Source: an uncultured Prevotella sp. (GTDB lineage Bacteria; Bacteroidota; Bacteroidia; Bacteroidales; Bacteroidaceae). Taken from it: DNA of 64,000 bases. The notes below the pieces were generated by a model. The model made no database searches, had not been told where the DNA came from, and saw only the letters and a program-made list of their open reading frames with translations. Numbering within the stretch: the first letter of the stretch is position 1; each line of letters begins with the position of its first letter. The DNA lies in the NCBI GenBank assembly GCA_947170725.1, contig CAMVUM010000004.1, positions 1-64,000 on the forward strand, in the 5' to 3' direction. Of the stretch, positions 1 through 64,000 are shown piece after piece. A program made the position numbers and the translations under genes.

Positions 1-2
1 CA

Positions 3-116
3 ACGGAAGTATTAGCACCTAACTTTATAGAATTTCTTAATCAGATATTGCAAAAACCCAAACCTGTTCTTCAAGAATTAAAAGGCTGGGAGAAAAAAAT
101 GTATAAAATGGAATAA
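3..116 (+). CDS. C-terminal fragment of a SMI1/KNR4 (SUKH)-like immunity protein, truncated by window start
   Basis: Frame 3 from base 3 reads TEVLAPNFIEFLNQILQKPKPVLQELKGWEKKMYKME*; the VLAPNFIEFLNQIL segment resembles SUKH C-termini. Too short for a firm call. Confidence 0.45.
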   Translation, partial: TEVLAPNFIEFLNQILQKPKPVLQELKGWEKKMYKME

Positions 117-120
117 CGCT

Positions 121-171
121 ACTAACAAGAAAAGATAACCCCTGAACGGTGTTCCTTTCCTCACCATTACC
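121..171 (+). repeat. Intergenic spacer hairpin s0 (TAACA - stem - CATTA)
   Basis: TAACA at 123-127 and CATTA at 165-169 flank an imperfect stem (AGAAAAGATAACC / GGTGTTCCTTTCCT); same layout as spacers at 515 and 613. Confidence 0.4.
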
Positions 172-176
172 AATAA

Positions 177-512
177 ATGAATAAAATGACACAAGACATA
201 TACAATAGTATTCGAGAAATATTGCTGTGTGATGAAGATATAGATTTTTGTTGCAAACTTTTATTGAAAATAACATTTAACTGTGATGACTGGAAATGGA
301 TTCAGAACGTTTGCATTGATATAATCAACAGCAATAGAGAAAAGAATATATGTGGATTAGCAGTTACGTGTATCGGACATTTGGCTCGAATACACGGAAA
401 AATAGAAAAAGAGAGAATCTTTGAAGTGTTTAATCAACAAAAAGATAATCCTTTCATCAATGACAGAATCGGAGATGCCATTGATGATATAGATATGTTT
501 GTGCATGAATAA
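177..512 (+). CDS. Small hypothetical protein, candidate immunity protein (111 aa)
   Basis: Complete acidic, helical-looking 111-aa ORF between two related spacer hairpins; HEAT-like appearance by eye only. Confidence 0.55.
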   Translation: MNKMTQDIYNSIREILLCDEDIDFCCKLLLKITFNCDDWKWIQNVCIDIINSNREKNICGLAVTCIGHLARIHGKIEKERIFEVFNQQKDNPFINDRIGDAIDDIDMFVHE

Positions 513-514
513 TT

Positions 515-571
515 GGTAACACACGGATAAATCTCCCCAAAGGTCGATTATCCGCCGAACATTACCAGCTA
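515..571 (+). repeat. Intergenic spacer hairpin s1
   Basis: GGTAACA (515-521), stem GGATAA(A)TC 525-533 / GATTATCC 546-553, CTCCCC in the loop side, CATTA 560-564. Confidence 0.55.
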
Positions 572-612
572 TTAAAATAAAAAGTATGTATCGAACATGG
601 AGAAATAATGCT

Positions 613-669
613 GGTAACAAGTGGCTTAACCTCCCCGAAAAAATAGGTTAGCCACCTGACATTAATCGC
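613..669 (+). repeat. Intergenic spacer hairpin s2
   Basis: GGTAACA (613-619), stem GTGGCT(T)AACC 621-631 / GGTTAGCCAC 646-655, CTCCCC on the loop side, CATTA 660-664. Confidence 0.6.
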
Positions 670-689
670 TTAAAAGAAAAAGAACGAAT

Positions 690-872
690 ATGAAAAAGGA
701 CATTACTTACTTTGGAGAAGTGGAAATCAACTCTCCTCAAGAAACAACAGAATGAAAAGTCACAATCGACAATCTCCAAATAGAATTAGACCTGAATTTC
801 TATAATGGCGTGCCGAAATATGACTGGGTAGCTGAATATGAGAACTATATCAAAGACCTAAAATTCTTTTGA
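690..872 (+). pseudogene. DUF2004-like immunity protein remnant with in-frame stop
   Basis: MKKDITYFGEVEINSPQETTE* then, same frame, KVTIDNLQIELDLNFYNGVPKYDWVAEYENYIKDLKFF*; in-frame TGA at 753-755. Family by eye. Confidence 0.5.
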
Positions 873-1131
873 GGATTTTCTTCGTACCATAATTGCCTGC
901 TATCAAGAGAAAATCTATTCTATTTCTTTATTGATTATTGGAACAGGGATTTTTGTCGTTTATAAAGCAAGAATGTCTGACATACATACATTTATCGGTG
1001 ACTGTGATGGACTTGACGAATATTACCTGGTTACAGAGGATTTTATGGAACTGTATAGTATAACAGACCATGATGATCTGTTTTATATTGACGTGAGAAA
1101 AAATAAAATGAGAGTTGATAACAAAGCGTGA
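873..1131 (+). pseudogene. Frameshifted continuation or separate fragment, immunity-like
   Basis: Frame shifts to EDFLRTIIACYQEKIYSISLLIIGTGIFVVYKARMSDIHTFIGDCDGLDEYYLVTEDFMELYSITDHDDLFYIDVRKNKMRVDNKA*; the ORF track calls 931..1131 from an internal start. Confidence 0.4.
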
Positions 1132-1145
1132 TGACGCTTAATAGC

Positions 1146-1337
1146 GTTCCCGGCTTGGCCATTATCTATGACGAATGCTCAAAAAGAAGGTTGTTCAGTC
1201 ATCTTCACGGTTGACTTCATCAAGAGAAAATCTATTTTTTAGATGATGACGGTTATCTTGATATGGACTTTGATAAGGAACAACTTATCGGTCAAAAGTA
1301 CATAAAAGCCGTATCTTCTACCATGCCGGACCGCTAA
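1146..1337 (+). pseudogene. Gene relic with internal stop, unknown family
   Basis: VPGLAIIYDECSKRRLFSHLHG*LHQEKIYFLDDDGYLDMDFDKEQLIGQKYIKAVSSTMPDR* in one frame; no start codon, one internal stop. Confidence 0.45.
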
Positions 1338-1511
1338 AGACTCTGTTTCTGTTCATGTCCGGACCGTTTGGAACCGCTTTTTATGCTGAAAAAAATTAAT
1401 AACGTCCCTCGTAGCAATATTCAAAGCCCTCCGACCGTTATACAATAAAGCGGCGGGGCACTTGTATCCCTCACGCAACCATTTGTAAAACCGACAAAAG
1501 AACCCGCAATC

Positions 1512-2291
1512 ATGAATATTCCGTCTTTAGCCGAGCTTACCGGCATCGTCAAGGAAGCCTCCGGGCTGATGATGACCGACAGTTTTGATATTTCCCAGAA
1601 AGAAGGCTATTCAAACATAGTCACCTCATCGGACGTTGCCGTGCAGGATTTCCTTTGCGAACGGCTGGTTTCATTGCTCCCTGGCAGCGGCTTCCTCTGC
1701 GAAGAGGAAGATATCCACGACACGTCCCACGCTCTGACATGGATTATCGACCCCATAGACGGAACGGCCAACTACAGCCGCGGCATTGCCCAGTGCGCCA
1801 TCAGTGTGGCGCTGAAATACGACCGTGACATTGTGCTTGGCGTTGTCTATCTGCCGCGCACAGGCGAACTCTTCACCGCAGAACGTGGCTGCGGAGCGTT
1901 TCTCAACGGCCGGCGCATAAGCGTGTCCGCCCGTCCGTTCGCCGACGCTGTGATGTGTACGGCCCTACCGGTATATCATAAGGAACATGCCGGCGTCTGC
2001 TCATCTGTCATCCTCGACACGTTCATGGAGTGTAACGACATACGCCGTTTCGGCGCAGCCGCTCCCGAACTTTGTTATCTGGCCCTTGGACGCTGTGAGC
2101 TTTATTTCGAATACTTGCTCAGTCCGTGGGACTTTGCCGCTGCGTCGCTTATCCTCACCGAGGCTGGCGGGATTCTGACAGACCTTTCCGGCCTGCCGCT
2201 CACGTGCACGAAGCCGTCGGGAGTGATAGCCGGCAACAGCCGTGAAAATCATGGAAAATTGCTGGAGATCGTGAAACGGTATATCGGCTGA
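1512..2291 (+). CDS. Inositol monophosphatase family protein
   Basis: WIIDPIDGTANYSRG and LSPWDFAAASLILTEAGG motifs of the IMPase/CysQ superfamily. Confidence 0.85.
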   Translation: MNIPSLAELTGIVKEASGLMMTDSFDISQKEGYSNIVTSSDVAVQDFLCERLVSLLPGSGFLCEEEDIHDTSHALTWIIDPIDGTANYSRGIAQCAISVALKYDRDIVLGVVYLPRTGELFTAERGCGAFLNGRRISVSARPFADAVMCTALPVYHKEHAGVCSSVILDTFMECNDIRRFGAAAPELCYLALGRCELYFEYLLSPWDFAAASLILTEAGGILTDLSGLPLTCTKPSGVIAGNSRENHGKLLEIVKRYIG

Positions 2292-2421
2292 AGCCGCTTC
2301 ACATATCTATACATCGTCATACGTCACTCTCTAATATCGGTATAAGCTGATAATGATGACTTTCTTATATGGATTTGAAATATCCTCATTTCTTGTTTCT
2401 TCCACCGTATCTCCGTCATAT

Positions 2422-4254
2422 TCAGAACGGGAAGAGGAGCGGCAGCAGGAAAGTCATGACCACGCCCATTATGATTTGGAGCGGCAGACCAACCTTGACA
2501 TAGTCGCTGAACGTGTATTCGCCAGCGTGCATGACGAGCGCGTTGGGCGGTGTGGAGAAGGGGGAGGCGAAGCACATGCTGGCTCCCAGCGTCACGGCAA
2601 ATAGAAGCGGGTAGGGGCTTACACCGATTTCGACGGCCGACGACATAGCTATGGGAGCCATGAGGACGGCTGTGGCGGTGTTGCTGATGAACATCGTGAG
2701 CAGCGAGGTGGTGAAATAGAGCCCGGCCAGGAGTACCGTGGGACCGACGCTGCCAAGCGACGCCACGAGCGAGTGGGAAATCATGGCCGACGTTCCGGTC
2801 TTCTCCAGTGCTACGGACATGGGCATCATGGCTGCAATCAAGACTATGCTCTCCCAGTTGATGGTCTTATAGGCTGCCTCGACATTGCGGAAGCAGCCGC
2901 TCAGAACCATCAGCAGGCCGGCAGCCATTACAGCTGTGACGGGAGCTATGGGTATGAAGTCAAACACCATCATGGCGATCATGGCCAGCATGATGACAGC
3001 GGCCAACGGTGCGCGGTAGTTCAGCGTAACCTGCTGGGCCTGTTGCTCTGGCTGTCCCAGCACAACCCAGTCGCTTTCCTGTTCGTCAAGCCGCGAGATA
3101 TTGGTCCACTTTCCCTGTACGAGCAGGACGTCGCCCGACTGGAGTTTCTCCTCCGGCAGCCCTGTCATGATGTAGTTTCCAGAACGCTTGATGCCGAGAA
3201 CGTTGATGTCATAGCGTTCGCGGAAGCCTGAATTGCGTAGTGTCGTGCCGAGGAGGCGCGATGTTGGTATGAGGACAATCTCGGCAATGCCGATGTCATA
3301 GAAGTCGATGTTGTTGTTGTCGAGCCGCTTCAGGCCGTTGTTCTTGGCGAACTTGTCCATTACGGCGGTGTCGCCGGTGAGATAGACAATGTCTCCGGCC
3401 GAGAGAATACTGTCCGGGCCGGCAAGACTTTGGCGCACATTGCGTATCAGTCCGCTGCGGTCGGTGCTCTCGCTGCGTATCTCTATGATGGAAAGTCCGT
3501 ACTGTCCGCGGAGGTTTAGTTCCGCCACGGTCTTGTTCTTTATGGCCGACTGTTCCTTGATCTGATACCGACGCAGACCATTGACGAGCTGATATTCCTC
3601 CACCAGCTCGTCGAGTGTCTTGCTTCCGCCCGTCCTACCACCGCCGCTTCCTTTCTTTTTGTAGAGGAACATTCGTGTGAGCGGAAGCATGACGACTATT
3701 CCCACGGCTATACATATAAGACCCACAGGCAGGAACGAAAAGAATTTCAGCGGGGCATAGCCGGCCGTTGTCAGAGCGTCCTGTATGACGAGGTTGGGCG
3801 GTGTACCGATAAGCGTCAACATTCCGCCCATGCTGCTGGCAAAGGCCAGAGGCATGAGGAGACGTCCGGGGCGCATGTTGGCCTGCGTTGCCATGCTCAC
3901 AACGATGGGCATCATCAGTGCAACCGTTCCCGTGTTGCTGATGAAGGCTCCTATCACGGCCGTTACGATGATGACGAGCAGGGATATGCGTGTCTCGCTT
4001 CCGGCTGCCAGTTTCATTATCCGTTGGCTGGCCGCCTTGGCCAGTCCGGTCTGTAGTATGGCTCCTCCCACTACGAAGAGGCCCACCATCATAATCACTA
4101 CCGTAGACGAGAAGCCGGAAAGAGCCTCCTCTGGCGTGAGTATGCCGAGCAGGATCATGGCTGTCAGGGCGCAAAGGGCAACGATGTCTGCACGGATGCG
4201 TCCGCTGATGAAAAGTATTACGGTTATGACGAGGATGATGATTGTAGCTGTCAT
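2422..4254 (-). CDS. SLC13-family permease with TrkA-C (RCK_C) domains
   Basis: 610 aa; repeated FISNTGTVALMMPI / FISNTATAVLMAPI and IGTPPNLVI / FSTPPNALVM motifs, central soluble RCK_C-like region. Confidence 0.88.
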   Translation of the reverse strand: MTATIIILVITVILFISGRIRADIVALCALTAMILLGILTPEEALSGFSSTVVIMMVGLFVVGGAILQTGLAKAASQRIMKLAAGSETRISLLVIIVTAVIGAFISNTGTVALMMPIVVSMATQANMRPGRLLMPLAFASSMGGMLTLIGTPPNLVIQDALTTAGYAPLKFFSFLPVGLICIAVGIVVMLPLTRMFLYKKKGSGGGRTGGSKTLDELVEEYQLVNGLRRYQIKEQSAIKNKTVAELNLRGQYGLSIIEIRSESTDRSGLIRNVRQSLAGPDSILSAGDIVYLTGDTAVMDKFAKNNGLKRLDNNNIDFYDIGIAEIVLIPTSRLLGTTLRNSGFRERYDINVLGIKRSGNYIMTGLPEEKLQSGDVLLVQGKWTNISRLDEQESDWVVLGQPEQQAQQVTLNYRAPLAAVIMLAMIAMMVFDFIPIAPVTAVMAAGLLMVLSGCFRNVEAAYKTINWESIVLIAAMMPMSVALEKTGTSAMISHSLVASLGSVGPTVLLAGLYFTTSLLTMFISNTATAVLMAPIAMSSAVEIGVSPYPLLFAVTLGASMCFASPFSTPPNALVMHAGEYTFSDYVKVGLPLQIIMGVVMTFLLPLLFPF

Positions 4255-4288
4255 ATATTAGATGCTTATAGTTTTTCTGTTTGGTAAG

Positions 4289-4423
4289 CGGACACAATCA
4301 ATCTATATAACGTAAACTCAAAGACGCGAAAAAGCGAAGTGTCATTGCAATCGAACAGACATCACAAGCAGCGGTTTGACGCCTTTTTTATTTGCGTTTA
4401 CGTCATACGGATAGATTGTGCCG
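4289..4423. repeat. Dispersed hairpin element, copy A
   Basis: Left arm CGGACACAATCAATCTATATAACGTAAACTCAAAGACGCG matches the reverse complement of the right arm, CGGCACAATCTATCCGTATGACGTAAACGCAAATAAAAAAGGCG. Confidence 0.7.
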
Positions 4424-4459
4424 TTATGATTGATGATATTTACGTTGCTGCGGACACAG

Positions 4460-5257
4460 TCAGCGCTCTATCATGTTGCGTCCTTCCTGTGTCAGGTATG
4501 GCCAGACTTTGTCGTACGGTATGGTGAACGACGGCAGTCCGGCAGCGTACGGCGCAATCTCGTATTGCTGATAGACGAACTTGACACCGTCTTTTGTCAG
4601 ATACGGGTCATACTGCGGCAGCGGCAGGAAGTCTAATCCGCTTTCCGTTATCAGCATTTCCGCCAGTTCGTCGTCGGTCGTTACATCTTCGCCGTTTTCC
4701 TTGAAGTATGTCCGTAGTCTTTCCTTTATCATGTTGCGGAACTCGTCGGTGTTGACGTTGCACATCATTTCGACACAGAAACGCCGTCCGTCCGACTTGC
4801 GGAATGTCGTTCCTATATTTGTTCCCATGCCGTGGGCACCGCCCATATAGCTGTAGCTTGAGGCCGTGAATGTCACAGTGCGGTCTGTTTCATAAATCTT
4901 TCTAATGTCCATGCTGAATGAATACGGAGGTCTGCTATTGTCGCCGACATCGTCATATTCTTCTTTCAGCTTCCCCTCGATGGTGTTTCCATAGTATGCC
5001 AGAAGCGAATCGCTTTTCTGCAGGTCGCCATAATACGTGCCACCGAGGTTTTCGTTCACGTATTCTGCGATAGCGTTGACCATCACCGGATCGCCGGCAG
5101 TGGGGTAGTCGACCACAATTTTGACCTCGCTCTCCTTTGTATTCTGTTCAAATTTGACCGAGTCTGTTTTCAGTCCTTTAGACTCTGTTCCTCCTCCGGA
5201 ACCGCATCCCATCATGGCAATGGCCATGATTGAGGCGAATAGAAATGTCTTTTTCAT
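4460..5257 (-). CDS. DUF3298/RsiV-like domain lipoprotein
   Basis: Internal Met start MKKTFLFASIMAIAMMGCGSGG is a lipoprotein signal; C-terminal YMGGAHGMGTNIGTTFRKSDGRRF is typical of DUF3298. Confidence 0.75.
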   Translation of the reverse strand: MKKTFLFASIMAIAMMGCGSGGGTESKGLKTDSVKFEQNTKESEVKIVVDYPTAGDPVMVNAIAEYVNENLGGTYYGDLQKSDSLLAYYGNTIEGKLKEEYDDVGDNSRPPYSFSMDIRKIYETDRTVTFTASSYSYMGGAHGMGTNIGTTFRKSDGRRFCVEMMCNVNTDEFRNMIKERLRTYFKENGEDVTTDDELAEMLITESGLDFLPLPQYDPYLTKDGVKFVYQQYEIAPYAAGLPSFTIPYDKVWPYLTQEGRNMIER

Positions 5258-5493
5258 AATTCCATTTGTTTTAAATGTGTGTAAATCTGATGTGTCATCG
5301 TGCCTCTTAAGGTTACGTTCCGCCGTCGCCATGAAGTGATGCAGGCTGTCTTTCCAGGCAATATAGGCGATGTTACTTTCCAAATATGACTCATATTACT
5401 TATAAAATGACCCATATTACTTTTCCGGTTCTGCACCATTGAACTCATGCCGTGTCCGGCCGGATTCTGTCAGACCGGCGTTTGGAAAACAAA

Positions 5494-5527
5494 GAGGGCG
5501 GCTCAGTGTTGTCATTGGGCCGCCCTC
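5494..5527 (-). terminator. Intrinsic terminator downstream of pgk
   Basis: GAGGGCGGCTC / GGGCCGCCCTC stem, T-rich on the minus-strand 3' side. Confidence 0.65.
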
Positions 5528-5556
5528 GGATTGTTGTTTGTCAGTAAGTGTATATC

Positions 5557-6807
5557 TTATTCACCCTTGATGGCTGCTACGCCGGGCAGAATCTTACCCT
5601 CGATAGCCTCAAGCAGGGCGCCTCCACCGGTAGAGATGTAGCTCACTTTGTCGGCCATGCCGAATTTGTTGATGCAAGCTACGGAGTCGCCACCGCCTAT
5701 GAGTGAGAAAGCTCCGTTTGCTGTTGCCTTTGCGATGGCTTCGGCAATTACCTTTGAACCACCGGCGAAGTTGTCGAATTCGAATACACCGGCCGGGCCG
5801 TTCCATAGGATTGTCTTTGCGTCCTCGATGGCTGCGGCAAATTTCTGACGTGTTTCGGGACCTGCATCCAGACCTTCCCAGCCTTCAGGAATGTCGTTAA
5901 CCTGACAAACCTTTGTATTGCAGTCGTTCTTGAAGTCGTCACCGGCGATGCAGTCTGTTCCGAGCACAAGATTTACACCGTTTTCCTTAGCCTTCTTGAT
6001 GATATCGAGAGCCAGGTCGAGCTTGTCATTCTCGCAGATTGAGTTGCCGACGTTTCCGCCCAAAGCCTTTGCGAATGTGTATGTCATACCACCGCAGAGG
6101 ATGAGGTTGTCAACCTTTCCAAGCAAATTCTCGATGATACCGATCTTTGTAGACACCTTTGAACCACCCATGATAGCTGTAAACGGACGTTTGATATTGC
6201 TCAATACGTTGTCAACGGCCTGCACTTCTTTCTCCATCAGATAGCCCAGCATCTTGTTGTCTGCATCGAAGTAGTCGGCAATGACAGCAGTAGAGGCGTG
6301 CTTGCGGTGAGCCGTACCGAAGGCGTCCATCACGTAGCAGTCGGCATAGCTTGCCAATTTTTTTGCAAAGTCCTTCTGGCGGCCTTTCATTTCCTTCTTT
6401 GCCTCATCATATTCGGGAGTGCCTTTCTCTACACCGACAGGTTTGCCTTCCTCCTCTGCGTAGTAGCGCAGGTTTTCGAGCAGCAGGGCTTCGCCCGGTT
6501 TCAGAGCAGCGGCGGCCTCGTCGGCATTTGCGCAGTCATCGGCAAATTTCACCTCAACACCAAGAGCTGCTGAAACGTTCTTCACAATCTGAGAAAGTGA
6601 GAGTTCGGGCTTTTTCTTTCCTTTGGGTTTGCCCATGTGGCTCATCATGATGAGAGCACCGCCATCGTTGAGCACTTTCTTGAGTGTAGGGAGAGCGCCG
6701 CGGATACGTGTCTCGTCGGTTACGTTACCATTTTCGTCCAAGGGTACGTTGAAATCCACGCGCACGATTGCCTTCTTACCGGCAAAGTTGAATTGTTCGA
6801 TAGTCAT
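5557..6807 (-). CDS. pgk: Phosphoglycerate kinase
   Basis: [56 protein letters not shown] motifs. Confidence 0.98.
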
Positions 6808-6865
6808 AATTGCTATATATTTTTAAGTTTATGTGATATCTCGAATATTTTAATATTAGCGAACG

Positions 6866-6873
6866 CAAAGTTA
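6866..6873 (-). promoter_or_regulatory. Bacteroidales -7 box (TAACTTTG) upstream of pgk
   Basis: CAAAGTTA on plus = TAACTTTG on minus; no clear -33 TTTG at consensus spacing. Confidence 0.4.
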
Positions 6874-6986
6874 GCAAATTAAATCAATAAAGACGGTACC
6901 ATGGTGACGTTTTTATATATTTTTTGCGGCATTATTATGGAAATGCAATATAGACTTTGCAATATTCGGAAATTCTGACGCCTTTG

Positions 6987-7018
6987 TTTGGTCTTTACCG
7001 TTAAAATGATTAATTTTG
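6987..7018 (+). promoter_or_regulatory. Bacteroidales-type promoter of queC
   Basis: TTTG (6987-6990), 20-nt spacer, TAATTTTG (7011-7018); start codon at 7048. Confidence 0.7.
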
Positions 7019-7047
7019 CGTGAACTAAAACATACATATATTTTAGA

Positions 7048-7701
7048 ATGAAAGATTCTGTAATAATAGTCAGTGGAGGTATGGACAGTACAACCATGCT
7101 GTATGAGTATCGTGACCGCATAGCAATAGCTCTGTCGTTTGACTACGGCAGCAACCACAATGCCCGGGAGATTCCTTTTGCCCGTCTTCACAGCGAGCGG
7201 CTCGGCATACGCCACATTGTCATTAATCTCGACTTCATGCACCAATACTTCAAGAGTTCGTTGCTTTCCGGTGCCGATGCCATCCCCGAGGGCCATTACG
7301 CCGACGAGAACATGAAGTCTACTGTTGTTCCGTTCCGCAATGGCATCATGCTTTCCATTGCTACAGGCATAGCCGAAAGTAATGGTCTTAAGTATGTCAT
7401 GATGGCTAATCATGGTGGCGACCATACCATCTATCCTGATTGTCGTCCTGAGTTTGTATCGGCGTTCAGTGCGGCAACGGCCGCCGGAACTTACGATGGC
7501 GTGACGGTAGAGGCTCCTTATACCGGTATAACCAAAACCGACATAGCCCGTCGCGGCCATGCTTTGGGCATAGACTACAGCGAAACTTGGTCGTGCTATA
7601 AGGGCGATGAGCATCATTGCGGCCGTTGCGGCACTTGTGTCGAGCGACGTGAGGCGCTTGCCGATGCTGGGATAAACGACACAACGGTCTACAATCTTTA
7701 G
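7048..7701 (+). CDS. queC: 7-cyano-7-deazaguanine synthase QueC
   Basis: SGGMDSTTML PP-loop, SFDYGSNH, SCYKGDEHHCGRCGTCVERREA zinc site. Confidence 0.93.
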   Translation: MKDSVIIVSGGMDSTTMLYEYRDRIAIALSFDYGSNHNAREIPFARLHSERLGIRHIVINLDFMHQYFKSSLLSGADAIPEGHYADENMKSTVVPFRNGIMLSIATGIAESNGLKYVMMANHGGDHTIYPDCRPEFVSAFSAATAAGTYDGVTVEAPYTGITKTDIARRGHALGIDYSETWSCYKGDEHHCGRCGTCVERREALADAGINDTTVYNL

Positions 7702-7876
7702 AAACAAACAACCTGTGAGCAGTCCGGCCGTTATGCCATCCTGCCCACAGGCGTCCAAATGGACTCGACGTGGAATGTCGGGCGGTGTGAAAGTGCATAT
7801 TGTGTCATCGTATAGAGCCGGTATTTCTTGCTCTACGCCGCCCTTCATTCTTTAGTCTTTACGTGTCGGTCATGTG

Positions 7877-8257
7877 TCAGCAAACGTCACCCTCCATAGG
7901 GTCTCCGGTCGGACGACTCTTTGTGTGGCATTTCTTCTCGTCCTGACACTTCTTGTCATCCTTGCATTGCTTCTCGTCCTGACACTTCTTGTCATCCTTG
8001 CATTGCTTTTCATCCTGACACTTCTTGTCATCCTTGCATTGCTTCTCGTCCTGACACTTCTTGTCGTCCTTGCATTGCTTCTCGTCCTGACACTTCTTGT
8101 CGTCCTTGCATTGCTTTTCGTCCTGACACTTCTTGTCATCCTTGCATTGCTTTTCGTCCTGACACTTCTTGTCGTCCTTACACATTGTTTCTGTTTTCTT
8201 CTCGTTGCATTCTCCCTTTGAGGCCGTTTTTGTGCAACACTTCTCTTTCTTTTCCAT
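7877..8257 (-). CDS. Cys-rich tandem-repeat protein (126 aa, 19 Cys)
   Basis: MEKKEKCCTKTASKGEC... followed by seven CKDDKKCQDEK(Q/K) repeats; this frame has the ATG and continuous Cys periodicity. Confidence 0.6.
   Translation of the reverse strand: MEKKEKCCTKTASKGECNEKKTETMCKDDKKCQDEKQCKDDKKCQDEKQCKDDKKCQDEKQCKDDKKCQDEKQCKDDKKCQDEKQCKDDKKCQDEKQCKDDKKCQDEKKCHTKSRPTGDPMEGDVC
7934..8185. repeat. 36-bp tandem repeat, about 7 copies
   Basis: Unit TTCTCGTCCTGACACTTCTTGTCATCCTTGCATTGC with a few C/T and A/G variants. Confidence 0.95.
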
Positions 8258-8558
8258 AGTAGTACTTTATTTGAATGGTTAAACATATCGGTCTCCATGT
8301 TATCCCTTTATAGATATTGTGCGGGAGACCTTTCGCACCCTATCCAGAGTTGTCTTTCTAATTTCGCTTGTCTGCGATTGTGATGCAAATGTAGTGAGAA
8401 AGAATTTCAGTTCCAAATAAAATACGGTTTGTTCAGTTCTATTAAGTCCTGTTATGCAAACTAATCTTTATATTCCGCAGATTCTCATAATATTCTTTTA
8501 AAATCAGGTCGTATATCCCTTATTCATTACTGTTGACGGTAAGAAGCACCTTTCATCC

Positions 8559-9950
8559 TCATCCGAATAGCTCTCGCAAGGCTTCTTCTACTTTGCGTAC
8601 GGGGTGCAGTTCTATCTTAAACTTCTTTGTGTTAAGCCCAGACATATTATATTTGGGGATTATAATATGGCTGAAACCGAGTTTTTCAGCCTCTGCAATG
8701 CGCTGTTCAATACGGTTGACGGGTCTCACTTCGCCGCTCAGTCCAACCTCTCCGGCCATACACCATCCGGTTTCGATGGCAGTGTCGACATTGCTCGACA
8801 GCACGGCTGCTATCACGCTGAGGTCCATAGCAAGGTCCGTTACGCGCAGTCCGCCGGCGATATTGATGAAGACGTCCTTTTGCATCAGTTTGAATCCAAC
8901 ACGCTTTTCAAGCACGGCCAGCAGCATGTTCAGGCGTCGTTGGTCAAATCCCGTTGCCGAACGTTGCGGCGTTCCGTAGGCTGCCGACGACACGAGAGCC
9001 TGCGTCTCGACGAGGAACGGGCGTACGCCCTCGATGGCGGAGCTGATGGCAATGCCCGACAGTCCCTCGTGGTCTTGCGTGAGGAGCAGTTCCGACGGGT
9101 TGCTAACCTGCCGCAATCCCGTCTGTTGCATCTCGTAGATGCCCAGTTCCGATGTGCTTCCGAAGCGGTTTTTGATGCTGCGCAGTATGCGGTACATGTA
9201 GTGCTGGTCGCCTTCAAACTGTATCACCGTGTCCACGATGTGTTCCAGAATCTTCGGACCGGCCAATGTCCCTTCCTTATTTATATGTCCTATGAGTATC
9301 ACCGGCACGCCGCTTGTCTTCGCAAAGCGCAGCAGGGCCGATGCACACTCGCGCACTTGTGTCACGCTGCCCGGACTTGTCTCAACCTCTTCTGTAGCAA
9401 TCGTCTGTATGGAGTCTATGATGACGAGCTCTGGTTTGACGTCGCGTATGTGTGCGAAGATATTTTCGAGCGATGTCTCGCATAGAATCTGACATGTCTC
9501 GTTCGGCTCATGGGCAATGCGCTCGGAGCGCATCTTTAGCTGGTGGGCGCTTTCCTCACCGCTTACATACAGTATGCGGCGGTCTTTCAGCCGCAGTATG
9601 GTCTGTAGTGTGAGCGTACTCTTGCCTATGCCCGGCTCTCCACCGAGCAACACAATAGACCCCGGAACGAGCCCGCCGCCAAGCACGCGGTTCAGCTCGT
9701 CGTCGTTCATGTCCATGCGCGGTTCGTCGTGTGCGCTTATTTCGCGGAGAAACAGCGGCCTGTTTTTGCCCTTGTCCATCGCCGAACGCACTGATACGGC
9801 CGCCTGACGTGCTGCCTGAGTGCCCGTGTCTGCCGCTATACGTATCTCTTTGAACGTGTTCCACTGTCCGCAACTTGGGCATTTGCCTATCCATTTTGCC
9901 GATTCCTGGCCGCAGTTGCTGCATACGTATGCTATTTTGTCTTTTGCCAT
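8559..9950 (-). CDS. radA: DNA repair protein RadA
   Basis: N-terminal CSNCGQESAKWIGKCPSCGQWNT zinc finger, GEPGIGKSTL Walker A, KNRFGSTSELGIYEM motif. Confidence 0.97.
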   Translation of the reverse strand: MAKDKIAYVCSNCGQESAKWIGKCPSCGQWNTFKEIRIAADTGTQAARQAAVSVRSAMDKGKNRPLFLREISAHDEPRMDMNDDELNRVLGGGLVPGSIVLLGGEPGIGKSTLTLQTILRLKDRRILYVSGEESAHQLKMRSERIAHEPNETCQILCETSLENIFAHIRDVKPELVIIDSIQTIATEEVETSPGSVTQVRECASALLRFAKTSGVPVILIGHINKEGTLAGPKILEHIVDTVIQFEGDQHYMYRILRSIKNRFGSTSELGIYEMQQTGLRQVSNPSELLLTQDHEGLSGIAISSAIEGVRPFLVETQALVSSAAYGTPQRSATGFDQRRLNMLLAVLEKRVGFKLMQKDVFINIAGGLRVTDLAMDLSVIAAVLSSNVDTAIETGWCMAGEVGLSGEVRPVNRIEQRIAEAEKLGFSHIIIPKYNMSGLNTKKFKIELHPVRKVEEALRELFG

Positions 9951-10158
9951 AATAGTATTTTTCTTTTATCGTTTGTTTGGGTGATTTGCATTATTCTCAA
10001 ACCATTGAAAGATATGAGATTTTTCTCTATTCCGATTCTTATATAGTCTTTACATATAATATTACTAATGAATATATCTAATTTTTTAATTGCTCAAAAT
10101 TAATCTGTAAGACGGGGTGTCCAGCATTTAGGAAAAGAACTTCCCGTAATAATGGTCT

Positions 10159-10269
10159 TTATTGATTTGGCAGTTTGAAATTTTCTCGAGTGATTATGTC
10201 CGATGTTAGCACATACTTGATTTTGGCATAACGGTCTTCGTAAAACTTCTTGTTTACTATCTCGGTCAT
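10159..10269 (-). other. Possible 36-aa small ORF or gene relic
   Basis: MTEIVNKKFYEDRYAKIKYVLTSDIITRENFKLPNQ*; TAATTTTG-like box upstream on minus at 10308-10315. Confidence 0.3.
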
Positions 10270-10434
10270 GGCTTGCTGATAAAATTACAAAACTTCGATG
10301 TCTGATACAAAATTAGCAATTTTATTCGAAATAGCGTTCATCAGCAAGCGAATAAATCATCCTGCAATAAAATATCACCGGCATGGATGTGGAACATCTT
10401 CTTTTCCAATCATAGGATTTCTAAAGATTTAAAG

Positions 10435-10532
10435 GAGTGCTTTTTAACGCAAAAATGCAGAAACGCGAAGCTCTTATTTTAAATTCTGGTTGCATTAAAA
10501 TAAAAGCCTTGCATTTCTGCAGTAAAGTGCTC
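10435..10532. repeat. Dispersed hairpin element, divergent copy B
   Basis: GAGTGCTTTTTAACGCAAAAATGCAGAAACGCGAAG pairs imperfectly with AAAGCCTTGCATTTCTGCAGTAAAGTGCTC. Confidence 0.5.
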
Positions 10533-10561
10533 TTGTCCTTCCCCGGTTGTTAATTAACGGT

Positions 10562-11533
10562 TTAACGCCCCGTAAGGTTTAGCTTTGCAAACATGTCTTC
10601 AAACATCAGATATGTGTCCAACCGGTCAAAGACTTTGACAGTGCCCCTTTTCGCGCTTTTGAAGTTGAATTCTCCTTTGTCGTTGACTGTGGGACGTGGC
10701 TGATAAGAATAGTCGGAGGAGCAGGCATCACGTTCCCATTTGCTCTGCAAAGCGGATACAAGAACCAGTGGGCTGTCTCCCAAGACATAACATTCGGCAG
10801 GCTTATCCAATCCTATGTGTGAGTCAAGCACAGACAGCAAATGTGTTGTCACAGGGTTCTTTTCCGTTGTGCGTGCATGCAGGACGGAACGGGAGATCAG
10901 GCATTGTCTGTATGTGTTGCGCGGAATTTGCCATAACCTGATGTCGGATTGGTTGAATATGACTTGTGCTGCTTTGGTGTCTATAGTCGTGTTGTATTCG
11001 AGTTTTGCTCCCGGTGGAGGCGTGTGTCCGGGATATTCGGCACCGCCAATCCACACGAGGATGATGCGTTGGGCTATGTCTTTGTTGAGCATCCATGCCG
11101 AAGCAATCTCTGTTAGTCCGCCCCCACAGAGCACATATAGCGGATTTCGCGAAGAACATTCCATTGCTTCTTTTATGATAACATCAGTAGCAGCTGTGCG
11201 TATTGGGGTTATCGTGTCGCGGAGAGCCGTATTGCTTCCTTCCGCAACTTTATATTTTCCTTCTTTTCCCATAAGCGAAAGGAGGGTGTTGACGTTTTCC
11301 ACTGCTGTTGTCGCCGATGGTTTGCCTTTGGCTGTCCAGTTTTCACCTTGGTGAAGATGGGACCCAATGATGGCTTTTATATCAACAGAAGGTGACTCCG
11401 CGAGTTGGGCGAGGGCAAAAAGACCATCCGGATCACCGGCAAAGTCGTTGTCCAATATAACCTTTATGTGTCCCTGCCCCAGTGTCGTGTTGGCATAAAA
11501 GAAAACAGTGATTATTATCAATAATGCTTTTTT
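10562..11533 (-). CDS. Nucleoside hydrolase-family protein, secreted
   Basis: VILDNDFAGDPDGLFALAQLA and LYVLCGGGLTEIASAW; signal peptide from internal Met MKKALLIIITVFFYANTTLGQ. Confidence 0.8.
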   Translation of the reverse strand, partial: KKALLIIITVFFYANTTLGQGHIKVILDNDFAGDPDGLFALAQLAESPSVDIKAIIGSHLHQGENWTAKGKPSATTAVENVNTLLSLMGKEGKYKVAEGSNTALRDTITPIRTAATDVIIKEAMECSSRNPLYVLCGGGLTEIASAWMLNKDIAQRIILVWIGGAEYPGHTPPPGAKLEYNTTIDTKAAQVIFNQSDIRLWQIPRNTYRQCLISRSVLHARTTEKNPVTTHLLSVLDSHIGLDKPAECYVLGDSPLVLVSALQSKWERDACSSDYSYQPRPTVNDKGEFNFKSAKRGTVKVFDRLDTYLMFEDMFAKLNLTGR

Positions 11534-11612
11534 CATAATTCTCAATTCTTTATTCATTGTTTAATGCTTTTATTGACAGTGACAGTTATGATATTCACAT
11601 TGCTTATTAATT

Positions 11613-14132
11613 TCAGTCAGTGACATTCTGCGTTGCTGTCTTATAGCTTTGCTTCAGTTTGGCCGTTGATACTTTAACTGTGACCTTTCCCTGCTGCCTT
11701 GTGCTGCGCAAGATAACCTGCATGCGGCCGCCCTTCATCGGCTTTGTTGTCACACCTTGGAAGAGGGTGGGAGTGTAGTGGTCGCCGTTGTCCATGGCTA
11801 CGAATGAGGCCGGGCCGGTGACGTCGACGGTCATCTCTTCGTCGAATGTCGGGACTACGCGGCCACGGCTGTCCACAGCCGTGATGTTCAGGAACATGAG
11901 GTCCATGCCGTCGGCCGTCCACGTGGAGGTCTCGGGAGAAACAACGAGTGACACGGGGCGTGTGGCGGTTTCTATGCGGTGGCGTGCCGTCTCGCGTCCT
12001 TCGGCGTCGCGGGCGATGGCTTCGATGGAGCCGCCGCTCGCGTATGGCACGTTTTTCCACAGGATTGTGTTGCGCTGTGACTTGTCCTTGGCGGTAGTGT
12101 CGTTTGTTTGTGTGCCGAGGCTCTTGCCGTTGACAATGAGTTCGACGGACCTCGCGTTGGTGTACGTCACGACATCCTGCGTTGTTCCTGCCGCGAAATT
12201 CCAGTGGTCGAGAATGTCGGGACGTCCGACGATGACGTCGTTCCAGCTGACGCTCTCGCCGCCCTTGCGGTCAATCACGCCGATGCGCACCAGCGGTTCG
12301 TCGGCCTTGAAGGCGGAGCGTATGAGATAAGCCTGCGGGTAGGGGCGCATGGTGTGGTTGAAGAAAGAATAGTTCCAGCCTTTCTTTGGCCATGAGTTCG
12401 ACTCGCCCCAATATTCCACGGCGCCCCAGTAGGCCATGCCGACGCTGCTCTTGTGGTCCATGTTGTAGTAGGCCTCGAGCATGTTTGACGTCTCGGCTTC
12501 GCTTTGGAAGATGATCAGATGGGGTGCATGTTTCTTGTAATCGGCATATCGGGCCGACTGATAGTTGAACGAGGCAATTTCCGTGGCACAGCTCAGTTCC
12601 GGCGGCGTGAGATAGCTGTTGAACTCGCTGTGCTTCCGGGTGATGGCTCCGGCGCGGGCCGGAAACATGGCCACCGTTGTCGGACGTGTGTCGTCAAAGC
12701 GTTTCACCAGTTCGTCGAATATCCTGTATGTGGTCACGCCCCAGTCGTTCAGTCCGGCAAAGCCCGTCCAATCCTCGCGTATCTGCAACTCGTTGCCCAG
12801 ACTCCATAGTATGACGCTCGGCCGGTTCCGGTCTCGCTTAATCCATTCGGGGATGAGCCGATACCACAGATTGGTGAACGGCTGGCGACCGCCCCAGTAG
12901 TCACTGTCGCTCCACTTGTCTATCAGTTCGTCGACAATAATCATTCCCACACGGTCGGCAATCCTCGCGAAGCTGTCACTGTATGGATTGTGCGAACAGC
13001 GGATTGTGTTATAGCCGAACTCTTTCAGCCGTAGCATCATCCGTTCTATGGCCCGGTCGTGTGCGGCTACGCCGAGGGCGCCAAGGTCGTGGTGGCCTGA
13101 GTTTCCTTTAAGGAACAGTTTTTCGCCGTTGAGGCGAAAGCCGAATTCGGGTGAGAATTCCAGTTTGCGTATGCCGAAGGTTTCTTTCAGGCTGTCTACG
13201 GGTGTGTTTCCTGCATAGACAACAACCTCGGCACTATATAGATAAGGTGTGTCCGGCGACCACAACGACGGCTTGACGATGCTGATTTCGGGCAGGGCGA
13301 CCTCCGTGATGCTCTGGCGTGTGTTTTTGGGCATACCGCTTTCAGCCGAGCCGATTTCTTTTCCGGCAGCATCGCGCAGACGCGTCCGGATTGTCACGTT
13401 GTTCTTCTGCCAGCCTTCAACCTCCACCTGAACTCTCACCGTAGCTTTGTCGCGTCCGACATCAGGTGTTGTGATGAACACGCCGTGACGGGCAATGTGC
13501 GTCGGGTTGGTCACTTTCAGATGGACGTCGCGGAAGAGTCCTCCTCCGGTGTACCAGCGTGAACCTTTCTTAGGGCCTGTCGATGCGTAGACGGCCACTA
13601 CATTTTCGGTGTCGTAGCGTAGATGGCGGCTGAGGTCGGCCTCAAGACCTATGTAGCCGTAGTCGGTCGACGCCACCTTGTGGCCGTTGATGTAGACATC
13701 GCCCAAATAGATGATACCTCCGAAATCGAGCGAAACCTGCATGCCCTTCCAAAGTGAGTCGGCCCGGAAAGTCTTCCTATACCACCCATCGCACATCGGC
13801 TTGAAGCCGCGCGCACCTCCGCCGTCCTTTGTCCAAGGTTGCTCGAACTGAAAGTCATGTGGCAGGTCGAGCGTGCGCCACGAGCTGTCGTCGAGAGCGG
13901 GTGAGGCGAAATCCGTATTTTTGTTCTCTTTCGTGACAAGACAGAACTTCCATCCGAAGTTGAACAGCGTGCGCTGTTGCGTGACAAACTCGGCAAGCGG
14001 GCGGTTGCCTTTTCGGGTCTCGTCTTTCACGTTCTGATATTGTGCCGCTGCTGGAATGCCGGCTCCGGCATAAAGAGCCATGACGAACGCCGTGGCGTAT
14101 GGCAGCAGATGTGTTTTGATGTGGTGTAGCAT
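11613..14132 (-). CDS. Glycoside hydrolase family 2 (beta-galactosidase-like)
   Basis: 839 aa; DLPHDFQFEQPW, NSGHHDLGALG, IRCSHNPYS, ILWSLGNE and a C-terminal DUF4982-like region. Confidence 0.92.
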   Translation of the reverse strand: MLHHIKTHLLPYATAFVMALYAGAGIPAAAQYQNVKDETRKGNRPLAEFVTQQRTLFNFGWKFCLVTKENKNTDFASPALDDSSWRTLDLPHDFQFEQPWTKDGGGARGFKPMCDGWYRKTFRADSLWKGMQVSLDFGGIIYLGDVYINGHKVASTDYGYIGLEADLSRHLRYDTENVVAVYASTGPKKGSRWYTGGGLFRDVHLKVTNPTHIARHGVFITTPDVGRDKATVRVQVEVEGWQKNNVTIRTRLRDAAGKEIGSAESGMPKNTRQSITEVALPEISIVKPSLWSPDTPYLYSAEVVVYAGNTPVDSLKETFGIRKLEFSPEFGFRLNGEKLFLKGNSGHHDLGALGVAAHDRAIERMMLRLKEFGYNTIRCSHNPYSDSFARIADRVGMIIVDELIDKWSDSDYWGGRQPFTNLWYRLIPEWIKRDRNRPSVILWSLGNELQIREDWTGFAGLNDWGVTTYRIFDELVKRFDDTRPTTVAMFPARAGAITRKHSEFNSYLTPPELSCATEIASFNYQSARYADYKKHAPHLIIFQSEAETSNMLEAYYNMDHKSSVGMAYWGAVEYWGESNSWPKKGWNYSFFNHTMRPYPQAYLIRSAFKADEPLVRIGVIDRKGGESVSWNDVIVGRPDILDHWNFAAGTTQDVVTYTNARSVELIVNGKSLGTQTNDTTAKDKSQRNTILWKNVPYASGGSIEAIARDAEGRETARHRIETATRPVSLVVSPETSTWTADGMDLMFLNITAVDSRGRVVPTFDEEMTVDVTGPASFVAMDNGDHYTPTLFQGVTTKPMKGGRMQVILRSTRQQGKVTVKVSTAKLKQSYKTATQNVTD

Positions 14133-14190
14133 TGCGTGTTATTTTAGGTTGTTTATCTGCAAAGATAGTGTATAAAATCATGTCAGAACA

Positions 14191-14227
14191 GGTGTTTTTG
14201 TACGGAAACCGGTGTTTTTGTACGGAA
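14191..14227. repeat. 20-bp direct repeat upstream of the GH2 gene
   Basis: GGTGTTTTTGTACGGAAACC followed directly by GGTGTTTTTGTACGGAATCG. Confidence 0.8.
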
Positions 14228-14303
14228 TCGGGATATTTTGTTGCGTTGTTGTGGGCTGGCGGTCACGGCTGTTCGGAAAATAGCCTCATGCTTATATGTT
14301 GAT

Positions 14304-14427
14304 GGTGTTGCAAAACCATGAGATTGTATTGACGTACTTTTGGCACGTTGACATAATCTGTTGGTATTGCGATAGACGTCGCAAAACGATGTCCATACTT
14401 GTGTAGACCACATTGTTCTGCAACACC
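14304..14427. repeat. Three related ~20-bp motifs, outer two inverted
   Basis: GGTGTTGCAAAACCATG (14304-14320), GACGTCGCAAAACGATGTCC (14375-14394), CATTGTTCTGCAACACC (14411-14427, inverted). Confidence 0.55.
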
Positions 14428-14639
14428 CTTCACGATGTGATGTCCCTACATGCTCCTTCATTATTCGGAGGGTCTTTACTGCTACACGGAATCAAGTAGG
14501 ATAGCGCTCCTACTTTGAGGATAACAATGTTCCCTTTGCTTTACAAAATTCCCTCCGCCGCAAATCCTGTTTTAGACCGTTTTCGGGTGTTTTCAGCCCG
14601 GTTTTGGGCGGAAAAGACAGCAAAAACATCACCCGGAAA

Positions 14640-14850
14640 CCGCCGTAACGACCTCGGGAGGGCCTTACGGCATTTCTGGAATGAAGTTTTTGCGTTTTTC
14701 TGATGGCTGAAAATAGCACCAAATTCTTGCCGTAAGACCCTCCCGGGGTTACGGCGGGGCTGCTTTCGGAGTGCAACGGGGCCGCCGTTGCAATGCCGTA
14801 AGGGCCTCCCGAGGATGCAACGAGGCCCTTACGGCAAGACATTTTCGGCG
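14640..14850. repeat. GC-rich CCGTAAGG dispersed palindromic repeat, copy 1
   Basis: Multiple CCGTAA.../...TTACGG half-sites; GCAACGGGGCCGCCGTTGCAATGCCGTAAGGGCCTCCCGAGGATGCAACGAGGCCCTTACGGCAAGACATTTTCGG matches the inverse of 53220-53310. Confidence 0.75.
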
Positions 14851-15076
14851 TTTTCTGAAAACTGTGGTGACGCTGTTATTTCCAACTGGTTGAGCATAAA
14901 GAGGTTAGGAATTGCGTGAATATAAAGCGGATAAATATCCGCAAAACTACGCCCCCATATTTCTCGAATTTGCGGCCGCATCCGGAGAAAAACGAAAAGT
15001 CCCCCGTATTTTCGCCGTCAAATTCAGAATAAAGCTGACACAGGGCTGCTGGCATATCAAAAAAAGCGTATTAATA

Positions 15077-15108
15077 TTTGTCGGATATACATAATTATTA
15101 TATATTTG
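15077..15108 (+). promoter_or_regulatory. Bacteroidales-type promoter of the hut cluster
   Basis: TTTG (15077-15080), 20-nt spacer, TATATTTG (15101-15108), upstream of ATG 15149. Confidence 0.7.
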
Positions 15109-15148
15109 CAGAAAGAATATATAACGTTTAACTACTCACCCATATACT

Positions 15149-16861
15149 ATGGCTAACGGAAAACAAATCGTAGAGTGCGTGCCCAATTTCAGCGAAGGGA
15201 GCGACATGGGAATAATAAAGCAGATAACTGACGAGATTGAGAGCGTCAAGGGGGTCCGGCTGCTCGACGTCGACCCCGGCGAAGCAACCAACCGTACGGT
15301 TGTCACGTTCGTAGGCGAGCCATCGGCCGTTGTTGAGGCCGCATTCAGAAGCGTGGCCCGCGCTGCCCAACTCATTGACATGCGCCGTCATCACGGTGCC
15401 CATCCCCGCATGGGAGCGACCGATGTCCTGCCGCTCATTCCAGTGGCGGGCATTACTCTCGAGGAGTGTGCGGAACTGGCCCGTACGCTGGCCCGCCGCA
15501 TTGCCGACGAGCTGGGCGTGCCGTGCTACTGTTACGAAGCCGCCGCGTTCACTCCCGAGAGAAAAAATCTGGCTGTGTGCCGCGATGGAGAATATGAGGC
15601 TTTGGCCGAAAAGCTAACCACAGAGGGACGCCAGCCGGACTTCGGAGCGCGCCCAATAGACGAGGCCGTGGAGCGGACGGGCATGACGGCCGTTGGAGCA
15701 AGGGACTTCCTGATAGCCGTCAACTATAATCTGAACACGACTTCGACGCGCCGCGCCAACGCCATCGCTTTCGACGTCCGTGAGAAAGGACGCCCTGTGC
15801 GCGAGGGCAACCCGATAGTGGGAAAGATTGTGCGCGGCGATGATGGTGAGCCGCTGATGCGGCCGGGCACGCTGAAGTGTACCAAGGCCATCGGATGGTA
15901 TATCGACGAATATGGCATAGCACAGGTGTCGATGAACATGACCGACCTCAGCGTCACACCGCTCCATGTCGCTTTCGACGAGGTGTGCCGTTGCGCACAA
16001 AACCGCGGCATACGCGTCACTGGCACGGAGATTGTCGGGCTCATACCAAAGAAAACCCTCATTGATGCCGGCCGCTATTTTCTCGAAAAGCAGCAGCGCT
16101 CGACCGGTATTCCCGAGGAGGACATAATCCGAATTGCCGTCAAGAGCATGGGGCTCGACGACCTGAAGCCTTTCAATCCTCGGGAGAAGATAATCGAATA
16201 TCTTCTTGAAGACGCCGGACAGGCGGACGCCCGCCGGCTCGTCGACATGACGGTGAAGGGATTTGCCGAGGAGACCTCGCGCGAAAGCCCGGCGCCCGGC
16301 GGCGGAACGATTTCGGCATATATGGGTGCTCTCGGTGCCGCACTCGCCGCGATGGTGGCCAATCTCTCCGGTCATAAGGCCGGATGGGACGACCGTTGGC
16401 GTGAGTTTGCCGCATGGGCCGACCGGGGGCAGATGCTTATGACCGAACTGCTCCACCTCGTTGACGAGGACACCGAGGCTTTCAACCGCATCATGGCTGC
16501 CCTTGGTCTGCCGAAGAAGACGGACGACGACCGCAAGGCGCGTGCCGCAGCTCTTGAAGACGCAACCCTCTATGCCGCACAGGTTCCGTTGCGCACGATG
16601 AAGGCCTCCATGCAGGTCTTTGAAATATGCCGCGCTATGGTCACCTCGGGCAATCCCAACAGCGTTTCCGATGCCGGCGTGGGTGCGCTTGCCGCCCGTG
16701 CCGCAGTGCTCGGGGCGGGACTGAACGTGAAAATCAATGCCGCCGGACTGAAGGACCGCGCCGCCGCCGATGCCCTCACGGCTGAGGCTACCGCCCTCAT
16801 GGCCGAAGCCGACAGGACGGAGCGTGAGATAATGAAGATGACGGAGGAGGTTATAAAGTAA
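15149..16861 (+). CDS. ftcD: Bifunctional glutamate formimidoyltransferase / formimidoyltetrahydrofolate cyclodeaminase
   Basis: VECVPNFSEGSD, HHGAHPRMGATDVLPLIP; C-terminal ESPAPGGGTISAYMGALGAALAAMVANLS cyclodeaminase domain. Confidence 0.95.
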   Translation: MANGKQIVECVPNFSEGSDMGIIKQITDEIESVKGVRLLDVDPGEATNRTVVTFVGEPSAVVEAAFRSVARAAQLIDMRRHHGAHPRMGATDVLPLIPVAGITLEECAELARTLARRIADELGVPCYCYEAAAFTPERKNLAVCRDGEYEALAEKLTTEGRQPDFGARPIDEAVERTGMTAVGARDFLIAVNYNLNTTSTRRANAIAFDVREKGRPVREGNPIVGKIVRGDDGEPLMRPGTLKCTKAIGWYIDEYGIAQVSMNMTDLSVTPLHVAFDEVCRCAQNRGIRVTGTEIVGLIPKKTLIDAGRYFLEKQQRSTGIPEEDIIRIAVKSMGLDDLKPFNPREKIIEYLLEDAGQADARRLVDMTVKGFAEETSRESPAPGGGTISAYMGALGAALAAMVANLSGHKAGWDDRWREFAAWADRGQMLMTELLHLVDEDTEAFNRIMAALGLPKKTDDDRKARAAALEDATLYAAQVPLRTMKASMQVFEICRAMVTSGNPNSVSDAGVGALAARAAVLGAGLNVKINAAGLKDRAAADALTAEATALMAEADRTEREIMKMTEEVIK

Positions 16862-16930
16862 GGAGTTACCGCTCCCATTGTTCCCATTGCCCCATCGTTC
16901 CCATCCCTCTAATCCTTCCCACACCATCAT

Positions 16931-18964
16931 TTGACAAAAAACCTCAACGATATGACCCAAGAAGAATTCATAGCCGACATCCGTGTCGGTATCCCCGACA
17001 CCCTGCCCGAAGCGCAGGCGTATGACCCGGAGATAAACCATGCCCCCAAGCGCAAGGATATACTGACTCCGGAAGAGAAGCGGCTTGCGTTGCGCAATGC
17101 CCTGCGTTATTTCCCGAAGCATCTGCATGCCCAACTGGCACCTGAGTTTGCCGACGAGCTGCGCCGCTACGGACGTATATATATGTACCGCTACCGCCCA
17201 CGCTACGAGATGTATGCCCGTCCGATTGACGAATATCCCCATCGCTCGGAACAGGCGGCCGCAATCATGATGATGATACAGAACAATCTCGACAAAGCCG
17301 TCGCCCAGCATCCGCACGAACTGATAACCTACGGCGGCAATGGAGCGGTGTTCCAGAACTGGGCTCAGTATCGTCTGACGATGAAGTATCTGAGCGAGAT
17401 GACAGACGAGCAGACGCTCGTGATGTATTCCGGCCATCCTCTCGGACTCTTCCCGTCGCACAAAGGGGCACCGCGGGTGGTCGTCACCAACGGCATGGTC
17501 ATTCCCAACTATTCCAAACCCGACGACTGGGAGCGGATGAACGCCCTCGGCGTGAGCCAGTACGGACAGATGACGGCCGGCTCTTATATGTATATCGGAC
17601 CGCAGGGAATCGTACACGGAACAACAATCACCGTGCTCAATGCCGCACGCAAGCGGCTCACCGAGGAACGGAAGGACATCCATGGCATGCTCTTCGTGAC
17701 GTCCGGACTGGGCGGAATGTCGGGCGCGCAACCCAAGGCGGGCAATATTGCCGGCGTAGTCAGCGTCACGGCGGAAATCAATCCCAAGGCGGCTCAGAAG
17801 CGATATGACCAGGGTTGGGTGGACGAGATGCACACCGACCTTGACGAACTCATTCCCGCCGTGCGCAGGGCCGTCGGCGAGAAGCGCTCCGTCTCGATGG
17901 CCTATGTCGGCAATGTGGTCGATCTTTGGGAGCGGCTGGCCGCCGAGGACATACGCGTAGACCTCGGCAGCGACCAGACTTCGCTGCACAATCCGTATGC
18001 CGGAGGCTACTATCCCGTGGGCATGACGCTCGAAGAGTCGAAACAGATGATGGCCGAACGGCCTGACGAGTTCCGCGAGCGTGTGTTTGAGTCCCTCCGC
18101 CGTCAGGTGGCGGCCATCAACAAGCTCACCGCCCGCGGCATGTATTTCTTCGACTACGGCAATGCGTTCCTCCTGATGGCGAGCCGTGCTGGTGCCGACA
18201 TCATGCGTGACGCCAACCGTTTCCGCTATCCGTCCTACGTTCAGGACATCATGGGGCCGATGTTCTTCGACTACGGCTTCGGTCCGTTCCGCTGGGTTTG
18301 TTCTTCAGGGAAGCCTGAAGACCTCGCCGAGACAGACCGTCTGGCCGCCGAAGTGCTTGAAGACATGCTACGGACGGCGCCCGACGACATCCGCGGACAG
18401 CTGGCCGACAATCTCCATTGGATTCGTGAGGCAGGCCGGAATAATCTCGTTGTGGGTTCGCAGGCACGCATCCTGTATGCTGACGCCGAGGGCCGCGCAC
18501 GCATTGCGCTGGCGTTCAACGACGCCATACGCCGCGGCCGGATAAGCCGTCCCGTCGTTCTCGGCCGCGACCATCATGACGTTTCGGGCACGGACTCACC
18601 CTTCCGCGAGACTTCCAACATCTACGACGGTTCTCAGTTCTGTGCCGACATGGCCGTTCAGAACGTCATCGGTGATGCTTTCCGCGGTGCTACGTGGGTC
18701 AGTCTGCACAATGGCGGCGGTGTTGGCTGGGGCGAAGTGATCAACGGAGGCTTCGGTATGGTCATCGACGGCAGCGAAGATGCCGATCGCCGCATCCGCG
18801 AAATGCTCTTCTGGGACGTCAACAACGGCATTGCCCGTCGCTCATGGGCGCGCAACAGCGGCTCTATGGACGCTATCCGCCGCGAGATGGAACGCAGGCC
18901 GGAGCTTCAGGTGACGATGCCGAACATGGTGGAGGAGAACGTAATTGATGAAATTGAGTTTTAG
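16931..18964 (+). CDS. hutU: Urocanate hydratase
   Basis: YSGHPLGLFPSHKGAPRVVVTNGMVIPNYS, TSGLGGMSGAQPKAG, DYGNAFLLMASRAGAD, LHNGGGVGWGEVINGGFGMVIDG. Confidence 0.95.
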   Translation: MTKNLNDMTQEEFIADIRVGIPDTLPEAQAYDPEINHAPKRKDILTPEEKRLALRNALRYFPKHLHAQLAPEFADELRRYGRIYMYRYRPRYEMYARPIDEYPHRSEQAAAIMMMIQNNLDKAVAQHPHELITYGGNGAVFQNWAQYRLTMKYLSEMTDEQTLVMYSGHPLGLFPSHKGAPRVVVTNGMVIPNYSKPDDWERMNALGVSQYGQMTAGSYMYIGPQGIVHGTTITVLNAARKRLTEERKDIHGMLFVTSGLGGMSGAQPKAGNIAGVVSVTAEINPKAAQKRYDQGWVDEMHTDLDELIPAVRRAVGEKRSVSMAYVGNVVDLWERLAAEDIRVDLGSDQTSLHNPYAGGYYPVGMTLEESKQMMAERPDEFRERVFESLRRQVAAINKLTARGMYFFDYGNAFLLMASRAGADIMRDANRFRYPSYVQDIMGPMFFDYGFGPFRWVCSSGKPEDLAETDRLAAEVLEDMLRTAPDDIRGQLADNLHWIREAGRNNLVVGSQARILYADAEGRARIALAFNDAIRRGRISRPVVLGRDHHDVSGTDSPFRETSNIYDGSQFCADMAVQNVIGDAFRGATWVSLHNGGGVGWGEVINGGFGMVIDGSEDADRRIREMLFWDVNNGIARRSWARNSGSMDAIRREMERRPELQVTMPNMVEENVIDEIEF

Positions 18965-18973
18965 AAGTTTGCG

Positions 18974-19144
18974 TTTTTGGAGTTGGAGGTGTTTAAGGAG
19001 TTACCGATTTCTAAGGTCGCTCAGGAGTTGAAGACGTCTGCTTTATGTGTATGAAAGAAGGAGTCGGTCAACAAGACTTTTGTCGGCACTCCTGAGCGGA
19101 CGCAGTCCGAGATGACTCATTAAACTCCTCTAACTCCCCAAAAT
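18974..19144. repeat. Long imperfect inverted repeat in the hutU-hutH gap
   Basis: Outer arms TTTTTGGAGTTGGAGGTGTTTAA / TTAAACTCCTCTAACTCCCCAAAA, inner arms CGCTCAGGAGT (19018) / ACTCCTGAGCG (19088). Confidence 0.65.
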
Positions 19145-20644
19145 ATGAAAAAGAATATGATTCACAAGATATCTGCCGACCATCTTACGATAGAAAGAAT
19201 CGGTGAAATAATATACGGAGGACTCAAGATTGAGCTTAGCGATGATGCCGTAAAGCGTATAGAGCGTTGTCGCGAATACCTTGACGAGAAAATACGCACG
19301 AGCAACCAACCCGTCTACGGTGTGACAACAGGCTTCGGGTCGCTCTGCAATGTGTCCATTGGCAAGGACCAGCTTGCTCAGTTGCAGATCAATCTGATAA
19401 AGTCGCATGCCTGCGGAACGGGAGAACGTGTGCCAAACGACATCGTCAAGATAATGATGTTGCTGAAGATACAGTCGCTCAGCTACGGATATTCGGGCTG
19501 CAAGGTCAATACCGTAGAGCAACTCGTGAGGTTCTTCAACGACGATGTCTATCCGGTTGTCTACCGTCAGGGTTCGCTCGGAGCCTCCGGCGACCTCGTG
19601 CCGCTGGCTCATCTCAGTTTGCCGCTCGTCGGACTTGGCGAGGTTGAGTATCAGGGAAAGGTTATGTCTGGTGCCGAACTGCTCCGTAAGAAGCGTTGGA
19701 AACCAATCGAACTGGATTCCAAAGAGGGCTTGGCACTGCTCAACGGTACGCAGAACATGAGCTCGTTTGCTGTCTGGGCGTTGCTTCAGGCACAGCGGTT
19801 GAGCGATTGGGCCGATACGATTGCGGCCGTTTCCCTCGATGCCTACGACGGACTGATAGAGCCGTTCACCCACGCCGTCCATGCCGTCCGTCCACATCAG
19901 GGTCAGATAGAGACGGCTGCCCGTATGCGCGAACTGCTCGAAGGAAGTGAGATTATAAGCCGTTCGAAGGCTCATGTGCAGGACCCGTATTCCTTCCGTT
20001 GCGTCCCGCAGGTCCATGGAGCTGTGAAAGACACAATCCGTTATGTGCGTTCGGTGATTGACACGGAGATTAATTCGGCAACCGACAACCCTACCGTATG
20101 CCCCGATGACGACCTGATCATCTCCGCCGGAAACTTCCACGGCGAACCGATTGCCCTTCCGATAGACTTCCTTTCCATCGCCCTCAGCGAGCTGGCCAAT
20201 ATCTCCGAGCGACGGATCTACCGTCTCGTTTCCGGAACGCGCGGCCTGCCGAGCTTCCTTGTGGCTACGCCGGGCGTAAACAGCGGCTTCATGATAACCC
20301 AATATACGGCCGCGTCGGTGGTCAGTCTCAACAAATCGCTGGCCATGCCGTCTTCCACCGACAGCATCCCGTCATGCCAGGACCAGGAAGATCATGTCAG
20401 CATGGGAGCCAATGCCGCCATCAAACTCTATAAAGTGGTGCTTAACACCGAGCGCGTCCTGGCCATCGAACTGTTCAACGCCATGCAGGCGCTCGACTTC
20501 AGGCTGCCGCTCAAGTCGTCGCCGAAGATTATGGAGATATATGATGATTACCGTAAGGTGGTGCCGTTCATTCTCAACGACGAACTGATGTATCCGCACA
20601 TAGAAAGCTCAATCAACTTCATCCGCACAGCAGTGCGTTGCTGA
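19145..20644 (+). CDS. hutH: Histidine ammonia-lyase
   Basis: GSLGASGDLVPLAH (MIO-forming ASG), QDPYSFRCVPQVHGA, SATDNPTV. Confidence 0.97.
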   Translation: MKKNMIHKISADHLTIERIGEIIYGGLKIELSDDAVKRIERCREYLDEKIRTSNQPVYGVTTGFGSLCNVSIGKDQLAQLQINLIKSHACGTGERVPNDIVKIMMLLKIQSLSYGYSGCKVNTVEQLVRFFNDDVYPVVYRQGSLGASGDLVPLAHLSLPLVGLGEVEYQGKVMSGAELLRKKRWKPIELDSKEGLALLNGTQNMSSFAVWALLQAQRLSDWADTIAAVSLDAYDGLIEPFTHAVHAVRPHQGQIETAARMRELLEGSEIISRSKAHVQDPYSFRCVPQVHGAVKDTIRYVRSVIDTEINSATDNPTVCPDDDLIISAGNFHGEPIALPIDFLSIALSELANISERRIYRLVSGTRGLPSFLVATPGVNSGFMITQYTAASVVSLNKSLAMPSSTDSIPSCQDQEDHVSMGANAAIKLYKVVLNTERVLAIELFNAMQALDFRLPLKSSPKIMEIYDDYRKVVPFILNDELMYPHIESSINFIRTAVRC

Positions 20645-20675
20645 AGGACTTCAACAGATAACACATTGTATTCAG

Positions 20676-21977
20676 ATGACAGCATTGTTGGTTAAGAACA
20701 TATCCCGTCTTGCAGGCATAGAGCGTCACGGACGCTTGCGGCTTGCGGGGCGGGATATGTCAGTTATTGAAAGTATTGAAGACGCCTTCCTTTATGTTGA
20801 GGGCGGAGTGATAGCCGGCTTCGGTCCGATGGGCGACCTCGAATCACGCGGCTACAACCTCGCGTCACGTGGTTGCAGCCGTGTTTCATTGGACAACGGC
20901 CGCGATGTCGATGTCGTGGTGGTCGATGCCGGTGGCGGAATGGTGTTGCCGTCGTTTTGCGACAGCCACACCCATATCGTATATGCCGGCAGCCGTGAGC
21001 ATGAGTTTGTCGACAAGATACGCGGACTGAGCTATGCCGAGATTGCACGGCGTGGTGGCGGCATTCTCAATTCGGCTGACCGTCTTCACGAAATGACCGA
21101 AGAGGAACTCTATGCACAGGCCATGGAGCGTGTTCGAGAAATAATATCAAAGGGTACGGGAGCTGTCGAGATAAAGAGCGGCTATGGTCTTAACACCGCC
21201 GACGAGCTGAAAATGCTGCGCGTCATACGCCGCATCCGTGACACTGCGCCGCTCCGCGTGGTGTCGACGTTCCTCGGAGCGCATGCCGTCGGCCGCGAAT
21301 ATGTCGGCCGTCAGGGCGAATATGTCGACCTCGTGGTCAACGAAATGATTCCCGCCGTGGGCCGGGAGCAGCTTGCCGACTACATTGATGTTTTCTGTGA
21401 CGAAGGCTTCTTCACGCCGGAAGAAACGGCGCGCATTCTCGAAGCCGGTGCCCGCTGGGGCCTGCGGCCTAAAATCCACGGCCAGGAACTGGCCGATTCA
21501 GGCGGCGTGCGTGTCGCTGTGGAGCACAATGCGCTCTCTGTGGATCATCTGGAGAGCATGACCGACGCCGACATCGAGCTGCTGAGAGATTCCTCCACCA
21601 TTCCTACCGCACTGCCCGGGACGTCATTTTTCCTCAATATGCCGTTCGCTCCGGGCCGGCGTATAATAGACAGCGGACTGCCGTTGGCCATCGCGAGCGA
21701 CTACAATCCGGGCTCGACGCCGTCTGGCGACATGAAATTTGCCGTTTCGCTGGCCTGCATCAAGATGCGTCTGCTGCCCGAAGAGGCGCTCAACGCCGCC
21801 ACAATCAACTCTGCTTGTGCCATGGGATTGAGCCGCGACTACGGTTCGATAGGCGTCGGGAAGGTGGCCAATTTCTACATTACGCGCCCCATTCCGTCGC
21901 TCGACTTCATTCCATATGCCTATACCACGCCAGTCATCAGCCGCATATTCCTGCGCGGTGAGGAGTGGAAAGGATGA
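20676..21977 (+). CDS. hutI: Imidazolonepropionase
   Basis: PSFCDSHTHIVYAGSRE, SGYGLNTADELKMLR, DYNPGSTPSGDM. Confidence 0.96.
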   Translation: MTALLVKNISRLAGIERHGRLRLAGRDMSVIESIEDAFLYVEGGVIAGFGPMGDLESRGYNLASRGCSRVSLDNGRDVDVVVVDAGGGMVLPSFCDSHTHIVYAGSREHEFVDKIRGLSYAEIARRGGGILNSADRLHEMTEEELYAQAMERVREIISKGTGAVEIKSGYGLNTADELKMLRVIRRIRDTAPLRVVSTFLGAHAVGREYVGRQGEYVDLVVNEMIPAVGREQLADYIDVFCDEGFFTPEETARILEAGARWGLRPKIHGQELADSGGVRVAVEHNALSVDHLESMTDADIELLRDSSTIPTALPGTSFFLNMPFAPGRRIIDSGLPLAIASDYNPGSTPSGDMKFAVSLACIKMRLLPEEALNAATINSACAMGLSRDYGSIGVGKVANFYITRPIPSLDFIPYAYTTPVISRIFLRGEEWKG

Positions 21978-21997
21978 TATAGAAGAGCCTGGCCGGC

Positions 21998-23656
21998 TCA
22001 GAAGAACTCGCTTAGCGGCCTCGGGCGGTTGTGGTCGTCAAGATAGAGGCGCGGCGCGGGAACGTAATCGGGTGACGCCACGGACAGAGTGTCGTTGCGG
22101 TGGGGAGTTGAAATGCCGGCGATGTGGAGCATCGTGTGGAATACCGACACACTCGTGGCAACAGGCCGGCGGCTGTTTCTGTCGAGCGACTGCGTCACCC
22201 GAGGATGGCGTGCGGCATATTCTTCAGATGTCCAGACCAGCAGCGGCACTTCGAGCTGATGGTATGTCGGTCTTGGGGAGGCGTGGAGGAACGCATTCCC
22301 GTCGTCGAAAATATCCTCGCCGTGGTCCGACGTGTAAATCATGGCAGCCGGACAACCGCATCGTTTAAGCATCGTGATGAGGTCGGCGAGCAGCCTGTCG
22401 GTCTGCCTGATGGTGTTGTCGTAGGCGTTGACGAGGCTCTCGCGGTTCTCCCGCCGTGCGCTCATGTCCCTGTCGGGACGGAAGTGTGAGCCGTCGGCGG
22501 TATAACGCTCGTTGTAGGTGAAGTGGGAACCGTAGGTGTGGAGAACAATCAGGAGTTTGCCGTGGCCGCCGTCAAGCTCCTTTCTCACGTATCCGAGCAG
22601 CTCGCGGTCCATCACGTTGCGTCCATCGGGAACGCTGTCCTTGATAAATATGCACTTGTCGGCTTCTTCTCCGAAGAAATCAATGAACGAATGATTGCGC
22701 TTCTGATTTGACAGAAACGCCGTATGGAAGCCCGCTTCACGGAAAGCGGCGGCAATTCCCTTGCGATAGTATATGCTGTCATAGTCCGTAGCGGATACAG
22801 GCGACAGCAGCATGGGGACACTCTTGTGGGTTGTGTTTGACTGCGAAAGGACGTCGCTGAACACCGTCAGACCGTCCATGACGGCCAGCCGCGGCGTCGT
22901 CTCACGGTTGTAACCGTAGATTCCGAACTGGCTTGCTCGTGCCGTCTCGCCGACGACGAGCACATAGACCTCGCGTCCGTCGCCGTCGTGAGCCGTCTTT
23001 GCATTGAAACAGAAACCGGCCGACGTCTCCGCATAATGATCCGTGGCGTATGCCCGTTCTGCGGCCAAGGCGAGATTGTAGCAGGCGTTGACAGGAAAGA
23101 TGTCGTTCTTAAGGCTGAACGATGGTACTGCCGCAGCACATACGGTCGTCACAGCGCATGCTGTTGCAAAGGCTCCGACGGCCATCCGCCGATGACGGCG
23201 GACGAAACCGCAATTCTGTTGCAGTCCGCGTTTCACGGCAACCGTGGCCGCCACGAGCAGCGGGATATAGAGAACGACAACGGTGGCGATGGCCGTCAGA
23301 AGATTGCCGAGCAGTTCGAACGCCTCACCGGCGTTGGTGGTGAGTATATTTAGGAACATATCTACCGATATCGGGCCGCAACCGAAAAGATAGAGCAGCA
23401 CAATCTGAAATGCGGAAAGGAAGATGAAGAAGAACAGAAGCCATATTGTCCGGCCTGTGTTGCGGCTCAGCGAGAGCATGAGCCAATAGGCCGTTATGGG
23501 TAACAGGACGCCGCAAAGCCGTGACGCTATTGGAAGATAGGTCTCGGTGAAGAGCAATGCCACGCATGGAACGGCCAGTACGGCCAGCGCAGCGTAGAAC
23601 AGGGTGGGGAGGAATGAGCCTGATTTTATTGTCATAATCTTGTTGTGGAAGGACAT
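21998..23656 (-). CDS. Phosphoethanolamine transferase (EptA-like sulfatase fold)
   Basis: VLVVGETARASQFGIYGYNRETTP, TLHKSVPMLLSP-like region, YTSDHGEDIFDDGNAFLHASP; N-terminal TM helices. Confidence 0.9.
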   Translation of the reverse strand: MSFHNKIMTIKSGSFLPTLFYAALAVLAVPCVALLFTETYLPIASRLCGVLLPITAYWLMLSLSRNTGRTIWLLFFFIFLSAFQIVLLYLFGCGPISVDMFLNILTTNAGEAFELLGNLLTAIATVVVLYIPLLVAATVAVKRGLQQNCGFVRRHRRMAVGAFATACAVTTVCAAAVPSFSLKNDIFPVNACYNLALAAERAYATDHYAETSAGFCFNAKTAHDGDGREVYVLVVGETARASQFGIYGYNRETTPRLAVMDGLTVFSDVLSQSNTTHKSVPMLLSPVSATDYDSIYYRKGIAAAFREAGFHTAFLSNQKRNHSFIDFFGEEADKCIFIKDSVPDGRNVMDRELLGYVRKELDGGHGKLLIVLHTYGSHFTYNERYTADGSHFRPDRDMSARRENRESLVNAYDNTIRQTDRLLADLITMLKRCGCPAAMIYTSDHGEDIFDDGNAFLHASPRPTYHQLEVPLLVWTSEEYAARHPRVTQSLDRNSRRPVATSVSVFHTMLHIAGISTPHRNDTLSVASPDYVPAPRLYLDDHNRPRPLSEFF

Positions 23657-23758
23657 TTCCGGGGTTGTTGGATATGAATTGGAAGGCTATGGGAAGATGA
23701 AAGGATTGTATTTTTTATTGCCGTACAATGCTTTCATTCCATCGGACAGGGCGCGATG

Positions 23759-24727
23759 TCAGTAGACAAGGCGGACGTTGTCCACCCATAGCGTGTTGCC
23801 CGGCGAACCGATGTATGCTCCGCCGTGGCTCGATGAGAACTGTAGGAGCAGATGTGTCGGCGTCTCGTTGACTGCGGCCCATCCAGTCTCGACAACCGGA
23901 ACGCTCTTGCCCTTGCTGTTGCGGGCGTAGTCGGTGGAGCGCAGCCCCATTGTGGCGGCGTCATAGTGATGGTTCTTTCTTATGTCGCCGTAGAGAATCT
24001 CGTATGTCACGTTGTCCTTCCAGCCGGCGGTTGTCTTTCCATATTTCACAACCATAGTGCCCACGCGCCGTGCCGTGATGTTTCCCTTGGCGTCTTCCGA
24101 GCGCTTTTGGAGCAGTAGGATGGCAATGGCGTAGTCGCGTCCCGGCACGGTTGACTTGCTGCTGAAGCCCGTCATCTTTATCCGGCTCTCCCCGTCTGCC
24201 GCCTTCATCCTGTAATCGAATCGCAGGGCCTTTGGCCGGCGGGTGAACGGGATTCCCCAGTTGAGGGCCTTCGGGCCGTCCTTCGTTCCCGTGATAGGCT
24301 CTTTCATGTCACCGAGAAATATCGAGCCGGCTGCCAGAACACTGATATTGACAAGTCCCAACACCTTCACGCTCTCGACGTGGGTGGTCATCTTGACACA
24401 GTGGCCGCCGTTGTGTCTGTCCCGATAGACACAGTTGTTCGTTTTGACGATGCCGGCCACCTTTGCCATCACGTTCGACGTACCCCACGGCGAGCCTCCG
24501 GCGTTGACATAGGGCGTGTTGCCGTCTATGGTTTTTGTCGGTCCGATTTCATAGAGTGTCTTGTCGTTGCCGCCGATGATGGCCGACTCGTGGATGTGGC
24601 GTGTCACCCAATGCTCCATGTCACCGTATTTTATCAGCTCCTCCCGCTCACCGGCGGTTTGAGCCTTCATGCCGATACAGCATAAGAGTAGCGTACAGAT
24701 AGTCAGAAAATGTTTTTTCATAGGCAT
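23759..24727 (-). CDS. PCMD (putative carbohydrate metabolism) domain protein, secreted
   Basis: Signal peptide; GSPWGTSN, PKALRFDYRMK, C-terminal NTLWVDNVRLVY. Confidence 0.7.
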   Translation of the reverse strand: MPMKKHFLTICTLLLCCIGMKAQTAGEREELIKYGDMEHWVTRHIHESAIIGGNDKTLYEIGPTKTIDGNTPYVNAGGSPWGTSNVMAKVAGIVKTNNCVYRDRHNGGHCVKMTTHVESVKVLGLVNISVLAAGSIFLGDMKEPITGTKDGPKALNWGIPFTRRPKALRFDYRMKAADGESRIKMTGFSSKSTVPGRDYAIAILLLQKRSEDAKGNITARRVGTMVVKYGKTTAGWKDNVTYEILYGDIRKNHHYDAATMGLRSTDYARNSKGKSVPVVETGWAAVNETPTHLLLQFSSSHGGAYIGSPGNTLWVDNVRLVY

Positions 24728-24973
24728 ATCTTTTTAGTTTATATATAAATCCGGACGATAAGTCCTGACGTCTTACGGTGCTGTCAGTCAGGCGAACTGC
24801 CGTCATATACTTTGCAAAGATATTGTTTTTTCCGATAGGGAGGGCAGTGGAAAGGTATGAAATGTTGGTTTGATTTACTTATTTTAGTACAACAGAGTAG
24901 TTTGCATCATGTCTTTTCCTTTATTTAGCATTTAAGGTGGTAGAAAAGAACTCTTGTGGGGGGAGGTGCATGG

Positions 24974-25081
24974 AATATGAAGTAAATGCAAAGACCGCAA
25001 AGACACAATGTTTATGTTCGGGTATTTTTCTCTTGCTATAAAACTTTGCGTTTTTGCGGCCTTTGCGTTTTTATTATATGA
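24974..25081. repeat. Dispersed hairpin element, copy C
   Basis: AATGCAAAGACCGCAAAGACACAATG / ACTTTGCGTTTTTGCGGCCTTTGCGTTT arms; loop shared with copy E. Confidence 0.75.
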
Positions 25082-25097
25082 AATCAGTGTGTTGCAG

Positions 25098-26312
25098 TCA
25101 GAAGCGGCACATCAGTTCAATGACAATCTTGTCCCTTTCAGAGACGTTTGGCGTAGCGCCGCTGCCATAGAAGTATTTTTCATAGTTCAGGCGGATGTCC
25201 GTTTTCGGTGATTTTCCGCCAAGATGGAATGTCGCTCCGGCCGTAATCCTGTGTCGTTGCGGGTCGTCTATGGTGAGACGGCCGTTGCTGTCGGGCTTTC
25301 CGTCGCTGTGGTCGTCCATGTAGTCATAGCGTCCGAGCAGCGAGACTGCTTCGAAAACCTTGCGCAACGGCAACCGTTTGACCACGAAAGCGTCGACGGC
25401 ATTGACAGCCTTGAAAGCTCCGCCGGAATAGTCCTTGTGCAGATATTCTCCCTCGATATGCCATCCGTGTGCATGCCAATATGCCCCGCCGTTCCACATC
25501 ATTATGCCCGTTTCGGCCGGACGTGTGTGCTGGCAGCTGAGAACGACGCCCACCTGGCCGCAAATCAGAGCCTCCGCTTTCAGCGAATAGTTGTAGCTTT
25601 TGGTCCAATAGTGCTTCTGCTCCGTCAGTCCGGAGCCGTTGAAGATACCGCCTTCGAGCGTCAGGGACGAGGGAGCGGCGCTGGTCTCATATCTTTTATA
25701 GGTTTTATCTTGTTCATTTCCATTAGTATATTGTCCGTTTCTGTCGGTATGTGGTTTGTTTCTACAATTTGTTTCATTGTCCCCGAACACGAACGTATAT
25801 CCCGCCGTGGCACCGACATCGCGCACGTTGCCCACCTGTTTGGCTATGAACGAACGGTTGGCGAAATACTGCTGATGGGGCGAACGGTGGGCGTCGATGG
25901 TGAACGGAACGCGCATCTGTCCGGCAGTCAGGCGGAGGTTTTCCGTCGGTAGCAGTCTCAGGTAGGCGTCGAGCATCCTTATCCGACCTTCGTCGGAGAG
26001 GTCAATCTCGGCCTTGTAGGCCACCGTGGGCATCACCTTGCCGGAAACCGATATGCGGCAGTTGCGCACCTCAAAACGTCCCACACCTTCCTCCGGCTGG
26101 TATTCATATTTCGCCCTGACCGTTCCGTTGATGTTCAGCTTGTCCGTCACGGTCAGTTTCTGGCCGTTGGATGACTGCGCATCGGTCGTTGTCGGTTGCG
26201 CTTGAACTGTTGTTGGCAAAGTTTGGGTTGTTGTTGTCAACGCTTGGGCGACCGTTGGTTGTGTCTGGGCTACCGCGAAGCAGAAAACAACTGTCGTGAT
26301 AAGAGACTTCAT
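25098..26312 (-). CDS. Phosphate-selective porin O/P-like outer membrane protein
   Basis: FEVRNCRISVSGKVMPTVAYKAEIDLSDEGRIRMLDAYLRLLPTENLRLTAGQMRVPFTID and terminal F. Confidence 0.82.
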   Translation of the reverse strand: MKSLITTVVFCFAVAQTQPTVAQALTTTTQTLPTTVQAQPTTTDAQSSNGQKLTVTDKLNINGTVRAKYEYQPEEGVGRFEVRNCRISVSGKVMPTVAYKAEIDLSDEGRIRMLDAYLRLLPTENLRLTAGQMRVPFTIDAHRSPHQQYFANRSFIAKQVGNVRDVGATAGYTFVFGDNETNCRNKPHTDRNGQYTNGNEQDKTYKRYETSAAPSSLTLEGGIFNGSGLTEQKHYWTKSYNYSLKAEALICGQVGVVLSCQHTRPAETGIMMWNGGAYWHAHGWHIEGEYLHKDYSGGAFKAVNAVDAFVVKRLPLRKVFEAVSLLGRYDYMDDHSDGKPDSNGRLTIDDPQRHRITAGATFHLGGKSPKTDIRLNYEKYFYGSGATPNVSERDKIVIELMCRF

Positions 26313-26600
26313 ATATGTTATTAATGTATTAACTCAACCATTTTATTGATTTTGCAAAGTTAGCGATGTTATGTTTCAAAAATGTTTCATTCGTGTTAAT
26401 TGAAGAATAAATCGGATGTGCGAGAACATAAAATAAGCTAAGAAATTTGAATTTTTGGATATTTTGACGAGTGCATTATGAAATGGTAAGAGTTTTTGGC
26501 GTATAGTAGGCATGGAAACGTCATGATATGGCGTTTCCGCAAGTTTATTCACTTGAATGTTTTCAGATAAAACTGTCGCGTGGAGTGTTCAAAATAGCAA

Positions 26601-26726
26601 ATAATCCAAACGCAAAAACGCCGAAACGCAAATCCTTATTAAGGAATGATGGATAGCACAACCGTAGTACTTTGTGTTTTGGCCTTTTTGCGTTTGAATT
26701 ATATAAATTGATAGTGTCCGCTTACT
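26601..26726. repeat. Dispersed hairpin element, copy D
   Basis: CCAAACGCAAAAACGCCGAAACGCAAA versus GGCCTTTTTGCGTTTGAATTATATAAATTGATAGTGTCCGCTTAC; outer end matches copy A (GTAAGCGGACAC). Confidence 0.7.
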
Positions 26727-26773
26727 TATAACTTCTTTCTGAAGTTTATGGCGGTTTCATGTCATGCCGCATC

Positions 26774-28081
26774 TCAGCGCTTGTCCGGCGTTGAGGCTTC
26801 GACGGCACAGCCGAGGCCGCCCATCTGGTTGGCAGCGCGGACGGCCCAGCGGTCGGATGGTGTGCTGTCCTTCAGGCGGAAAGACGTCTTGGTGGTGAAG
26901 CCGATTACCTTTCCGTTGCGGCAGATGGCGTAGAGCAGGGCGTCTGGAGAGCCTTTCCATGTCAGTTTTTTCTTGTTGATGCGGACGTCGGTGGGCGCTG
27001 TCGCCTCGCGGGCGAGTTCCTCCGGATGCCAGTCGCCCATGACGTTGGCGAGAGTATATTCAGCCGCTTCGCTGTCGGTGAGAGCCGGATGGTTGGGATG
27101 CTCGTTGCCCTTCTTGTCAACATACATGGCGCGGCGTCCGCTGAGGTCAAGCATTTCGCCGGTAGTGAGGTGCGTCCTGTATTCGGTGAATAGTGCCGGC
27201 CATCCACCACTCATGTCAGCCCATCCGTTGTAGCCGCGTTTGTCGCGCGTGATGGGGCTGCGGTCAACCTTCGTGTCAATCCATACGGCGCGCGGAGTGC
27301 CCTTGCCCCACGGGCGGCCGAGATAGTAGGTGACGTCTGGCGTTTCGCTTTTGATGTGGCATGAGAGCATTACGTAGCCGTAGCGGCGCGCCACTGAGGG
27401 TACGGCGAGATAGCCGCCGCGGCCGCATTGCTGGAATGTCACTCCGTTATATACAACGTCGCCCTTGCCGCAGATATAGTCCGTGCGTCCGCGGATTATG
27501 CCGCCGTCGAAATAGAAACGGCCGTTTTGATTGTTGCTCACGTAAGTGTCCTGATATGCCCAGATGCAGATGTTTCTGGCGACGGTGAGGTCGGAGCGGT
27601 CGTGGAGCACGATGTTGCGGCCCGTGTTGTCCCCCATTCCGCTGCGCATGGTCAGGTCTTGAAGGTAGGTGCTGTGGCTCTGACGCTCAATGATGAGCAC
27701 GTCGCCGCGGCCGATGCCCTCCAGTGGATTGGCCAGGCCGAAGCCGTTGTCCCATGTCGGTTCGGGGACGGTGTTGGTGAGGACGGTCTGGTCGCGGTCT
27801 TCACCGACGATCGATGTGCGCGGTGCCTTCAGATAGGAGCGCGGATCGCCGTATTCCTTGCCGTCACCACCTGTCGTCGTGCCTTCGGTGGCTATGGTGT
27901 AGTCGCCCTTCATGACGAAGATGCGGTAGCGTCGGGTAGTGTCTTTGCGGCCGTTGGCGGATTCGAGCGCCTGGCGGAATGTGCCGTCGCGCGGCACAAC
28001 GAAGTCGTAGAGCCGCTTCTCTTGTGCGCTGGCGGTCAGGCCGAGCACTGCGGCGAAAAACAATAGGATAGGTTTCTTCAT
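26774..28081 (-). CDS. Pectinesterase-family protein
   Basis: FRQALESANGRK, QDTYVSNNQNGRFYFDGGIIRGRTDYICGKGDVVYNG, YYLGRPWGKGTPRAVWIDT. Confidence 0.92.
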   Translation of the reverse strand: MKKPILLFFAAVLGLTASAQEKRLYDFVVPRDGTFRQALESANGRKDTTRRYRIFVMKGDYTIATEGTTTGGDGKEYGDPRSYLKAPRTSIVGEDRDQTVLTNTVPEPTWDNGFGLANPLEGIGRGDVLIIERQSHSTYLQDLTMRSGMGDNTGRNIVLHDRSDLTVARNICIWAYQDTYVSNNQNGRFYFDGGIIRGRTDYICGKGDVVYNGVTFQQCGRGGYLAVPSVARRYGYVMLSCHIKSETPDVTYYLGRPWGKGTPRAVWIDTKVDRSPITRDKRGYNGWADMSGGWPALFTEYRTHLTTGEMLDLSGRRAMYVDKKGNEHPNHPALTDSEAAEYTLANVMGDWHPEELAREATAPTDVRINKKKLTWKGSPDALLYAICRNGKVIGFTTKTSFRLKDSTPSDRWAVRAANQMGGLGCAVEASTPDKR

Positions 28082-28241
28082 GTCTTTTGATTTTTGTTTC
28101 AGCAGTTTTTCGGTTCGTCCTCAGTGCGTTATGATTGCGCGAAAGAACGATATGGAAGACAAAAGTACGAAAAAACAGCGGAAAGGAAGAAGGAAAAGGG
28201 GAGATAAGTAATCGAATCTTATCAATTTAAGTGCAAGACAC

Positions 28242-28348
28242 GGATATTTTCAACGCACAGGCCTCAAAGAAGTGAAGTTTTATGGCACGAGAAAAATATC
28301 CGAACATAAATTTTGCGTCTTTGCGGCCTGTGCGTTGAAAATATATCC
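28242..28348. repeat. Dispersed hairpin element, copy E
   Basis: GGATATTTTCAACGCACAGGCCTCAAAGAAGTGAAGTTTTATG versus inverse GGATATATTTTCAACGCACAGGCCGCAAAGACGCAAAATTTATG. Confidence 0.85.
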
Positions 28349-28350
28349 AT

Positions 28351-29256
28351 CTATCTCTCTATCCATGCGTTTTGCCGTTCCTTTACGGCGAGCGACTCGT
28401 TGAGCAGCCGGATGAATTCAAGCATTGATTTCTTGTGGTACGTGTCCTTTAGTGTATGGACGCAGCCGCTCATCTCGTTGTCCGGAATGTCGAGCGGGAT
28501 GGCTTTTACGCCTGTCTCGTTGTGGATTGTGGCCTCGGCGAGCACGGAGACGAACTTGCTTTGGCGTATGAGTTTCAGGAGGATGTTGACCTCGTTCAGT
28601 TCGATACGTATGCGGAACTTGTTGTATGGAGTGATGACATGTTCGAAGGCGTTGCGTGCCTGAAGACCCTTTGACGGCAGGGCGAGGTCATAGTTCTCCA
28701 GCTCCGCGAAGGTCACGCGATCGTGGCTGGCCAGCGGATGGCTTGTGCTGACGATGGCCGAGAGACAGTTTTGGAAGATGATGTGAGACTCGACTCCGTC
28801 GATGTGGCGCGTTGGGCGGAAGGCGAGTGCAAAGTCAATCTCGCGTTCGCGGAGCAGTTCCATTAGCTCGGTTGTGGGCTTGTAGAAGATGTTCAGCTTG
28901 ATTTTGGGATACATCCGCATGAAGGTAATGAGCGTCTCGGTCAGTATCGGGCTGAACGAATAGGTCACGCCAATGTTGAGCGTGCCGGCCTCAAGGTTGT
29001 TGAGGTCGCTGATTCGTGTCTTGCAGAGTTCCGCCTCACGTAGCGTCTTTTGGGCGTAGGGCATGAGTTCGCGGCCGGCTTCGGTCATGGCTACGTTATG
29101 GCTGCTCCTCACGAGCAGCGTGGTGCCCAGCTCGTTTTCGAGTTGTTTCACCTGCTGTGACAACGTGCTCTGGGTTATGCACAGCACTTTGGCCGCCTCA
29201 GAGAAGTTGAGCGTTTCGGCCACTTTTACGAAATATCTTAGTTGGCGCAATTCCAT
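28351..29256 (-). CDS. LysR-family transcriptional regulator
   Basis: MELRQLRYFVKVAETLNFSEAAKVLCITQSTLSQQVKQLENELGTTLLVRS. Confidence 0.93.
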   Translation of the reverse strand: MELRQLRYFVKVAETLNFSEAAKVLCITQSTLSQQVKQLENELGTTLLVRSSHNVAMTEAGRELMPYAQKTLREAELCKTRISDLNNLEAGTLNIGVTYSFSPILTETLITFMRMYPKIKLNIFYKPTTELMELLREREIDFALAFRPTRHIDGVESHIIFQNCLSAIVSTSHPLASHDRVTFAELENYDLALPSKGLQARNAFEHVITPYNKFRIRIELNEVNILLKLIRQSKFVSVLAEATIHNETGVKAIPLDIPDNEMSGCVHTLKDTYHKKSMLEFIRLLNESLAVKERQNAWIER

Positions 29257-29318
29257 CTTTATGAGTAGGTGTTGCTGTTCAGGTTTGTTACTTGACTGCA
29301 AAGATAGCCATTTGGCGG

Positions 29319-29801
29319 CTATCTCGTTGCCTGAAAGGCTATTTTTTTGAATATGAAGATGGGTAGTGTCGCACCCGTCACCATGCAGAGAACTATTCCG
29401 GTGGCGGTGAGGGAATTGTGGACGAAGAGATAGAAGTATGTTCCGAACGCTTCTTCACCCTCCTGAAGCATGCATGCCGCCAGCGACCCGAACGCCCGAT
29501 AGGCATAAATGCCGGGTATCATCGGCAGCAGCGCCGGAAAGAGATAGGTCTCGGCCGGTGTTTTGGCCATCGGTGCCATGAAGACGGCAAGCGTACCGAT
29601 GAGCAGCGAGGCCGGGAAGGTGGCCACGACGATGTGGATGTGGGCTATGTCGCCGTTGATGAGCATGTATCTGAGCGAGTGGCCGATGGCCGCAATAAGG
29701 GCACAGTAGATGTAGGCCCGTCGCGGCGGATTGCTTATTGCCGCAAAACCGATGGCGGCAATCGCCGCGAACAATGCGTCTTGAATAGAATTGCTACACA
29801 T
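29319..29801 (-). CDS. Threonine/serine exporter family, ThrE_2 half (DUF3815)
   Basis: Hydrophobic 160 aa; FPALLPMIPGIYAYRAFGSL, adjacent to DUF1212 partner. Confidence 0.85.
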   Translation of the reverse strand: MCSNSIQDALFAAIAAIGFAAISNPPRRAYIYCALIAAIGHSLRYMLINGDIAHIHIVVATFPASLLIGTLAVFMAPMAKTPAETYLFPALLPMIPGIYAYRAFGSLAACMLQEGEEAFGTYFYLFVHNSLTATGIVLCMVTGATLPIFIFKKIAFQATR

Positions 29802-29847
29802 TTATATATATATTGTTTATATTTCTCAGTTTCCAGATCTTAATTAT

Positions 29848-30681
29848 TCAGAACATCCCCACGTCCATCAGCAGCATTGCGCAGCACAGTCCGGTTGATA
29901 GACAGGCCGTCAGCACGAGGGCGTCGGCAAAGCGGCAGATGGCGCAGATGTAGTGGCGGCAGAGCATGTCGCTGAACGAATTGAGGAACGGTATGCCCGG
30001 CACGAGATAGAGCACGCTCGTTCCGAGGGCCACCGACGGGGTAGTGCCGATGGCGAACAGACGCCCTGTAGCACCGAGAACGGCCGAGACAAACGCGCAA
30101 GCGATGAACACAATCCGCAGGTCGAGACCGCGGGAGAGAAGCTGCTGCTTGATGTAATAGCCGGCCATGGTTGCCGCGGCGACTATGGCCATGGCTGCGG
30201 CATCACCGCCGAAGAGTCGGCAGAACGAAGCGTTGGCGAGGGCGACGAGCAGGAGCACCGTCCACCGGTTCTGGCTGTCATTGGATATGATGCGGTCGAA
30301 ACGGCTGACGGCCTCGTTGAAGCTGATTTTACCGTCGGCCACCTCCCAGCTCAGCTCGCTCAGCCGGCTGTTCATGTTGAAACTGGTGGAGCAGTGGCGC
30401 ATCGACGCAATCGACGTGACGGTTTCGGCCGCGCCTTTCTCCCAGACCGAGATGTGGACGTGGCGGGGCATGATCGTCATGTCGGTTTCCTTGCCGTAGG
30501 CCCGGGCCATGCGCGACACGTTCTTTTCAAGTCTTATGCACGTGGCACCGCATCCGAGAAGCCACGAGCAATAGCGTGACAGGAAGAGGCACAGTTCCTG
30601 CGATGTAGGCCGGCGGTTGTCACTCTTCGTCGTCATAGTCGTCACAGTTGACCGGGTCTCCCGGAACGAAAAACTCTTCAC
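29848..30681 (-). CDS. Threonine/serine exporter family, DUF1212 half
   Basis: LGCGATCIRLEKNVSRMARAYG ... YLVPGIPFLNSFSDMLCRHY; start may be the internal Met at about 30636. Confidence 0.87.
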   Translation of the reverse strand: MKSFSFRETRSTVTTMTTKSDNRRPTSQELCLFLSRYCSWLLGCGATCIRLEKNVSRMARAYGKETDMTIMPRHVHISVWEKGAAETVTSIASMRHCSTSFNMNSRLSELSWEVADGKISFNEAVSRFDRIISNDSQNRWTVLLLVALANASFCRLFGGDAAAMAIVAAATMAGYYIKQQLLSRGLDLRIVFIACAFVSAVLGATGRLFAIGTTPSVALGTSVLYLVPGIPFLNSFSDMLCRHYICAICRFADALVLTACLSTGLCCAMLLMDVGMF

Positions 30682-30811
30682 GCTCGCTTCCTATCTCCAC
30701 CAAAGGATGGCGGTTCCGGCGTCCGATGCCTGAGGCAATGACGAAGCGCACCATGACAATCACGGTTATCATGCCCACGACGCAACTCCATGTAATCAAC
30801 GGATAGTTCAT
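30620..30811 (-). CDS. Small single-TM protein overlapping the start of the DUF1212 gene
   Basis: MNYPLITWSCVVGMITVIVMVRFVIASGIGRRNRHPLVEIGSEREEFFVPGDPVNCDDYDDEE; overlap suggests translational coupling. Confidence 0.55.
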   Translation of the reverse strand: MNYPLITWSCVVGMITVIVMVRFVIASGIGRRNRHPLVEIGSEREEFFVPGDPVNCDDYDDEE

Positions 30812-30989
30812 TTTCTGATGTTTTTAAATTTGCGCTGCAAAGGAACGGAATTTTATAAATACATGGGGCCGTCGGTTAGTGAATGTTTCGATAGCAGCTA
30901 TAAGTCCGGCCGCACGATACGGCGGAAATGTGATTTAAGTGGTGTGGGAATTTCTCCGTATAATCGTTTTTTTGTCATTTTGCAGTTAC

Positions 30990-31041
30990 ATTACCGGCAA
31001 ATATCCGTCACTTGGTAACGATATTACCGATAAATATTCGT
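30990..31041. repeat. Tandem direct repeat in promoter region
   Basis: ATTACCGGCAAATATCCGT (30990) and ATTACCGATAAATATTCGT (31023), 33-nt period, next to a TAATTTTG box at 31041. Confidence 0.65.
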
Positions 31042-31068
31042 AATTTTGCAATTACATTAACAGCAATT

Positions 31069-32229
31069 ATGAACCGAATGAATACTATCCGACTCTTTCT
31101 TGCCGTCGCCGCATTGTTCATGGCGGCTGTTCCGGCATCGGCGCAAAAGCGTGCCAATCATGAGTTCTACAAGGATTTTCCCGTCTACGCCGACATGCTT
31201 CAGGCGCAGCTGACCTATCCCATGGCGTGGGGCAACAGCAAGACTCGCAACTTCGCGAAGTGGAAGCGCCAGGCCCGGGAGAAAGTGCAGGAGTGCATGA
31301 TGACACCGCCGCCGGCGCCCGAGAGCTATGATATGACGGTGTTGGGCGAAGAGCGGCGCGACGGCTACGTGGCACGCAAGATAGAGTTCAATCTTTCAGC
31401 TTTCTACCGCGTGAGGGCCTACGTGCTCATCCCCGACGGCGATGGCCCGTTTCCGGCCATCAACCTGCTTCACGACCACGGCGCACATCTTTTTATAGGC
31501 AAGGAGAAGATGATACGGCCGTTCGGTGAAGATTCCACGGTGATAAAGGATGCCGACGAGTGGCAGCCGAAAGTCTACGGCGGACAGTATATGGGAGACT
31601 ATTTGGCGCGTCAGGGCTATCTGGTCTTCTCCACCGACGCCCCGATGTGGGGCGAGCGCGGGCGTGCCGAGGGCGTGGACCGCAACAAGTATGACATTAT
31701 CGCCGGCAATATGATGATGTACGGCCGCGACCTCAGTGCTTTCATGACCTACGACGACATTGCCTCTACAGAGTTTCTCGCCACGCTGCCCGAAGTGGAC
31801 AAAGAGCGCATCGGCTGCGCCGGCTGCTCAATGGGGGCCTACCGTGCGTGGATGCTCTCGGCGCTGTCCGACAGGATAAAGGTAGGTGCGGCCGTGTGCT
31901 GGATGGTTACGACCGACGTTCAGATGACGTGGAAGTACGGACGGAAGGAAAACGGAGGCTTCGCCAACTGCATACCTGCGTTGCGTCAGTATCTCGACTA
32001 TCCCCACATTGCGAGTCTGGCCTGTCCCAAGCCTATGCTTTTCATCAACGGCCGTACCGACAAACTCTTCCCCATGCCGGGCGTAGAGAAGGCTTTCTCT
32101 ATCATGCGAGGCGTGTGGGACAGCCAGAAAGCCGGCAACAGTCTTGTCACCGAGATATGGGAAATGGGACATGAGTGCGGTCCGAAGGCGCAGGAACGCG
32201 TGGCCGGGTTCTTTAAAGAAAACCTTTGA
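31069..32229 (+). CDS. Secreted alpha/beta hydrolase (acetyl-xylan esterase/dienelactone hydrolase-like)
   Basis: Signal MNTIRLFLAVAALFMAAVPASAQ; GCAGCSMGAYRAW nucleophile elbow; PKPMLFINGRTDKLFP; terminal GHECG. Confidence 0.8.
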   Translation: MNRMNTIRLFLAVAALFMAAVPASAQKRANHEFYKDFPVYADMLQAQLTYPMAWGNSKTRNFAKWKRQAREKVQECMMTPPPAPESYDMTVLGEERRDGYVARKIEFNLSAFYRVRAYVLIPDGDGPFPAINLLHDHGAHLFIGKEKMIRPFGEDSTVIKDADEWQPKVYGGQYMGDYLARQGYLVFSTDAPMWGERGRAEGVDRNKYDIIAGNMMMYGRDLSAFMTYDDIASTEFLATLPEVDKERIGCAGCSMGAYRAWMLSALSDRIKVGAAVCWMVTTDVQMTWKYGRKENGGFANCIPALRQYLDYPHIASLACPKPMLFINGRTDKLFPMPGVEKAFSIMRGVWDSQKAGNSLVTEIWEMGHECGPKAQERVAGFFKENL

Positions 32230-32252
32230 GGAGATTTCAAATTCCTTCAAAG

Positions 32253-32308
32253 AAAGTCTCTTGGAATAATATATGTACAATTCTCTAAAGGAAAGTCTCT
32301 TGGAATAA
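32253..32308. repeat. Two direct copies of AAAGTCTCTTGGAATAA
   Basis: Identical 17-mer at 32253-32269 and 32292-32308, 39-nt period. Confidence 0.85.
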
Positions 32309-32336
32309 ACTGTACGGACTTCATATACGACAACCA

Positions 32337-33188
32337 ATGATATTAATTGCAGATAGCGGAAGCACAAAGACAGACTGGTGCGTTGTCGACGACGGCAACG
32401 TCATCAGTCGTGTCAGTACACAAGGCATCAATCCTTTCCATCAGGACGAACAGACAATATCGGGAATACTCCGTGACGAACTCCTGACGGCAGATGATAG
32501 CGTTAGAAACGGTACAGGTATAAGCCAAGTGTATTTCTACGGCAGCGGGTGTCGCGAGGAATATGTGCCTATGATGACTGCCGCGCTCGCCGGAGCGTTT
32601 CCTCATGCAACCCGCGTTGAGGCCTACAGCGACCTGCTCGGTGCGGCACGTGCCGTCTGCGGGGCGGGGGAGGGCGTGGCCTGCATCCTCGGTACCGGCG
32701 CAAACTCATGTCTTTACGACGGACGACGCATCGTGATGAACACCCCGCCGCTGGGCTACATCCTCGGCGACGAGGGAAGCGGTGCCGTGCTTGGCCGCCT
32801 CTTTTTCAACGCAATGTATAAAGGCCATCTGTCCACTGCCGTATTGTCGGACTTTGAACGTGAGACAGGTCTCACCATGGCCGATGTCATCCGCCGTGTC
32901 TATCGCGAGCCGCTGGCCAACCGTTTTCTCGCATCGTTCGCTCCGTTCATCCACCGTCATCTCTCCCTGCCCGCCGTCCGTGAGATCGTTGTCGACAACT
33001 TCCGTCAGTTCTTCCGCCGCAACGTCGTGCAGTACGGCCGCCCCGAACTTCCCGTCGGTGCCGTGGGCAGCATAGCCTGCCACTTCTCCGCCGAACTCTC
33101 CGAAGCCGCCCGCGCCGAGGGTTTCACGATGGGCCGCGTGATAAAAAGTCCGATGGAGGGGCTTTGGGAGTATCATGCGCGTGATTGA
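32337..33188 (+). CDS. BadF/BadG/BcrA/BcrD ATPase-family (N-acetylglucosamine kinase-like)
   Basis: LIADSGSTKTDWCVVD, GSGCREEY, ILGTGANSCLYDG, LGDEGSGAVLG. Confidence 0.9.
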   Translation: MILIADSGSTKTDWCVVDDGNVISRVSTQGINPFHQDEQTISGILRDELLTADDSVRNGTGISQVYFYGSGCREEYVPMMTAALAGAFPHATRVEAYSDLLGAARAVCGAGEGVACILGTGANSCLYDGRRIVMNTPPLGYILGDEGSGAVLGRLFFNAMYKGHLSTAVLSDFERETGLTMADVIRRVYREPLANRFLASFAPFIHRHLSLPAVREIVVDNFRQFFRRNVVQYGRPELPVGAVGSIACHFSAELSEAARAEGFTMGRVIKSPMEGLWEYHARD

Positions 33189-33254
33189 AATAATCATTAG
33201 AATATAGAATTATTCCTTTATTCCAGCAATATTATTATATGCTATAAAAACGAC

Positions 33255-33302
33255 AAAGGTACGGAATGAATAATTTGTTATTGTCATTCATTCCGCACCT
33301 TT
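33255..33302. terminator. Hairpin between convergent genes
   Basis: AAAGGTACGGAATGAAT / ATTCATTCCGCACCTTT with flanking T-rich tract. Confidence 0.65.
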
Positions 33303-33672
33303 ATTGTTTTCAGGCACTACGTTATACCGAATTCTATTTAATTTCTTCAGTTCAACATCCTGTGTAGCAAGCCATTGCTTGTAAGATTCAGAAAACTCCA
33401 TTATCGCTTGCATTGAATTGCCCATCATGCTTTGAATGTCAATAGAATATGAGGGCAGGGCGTTGGGTTTCTTGCTGAATTCAATATCCTGATCAGTGAT
33501 AGTGCCGCAGGCACTGTTGGCTGCAATCACAACATAGTATTTCTTCGTGTAATCCATCAAGCCTGTAGTCACCGTAATTGTCGTTACTCTGTGCGTTTGT
33601 ACACATGCATAAAGTGAAAAGCGCAACAATTGTCATTGTGCAGCATTTCAAAACAAATCTGATACGTTTCAT
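33288..33672 (-). pseudogene. Frameshifted small secreted protein
   Basis: MKRIRFVLKCCTMTIVALFTLCMCTNAQSNDNYGDYR (signal peptide) is in a different frame from DYTKKYYVVIAANSACGTITDQDIEF...; total length 3n+1. Confidence 0.6.
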
Positions 33673-33968
33673 TGTTCTTGTAATTTTAATTTAAGTTTAT
33701 CACTACATAAGGTATATAATTTAGAACGAAATATAGTTGGATGAATATAAAAAAGTTCGGGACATTAAAATAAATCTTTAGGACGAAGTTTGGTTTTGGG
33801 GTATTTAAATCCATTTCCACCAAAAAAAATGGTGACAAAATGGTTGGAAAGGACAAATCCGTACGCGTTTCCATATTATTTTTGCTTTTAATAATATTCT
33901 TTGCGATTATTTTATTACCTTTGCATCGCTTTTTAAGGCGTACAAATTTGTAATATTATAATATTTTT

Positions 33969-34319
33969 ATGTATTTTATCTTGTTACTTACCGTTCTTGT
34001 AACGGCTATTGTACTGGTAGCAGCGGCCTATGTAATCGCGAAACTCATCGGCCCGCGCTCATATAACAAGGTAAAAGGTGAGCCATTCGAGTGCGGTATC
34101 CCGACTCGTGGTTCGTCTTGGTTACCTATGTCTGTGGGCTACTACTTGTTCGCTATTCTATTCCTCATGTTCGATGTGGAGACAGTTTTTCTGTATCCCT
34201 GGGCTGTGGTAGTTAAGGAGTTCGGTGCTATGGCGCTGCTTAGCATCGGTTTCTTCCTGTTAGTACTTGTATTTGGCCTGGCGTATGCCTGGCGGAAAGG
34301 AGCATTGGAATGGAAGTGA
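33969..34319 (+). CDS. nuoA: NADH-quinone oxidoreductase subunit A
   Basis: [44 protein letters not shown]. Confidence 0.95.
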
Positions 34320-34924
34320 GAAAGCCGCATATCAAGAGTATTCCTTACGCAGAGTTTAAGGATAACGAGTCATTGGAGAAAATTGTCAATGAACTTCACG
34401 AAGGTGGTGTAGATGTGTTTGTAGGTTCGCTCGACCAGGCCATCAACTGGGGACGCAGCAACTCGCTGTGGTCTCTGACGTTTGCGACGAGCTGCTGCGG
34501 TATCGAGTTTATGGCCGTGGGATGTGCCCGCTATGACTTCGCCCGTTTCGGATTTGAGGTTACGCGCAACTCTCCCCGTCAGGCCGACCTCATCATGTGT
34601 GCCGGTACGATTACGCACAAGATGGCTCCGGTCCTGAAGCGTCTGTATGACGAGATGGCCGAGCCGAAGTATGTTGTGGCCGTGGGCGGTTGCGCCATTT
34701 CCGGCGGCCCGTTCAAGGGTAGTTACCACGTGGTGAAGGGCATTGAGGAGATAGTGCCGGTAGATGTGTTCGTGCCTGGCTGTCCTCCGCGTCCGGAGGC
34801 CATCCTCTACGGTATGATGCAGTTGCAGCGTAAGGTGAAGATTGAGAAATTCTTCGGAGGTCGCAACCATAAGGAGAAGAAGCCTCTGGTGGTGACTGAT
34901 GTTCCGGAAGACTTTAAAAAATAA
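34310..34924 (+). CDS. nuoB: NADH-quinone oxidoreductase subunit B
   Basis: [13 protein letters not shown] ... [18 protein letters not shown] ... [14 protein letters not shown]. Confidence 0.96.
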
Positions 34925-34942
34925 TATAAGGAAGACGAAACG

Positions 34943-36511
34943 ATGAAATTAGAAAACAGACAATTCGAATTGAACGTGTTTGCCGCAGAGATGGCAAAAC
35001 TGAAGAACGAAAAGCATTTCGACTTCCTTGTGACTATCGTTGGTGAGGACTTCGGCGAGGAAGGACTGGGATGTATCTACATCCTTGAAAACACGAAGAC
35101 ACATGAGCGTATGAGCGTGAAGGCTGTCAACGCCGATCGCAACGAACCGTACATACCTACGGTGATGCACCTGTGGAAGAGTGCCGAGATCCTGGAACGC
35201 GAGGTCTACGACTTCTTCGGCATAAAGTTCCTAGGCCATAAGGACATGCGCCGCATATTCCTGCGCTCGGACTTTGAAGGCTATCCTTTCCGCAAGGACT
35301 ACGACATGAGCGCCGGGAACAACAAGTATGTGCTGACTGACGATCCCGAGCCCGACTATACTTTCGAGTACAGTCTCAACAAGGACGGAAAGCTCGTTGC
35401 AACGAAGCGCCCGCTGTTCGGCGACGACGACTATGTCATCAACATAGGTCCGCAGCACCCTGCCACCCACGGTGTGCTCCGTCTGCAGACCGTGCTTGAC
35501 GGCGAGACAATCAAGAAGATATATCCCCATTGCGGATATATCCACCGCGGTATAGAGAAGATGTGCGAGAGCTACACCTATCCGCAGACGCTGGCCCTGA
35601 CCGACCGTATGGACTATCTGAGCGCCATGATGAACCGTCACGCCCTCTGCTCTGTCATTGAGGAGGCCATGGGTGTGGAGCTGACTGACCGCATCAAGTA
35701 TATCCGCACTATTATGGACGAGCTGCAGCGTCTGGACAGCCATCTGCTGTTCTACGGATGCTGCGCGCAGGACCTCGGAGCGCTGACAGCATTTATATAT
35801 GGTATGCGTGACCGCGAGCAGGTGCTCAACGTCATGGAGGAGACCACCGGAGGACGTCTGATTCAGAACTACTACCGTATCGGCGGATGTCAGGAAGACA
35901 TCGACCCCAACTTCGTTCAGAACGTGAAGAAGTTGTGTGCATATATGAAGCCGATGTTCCAGGAGTATCGCGATATCTTCACCGGCAACGTCATCCTTCA
36001 GAACCGTTTCAAGAACGTCGGCAAACTCTCTATGGAGAATGCCATCAGCTACGGATGTACCGGAGGTACGGGCCGTGCAGCAGGATGGCACAACGACGTT
36101 CGCAAGAACCATCCATACGATATGTACGGCAAGGTTGAATTCGACGAGATTACCTATCAGAACGGCGACTGCTTCGACCGTTATATGGTACGTATGGACG
36201 AGATGGAGCAGAGCATCCGCATCATCGAGCAACTCATCGACAACATCCCCGCTGGCGACTTCTATGTCAAGCAGAAGCCTATCATCCGCGTCCCGGAAGG
36301 ACAGTGGTATACGTCGTGTGAGGGAAGCCGCGGTGAAATCGGTGTATATCTCGATTCCAAGGGCGACAAGAGTCCTTACCGCCTGAAGTTCCGTCCGATG
36401 GGTCTGCCGCTGGTATCGGCCATGGACGAGATGCTGCGCGGCGAGAAGATAGCCGACCTTATAGCTGTGGGCGCTACATTAGATTACGTAATTCCTGATA
36501 TTGACAGATAA
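34943..36511 (+). CDS. nuoCD: Fused NADH-quinone oxidoreductase subunit C/D
   Basis: NuoC-type EREVYDFFGIKFLGHKDMRRIFL then NuoD-type NIGPQHPATHGVLRL in one 522-aa ORF. Confidence 0.95.
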   Translation: MKLENRQFELNVFAAEMAKLKNEKHFDFLVTIVGEDFGEEGLGCIYILENTKTHERMSVKAVNADRNEPYIPTVMHLWKSAEILEREVYDFFGIKFLGHKDMRRIFLRSDFEGYPFRKDYDMSAGNNKYVLTDDPEPDYTFEYSLNKDGKLVATKRPLFGDDDYVINIGPQHPATHGVLRLQTVLDGETIKKIYPHCGYIHRGIEKMCESYTYPQTLALTDRMDYLSAMMNRHALCSVIEEAMGVELTDRIKYIRTIMDELQRLDSHLLFYGCCAQDLGALTAFIYGMRDREQVLNVMEETTGGRLIQNYYRIGGCQEDIDPNFVQNVKKLCAYMKPMFQEYRDIFTGNVILQNRFKNVGKLSMENAISYGCTGGTGRAAGWHNDVRKNHPYDMYGKVEFDEITYQNGDCFDRYMVRMDEMEQSIRIIEQLIDNIPAGDFYVKQKPIIRVPEGQWYTSCEGSRGEIGVYLDSKGDKSPYRLKFRPMGLPLVSAMDEMLRGEKIADLIAVGATLDYVIPDIDR

Positions 36512-36518
36512 TTAAGTT

Positions 36519-37607
36519 ATGTTTGATTTTAGTATAGTAACAACTTGGTTCGACAGCCTCCTGCGCGAGACTCTCGGTTTGGGAGACTTCCTGTCGATAC
36601 TCATTGAGTGCGTAATCGTGGGTGTGTTCATCCTTGCGGCATACGCCATGCTGGCCATCGTGCTCATTTTCATGGAGCGCAAGGTGTGTGCCTACTTCCA
36701 GTGTCGTCTCGGTCCGATGCGTGTCGGTCCATGGGGCGTGTTCCAGGTTTTTGCCGATGTGCTGAAGATGCTCCAGAAGGAGATTTTCTTCGTTGACAAG
36801 GCTGACAAGCTGCTTTATCTCGTAGCTCCGTTCCTTGTGCTTATCGCTTCTGTCGGAACATTCTCGTTCATGCCTTGGAACAAGGGTGCGGGCATTCTTG
36901 ACTTTAATGTCGGTATATTCCTGCTCACGGCAATCTCCGGTATCGGTGTTGTCGGCGTGTTCCTCGCCGGATGGGGTTCAAACAACAAGTATAGTGTCGT
37001 GTCGGCCATGCGTGGCGCCGTTCAGATGATTTCTTACGAGATGTCGCTCTGCCTCTGCCTTATCACAGCCGTCGTGCTCACTGGAACGATGCAGATCAGC
37101 GGAATCGTTGAGGCACAGGGCGGACCGTTCGGATGGCTTGTTTTCCAGGGACATGTCCCTGCAATCATCGCCTTCCTTGTGTTCCTTGTGGCCGGTAACG
37201 CTGAGGCCAACCGTGGCCCGTTCGACCTTCCTGAGGCCGAGAGCGAGCTGACTGCCGGTTATCACACGGAGTATTCGGGTATGGGCTTCGGCTTCTTCTA
37301 TTTGGCCGAGTACCTCAATATGTTCGTCATCGCCGGTGTCGCCACAACGGTGTTCCTCGGCGGATGGATGCCTATCCATGTCGGAATCGAAGGTTTCGAC
37401 GCCGTGATGGACTATATCCCCGGAATCGTCTGGTTCCTCGGCAAGGCGTTTGCCCTTGTCTGGGTATTGCTCTGGATACGCTGGTCGTTCCCGCGTCTGC
37501 GCATTGACCAGATACTGAAACTTGAGTGGAAATATCTCATGCCGTTGTCACTGCTGAACCTTGTGCTCATGACTGTCATCGTAGCACTTGGATGGTATAT
37601 CAAGTAA
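36519..37607 (+). CDS. nuoH: NADH-quinone oxidoreductase subunit H
   Basis: ERKVCAYFQCRLGPMRVGPWGVFQ, NRGPFDLPEAESELTAGYHTEYSGM. Confidence 0.97.
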   Translation: MFDFSIVTTWFDSLLRETLGLGDFLSILIECVIVGVFILAAYAMLAIVLIFMERKVCAYFQCRLGPMRVGPWGVFQVFADVLKMLQKEIFFVDKADKLLYLVAPFLVLIASVGTFSFMPWNKGAGILDFNVGIFLLTAISGIGVVGVFLAGWGSNNKYSVVSAMRGAVQMISYEMSLCLCLITAVVLTGTMQISGIVEAQGGPFGWLVFQGHVPAIIAFLVFLVAGNAEANRGPFDLPEAESELTAGYHTEYSGMGFGFFYLAEYLNMFVIAGVATTVFLGGWMPIHVGIEGFDAVMDYIPGIVWFLGKAFALVWVLLWIRWSFPRLRIDQILKLEWKYLMPLSLLNLVLMTVIVALGWYIK

Positions 37608-37637
37608 TCACGGCGGAATATAAAATTCATTAGACAA

Positions 37638-38165
37638 ATGGAAAATAACAATTCATATTTCGGAGGAGCAGTGAAAGGCGTAAAGTCGCTGCTCACCGGT
37701 CTTGGAGTCACCATGAAGGAATACTTCATCCCGAAGGTGACCGAACAGTATCCGGAAAACCGTAAGACAACGCTGCACGTGTCTGAGCGCCATCGCGGAC
37801 GTCTTGTCATGCCGCACGATGCCGAGGGCAATCACAAGTGCATCGCTTGCACGCTGTGCGAGAAGGCATGCCCCAACGGAACAATCAAGATTACGTCGGA
37901 GATGCGTGAGACTGAGGACGGCAAGAAAAAGAAGTTCCTGACCGACTATCAGTATGACCTCGGTGACTGTATGTTCTGCCAGCTCTGTGTCAACGTTTGC
38001 CCTCAGGACGCCATCAAGTTTACAAACGATTTCGAGAATTCAACTTTTGAACGCGGTTCGCTGATGCTCCACCTCGACAAGGAAGTGAAGTATGAGCCGT
38101 CGCTGCCCAATATCATTGACGGTGGCTCGCCTATCGAAATCGGTAAGTGGAACACTAAAAAATAA
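37638..38165 (+). CDS. nuoI: NADH-quinone oxidoreductase subunit I
   Basis: CIACTLCEKACPNGTI and CMFCQLCVNVCPQDAI 4Fe-4S motifs. Confidence 0.95.
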   Translation: MENNNSYFGGAVKGVKSLLTGLGVTMKEYFIPKVTEQYPENRKTTLHVSERHRGRLVMPHDAEGNHKCIACTLCEKACPNGTIKITSEMRETEDGKKKKFLTDYQYDLGDCMFCQLCVNVCPQDAIKFTNDFENSTFERGSLMLHLDKEVKYEPSLPNIIDGGSPIEIGKWNTKK

Positions 38166-38184
38166 TAGGAGGACGATAGTTTTT

Positions 38185-38709
38185 ATGGCTAATTTAGTAA
38201 TGTTTATAATCCTTGCCGTTGTCATCCTCGGCTCTGCCGTTATGTGCGTGACAACGACCCGTATCATGCGGGCAGCCACTTTCATGCTGTTCGTTCTCTT
38301 CGGAGTGGCCGGACTCTACTTCCTGCTTGACTATACTTATCTTGGAGCGGCCCAGATCAGCGTCTATGCCGGTGGCGTTACGATGATCTATGTATTTGCC
38401 ATCCAGCTTGTTGGCAAGCGCACATTGCAAGGTATTGTCGAGCGTGTCAAGCGCAGTCGTGCCATTTGCGGCGCTTGTGTGTCACTTCTCGGTTTTGCCG
38501 TTGTGGCACTCATATTGATCAAGAATGACTTCATCACCAAAGCCTGCTGTGCAACAGACGGCGTAGAGGTGCCTATGAGTGTTATCGGCCAGGCTCTGCT
38601 CGGCAGCGAGAAATATCAGTATGTACTCCCGTTCGAGTTCATCTCTGTGTTCCTGCTCGCATGTATCATCGGAGGTATTGTAGTATCAAGAAAAGAAGAG
38701 GAGAAATAA
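38185..38709 (+). CDS. nuoJ: NADH-quinone oxidoreductase subunit J
   Basis: Internal start MANLVMFIILAVVILG; LLDYTYLGAAQISVYAGGVTMIYVFAI. Confidence 0.92.
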   Translation: MANLVMFIILAVVILGSAVMCVTTTRIMRAATFMLFVLFGVAGLYFLLDYTYLGAAQISVYAGGVTMIYVFAIQLVGKRTLQGIVERVKRSRAICGACVSLLGFAVVALILIKNDFITKACCATDGVEVPMSVIGQALLGSEKYQYVLPFEFISVFLLACIIGGIVVSRKEEEK

Positions 38710-38712
38710 TTT

Positions 38713-39021
38713 ATGGTACCAGTAGAATGTTATTTCGTGCTTAGCGCACTGTTGTTCTTCATCGGCGTGTTCGGTTTCGTCACCCGCCGCAACCTGATAG
38801 CCATGCTCATCTCCATCGAGCTTGTGCTCAATGCCGTTGATCTCAATTTCGCTGCATTCAACCGTCTGTTGTTCCCTGGAGAGTTCGAGGGCTTTTTCAT
38901 GACCTTGTTCTCCATCGGAGTGAGCGCGGCGGAAAGTGCGGTGGCTATCGCGATTATTATCAATGTTTACCGTAACTTCAACAGCGACCAGGTGAACAGT
39001 ATTGAAAACATGAAATTTTAA
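38713..39021 (+). CDS. nuoK: NADH-quinone oxidoreductase subunit K
   Basis: LIAMLISIELVLNAVDLNFAAF ... AAESAVAIAIIINVYR. Confidence 0.95.
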   Translation: MVPVECYFVLSALLFFIGVFGFVTRRNLIAMLISIELVLNAVDLNFAAFNRLLFPGEFEGFFMTLFSIGVSAAESAVAIAIIINVYRNFNSDQVNSIENMKF

Positions 39022-39029
39022 TGTGAGTT

Positions 39030-41021
39030 ATGGATTATAGTTTTGTATTTCTAATACTTCTTCTGCCGCTGCTCTCTTTCCTTGTATTGGGACTGACCGG
39101 CATGAAGATGCCGCATAAGACAGCCGGACTCATCGGTACCACATCATTGGGTATTGTGACCGTTTTGTCTTATTATACCGCTTTCTGTTATTTTACGGCA
39201 GAGCGTGGGACTGACGGAGCGTTTGCGACATTGGTTCCCTACAACTTCACATGGTTGCCGCTCGGAGCTCTCAACTTCGACCTCGGTATCATGCTCGATC
39301 CCATCTCCGTGATGATGCTTATCGTGATAAGCACAGTCAGCCTGATGGTACATATCTATTCATTCGGCTATATGCACGGCGAAAAAGGTTTCCAGCGCTA
39401 CTATGCTTATCTGAGCCTTTTCACGATGTCTATGCTCGGACTTGTTGTTGCCACGAACATCTTCCAGATGTATCTGTTCTGGGAGCTTGTGGGTGTGAGC
39501 TCATATCTGCTCATCGGTTTCTACTATCCGCTTCAGGCCGCTGTATCTGCTTCAAAGAAGGCGTTCATCGTCACACGCTTTGCTGATATGTTCTTCCTTA
39601 TCGGTATCCTTATCTTCGGTTACTATACAGGTTCGTTCAGCTTCTCGTTTGCCGGTGATGTAGTTATGGGCGACGGAACGGCTCCGTTTATCCCCGTTGA
39701 CGTCATGAAGGCTGTTGCCGCAGGCGGATTCATCCTGCCCACGGCTCTCGTGCTGATGTTCATAGGTGGTGCCGGTAAGAGCGCCATGTTCCCGTTGCAT
39801 ATCTGGCTGCCCGACGCCATGGAAGGCCCGACACCTGTCAGTGCCCTTATCCATGCCGCAACGATGGTTGTTGCCGGTGTGTTCCAGATTGCACGTCTGT
39901 TCCCTCTGTGGGTTGAGTATGCTCCCGGCCAGATGAGTATTGTTGTCTGGGTCGGCGTGTTCACCGCTTTCTATGCCGCTGCCGTTGCCTGTGCGCAGAG
40001 CGACATCAAGCGCGTGCTCGCTTTCTCCACTATTTCCCAGATTGCCTTCATGATGGTTGCGCTTGGCGTCTGTCTGCCCGGCCATCACGGTGAGGTTCTC
40101 GACAATCACGCACAGCTCGGCTATATGGCATCCATGTTCCACCTGTTCACACACGCCATGTTCAAGGCTTGTCTGTTCCTCGGTGCCGGATGTATCATCC
40201 ATGCCGTTCATTCTAACGAGATGTCAACTATGGGCGGGCTCCGCAAGTATATGCCCATCACGCATATCACATTCCTCATCTCTTGTCTTGCCATTGCCGG
40301 TATTCCGTTCTTCTCCGGTTTCAGCTCCAAGGACGAGATTATCACCGCATGCTTTGCCTACAGTCCTGTTGTCGGTTGGATCATGACCGGTGTGGCCGCC
40401 ATGACCGCCTTCTACATGTTCCGTCTTTACTACGGGATATTCTGGGGAACGGAGAACAAGGAACTTCATGCCCATCACACACCCCACGAGGCTCCGCTCA
40501 ACATGACTTTGCCACTCATCGTGCTTTGTGTGATTACCGTAGGTGTCGGTGTTTACACGACAATAGCCGGTTTCGCAGGGTGGGGTGGCAGCTTCGGCAG
40601 TTTCGTTACGGCATCCGGCGCAGAGTATAATATCCACTTCGATGTTCAGGTGGCTGCGACGAGCACCGTCATCGCCATCATCAGCATTGCTCTTGCCACC
40701 TATATATATAAAGGTGAGAAGCAGCCTGTCGCCGACAAGCTCTACAGCATGTTCCCAAAACTCCATCGTGCCGCCTACAAGCGCTTCTATATGGACGAGG
40801 TCTACATGTTCGTTACGCATAAGATTATCTTCCGCTGTGTCAGCACACCTATCGCATGGTTCGACCGTCATGTAATCGACGGAACGTTCGACTTCCTTGC
40901 CTGGGGAGCCAACGAGGCCGGAGAGACCATCCGTCCGTGGCAGAGTGGCGACGTGCGCAAGTATGCCGTATGGTTCATTACGGGCACTGTAGCCTTAACA
41001 TTAGTATTACTTTGCATATAA
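39030..41021 (+). CDS. nuoL: NADH-quinone oxidoreductase subunit L
   Basis: FWELVGVSSYLLIGFYY, MFPLHIWLPDAMEGPTPVSALIHAATMVVAGVF. Confidence 0.96.
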   Translation: MDYSFVFLILLLPLLSFLVLGLTGMKMPHKTAGLIGTTSLGIVTVLSYYTAFCYFTAERGTDGAFATLVPYNFTWLPLGALNFDLGIMLDPISVMMLIVISTVSLMVHIYSFGYMHGEKGFQRYYAYLSLFTMSMLGLVVATNIFQMYLFWELVGVSSYLLIGFYYPLQAAVSASKKAFIVTRFADMFFLIGILIFGYYTGSFSFSFAGDVVMGDGTAPFIPVDVMKAVAAGGFILPTALVLMFIGGAGKSAMFPLHIWLPDAMEGPTPVSALIHAATMVVAGVFQIARLFPLWVEYAPGQMSIVVWVGVFTAFYAAAVACAQSDIKRVLAFSTISQIAFMMVALGVCLPGHHGEVLDNHAQLGYMASMFHLFTHAMFKACLFLGAGCIIHAVHSNEMSTMGGLRKYMPITHITFLISCLAIAGIPFFSGFSSKDEIITACFAYSPVVGWIMTGVAAMTAFYMFRLYYGIFWGTENKELHAHHTPHEAPLNMTLPLIVLCVITVGVGVYTTIAGFAGWGGSFGSFVTASGAEYNIHFDVQVAATSTVIAIISIALATYIYKGEKQPVADKLYSMFPKLHRAAYKRFYMDEVYMFVTHKIIFRCVSTPIAWFDRHVIDGTFDFLAWGANEAGETIRPWQSGDVRKYAVWFITGTVALTLVLLCI

Positions 41022-41030
41022 TCAGAAAAG

Positions 41031-42521
41031 ATGAATATATTAAGTCTATTCGTAGTAATCCCCGTCCTGATGTTGCTTGGCCTTTGGGCTGCCCGCAATC
41101 TTAATTGGGTACGGTATGTGATGGTGGCCGGTTCGACAGCCCTGCTGGCCCTGTCAATATGGCTGGTGTTCGCATTCCTTGATATGCGTGCCACTATGCC
41201 TGCCGAGGAATATCCCATGCTGTTCACAGACAGCATACCTTGGTTTGAGCCTTTGAACATAGCCTATTCTGTTGGCGTCGACGGAATTTCCGTTGTCATG
41301 CTGCTTCTTTCGAGTATTATCGTGTTCACCGGAACATTTGCCTCATGGCAGCTCAAGCCGATGACAAAGGAGTATTTCCTGTGGTTCACGTTGCTTTCAA
41401 CCGGTGTTTACGGATTCTTCATCTGCACCGATATGTTCACCATGTTCATGTTCTATGAGGTTGCTCTTATCCCGATGTACCTCCTTATCGGAGTGTGGGG
41501 AAGTGGCAACAAGGAATATGCAGCCATGAAGCTGACGCTGATGCTCATGGGAGGTTCAGCCCTTCTCATCATCGGTATTCTCGGCATCTACTATTTCAGC
41601 GGTGCAACAACGATGAACGTTCAGGAAATAGCCGCTATGCACAACATCCCCGTTGATGTACAGAAGATATTCTTCCCGTTCATTTTCATCGGTTTCGGTG
41701 TACTTGGTGCTCTGTTCCCGTTCCACACATGGTCTCCCGACGGTCATGCTTCGGCTCCTACGGCCGTTTCCATGCTCCATGCCGGTGTGCTTATGAAGCT
41801 CGGTGGTTACGGATGTTTCCGTGTGGCAATGTTCCTGCTGCCTGATGCAGCCCAGGAGTTAGCGTGGGTGTTCCTCATCCTCACAACCATCTCCGTGGTT
41901 TACGGAGCCCTTTCGGCTTGTGTTCAGACAGACTTGAAGTATATCAACGCATATTCTTCAGTGTCTCACTGCGGACTTGTGCTCTTCGCTCTGCTTATGA
42001 TGACTAAGACAGCCTGTACCGGAGCTATTCTCCAGATGCTTTCCCACGGACTTATGACGGCCCTCTTCTTCGCCCTTATCGGTATGATTTACGGTCGCAC
42101 ACACACACGTGACATCCGCAAGTTGGGCGGTCTGATGAAGATAATGCCTTTCCTCAGCGTGGGTTATGTCATTGCCGGTCTTGCCAACCTCGGTCTGCCG
42201 GGTTTCTCCGGTTTCATCGCCGAGATGACCATCTTCGTGGGTTCGTTCGAGAACGCCGACATGTTCCACCGTGTGGCTACGATCATCGCTTGTACGTCAA
42301 TCGTTGTTACGGCTGTGTACATCTTGCGCACGGTAGGTAAGATACTTTTCGGCAATGTTGCCGACCCGCACTATCTTGAGCTTACTGATGCCACTTGGGA
42401 CGAGCGCTTCTCTGTATGCTGCCTCATCTTCTGCGTGGCCGGTCTCGGTTCGTTCCCGTTTTGGGCAAGCAATATCATTACAGATGGCGTGGCACCGATT
42501 CTCAGCGTAATTAACATCTAA
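41031..42521 (+). CDS. nuoM: NADH-quinone oxidoreductase subunit M
   Basis: [50 protein letters not shown]. Confidence 0.96.
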
Positions 42522-42537
42522 AAAATTATCAGGAAAA

Positions 42538-43968
42538 ATGGATTACAGTCAATTTTTTAATATGCTGCCGGAGGCCACACTGATGGCTATCCTGGTAATA
42601 GTATTCATTGCTGATTTCGCACTGCATGGCAACGACAAAAAGCACACTGTGCTATATGGACTCACCGGACTGCTCATGCTCGCCCAGATTGCTCCTTGCG
42701 CTCTCGCTGAGCCTACATCCGCTTTCGGAGGTCTCTATGTCACGGGCAATGCTGTCAACGTGATGAAGCTCATTCTCACCGCCGGCACGCTCATTGTGCT
42801 TATAATGGCCCAGCCGTGGCTCAATCGCGATGATGTGAAGAACAAGGCCGGAGAATTCTATATGCTCGTCATTTCGACTCTGCTCGGTATGTACATGATG
42901 ATGTCTTCAGGCCACTTCCTCATGTTCTTCCTCGGTCTTGAGATGGCATCCGTGCCCATGGCATGTCTCGTGGCTTTCGACAAGATGAAGAAGAACTCTG
43001 CCGAGGGTGCCGCCAAGTTCATTCTTACGGCAACATTCTCAAGTGGTGTGATGCTCTACGGCATATCGTTCGTCTACGGAGCCGTGGGAACACTCTATTT
43101 CGATGACGTCGCTGAACATATATCAACTTCTCCCCTCACCATCATGGGACTTGTGTTCTTCTTCAGCGGACTTGGCTTCAAGATTTCTCTCGTGCCGTTC
43201 CACTTCTGGACTGCTGACACATATCAGGGAGCTCCTACAGCCGTTACCGGCTATCTCAGTGTAATCTCAAAGGGAGCCGCAACGCTTACCCTCATGATGA
43301 TACTCTGCAAGGTATTCGCTCCGATGATAGACTATTGGGAGTATCTGCTCTCTATCGTCATCGTGCTCACCATCACCATCGGTAACCTGTTTGCCATACG
43401 TCAGAACGAGCTCAAGCGCTTCATGGCCTTCAGTTCAATCTCTCAGGCCGGTTATATCATGCTTGCAGCCATCGGCGCCAGCACAACCGGTGTAGCCGCA
43501 CTGACATACTACGTGCTTGTCTATGTAGTGGCCAACCTGAGCGTCTTCACTGTAATCAGCGTTGTAGAGCAGAACAATAACGGTATGACACGTATGAGCA
43601 GCTACAACGGACTCTACAAAACCAACCCCAAGCTCGCTTTCCTTATGACGTTAGCTCTGTTCTCCCTCGCCGGTATTCCTCCGTTTGCAGGTATGTTCAG
43701 CAAGTTCTTCGTCTTCATGGCAGCGGCAGAGCAGGGTTCGTTCATGGCATATTTCGTTGTGTTCATAGCCTTGATAAACACGGTAGTCAGTCTTTACTAC
43801 TATCTGTTGATAGTTAAGGCCATGTACATCAACAATGAGGATGCTCCGCTGCCTACGTTCCGTAGCGACTGCAATACCCGTTTGGCCCTTGCCCTCTGTA
43901 CGGCCGGCATCGTGGCTTTCGGTGTGTTCAGCTGCGTATATGAGTGGATTGCAGCCGCAGCCAACTGA
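42538..43968 (+). CDS. nuoN: NADH-quinone oxidoreductase subunit N
   Basis: [30 protein letters not shown], last gene of the cluster. Confidence 0.95.
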
Positions 43969-43997
43969 TAAATCATTTCTGAAATAAACAACGATAC

Positions 43998-44046
43998 AGC
44001 GGGTCATACGGAAATTTCCTTGCGGGAAGCCGTATGCCCCGCTTTT
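43998..44046 (+). terminator. Intrinsic terminator of the nuo operon
   Basis: AGCGGGTCATACGG ... CCGTATGCCCCGCTTTTCTT, 14-bp stem with one mismatch. Confidence 0.85.
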
Positions 44047-44066
44047 CTTATATCTGAGAAAGGCAC

Positions 44067-45608
44067 GTGAGGCGTTCAAATCTGTTCCACACCAACCCAC
44101 TTGTTCCTGTTGCCCTCAGTCTTGTTTTGGGCATATGCGTGGGTAACAGTCTTCTTTTTCATGTAACGACGTCATGTTGGTTTGCCGTCATCTATATACT
44201 GCTTGTCGTATGCTATTTCATCTTTAGGCGTCCGCTGCTTCAGAGTATGTTGCTTAATGTTTCAGTCTTTTGTCTTGGTTGCATGCTTATAAGCAGGGCA
44301 GAAGATACATGTCCGGTTGTTTATCCGGAAGAAGAAACCGACTATGAAGCTGTGGTCGCGAGCGAACCGGAAGAGCGTGGGCGTGTGCTGCGTTTCGACA
44401 TGATAATAACATCCGGTCCATACATTGGCCGTACAGTAAAAGCATCTTTACTTAAAGATACAGTAGCGTGTCGCTATTTAGGCATAATGGTTGGTGATGG
44501 CCTGAAAGTTCGTTCCTTGTTGCGTCCGCCGTCAAATAACCATGGTTCGGATTTTGACTATGTCACATATCTGAAAACAAATGGCATATCCGGTCAGACA
44601 TTCATTTATTACCGTAATTGGGAAAAAGCCTATGTTGACGTCAGCAGCGTGTCTACAGTCAGGCGTGCACGCATAGTCTTTCTCCGTTATCGTCACAAAC
44701 TGTTGGCTCAATATCGTAGTTTGGGACTTGACGGTCAGGAACTTGCAGTCGTTTCAGCCATGACTCTTGCCCATCGGGCAGAACTTTCTCCGGAGTTGCG
44801 CAATGTTTATTCTCTTTCCGGAGTGTCCCATATTCTTGCACTGTCAGGAATGCACCTCAGTGTGATATATTTCCTTCTTTCAATCATTTTTTCCGGTGGC
44901 CGTTTTGGGTTATTACGCGAACTACTGATCATTATACTCATTTGGGCATACGTTTTTATCGTTGGAATGCCGATATCCGTTGTACGTTCTGCCATTATGA
45001 TAAGTGCATTTTCTTTTGCTGCAATTATTGGGCATGACCGTGCCTCTCTGAACATCCTATCACTTGCGGCTTTAATCATACTCATTGTCAATCCGTTCAG
45101 TATTTATGACGTCGGCTTTCAACTGTCGTTCCTTTCAGTGGCTTCAATCCTCGTTCTTTATAAGCCGGTTGTCGGTATCATACCTGTAAGGTTCCGTTTG
45201 AACCATCGCTTTTTCTCCTGGTTTTGGAGCCTCACGGTCATGTCATTTACCGCCCAGCTTGTCACCGCCCCGCTTGTGGCCTATTATTTCGGGACGGTCT
45301 CATTTGTTTTCTTTTTGTCAAACATCGTGGCCATTCCTGCCGTCACCGTCATACTTTATCTGGCTTTGTCGGCGTTAGTTCTTTGTTTTATACCAGCTGT
45401 CCAGCACTTGATTGTCTCACTGCTCATAAAAGTTGTTGTTTGTCTCAATGCCTATCTCTTTTGGCTATCCTCCATGCCCGGTTCCTCTCTTTCCGGCATA
45501 CATATTAATATATTCCAGCTTATAGGCATCTACGTGATAATACTCTCATTGGTGATATTGTGCAAGATATTCTATCGCCGCTATTTCTATACCGTTCTTT
45601 CAATGTAG
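44067..45608 (+). CDS. comEC: ComEC/Rec2-family DNA uptake channel protein
   Basis: SGVSHILALSGMHLSVIYFLLS; DYVTYLKTNGISGQTF; 513 aa with no beta-lactamase-like C-terminal domain. Confidence 0.87.
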   Translation: MRRSNLFHTNPLVPVALSLVLGICVGNSLLFHVTTSCWFAVIYILLVVCYFIFRRPLLQSMLLNVSVFCLGCMLISRAEDTCPVVYPEEETDYEAVVASEPEERGRVLRFDMIITSGPYIGRTVKASLLKDTVACRYLGIMVGDGLKVRSLLRPPSNNHGSDFDYVTYLKTNGISGQTFIYYRNWEKAYVDVSSVSTVRRARIVFLRYRHKLLAQYRSLGLDGQELAVVSAMTLAHRAELSPELRNVYSLSGVSHILALSGMHLSVIYFLLSIIFSGGRFGLLRELLIIILIWAYVFIVGMPISVVRSAIMISAFSFAAIIGHDRASLNILSLAALIILIVNPFSIYDVGFQLSFLSVASILVLYKPVVGIIPVRFRLNHRFFSWFWSLTVMSFTAQLVTAPLVAYYFGTVSFVFFLSNIVAIPAVTVILYLALSALVLCFIPAVQHLIVSLLIKVVVCLNAYLFWLSSMPGSSLSGIHINIFQLIGIYVIILSLVILCKIFYRRYFYTVLSM

Positions 45609-45640
45609 CCGTACATATCCGCCCGAACGAGTATCTTCTG

Positions 45641-46408
45641 TCATCTCATCAGCCTGCGTGTCCGCTTCAGCCACAGGTCTGCCATGCGGCGATGGCCAGC
45701 AGGGGTCGGATGGATGCCGTCCCAAATCCAGTGGGAAACATCGGACTTGCCGATGCACAACCGTGAGAAAAGGGCATTGTAGTCAACGAGCGTGGCGCCA
45801 TAGTCCTCGGCAATCTGCCTGATGCGGTTGCTCATGACACTGACGAGACTGTCACGCAGGTGATAGTTGTCAGCCTTGCCAACCCATCCGGCCTTGGCCA
45901 CAAACGGTGTTCCGAGGACTATGCGCAACTGGTTGTTGGCCGCCAGCGAGCGGTCAAGCAGTGCGCGGTAGCGGCGCTCCCAGCCGTCCATGTCGAAATT
46001 TCCTTCAGGCTGTTCCAAGTAGTAGTGGATGTCGTTAGTCCCTTCGAGCAGCGACAGAACGTCGGGGGCGTTTGCTATGGCATCGTCCTGCCACCTCGCC
46101 TCCAGCCGGCTGATGTCATCACCGCTTATGCCGCGGTTGAGAAAGCTGTATGCCCGTTCCGGATGATGGCTTTCCAGTTCGGCCGCACACATCATCATGT
46201 AGCTATGGCCGTAGAGATGGTTCCAGTCGTCGAGGTCTCTGTCTTTCGTTGCGGCCATGCTTCCGCCGCTGCGGCCCCATCCGCCGTCGGTGACGGAATC
46301 GCCGATAAAGAGCACCCGAAGACTCTGGGCGCGGGCGGGATTATTGAAAAGGATTGCCACTGTCAGCAGGATTACTGTCAGAACACGGTTTGTTGTCGGT
46401 TTTCTCAT
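45641..46408 (-). CDS. SGNH/GDSL hydrolase
   Basis: VLFIGDSVTDGGWG ... GISGDDISRL ... LLEGTNDIHY ... DGIHPTPAGHRRMADLW. Confidence 0.88.
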   Translation of the reverse strand: MRKPTTNRVLTVILLTVAILFNNPARAQSLRVLFIGDSVTDGGWGRSGGSMAATKDRDLDDWNHLYGHSYMMMCAAELESHHPERAYSFLNRGISGDDISRLEARWQDDAIANAPDVLSLLEGTNDIHYYLEQPEGNFDMDGWERRYRALLDRSLAANNQLRIVLGTPFVAKAGWVGKADNYHLRDSLVSVMSNRIRQIAEDYGATLVDYNALFSRLCIGKSDVSHWIWDGIHPTPAGHRRMADLWLKRTRRLMR

Positions 46409-46502
46409 TGTTATCTGGAGTTTTGTTTGTGATATTCAGAAATGGATTTGTGTGCATGAATGTCTGTGACTTACGGATTGTCTATTCTGAATGCGCTCCG
46501 TC

Positions 46503-47405
46503 TCACAGCGAATAGGACATAGAGGTCTGGACGAATGGAGCCGCCTTCCGGTGACAATGGAAATATTCTTTCGTGCCGGTGACGCCGTTCACGCGGCATG
46601 ACATTTTTATTGCCGCACCGGCCTGAACGTCGAGATAAAGATTCTGAATCATCCTTCGGCGGTACTTCAACATCGGGCGGAAAGCTGTTGATGTGAACCT
46701 GCAATAATTCGGCAACCGCTTGTCTTCGGGTGTGAAATAGAACGATTTCACATCAATATCGGCACCCAGACTGAAAATGTCATTTCGCGAAGGAGTATAG
46801 TCGAGGCCCATCATTCCGCCATAGAAATTGACAGTCCAACGGTCGTTAAACCTGTGATGATACATAAATACGAGGAAAGCCGGAATCTTAGATGTTGAGT
46901 TGAGCATGACCAAAGGACCGAGTCCGAAACGTGTTGTCCTGGTGGCGCGCAGCATATACAGTCCCATGACAATTCCCGATATGCGCTGAAACCTGCCGGC
47001 TCCGAATTCGCTGTTGAGCATACCCATTGCCACAATTGGTTTGCCGCCGATTCTGTTCTTGTATGTATATGTCATTCCTACTTGTCCCATAGCATGGAGC
47101 CCGTTGAGAGCAATATCTGATGGAATGTAGTCTTTGGTCAGTTCGTCGGCTTCAAAGTCAATTTCCGTTGATGTATATCTGGCATTTGCCGTGAGAGTGG
47201 AATGGTTGTCGCTTAGCAGTTCATACGAAACCCTTGCTGCAAATCCATTCTCTATATTGCCCCACCCATGCTCGTAAGATGTACTGATGTTTGTTTTCAC
47301 CAATCCATATCCTTCGCGATTGACATTGCTTTCGGATTGTGCTTTGATGTGGACCGGCAGCAATATGATGGAAAATATAAGAGGACGGATATTCATGAAT
47401 GTCAT
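46503..47405 (-). CDS. Probable outer membrane beta-barrel protein
   Basis: Signal peptide (LIFSIILLPVHIKAQ), alternating aromatic beta strands, family uncertain. Confidence 0.5.
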   Translation of the reverse strand: MTFMNIRPLIFSIILLPVHIKAQSESNVNREGYGLVKTNISTSYEHGWGNIENGFAARVSYELLSDNHSTLTANARYTSTEIDFEADELTKDYIPSDIALNGLHAMGQVGMTYTYKNRIGGKPIVAMGMLNSEFGAGRFQRISGIVMGLYMLRATRTTRFGLGPLVMLNSTSKIPAFLVFMYHHRFNDRWTVNFYGGMMGLDYTPSRNDIFSLGADIDVKSFYFTPEDKRLPNYCRFTSTAFRPMLKYRRRMIQNLYLDVQAGAAIKMSCRVNGVTGTKEYFHCHRKAAPFVQTSMSYSL

Positions 47406-47626
47406 TATTGTTCGTTCTTTTTATTTTGCAAAGGTATTAATTTTTTTAGATTCTCTTGCCTCTTCGGGGAATATTTATGGCCTATCATAAAGCCATGAGA
47501 ACAATTAAGAACCATTTGCAGCATGAATTTCAAAACGATATTCATTGGCTAAAGAGGGTTTATCAAAATATTAACATACTTTTGTTATATGTGTATTTTG
47601 ATATCCCTCTCTGTTTGGCCTTAAAA

Positions 47627-48948
47627 CTATCTGGATATGTGTTTCACGCCATTTGTTATGATGAGACTTCTGAGTCCAGAGACTGCCGACAGCGTCTCTG
47701 TATGCGACATGGGAACGCGTTGTCCTGACAGTTTGTATACAGCTGTATTGGTTAGCTGCCGGCCGGCATTGACGTTGCCAATACCCGATGTCCACGGCAG
47801 TATCGTTGCACCGCGAATATTTTTTGCTGTATCAAGAAAGTCATCAAGTCCTACGGTTACATCAGTAACATCAAAGACAAACGTCTGGTCTTCTGCAGCA
47901 ATGAGCTGCCATTGACTGTTTTTGTCGTCGCGCGTATATGATGAAAGTTCCGTATGGTTGGCGCCGCCGTATGCATTGAGATAGTTATAGATATTGGTCG
48001 CCAGCGGATCGCCCATTATCGTATATGTGTCGGCTGTGGTGGTGCTGCTTTCAACCTTGCCCAGTTTGTAGGCGTCAGTGTCCGACGCGGTCCAAAACGA
48101 TTGACCGTTGCCGGCCTTTGCCACAACAAAAGTCTTTGACGACGGGTTGTAGAGATATGTTCGGTCGTTGTCTCCGTCGACAATTAGAGTGAATATCCCC
48201 GTTTCGTCAGTGCCAATGTTCCGTCGGCGGTTACACAAGCATACATGTTGCCTGTCGTGATGTCGGCGGCTTTGAGATAATAATTTCGGCATGAGACATT
48301 GGCTACTCCTGGATTTGCGTCAATGAATGCGGTTATGGCTGCTTGCAGAGCATCAGTTGCAATATCTATTTCCGGCTCATAATAGCTTGACAAGTATGGT
48401 TTTGCCTTGACAAGAGCAATGTTCATAGCCTCTCTGCCGTTTACATAACATTCGTTATTGTAGAGTTGAAGCGCCTCGTTGTACTTTGCCGACAGCCTTG
48501 CCTGAGAGGCATTGACATCTGTGAGGAGAAGTTTATGTGTATCATTTCGTGTCTGGCCGTCGTAGATGTCTACCACAAGTAAAGATTGTCCGGCTGGTAT
48601 GGCTTGTGTGGCAGCGTCATGAAAAGCATATATAGTATTGCCGTCTATGCTTGCCGTTGTCAGCGACGGGCGATGGGGATTGTCGCTACGATAGTCAGGG
48701 TCGACAACAAGCTGTGCATCGGAGCATGTCACTATGATGCGTCCGTCCTTGCTGCTGATATCGAGAAACTGGCTCACGTCAGCATATCGGTTGTTGTTGT
48801 GTATGGTGTGCCGTCTGCCGTCGGTGGTGTATTCCTTTATCATCTTATCCGTGACCAACCATAGGTTTCCTTTGGCATCGCATGTCATGGCATTCACAGG
48901 ATCACCGGAATCTATGCCGGCGTCCGGCACTACTACGAGTTTGCACAA
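47627..48948 (-). pseudogene. Frameshifted secreted beta-propeller/CTD-type protein remnant
   Basis: 48184..48948 ends ...NMYACVTADGTLALTKRGYSL*, while the neighbouring frame continues TDETGIFTLIVDGDNDRTYLYNPSS... to ...VYKLSGQRVPMSHTETLSAVSGLRSLIITNGVKHISR; the first part has no ATG start. Confidence 0.65.
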
Positions 48949-49091
48949 CTGGCTATCAAATCTGAAAAGATAGTGACATTTGCCTCCGCCCTTATTATAT
49001 GAAACAGGAAGAAAGCAATGATGACGCTGCGTACAAATTGTCCTGCGATATGTAGTGCGGACATGTGCATCGGGTTGTTTCGCGTTCTATG

Positions 49092-52000
49092 TTATTCCAG
49101 CTCCGCCTTCAGGAATTTCGGGGTATATCCCTTTGTGCTCTCGGCCACTTCCTCGGGCGTTCCCACCGACAGAACCTCGCCGCCGCCGCGTCCGCCTTCG
49201 GGTCCGATGTCGATGATGTGGTCGGCCAGTTTGATTACGTCGAGGTTGTGCTCGATAATCACTACCGTGTTTCCGCGGTCGACGAGGCGGCCTATCACTT
49301 CCATCAGTATGCGGATATCCTCGAAGTGCAGTCCTGTTGTAGGCTCATCAAGGATGTAGAGCGTGCGGCCGGTGTCCTTCTTGCTCAGCTCCGTAGCCAG
49401 CTTGACTCGTTGGCTCTCGCCGCCCGAGAGCGTGGTGGAGGGCTGTCCCAGCTTGATGTAGCCGAGGCCGACGTCCTGAATGGTCTTTATCTTGCGCAAG
49501 ATGTCTGGCACGTTCTCAAAAAACTCCACGGCTTGATTAATCGTCATGTCGAGCACGTCGGCAATGCTCTTACCCTTGTAGCGCACCTCAAGTGTCTCGC
49601 GGTTGTAGCGCTTGCCGTGGCACACCTCGCATGGCACCATCACGTCGGGCAGGAAGTTCATCTCTATTGTCTTATATCCGTTTCCTCCGCAGGCCTCACA
49701 TCGCCCGCCTTTCACGTTGAACGAGAAGCGTCCGGGCTTGTAGCCGCGTATCTTCGCCTCGGGCAGATTGACGAAGAGCGAGCGTATGTCGCTGAACACG
49801 CCCGTATATGTGGCTGGATTTGATCGCGGCGTGCGTCCGAGCGGACTTTGGTCAACGTTGACGACCTTGTCTATATGCTCCAGTCCCTCGATGGCGTCGT
49901 AGGCCATCGGCTTCTTCAGCGAACGGTAGAAGTGCTGCGAGAGGATGGGCTGGAGCGTCTCGTTGACGAGCGTCGACTTGCCAGAGCCGCTCACTCCGGT
50001 CACCACAATCAGCTTGCCGAGAGGAAACTCCACGTCCACGTGCTTCAGATTGTTGCCTGCCGCGCCGCGAATCCACAGGCTCTTGCCGCTACCCGGGCGC
50101 CGTGTCGGCGGTACGGCGATTTTCATCCGTCCGGTGATGTAGGAGATAGTGGAACCGAGGCCCCCGTCTGCCAGCACAAGGGGTGATGACAGGTGTGGAT
50201 TCGAGGAAGTAGGAGTGAGAATGGATGCGGGAGAAATCCTTTCTGCATTATCCGCATTGTGATTTTCTTCCGTCTCTTTCAAACTGTCTTCCTCCGTCCC
50301 TTTCAGTCCGCAGGAGTTCCCTTCTTGTGGGGATGTGATGGAGACCGGCGGCGCTCCCTGATACACCACCTCGCCGCCTTTGCGTCCTGCCTTGGGGCCG
50401 ATGTCGATGAGCCAGTCGGAGGCAAGCATCATATCCTTGTCGTGTTCGACGACGATGACGGTATTGCCGATGTCGCGCAACTCCTTCAACGAGCGTATCA
50501 GGCGTTCGTTGTCGCGCTGGTGGAGACCGATGCTCGGCTCGTCGAGGATGTAGAGAACGTTGACGAGCTGCGAACCGATTTGTGTCGCAAGACGTATGCG
50601 CTGGCTCTCACCGCCCGACAGAGTGGCCGACTGACGGTTGAGCGACAGGTAGTCAAGACCCACTTCGAGCAGGAAGTCCACGCGTGTGCGTATCTCTTTC
50701 AGTATCTCTTCGGCTATCTGACGCTGCTGGTTGTCGAGGTGTTCCTCCACGTGGTCAAGCCAGTCGCGCAGCTCGGCGATGTCCATGTCCGCCAGTTCGG
50801 CGATATTCTTGTCCCACACGCGGTATGAAAGAGCTTCGCGGTTGAGCCGCTGTCCGTGGCACTCGGGACACTGGCATACGGCCATGAACTGGTCGGCCCA
50901 TTTCTGAACCGTTGCAGAATCGTCGCTGTCGATGACCGTGCGGAGATATTTCACCACGCCGTCGAACGCAACGAAATAGTCGCTCGACGTCTTCACAAGG
51001 TCCTTGTCTATGCGCACGTTCTCCAGCGAACCGTAGAGAATCTCGCTCATAGCCTCGTCCGGAATGTCGTTGACGGGCGTCTTCAGGTCGCAGTCATACT
51101 TCTTCAATATGGCGTCAATCTGCCAGAACACCATCTGGTTCTTATACTTTCCCAGCGGCACAATCGCCCCGGCATGTATGCTCAGCAGCCTGTCGGGGAT
51201 GACCTTGTTGAGGTCAATCTCGTTGATCTGTCCAAGGCCCTTGCAGTGGGGGCAGGCGCCCTGCGGCGAGTTGAACGAAAAGTTGTTTGGAGCCGGGTCG
51301 CTGTAGGAGATGCCTGTTGTAGGGCACATCAACCGTTTTGAGAAATATTTGGCTTCGCCCGTTTCCTTGTCCAGTATCATTATCAGCCCGTCGCCCTGCT
51401 TCATGGCCGTGGTCACGGTCTTGCGCAGTCGCTCGTCGTCTTTGTTGCGGGGCTGCACCTGCATCTTGTCAATGACAACCTCGATGTCGTGGTTCTTGTA
51501 GCGGTCGGTCTTCATGCCGCGGCTGATCTCTTTCACCTCACCGTCGACGCGCACATACAGATACCCCTTCTTGCGCATGCTTTCGAACAGCTCGCGGTAG
51601 TGACCCTTGCGGCTGCGCACGAGCGGGGCAAGTATGAAAATCTTGCGGCCGGCATAGTCGTCGGTTATCATCTCGAGCACGCGCTCCTCGGTATATTTCA
51701 CCATTTCCTCGCCAGTGGCGTAGCTGTAGGCGCGGCCTGCGCGGGCAAAGAGCAGACGCATGAAGTCGTATATCTCGGTTGTCGTGCCCACGGTCGAACG
51801 CGGATTCTTGTTGGTTGTTTTTTGCTCGATGCTTATCACCGGGCTGAGTCCCGTAATCTTGTCCACATCGGGGCGCTCCATGCCGCCGAGGAAATTGCGG
51901 GCATAGGCCGAAAATGTCTCGATGTAGCGTCGCTGTCCTTCGGCGAAGATAGTGTCGAAAGCCAGTGACGACTTTCCGGAACCGGACAGACCGGTGATGA

Positions 52001-52094
52001 CCGTCAGGCTGTTCCGCGGTATTTCCACGTCTATATTCTTAAGGTTGTGCACTCGCGCACCCCATACGTTTATCTTTTCGTCTTCTCTTTGCAT
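49092..52094 (-). CDS. uvrA: Excinuclease ABC subunit UvrA
   Basis: 1000 aa; [74 protein letters not shown]. Confidence 0.97.
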
Positions 52095-52150
52095 CGTTTT
52101 TTCTTAATGTATCCTGAACATCAGATTCTTCGGGAGAACGTTTTCTTGTT

Positions 52151-52846
52151 TCAGAAACTTTCTCCTTCCTCGGTATAGTCTCTTAGCACGTTAACGTCGC
52201 GCTTGATGTTATATTCACGTCCGTCGGCTCCCTTGGCCTTGACCAGCACATAATAGACGCCTGCCTTCACCGGCGAGCCATGGTAAGTGCCGTCCCATCC
52301 GCCGTTGATGTCGCTCCACTCATAGAGCTTCTGGCCCCATCGGTTGAAGATGTAAGCCTTGAACTCCACGATGCTCTTGTGGGTGTCCTTGGCCTTGTAG
52401 ATGTCGTTCACGCCGTCGCCGTTCGGTGAGAAAGCATTGGGCATCTCCAGAATGCTCGTACTGATACTGATACGGATGGTCGAAATCAGTTCCGGCTCTT
52501 CGTCGCCGCCATAGCTGACGTAGAGCGAAACGTTTGTCGTTCCGGACTCCATGAACTCAAATACCGTCTCTTCCTCATATCTCACGATGTAGGCGTCACG
52601 GCTTCCGTCCTTGACAAACCGCCATTCGTACGACGGTATTATGCCACTGTCGATGTTTGACGGATTGGCCCGGAACGTCACCCTCAGCGGGGCCTGGGCG
52701 TCGTCGATGGCCTCGGTTTCCTCGCGCTGCTCTCCGTCTACTGTATAGTAGGCCGTGGGCGTGAAGTTCGCCAGCATCGCTACGGGCATCATCATGACCA
52801 TCACGACGGCCATTATTAGTTTTGTTCTTATGACATTCATGTTCAT
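52151..52846 (-). CDS. Gliding-motility-associated (type B) C-terminal domain protein, probable T9SS substrate
   Basis: MPNAFSPNGDGVNDIYKAKD, IFNRWGQKLYEWSDINGGWDGTYHGSPVKAGVYYVLVKA. Confidence 0.87.
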   Translation of the reverse strand: MNMNVIRTKLIMAVVMVMMMPVAMLANFTPTAYYTVDGEQREETEAIDDAQAPLRVTFRANPSNIDSGIIPSYEWRFVKDGSRDAYIVRYEEETVFEFMESGTTNVSLYVSYGGDEEPELISTIRISISTSILEMPNAFSPNGDGVNDIYKAKDTHKSIVEFKAYIFNRWGQKLYEWSDINGGWDGTYHGSPVKAGVYYVLVKAKGADGREYNIKRDVNVLRDYTEEGESF

Positions 52847-52866
52847 TCAATTATATATGTAACGTG

Positions 52867-52874
52867 CAAAGTTA
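52867..52874 (-). promoter_or_regulatory. Bacteroidales -7 box (TAACTTTG)
   Basis: CAAAGTTA just upstream of the 52846 start on minus. Confidence 0.4.
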
Positions 52875-53209
52875 CACAGAAATTTCCGATTTCAGCATCG
52901 CTGAGGCAATAAATATGGAATAGGCAGGAAAGTGAAAATCAGTAGCAGGGAAAGTCTGTGCGGTTTGTTATCTGTCAGTTAAAGTAGTCATACTGATTGG
53001 AGAAGAAATTCTCAATCTGATTTATATGGTTTTTATGGCAAGTCGCAAAGTGTTAAAAACTCGGAATTAAGAGGACAAATGCTTTCAAATCCTTGCGATA
53101 TTCTGAAATTATTTTCCCGTGGTCCGAAATTCTCGAGTTTTGCGCGTGCATCTTTTATGGCCTGAGCTACAGTGTTTTACTGTGAAATCAGCGAAAGTGT
53201 GCAATGGAA

Positions 53210-53345
53210 TCTGTCGAAAATTCCTGCCGTAAGGGCCTTACGACCTTCCCGCGGGGCCCTTATTGCGTTGCAACGGCGGCCCCGTTGGAGTGCGAAAACG
53301 GCCCCGTTGCAGAGCCGTAAGGCCTTCCCGACCCGGCGGCAGACA
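53210..53345. repeat. GC-rich CCGTAAGG dispersed palindromic repeat, copy 2
   Basis: GCCGTAAGGGCCTTACGACC...GCGTTGCAACGGCGGCCCCGTTGGAGTGC...GCCGTAAGGCCTTCCCG, inverted relative to copy 1. Confidence 0.75.
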
Positions 53346-53681
53346 GAAAACCGGATTGAAGCGACGCCGGAATGTGATGATTTCGGCGTAGCTCCGTTCC
53401 GGTTTGAATTTTTTCAAGTGTTAAATTCCGTGATATTATTGTGACATGATGACTCCGTGTCTTTTCGGTTTAAAGATGCAAAAAATGTGAAGAAACGGAA
53501 TCCTTTTCAGTGCAAGCGGATGAAAGTTAGGCTGAGAAAAGCGGAGGCAGAGAAGCGGAGGGATGAAGAACTTTTTTATCTTTGAACATACCTTTTAGGA
53601 CATTATGCGGGTTATTCCGCTTTTTTTCAGTAATTTTGTAGGCGATTAATAGGAAAAGAGCAATTAATCGGAAAAAAAAGA

Positions 53682-55088
53682 ATGATGAGACAGATACGCA
53701 GATATGTGCTGGCAACCGTGGCCGTCATGATTGTGGGCGGCATGGCAATGGCACAGACCACTAAGTGGAAAGAGATACACAAGGTGAAGAAGAAGGAAAC
53801 CATTTTCGGTATCGCGCGTGACAACGGACTGACCGTTGACGAACTGATTGCGGCCAATCCGGAGATGACCAAGCCAGGATATGAGTTGAAGAAAGGCGAG
53901 ACAATCTTCATTCCATATCCATCGGGACCGGACAAGACACTGACCGCAGCCCAACAGGCCCAGCAAGCCAAGGTCGCTCAGGCGGGCGATAAGGCCGGCG
54001 TGGCTAAGGGCAAGGATGAAGTGGACATGCGCAAGCGCGAGATACGTGTGGGCGTGATGTTGCCGTTGCATTACATCAACGGTGACGGCCGGCGCATGGT
54101 TGAATACTATCGCGGTGTGTTGATGGCCTGCGACAGCCTTCGTCAGGGGGGGATTTCGGTGGATGTCAGGGCGTGGAACGTGCCGGAAGATGCCGACATC
54201 AGCAAGACGCTTCGTGACAGGGATGCCGCCCGGTGTGATGTTATCATCGGCCCGCTCTACTCGAAGCAGGTCAAGCCGCTTGCCGATTTCGCCAAGGCCC
54301 ATGACATAAAGGTGCTCATACCGTTCTCTATCAATGCTCCCGAGGTGAAGACAAACCGCAACATATTTCAGGTTTATCAGAGTCCGGAAGACTACAACGA
54401 GGCCGTTATCGGCCATTTCCTCGAAAAGTTTGCCGGTTTCCACACAGTATTCATAGACTGCAACGATACAACCAGCAAGAAGGGCATCTTTACCTTCGGA
54501 CTGCGCCGGCGCATGGAGACGATGGGGCGCAGCCATTCCATCACAAACCTTAAGTCAAGCGAGGCGGCGTTTGCCAAGGCGTTCAGCACGACGCAGCCCA
54601 ACGTCGTCATACTCAATACCGGACGCTCGCCGGAGCTCAATATAGCCTTCGCCAAGCTGAACGGACTGGCCATGACCAGACCGAAGCTGAGCATCTCGAT
54701 GTTCGGATATACGGAATGGATGATGTATACGAAGTATAATCTTGACAATTTCTATAAGTTCAGCGTCTATATCCCCGCCACGTTCTATACCAATCCGCTG
54801 TCGCCCCAGACGGCGCGCATAGAGCAGAAATACCGCTGGAACTTCCATGCCGACATGATGCACGCCCTGCCGCGTTTTGCCATAACGGGCTTTGACCATG
54901 CCTACTATTTCGTCAAGGGACTTCACATGTACGGAAAGGTCTTTGTCGGTCCGCGCGGAGTTGTAGGCTACAAGCCCATACAGACACCGCTCCATTTCGA
55001 ACGTATTGGCGACGGCAGACTGCAGAACCGCGGACTGCTATTCGTCCACTATACTCCGGAACATAAGATAGAGACAATCAATTTCTGA
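53682..55088 (+). CDS. LysM domain plus type-1 periplasmic-binding-fold protein
   Basis: HKVKKKETIFGIARDNGLTVDELIAANPEM LysM; RVGVMLPLHYINGDGRRMVEYYRGVLMACDSLRQGG PBP1-like. Confidence 0.82.
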   Translation: MMRQIRRYVLATVAVMIVGGMAMAQTTKWKEIHKVKKKETIFGIARDNGLTVDELIAANPEMTKPGYELKKGETIFIPYPSGPDKTLTAAQQAQQAKVAQAGDKAGVAKGKDEVDMRKREIRVGVMLPLHYINGDGRRMVEYYRGVLMACDSLRQGGISVDVRAWNVPEDADISKTLRDRDAARCDVIIGPLYSKQVKPLADFAKAHDIKVLIPFSINAPEVKTNRNIFQVYQSPEDYNEAVIGHFLEKFAGFHTVFIDCNDTTSKKGIFTFGLRRRMETMGRSHSITNLKSSEAAFAKAFSTTQPNVVILNTGRSPELNIAFAKLNGLAMTRPKLSISMFGYTEWMMYTKYNLDNFYKFSVYIPATFYTNPLSPQTARIEQKYRWNFHADMMHALPRFAITGFDHAYYFVKGLHMYGKVFVGPRGVVGYKPIQTPLHFERIGDGRLQNRGLLFVHYTPEHKIETINF

Positions 55089-55093
55089 CACAC

Positions 55094-55855
55094 ATGCGTA
55101 GATATATTATTCTGACAATGTCGGCCGTGATGATGGCCGTGACGGCGGCGGCACAGGTGGGCGACTACCGGAGCGAGGTGGCCATTGGCGTCAACGGCGG
55201 ATATGTGATGAGCTCGGTTGGGTTCAATCCCAACATCCCGCAGAAGATGTTGGGCGGCATGACAACCGGTCTCTCCGTGCGCTATACGTGTGAGAAATAT
55301 TTCAACAGCATCTGCGCACTTGTCGGTGAGGTCAATTACACGCAGACGGGATGGCGGGAAGACATCCTCACGGCTGAAGACATGCCGGTCATAAACCAAT
55401 ATACGGGCCAGCCTGAAGAGTATGAGCGGTGTCTGACCTACATCCAGGTGCCGATGATGGCCCGCATGGGGTGGGGACGCGAGCGCAAGGGCTTTCAGTT
55501 CTTCTTCCAGCTCGGTCCGCAGGTTGGCATGTTCCTGTCGGAAAAGTCGAAATCGAATTTTGATTTCAACCTGCGCAACGTCAACGACCGTATCGGCGCG
55601 CAGCGCGACGCAGCCCAGGAATATCTTCCCATAGAACGGAAGTTCGACTATGGAATCGTTGGCGGTCTCGGTTTGGAGTATTCCCATCCGAAGGTGGGCC
55701 ACTTCATCATTGAAGGCCGCTACTACTACGGTTTGGGAGACATCTACAACAACTCCAAGCGCGACTATTTCGGGCGGAGTAACATTGGAAATATCGTCGT
55801 CAAACTGACCTATCTATTTGACATCGTGAAATCTAATAACCCTAAAATTAAATAA
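55094..55855 (+). CDS. PorT-like outer membrane beta-barrel protein
   Basis: Signal peptide; PNIPQKMLGGMTTGLSVRYTCEKYFN..., YIQVPMMARMGWG; directly follows the LysM gene. Confidence 0.75.
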   Translation: MRRYIILTMSAVMMAVTAAAQVGDYRSEVAIGVNGGYVMSSVGFNPNIPQKMLGGMTTGLSVRYTCEKYFNSICALVGEVNYTQTGWREDILTAEDMPVINQYTGQPEEYERCLTYIQVPMMARMGWGRERKGFQFFFQLGPQVGMFLSEKSKSNFDFNLRNVNDRIGAQRDAAQEYLPIERKFDYGIVGGLGLEYSHPKVGHFIIEGRYYYGLGDIYNNSKRDYFGRSNIGNIVVKLTYLFDIVKSNNPKIK

Positions 55856-55858
55856 ATT

Positions 55859-57397
55859 ATGTTTGAAGGACAACCTAAAGGTCTTTATGCGTTGGCTCTT
55901 GCCAACACCGGCGAACGTTTCGGCTATTATACGATGCTCGCCGTATTCGCACTGTTTCTGAGAGCCAACTATGGTCTGTCGGCAGCAACAGCCGGCACTA
56001 TCTACAGTTCGTTTCTGATGCTCGTCTATTTCTTCCCGCTCTTCGGCGGTATGCTGGCCGACAAGTTCGGTTTCGGCAAGATGGTGACAACCGGAATCAT
56101 GATAATGTTCGGTGGCTATCTGCTTCTTTCCATTCCGCTTGGAGGTGACACGGTGGCTCTCGTCGTGATGCTGGCTGCACTGCTGCTGATAGGTTTCGGC
56201 ACGGGACTGTTCAAGGGTAATCTGCAGGTTATGGTCGGTAATCTCTATGATAATCCGAAATATGCCGCACGCCGTGACTCCGGATTCTCACTGTTCTATA
56301 TGGCCATAAATATCGGTGCCTTGTTCGCTCCGACAATGGCTGTCCGGATCATGGAATATGCCCAGGCCGAGTTAGGCTATTCTGTGAATGATTCCTATCA
56401 CTTTGCTTTTGCCGTGGCCTGCGCCTCGCTGATACTATCGATTGCGATATATTATGCTTTCCGTAGTACGTTCAAGCATACCGAGGGCAATGGTAAGTCG
56501 GCCGCTAAAGGTAGTGATACCGCAACTGTTGAGGAACTTTCGCCGGCTGAGACCAAGCAGCGCATTACGGCACTGTGTCTCGTCTATGCCGTTGTCATCT
56601 TCTTCTGGATGGCGTTCCATCAGAACGGTCTGTCGCTGACATATTTTGCCGATGAGTTTACGGCGCGTTCGGCAGAGGGCGTACAGGGAATGGCCTTTGA
56701 CGTATGGAATCTCGTGTTCATCATCTTCATCGTTTACGCAGGTTTTTCTCTCTTCCAGAGCAAGACGGAAAAAGCCAAGGGCATATCAGCCGCTGTAATC
56801 ATCGTTGCAGTTGGTCTGCTCGTCTATAAGTATTATCAGATGATTGGCGCGGTAGAGGTTTCCGCACCTATTTTCCAGCAGTTCAACCCGTTCTATGTGG
56901 TTGCCCTGACACCGGTGTCAATGGCTATTTTCGGGGCCTTGGCTGCCAATGGCAAGGAGCCTTCCGCACCGCGTAAGATTGCATACGGTATGATTATTGC
57001 CGCTGCAGCTTTCGCAATGCTTTTGTTCTTCTCCATAGGTCTTCCCATGCCTCAGACCGAACCCGGTCCTGACGGCAATCCGGTCGCTGTTCATGTTGCC
57101 GACGTTACGCCAAATCTGCTTATCGGTGTCTATCTCATTCTGACGTTCGGTGAGCTTCTGCTCTCTCCGATGGGAATCTCCTTTGTTTCGAAGGTCGCTC
57201 CTCCCAAATATAAGGGAATGATGATGGGCGGATGGTTTGTGGCTACGGCTATCGGAAATCAGCTCGTTCTTTTCGGCGGTGTGTTGTGGGGAACAATCCC
57301 GTTGTGGGTGTGCTGGGCTGTCTTCATGAGCGTATGCCTAATTGCCGCAGTCTTCATGTTCGCCATGATGAAACGTCTGGAGGCTGTCGCCAAGTGA
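55859..57397 (+). CDS. POT/PTR-family peptide MFS transporter
   Basis: FEGQPKGLYALALANTGERFGYYTMLAVFALFL; FGTGLFKGNLQVMVGNLYD. Confidence 0.9.
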   Translation: MFEGQPKGLYALALANTGERFGYYTMLAVFALFLRANYGLSAATAGTIYSSFLMLVYFFPLFGGMLADKFGFGKMVTTGIMIMFGGYLLLSIPLGGDTVALVVMLAALLLIGFGTGLFKGNLQVMVGNLYDNPKYAARRDSGFSLFYMAINIGALFAPTMAVRIMEYAQAELGYSVNDSYHFAFAVACASLILSIAIYYAFRSTFKHTEGNGKSAAKGSDTATVEELSPAETKQRITALCLVYAVVIFFWMAFHQNGLSLTYFADEFTARSAEGVQGMAFDVWNLVFIIFIVYAGFSLFQSKTEKAKGISAAVIIVAVGLLVYKYYQMIGAVEVSAPIFQQFNPFYVVALTPVSMAIFGALAANGKEPSAPRKIAYGMIIAAAAFAMLLFFSIGLPMPQTEPGPDGNPVAVHVADVTPNLLIGVYLILTFGELLLSPMGISFVSKVAPPKYKGMMMGGWFVATAIGNQLVLFGGVLWGTIPLWVCWAVFMSVCLIAAVFMFAMMKRLEAVAK

Positions 57398-57430
57398 TGA
57401 CGATGTGACGGCAAACAGTATTTTGAAATT

Positions 57431-57515
57431 GCAGGGGCACATATATTCTTGTGTTTGTCCGCTTTAGCACATGACATTCCGTCGTTTGCGGACAAATACA
57501 AGAATCTGTCCCTGC
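57431..57515. repeat. Inverted repeat downstream of the POT transporter
   Basis: GCAGGGGCACATATATTCTTGTGTTTGTCCGC / GCGGACAAATACAAGAATCTGTCCCTGC. Confidence 0.8.
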
Positions 57516-57618
57516 TTCCTTTTATCTATAATCTTAGTTCTTTCCCGTTATGCCATTATAATTCCCTGCCGTTCTTATTGTAATCCCATTTATTTGTAAT
57601 CCTTAAATCTTTGTCGCT

Positions 57619-58671
57619 TTGTTATCCCTTCTACTTTCTTCTTTCCTTATTTTCGCCGAACTCAACTGCGAAAACCTTTTCGACTGCCGCCATGACAGTC
57701 TGAAGCAAGACATGGAATTTCTTCCCGAATCCGGTCGGCATTGGACGCCATGGAAATATTGGCGCAAGGTGAACAACATCGCTCAGGCCGTTGTTGCCTG
57801 CGGACAGGGTGGGGCGGACTATGAAAAGGGCAGTCGTGATTGTGTCGGAATGACTGGAGGACATGTTGATGATGCTGATGCGGAACATGGCTATGGGGCT
57901 GTTGTCGGCAGTAGCGCAAACTATCGCATGCCGGATTTCGTCGCTCTCTGCGAGGTGGAGAATGACAGTGTGATGCGCGACCTGACGAAACGCTCACTTC
58001 TTCGCACAGCACGTTATGAATACATAATGACCGATTCGCCCGACGGGCGTGGCATTGACGTTGCCTTGATGTATTCGCCGTTCGCTTTCGCACCGATACG
58101 TCATTATCCGCTCAGAGTCGAACCGGTGAGAGGAATGACGCCGACGCGAGATATTCTCTATGTCTCCGGTCGTACAGTAACGGAAGATACATTGCATATC
58201 TTTGTTGTTCACGCCCCGAGCCGGCGTAATGGTGAGCGCCATTCGCGGAAATTCCGTGAGGCCGTAGCCCGTCGGCTTTGTGCTTCGGTGGACTCCGTAA
58301 GGGCGTTGATGCCTGACGCTAAAATCATTGTAGCTGGCGATTTCAATGACTATTCCGGAGATCCGGCCATCTCGCTATATCTCAGTCATGGCCTTGCCGA
58401 CGTTTCGGACGGTGCCCGCGGGCTCTATGGGCGTGCAAAAGGTACCTATCGTTATAATGGACGTTGGGGGAGTCTTGACCATATTCTGATGTCATCGTCG
58501 TTGGCATCCCGTGTTAAGTCTGCTTTCGTCTACGATGCCCCGTTTCTGCTTGAAGAAGATAAAAAGTATGGCGGCCTCAAGCCTTTCCGCTCATACACCG
58601 GCTATCGCTTTTCTGCCTACGGAACCAGCGACCACCTTCCACTGGTGGTAAGGTTTGAAAATGGAGAGTGA
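57619..58671 (+). CDS. Endonuclease/exonuclease/phosphatase family protein
   Basis: FAELNCENLFDCRHDSL, FVALCEVENDSV, IIVAGDFNDYSGDPA, GSLDHILMS, GTSDHLPLVVRF. The start of the predicted ORF is uncertain. Confidence 0.88.
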   Translation: MLSLLLSSFLIFAELNCENLFDCRHDSLKQDMEFLPESGRHWTPWKYWRKVNNIAQAVVACGQGGADYEKGSRDCVGMTGGHVDDADAEHGYGAVVGSSANYRMPDFVALCEVENDSVMRDLTKRSLLRTARYEYIMTDSPDGRGIDVALMYSPFAFAPIRHYPLRVEPVRGMTPTRDILYVSGRTVTEDTLHIFVVHAPSRRNGERHSRKFREAVARRLCASVDSVRALMPDAKIIVAGDFNDYSGDPAISLYLSHGLADVSDGARGLYGRAKGTYRYNGRWGSLDHILMSSSLASRVKSAFVYDAPFLLEEDKKYGGLKPFRSYTGYRFSAYGTSDHLPLVVRFENGE

Positions 58672-58699
58672 AGGAGTTGCGAGATGAAGAATTGAAGAG

Positions 58700-58782
58700 T
58701 TAAGAACGAAAAATCAGTTGCCGCGGTTCCCACTGCTATTTAGACAAAGTGGGAACGGCGGCAACTGATTTTTCGTTCTTAA
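58700..58782. terminator. Long bidirectional terminator hairpin
   Basis: TTAAGAACGAAAAATCAGTTGCCGCGGTTCCCACT ... AGTGGGAACGGCGGCAACTGATTTTTCGTTCTTAA between convergent genes. Confidence 0.85.
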
Positions 58783-58790
58783 TTTTTTGT

Positions 58791-60398
58791 TTATTTTATG
58801 TTCGGTTCCTCAAGTCCGAGGCCCTTCTTCTTGTCAACGACTTTCAGGAAAAGACCGATGACGAGGGCTGCTACGCCAAGACAGGCAAGCATTATGAGAG
58901 GGGCTGTGTAGTTGAGGTTCGTGGGGTCGGTGACACCCTCGTTGGTGGCTGTAAGCACTTTGCCGATAAGGAGCGGGAAGAGCCACAGACCGATGTTCTG
59001 AATCCAGAAGATAAGAGCATAGGCACTACCGATCACTTTTGCGTCGACAAGTTTAGGCACGCTGGGCCACAACGAAGCGGGCACGAGGGAGAACGATGCG
59101 CCCAAGACAAGGATTGTAAGATATGCAATGACAACACCGCCGACCTGGTTGCCCTTGAACTCCGGAAGGATGAATGCGAATGTGAGGTGGCATGCTATAA
59201 GGAGCAGCGAACCGAGCACAAGCATTGAAGCGGCTTTGCCTTTGTGGTCTACATAATTGCCGAGAACGGGGGTTATGCCGACAGCGAGAAGCGGGAATAC
59301 GGCGAAAATGGATTCTGCAGACTGACGCATGTAGCCCATGTAACAATAGGTGATGAGTGCCAGTACGGATATGGCCAGCATGGTATATTTCAGTTCCTGC
59401 TTTTTTATGAAGTTGAACATGAATGCTGTTGCAGCCACAACGAGCATGATGCCATACTGAACAATCGTTACGGATGGAGAAGCCCAGAAAGAGTCGGCCG
59501 GAACTTCTGTGAATGTAAGATTGCACTGTAGCATGTTTACCGCATATTTCTGGAACGGGAATATGGCGCTGTAATAGAGCACGCAGAGGAGAGACACGAG
59601 CCAGAAGCCCATTGACGAAAGTATCTGACCGATATCTGATATCTTGAAGGGATCGTCTTTCTCTTCTGCCTCACCGGTTTGTGCGTCGAGTTTCTTGTCC
59701 ATGAAGAAATAGATAACGAGCATGATGAGTGATATGCACAGAAGTACGACACCGAACGCAACAGAGCGTGATACGCTTATTTCGCCGCCCAGCTTGGCAA
59801 AGAAGGGGGAGAAAATCATGCAGGTAGCCACGCCAAGACGTGCCAACGCCATTTCAGAACCCATCGCCAATGCCATTTCACGGCCTTTGAACCATTTCAC
59901 GATGCCGCGGCTGACAGTGATTCCGCCCATCTCGCAGCCGCATCCGAAGATCATGAAACCGAGAGCAGCAAGTTTGGCTGATGAAGGCATGCCTTCGTAG
60001 AACGGTGACACGCCCAGCTGTTCAAATACGGGAATATGATTGAGATTTTCTGTGAACCATACATCAAGCGAACTGCCGATGAAGCTGTCACTGACGGCAT
60101 ACCATTTGACACATGCTCCGGCAAGCATTACTACTCCCGAGAGAAGAGCGGTGAAGCGCACACCCATCTTGTCGAGAATGATACCGGCGAAGATGAGGAA
60201 GAATACGAATACATTGAGGAATGTCTCGGCACCTTGCATGGTTCCGAAGGCATCTGAGTCCCAGCCGCGTTGCGACTGCATGAGGTCTTTGATAGGCGAG
60301 AGGATGTCCATGAAGATATAAGCACAGAACATCGCAAGAGCCAGAAGCAATAGGGCTGCCCAGCGAATGGCAGCGGAATCGCGTAGTGTTTTATTCAT
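58791..60398 (-). CDS. MFS transporter
   Basis: 535 aa, 12 TM-like segments; GIILDKMGVRFTALLSG motif A-like. Confidence 0.85.
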   Translation of the reverse strand: MNKTLRDSAAIRWAALLLLALAMFCAYIFMDILSPIKDLMQSQRGWDSDAFGTMQGAETFLNVFVFFLIFAGIILDKMGVRFTALLSGVVMLAGACVKWYAVSDSFIGSSLDVWFTENLNHIPVFEQLGVSPFYEGMPSSAKLAALGFMIFGCGCEMGGITVSRGIVKWFKGREMALAMGSEMALARLGVATCMIFSPFFAKLGGEISVSRSVAFGVVLLCISLIMLVIYFFMDKKLDAQTGEAEEKDDPFKISDIGQILSSMGFWLVSLLCVLYYSAIFPFQKYAVNMLQCNLTFTEVPADSFWASPSVTIVQYGIMLVVAATAFMFNFIKKQELKYTMLAISVLALITYCYMGYMRQSAESIFAVFPLLAVGITPVLGNYVDHKGKAASMLVLGSLLLIACHLTFAFILPEFKGNQVGGVVIAYLTILVLGASFSLVPASLWPSVPKLVDAKVIGSAYALIFWIQNIGLWLFPLLIGKVLTATNEGVTDPTNLNYTAPLIMLACLGVAALVIGLFLKVVDKKKGLGLEEPNIK

Positions 60399-60443
60399 TT
60401 TATCTGTTATTTATTAATTATTATTTGTTACCTTTTTACCTTT

Positions 60444-60506
60444 TATTTATTAGTTATTATTTGGCTTCTTGTATACATAGTAGACCAAATAATAACTAAT
60501 AAATAA
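60444..60506. terminator. AU-rich perfect 22-bp hairpin 3' of the S9 peptidase
   Basis: TTATTTATTAGTTATTATTTGG (60444-60465) / CCAAATAATAACTAATAAATAA (60485-60506). Confidence 0.6.
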
Positions 60507-60510
60507 TAAT

Positions 60511-62682
60511 TTATTTGAGCCAGCGGTCAAGCCATCCGAAGAACGTGCGCTGCCATAGAACGCCGTTCTGAGGCTTGAGCACCCAGTGGTTCTCGTCGGG
60601 GAATATGAGCAGTTCTGCCGGAATACCGCGCATGCGGGCAGCGTTGAAAGCGCCCATGCCCTGATTGTAGTTGATGCGGTAGTCCATTTCGCCGTGGATA
60701 CAGAGGATGGGGGTATCCCAGCGGTCAACGAACTTATGCGGCGAGTTGGCGTATGTCTTGCGGGCGTCGGCCGTCTGGTGCTTGTTCCAGAAAGCGTCGT
60801 CGTATTCCCAGTTGCTGAACCACGCTTCCTCGGTGTCGGTGTACATTGATTCGAGGTTGAAGGCACCGTCGTGGGAGATGAAGCACTTGAAGCGTTTGTC
60901 GTGGTGGCCTGCAAGATAGTAGACGCTGAATCCGCCGAAGCTCGCTCCGACAGCGCCGAGGCGGTTGCGGTCAACGAACGGCAGATTGGCTGCGGCATCG
61001 TCAATGGCGGACAGATAGTCGTCCATGCACTGGCCGGTCCAGTCGCCGCTCACCTGCTCGTTCCATTCAGAACCGAATCCGGGAAGACCGTGGCGGTTTG
61101 GGGCGACAATGACATATCCGTTGGCAGCCATTATCTGGAAATTCCAGCGATAGCTCCAGAACTGGCTCACTGGGCTTTGCGGACCGCCCTCGCAGAAGAG
61201 TAGGGTGGGGTATTTCTTGTTTTCGTCGAAGTTTGACGGCAGTATAATCCAGCAGAGCATGTTCTTTCCGTCTGTTGTCTTGACCCAGCGCTGCTGCACC
61301 TTACCGAGAGAAAGCTGGTCGGTGATATGTTTGTTCTCCGTTGTTATCTGTTCAATCTTGGTTTTCTTCACCTCCTTGCCGGGAGTGATGACATAGATAT
61401 CGGTAGGAGCGGAGAGGCTCTGCCGCATGGCGAGGAGCTTGTTGCCGTTGTTGGCGGGGGCTATTGAGAGATAGTCGGCCCAATCGTTGGTTAGCTGTTT
61501 CACGTCTCCGTTGAGGTTTGTCTGATAGGCATTGACACAGCCGTGCCATACACCGATGAACGAGAGAGTTTTTGAGTCGGCACTCCAGCAGAAGGCATCA
61601 ACATTGGAGTCGAACGATTCCGTGACGTATGTCTTCTCGCCGGTGGCAAAGGTGTAGACGCAGAGACGGTTGCGGTCAGCTTCATATCCGTCGCGGGCCA
61701 TGCTCTGCCATGCCACGTGTCGTCCGTCGGGCGAGAACTGAGGGTTGGTGTCATAGCCGGGATTGTTCTTCAGGTTCTCCTCGCTGTTGATATTCTGGTC
61801 CTTCATCGTATGGGTGGGATTCACGGCGACGGGCTTATATCCCTCCGGCTTGCAGAGGTTGCGCGTTTCTTTCGTGTCCACTTCATACAGGAAGATGTCC
61901 GAATCGGTAGAGATGGCATAGTCCCGTCCCATCTTCTTGCGGCACGTATATGCTATTGTTTTCGACGAGGGGCTCCATGCGAGCTGCTCGATTCCGCCGA
62001 ACGGCTCCATCGGACACTCGTATGGTTCGCCTTCAAGAATGTCGGTCATCGTGCCGGCAATGGTTCCGTCAGCATTGACATCGGCGATGAAAGGATGTTG
62101 GATTGTCTCGACATAGTGATCCCAATGACGGTACATAAGGTCGGTTACGCGTCGGCCGGTAGCCAAAGGCAGATCGTCGGGGTTCTTCTTGATAATCTCG
62201 TTGAACGCCATCGACTTGATGATGATAACCTTACGTCCGTCGGGTGAGAACTTGAAGCCCTCGACACTTCCGTCCGTCTTGCTGAGCTGGCGGCGGTCGC
62301 TACCGTCGCGTTCCATTGACCATATCTCCCCTCCGGTCAGGAAGGCGATGCGGCCGTTCACCCATGTCGGGTCGGTCTCGCTGGCGGCTGTGGTGGTCAG
62401 CTGGCTGTTGTTCTTTCCGTCGGCGTTGATGACGCAGATTACCTGATGGCCCTTGTTTTCCTTTACGCTATAGTAGCCCACCTGATAGACAATCTGCTGT
62501 CCGTCGGCCGATGCTTCCGCCGACGCGATGCGTCCCATGGCCCACAGAGCTTCTGGAGTCATGAGGCGGCTGTTGAGTGTGATGTTGTTCTTGCCTATGT
62601 TCACGGCATTCTGTGCTTTTGTGTTGCCGGTTTGTGCGAACAGGGCAATCACGGCGGCAACGATTATTCGATATGTTTTCAT
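60511..62682 (-). CDS. S9-family peptidase (prolyl oligopeptidase/DPP-like), secreted
   Basis: GAVGASFGGFSVYYLAGH nucleophile elbow, DENHWVLKPQN, WD-type N-terminal propeller. Confidence 0.92.
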   Translation of the reverse strand: MKTYRIIVAAVIALFAQTGNTKAQNAVNIGKNNITLNSRLMTPEALWAMGRIASAEASADGQQIVYQVGYYSVKENKGHQVICVINADGKNNSQLTTTAASETDPTWVNGRIAFLTGGEIWSMERDGSDRRQLSKTDGSVEGFKFSPDGRKVIIIKSMAFNEIIKKNPDDLPLATGRRVTDLMYRHWDHYVETIQHPFIADVNADGTIAGTMTDILEGEPYECPMEPFGGIEQLAWSPSSKTIAYTCRKKMGRDYAISTDSDIFLYEVDTKETRNLCKPEGYKPVAVNPTHTMKDQNINSEENLKNNPGYDTNPQFSPDGRHVAWQSMARDGYEADRNRLCVYTFATGEKTYVTESFDSNVDAFCWSADSKTLSFIGVWHGCVNAYQTNLNGDVKQLTNDWADYLSIAPANNGNKLLAMRQSLSAPTDIYVITPGKEVKKTKIEQITTENKHITDQLSLGKVQQRWVKTTDGKNMLCWIILPSNFDENKKYPTLLFCEGGPQSPVSQFWSYRWNFQIMAANGYVIVAPNRHGLPGFGSEWNEQVSGDWTGQCMDDYLSAIDDAAANLPFVDRNRLGAVGASFGGFSVYYLAGHHDKRFKCFISHDGAFNLESMYTDTEEAWFSNWEYDDAFWNKHQTADARKTYANSPHKFVDRWDTPILCIHGEMDYRINYNQGMGAFNAARMRGIPAELLIFPDENHWVLKPQNGVLWQRTFFGWLDRWLK

Positions 62683-62707
62683 TTGTTGGTAATATTAGCT
62701 TCTGATT

Positions 62708-62801
62708 GAATACGCAGAGACGCAAAGACGCTGAGAATACTTTTACTGTGTGTGTCCAGTTAAAAATAACCTTTGCGTCTTTGCGTCCCTGCGTTTATTC
62801 T
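62708..62801. repeat. Dispersed hairpin element, copy F
   Basis: GAATACGCAGAGACGCAAAGACGC / CTTTGCGTCTTTGCGTCCCTGCGTTTATTC. Confidence 0.8.
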
Positions 62802-62827
62802 AAAACCTTCCGTTCATTCAGAACATA

Positions 62828-64000
62828 TCATTTTTTTCTGTTCTGCATTTCGCGTTGTTGTCTCTGTATCTCGGCGGCCTGCTTCTGCATGGCTTCAAGC
62901 CTTGCAGCCAGTCCGCTGGTCTTCTTCGGGTTTTTCATGTTCTCCTTGTAGCGTGCTTCCAGAACAGCCAGCAGTTTCTCGTCGTCCGTCGTCTTTCTCA
63001 GTGTCCACATTATGGCTGCGCTGAAGAAGAGCGAGATGAAATAGTAGAAGTTGAGGCCTGCCGAATAGTCATTGAACATGAAGAAGAACATCACGGGCAT
63101 GAGGTACATCATCCACTGCATCATCTTCATCTGTTCTGCCTGCTGTCCGACCATCTGGTCTTTCTGCTGGCGCATGCTCATAACAGAATAGAGGATGTTC
63201 GACACACAGAAGAGAATACATGTGAGGCTGAGATGATCGCCTATGAGCCAGATGTTTGTGTCCCACTCCAGTATGGGGTCATATGTTGACAGGTCGTTTA
63301 TCCACAGGAAGCTCTCGCCGCGCAGCTGGATGGCGTTGGGGACGAAGTTGAACATTGCGATCCAGATAGGCATCTGGATGAGCATCGGCAGACAGCCCGA
63401 GAGCGGACTCACACCATATTTGGAGTAGAGCGCCATCATGGCCTGCTGCTTCATCATCTGGTCTTCGGGTTTGTCATACTGTTTTGTAGCCTCTTCGAGT
63501 TTCGGCTTGAGCACGCGCATCTTCGCGGAGCTCATATAGCTCTTCTTCACCATCGGGAATGTTATGAACTTGAGCAGCAGCGTGATGATGATGAGCACGA
63601 TGCCCATATTGAGACCGAAGCCTGTCAGCCAGTCGAAGACGTAGAGCGTGAACCAGCGGTTGATAATCCGGAACAGAGGCCATCCCAGATAGACGAGCTG
63701 CTGCAGTTCGAGATCCTTGCCGAACGTGCTTTCCTTTTCAACATCCTGAAGCAGGCGGAAATCGTTCGGACCGATGAACATCTCAAATTCCGTCGGCCTT
63801 GAGCCGGTGGGGTCGAATGCCGTCTTCATTTTCGCTTCATACTGTTTCAGATAGCCAGAGCCTTTCTCCTGCGGTATGCTCGTCATACGGGAGTTGGCAG
63901 CGATTTCGTCCTTTGCAATGAGCACGGCACTGAAAAACTGGTTCTTGAAAGCAACCCAGTCGAGGGCCTCTTCAATCTCTTCGTTCTCCTTTGCGGATGT
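62828..64000 (-). CDS. yidC: Membrane protein insertase YidC, 5' part beyond the window
   Basis: LLKFITFPMVKKSYMSSAKMRVLKPKLEE, GVSPLSGCLPMLIQMPIWIAMFNFVPNA; frame open to the window end. Confidence 0.95.
   Translation of the reverse strand, partial: TSAKENEEIEEALDWVAFKNQFFSAVLIAKDEIAANSRMTSIPQEKGSGYLKQYEAKMKTAFDPTGSRPTEFEMFIGPNDFRLLQDVEKESTFGKDLELQQLVYLGWPLFRIINRWFTLYVFDWLTGFGLNMGIVLIIITLLLKFITFPMVKKSYMSSAKMRVLKPKLEEATKQYDKPEDQMMKQQAMMALYSKYGVSPLSGCLPMLIQMPIWIAMFNFVPNAIQLRGESFLWINDLSTYDPILEWDTNIWLIGDHLSLTCILFCVSNILYSVMSMRQQKDQMVGQQAEQMKMMQWMMYLMPVMFFFMFNDYSAGLNFYYFISLFFSAAIMWTLRKTTDDEKLLAVLEARYKENMKNPKKTSGLAARLEAMQKQAAEIQRQQREMQNRKK

Follow-up and report, generated by a model that had tools for sequence, protein, structure and literature searches.

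The closest described counterparts of this locus are the rAID arrays, defined by a recombinase, by orphan immunity genes that are low in GC and share one orientation, and by conserved motifs between these genes (PMC12247911). The mechanism of rAID biogenesis was called an open question in 2025 (PMC12247911). The second point of comparison is the integron, for which the definitions of the IntI domain and of attC were taken from PMC9668308, PMC9024848 and PMC2727003; among Bacteroidetes proper, a single genome was reported by IntegronFinder 2.0 to hold a complete integron (PMC9024848). No paper joining rAID with integrons or attC was found in a literature search that did not extend to the 2019 Nature rAID paper. 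According to the abstract of Ross et al. 2019, the structure of the clusters is reportedly suggestive of active gene acquisition, and an integron comparison may already have been drawn in that work. What is already known is rAID with its "conserved intergenic motifs"; a mechanism of folded sites, attI and cassettes was not found in the literature, which was available only in part and did not include Ross et al. 2019.

The locus described here lies at the start of the window, by which is meant the whole stretch of 64,000 nucleotides analysed from an uncultured Prevotella sp. Based upon sequence comparison, with recombination itself untested, we place at roughly 0.85 the probability that its spacers are recombination sites working like integron attC sites, at which a recombinase would move immunity cassettes as units.

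Results

An array of seven sites and an attI-like site in the source genome

The window begins in the middle of an array, at a contig end (the start of contig C4, in a 2.92-Mb genome of 51 contigs). The three TAACA..CATTA spacers described in the initial annotation were located exactly where it had placed them, with TAACA and CATTA starting at 123/165, 517/560 and 615/660. Beyond these, a fourth spacer was identified (Table 1), and the array extends onto a second contig. An attI-like site is present at the end of contig C19, where the covariance models, R1 for class A and R2 for class B, also detected three further sites that had not been model rows, with E values of 2e-7 to 3e-5 over the 2.9-Mb genome. 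With the four sites of the window, the array comprises seven sites and one attI. Its order is attI (C19 58746-58750), DMP19, SUFU, a DUF4377 lipoprotein-like gene, SUKH, the 111-aa gene, a 50-bp gene-less unit, a decayed fusion and the last site, all on one strand and with GC contents of 0.31-0.41 against a background of 0.52-0.54. The two contigs join inside one SUKH cassette. The tail of C19 and positions 2-177 of the window correspond to the two ends of an intact SUKH-1 cassette in a relative (L053:4852-5520; 93% identity to window 2-177), the protein of which matches PF09346 at 1e-12, and the cassette ends GTAGCG (C19) and CGCTAC (window) are exact complements. The gap left between the contigs, inside this cassette, is about 470 bp.

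Table 1 Features of the part of the array that lies in the window.
Feature	Positions	Strand	Remarks
3' end of SUKH-1 (SMI1/KNR4) family immunity-like gene	3-116	+	5' end at end of C19
Left arm CGCTAC	117-122	+	Reverse complement of cassette start GTAGCG on C19
Spacer 1, class A attC-like site, TAAC-hairpin-CATTA	123-169	+	R1 61.9 bits (site was a model row)
Right arm CCAATA, start of next cassette	170-175	+	5/6 pairing with AATTGG preceding spacer 2
111-aa ORF, cassette gene, GC 0.31	177-512	+	No family above cut-off
Left arm AATTGG of 111-aa cassette	511-516	+	
Spacer 2, class B attC-like site; stem GGAT/ATCC + AATC/GATT, one unpaired 5'-arm base	517-564	+	R2 68.2 bits (site was a model row); covariation
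Gene-less 50-bp unit, arms CCAGCT / TGCTGG (5/6)	565-614	+	Micro-cassette or remnant
Spacer 3, class B attC-like site	615-664	+	R2 61.1 bits (site was a model row)
Fused decayed unit with mutually unmatched arms; first part of one cassette (ATCGCT..., gene remnant from 690), last part of another (remnant 931-1131, ...AGTTGA)	665-1118	+	
Spacer 4, class A attC-like site, last of the array	1119-1164	+	R1 54 bits (site was a model row)

The two halves of the fused unit could be traced to different cassettes. Window 659-863 matches G108:C48, an intact relative that ends in AGCGAT followed by TAAC, and window 919-1125 matches G062:C3, which ends in AGTTGA followed by TAAC. The gene-less unit at 565-614 keeps matching end arms, as expected of an empty or deleted cassette.

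No match to the array recombinase of relatives better than Xer level (4e-28) was found in the window's genome, and no remnant of it near attI. Among the PF00589 recombinases of this genome, the two strongest resemble XerC/XerD by length and context and were rejected as the array recombinase. Insofar as no recombinase was found there, activity in this genome is unlikely; the array, with its attI, its seven sites and no recombinase found in the assembly, is an orphan and probably no longer self-mobile. Elsewhere in the window, positions 7877-8257 (- strand) hold a 126-aa ORF built of CKDDKKCQDEKQ-type tandem repeats, with many Lys, Asp and Cys residues.

Stem pairing is kept while the stem sequence changes

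The initial annotation had read the first spacer as a weaker version of the hairpin in the other two. This did not hold, since spacer 1 belongs to another class (A, 61.9 bits) than spacers 2 and 3 (B, 68 and 61 bits). The window sites were rows of the models, and their bit scores are therefore partly given by construction. The hairpins of spacers 2 and 3 fold better than dinucleotide shuffles of the same sequences (z -2.4 and -3.2, top strand), and the compensatory change that had been proposed for the stem was borne out in both classes, well above shuffled and slid controls. In class B (22 sequences) 91% of pairs are kept, seven of the ten pairs are changed on both sides, and 32 double-change cells were counted against 9.3 in shuffles; the signal collapses when the partners are slid, and unaided RNAalifold predicts nearly the same helix. 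In class A (26 sequences) 88% are paired, 9/12 pairs are double-changed, and the double-change cells number 63 against 21.9. An unpaired base stands at a fixed place on the 5' arm, and in 143 of 185 unique sites it is the bottom strand that folds more stably. Reading the structures from the same sequences and picking the rows by hand from arrays favours them over the slid versions; the double-change counts are the stronger evidence. Related loci also share ancestry, and shuffles consequently overstate significance; a plasmid array and the C19 sites provide a more independent check.

In the source genome, an exact search for the flank pattern gave matches not above a reversed control apart from two known sites. 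Models were therefore needed; all R1 and R2 matches in this genome are confined to the one array. The refuting conditions named in the initial annotation were put to the test, and further matches with the same flanks turned up in the arrays of numerous Bacteroidales.

The two ends of one cassette are complementary

In the arrays of relatives, the hexamer that follows a spacer is the reverse complement of the hexamer that precedes the next one, at the other end of the same cassette. Pairing at five or more of the six positions was observed for 114 of 142 non-redundant cassettes, compared with a mean of 6.7 and a maximum of 16 in 2000 shuffles, and an arm match within one spacer in only 6 of 246 cases. 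Complementarity is 0.87-0.94 at positions 1-5, falls to 0.52 at position 6 and does not exceed background further on. All six internal cassettes of a Parabacteroides distasonis plasmid array that had not been used in finding the rule (NZ_OY725747.1) fit it, as do six of the seven cassettes in the source genome; the misfit, ATCGCT/AGTTGA, is the fusion, whose halves match two different relatives' cassettes (AGCGAT end and AGTTGA end). In circular form, the bottom strand of all six intact cassettes of the source genome forms a single long hairpin; most of them are without the outer stem in the linear array.

An attI-like site and an upstream recombinase in relatives

Upstream of the arrays in relatives is a gene for a tyrosine recombinase of 356-370 aa with conserved catalytic residues. 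An attI-like site, ACACC..GGTG..[CA]ATTA, follows this gene by 57-90 bp, and its arm is complementary to the end of the first cassette in most arrays, that of the source genome included. Some attI sites read AATTA and not CATTA, which indicates that the base before ATTA stays with attI and that crossover lies within ATTA.

The recombinase consists of SAM-like and catalytic domains preceded by about 90 N-terminal residues. Its predicted model has a mean pLDDT of 83 and a pTM of only 0.56, so the arrangement of the domains is uncertain. The fold matches Xer and IntI recombinases, with an archaeal Xer recombinase (4a8e) at the top. The IntI-specific extra domain around patch III is absent, 15 residues lying between the matched stretches compared with 57 in IntI4 (2a3v). 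Against the integron integrase model TIGR02249 the recombinase scores 191-204 bits, with a cut-off of 265, and the match is split where the extra domain is missing.

Two recombinase groups, about 48% identical, track the two site classes (139:6 versus 12:39, with CCATTA versus ACATTA as the class mark; the sites are not independent). Class A sites were found in 10 of 152 genomes of the family and in none of the other 142. A close recombinase is present in six of those 10 and in one of the 142, and that one (G087) has class B sites. Beside remote recombinases (44-58% identity, L126-L172), ATTA-core sites were mostly not found, and a strict 6/6 arm search yielded almost nothing. In Maribellus, hairpin sites of the form TAAC...GTTA, about 120 nt long, lie near a relative of the recombinase (L160 about 14045-19830; L162 near 11947, 13150 and 19171). 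These GTT-core arrays show cassette-end complementarity in three of four consecutive cassettes and are integron-like, with no IntI-type integrase.

Several neighbours and carriers of the recombinase gene were recorded. A gene for a TetR-like regulator lies upstream of it at L054:12444-13055, L058:644-1255, L060:190-801 and L179:5289-5903, and the regulator upstream of the plasmid array recombinase is annotated TetR/AcrR; such a regulator may control cassette capture. In Bacteroides ndongoniae an IS91-type transposase gene is inserted between recombinase and cassettes (L054:9856-11076, - strand). The recombinase platform also occurs on large plasmids of P. distasonis (NZ_OY725747.1, 98% identical) and Bacteroides ovatus (NZ_CP081918.1, 76%), and distant relatives of the recombinase (<60%) on 24 Acinetobacter plasmids. 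No match to it was found in phage records.

Many cassettes carry immunity genes and differ between genomes as whole units

One gene occupies 94% of a cassette (median), with a GC content of 0.33; 98% of the cassette genes of relatives are below 0.41 GC. The longest ORF is on the array strand in 137 cassettes and on the opposite strand in 20. The immunity-gene context proposed from the window alone extends to the relatives. Many of the 97 distinct cassette proteins match polymorphic-toxin immunity families, among them Imm-NTF2, Imm5, Tdi1, PoNi and SUKH, with 38 Pfam families in all.

There are 83 cassette pairs at least 80% identical, nearly all in different contexts, and the identity ends at CATTA on both sides. 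Near-identical cassettes occur across genera; one is 100% identical in Parabacteroides gordonii and Phocaeicola plebeius and has different neighbours in each. Over a stretch of 1164 bp that stops with the final base of attI, recombinase and attI are 99.8-100% identical in loci of three genera: Bacteroides bouchesdurhonensis (L108), Phocaeicola coprocola (L109) and Parabacteroides gordonii (L110). L110 begins directly with a cassette block that in L108 is preceded by five other cassettes and in L109 by about seven. Two adjacent L108 cassettes have relatives in reversed order in L109. Between the three genera the platforms differ by entire cassettes, positioned exactly at attI.

Discussion

One cassette would consist of a gene and the spacer downstream of it, starting with (A)TTA-N6' inside the upstream CATTA and ending with N6-TAAC-hairpin-C(A). 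An excised circle would join both ends, so that N6-TAA could pair with TTA-N6' on one folded strand (8-9 bp), with the hairpin as inner stem and unpaired bases on its 5' arm. The dedicated Xer/IntI-like tyrosine recombinase encoded upstream in relatives would then join the folded site to the attI-like site or, alternatively, recombine two spacers, and immunity cassettes would be inserted, lost and reordered as units. The sites, the covarying stem, the arms of the same cassette, the attI, the exchange borders in CATTA, the gain or loss of whole cassettes at attI and the immunity content are seen in the sequences themselves. That this recombinase performs the reaction, and that its substrate is folded single-stranded DNA, probably the bottom strand, is inferred; the exact cut at A^TTA is inferred by analogy with the integron G^TTRRRY. 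Several points stand against this reading. The recombinase lacks the IntI-specific domain held to be necessary for recombination of folded sites (PMC9668308), ATT replaces the invariant GTT of attC, and excision between two sites would use poorly paired sites, since the linear array leaves the outer stem mostly broken.

The alternative that survives best, and which we nevertheless regard as unlikely, is a duplex exchange of Xer/dif type at double-stranded CATTA-centred sites, the hairpin being a by-product of inverted recombinase-binding sites. It would suit a recombinase that is Xer-like and has no IntI extra domain. However, the stem sequence varies freely while pairing is kept, which is not needed at a duplex binding site, the unpaired bases stay on one arm, and the arms that match each other are those of a cassette, not those of a spacer, in keeping with a folded circular cassette. 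Far less probable is an RNA element, in which the hairpins would be intergenic terminators, attenuators or processing sites of the transcript. The position of the spacers between co-oriented genes and their conserved pairing speak for it, but G-U cells are rare (2 and 7 in the two site classes), as expected if DNA and not RNA folds, no Rfam match was found for the spacers, and the cassette-end arms and the exact exchange borders at CATTA would go unexplained. Independently mobile palindromic repeats of REP/MITE type, spread by chance between small genes, would suit the similar hairpins that occur many times per genome but can hardly be entertained, as the matches to both models in the source genome all lie in one array, 142 of 152 family genomes have no class A match, and the mobile unit is gene plus spacer, not the spacer. 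The initial annotation had suggested selection on structure, as for a recombination or RNA element separating cassettes. That suggestion is supported, and the rarity of G-U pairs, the complementary cassette ends and the exchange borders inside CATTA favour a DNA recombination site over an RNA element.

It is thus very likely, on evidence that is comparative only and without any recombination having been observed, that gut Bacteroidales collect, reorder and swap toxin-immunity genes cassette by cassette, via folded sites served by a non-IntI recombinase. This anatomy makes the acquisition of immunity genes by rAID a testable reaction, for which the sites (attI, attC-like spacers and cassette ends) and the enzyme family can be named. 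Gut genera are seen to exchange toxin immunity at the level of the cassette, the need for the IntI-specific domain in folded-site recombination is called into question, and the site models supplied detect such arrays.

Comparison with known systems

The array recombinase shares the fold and catalytic residues of XerC, XerD and XerA and differs in its added N-terminal domain; the array sites are variable-stem hairpins, unlike the conserved 28-bp duplex dif sites. The window's array, with sites and an attI and no recombinase found, resembles a CALIN (an attC cluster lacking an integron integrase), but its sites are not canonical attC and it spans the assembly gap inside one cassette.

With rAID as described in PMC12247911, the arrays share a tyrosine recombinase and, downstream of it, short orphan immunity genes of low GC in one orientation (SUKH, Tdi1 and others), together with conserved intergenic motifs, in Bacteroides, Phocaeicola and Parabacteroides. 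The upstream tyrosine recombinase required of rAID is present in relatives and was not found in the window's genome (no direct comparison was made with BF9343_RS08045). The requirement for at least two co-directional genes below 41% GC is met by the window's own array, as are those for orphan immunity genes without effectors (DMP19, SUFU, SUKH) and for a conserved intergenic motif, the identity of which with the published motif is not established. The window's array differs in that no array recombinase was found in its assembly, and the anatomy of folded site, attI and cassette end is absent from the rAID literature searched, itself incomplete and without the 2019 paper.

With integrons such as the Vibrio cholerae superintegron, the system shares the layout of recombinase, attI and cassettes, cassettes of a single gene with the site 3' of it, a folded site of variable stem with unpaired bases on the 5' arm and a more stable bottom strand, self-pairing cassette ends (8-9 nt here, 9-11 in integrons; PMC2727003) and a crossover at the edge of the 3' core. 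An attI beside the recombinase as insertion point is found in relatives, an attI is present in the source genome too, and a one-strand attC fold with extrahelical bases on the R''-L'' arm is supported by covariation and the unpaired 5'-arm base, in vivo folding not having been demonstrated. The system differs in its extra N-terminal domain of about 90 aa, in the inner part of the site, and in a recombinase that has no IntI extra domain and whose score does not reach the integron-integrase cut-off. Of the attC boundaries AAC (R'') and GTT (R') (PMC2727003), AAC is present (TAAC) and GTT is replaced by ATT. Because two defining tests, the IntI domain and the GTT core, are failed, the system is not filed as an integron, though it would work like one. 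We lean slightly towards a second, Bacteroidales-wide kind of integron, whose recombinase family lacks the IntI extra domain, has its own N-terminal domain, recombines folded attC-like sites and has split into recombinase/site pairs that evolved together (classes A and B of the gut, with ATT core, and the long Maribellus sites with GTT core). Such a kind would be the engine of rAID array building and, if it exists, integron surveys based on the IntI domain would largely miss its arrays.
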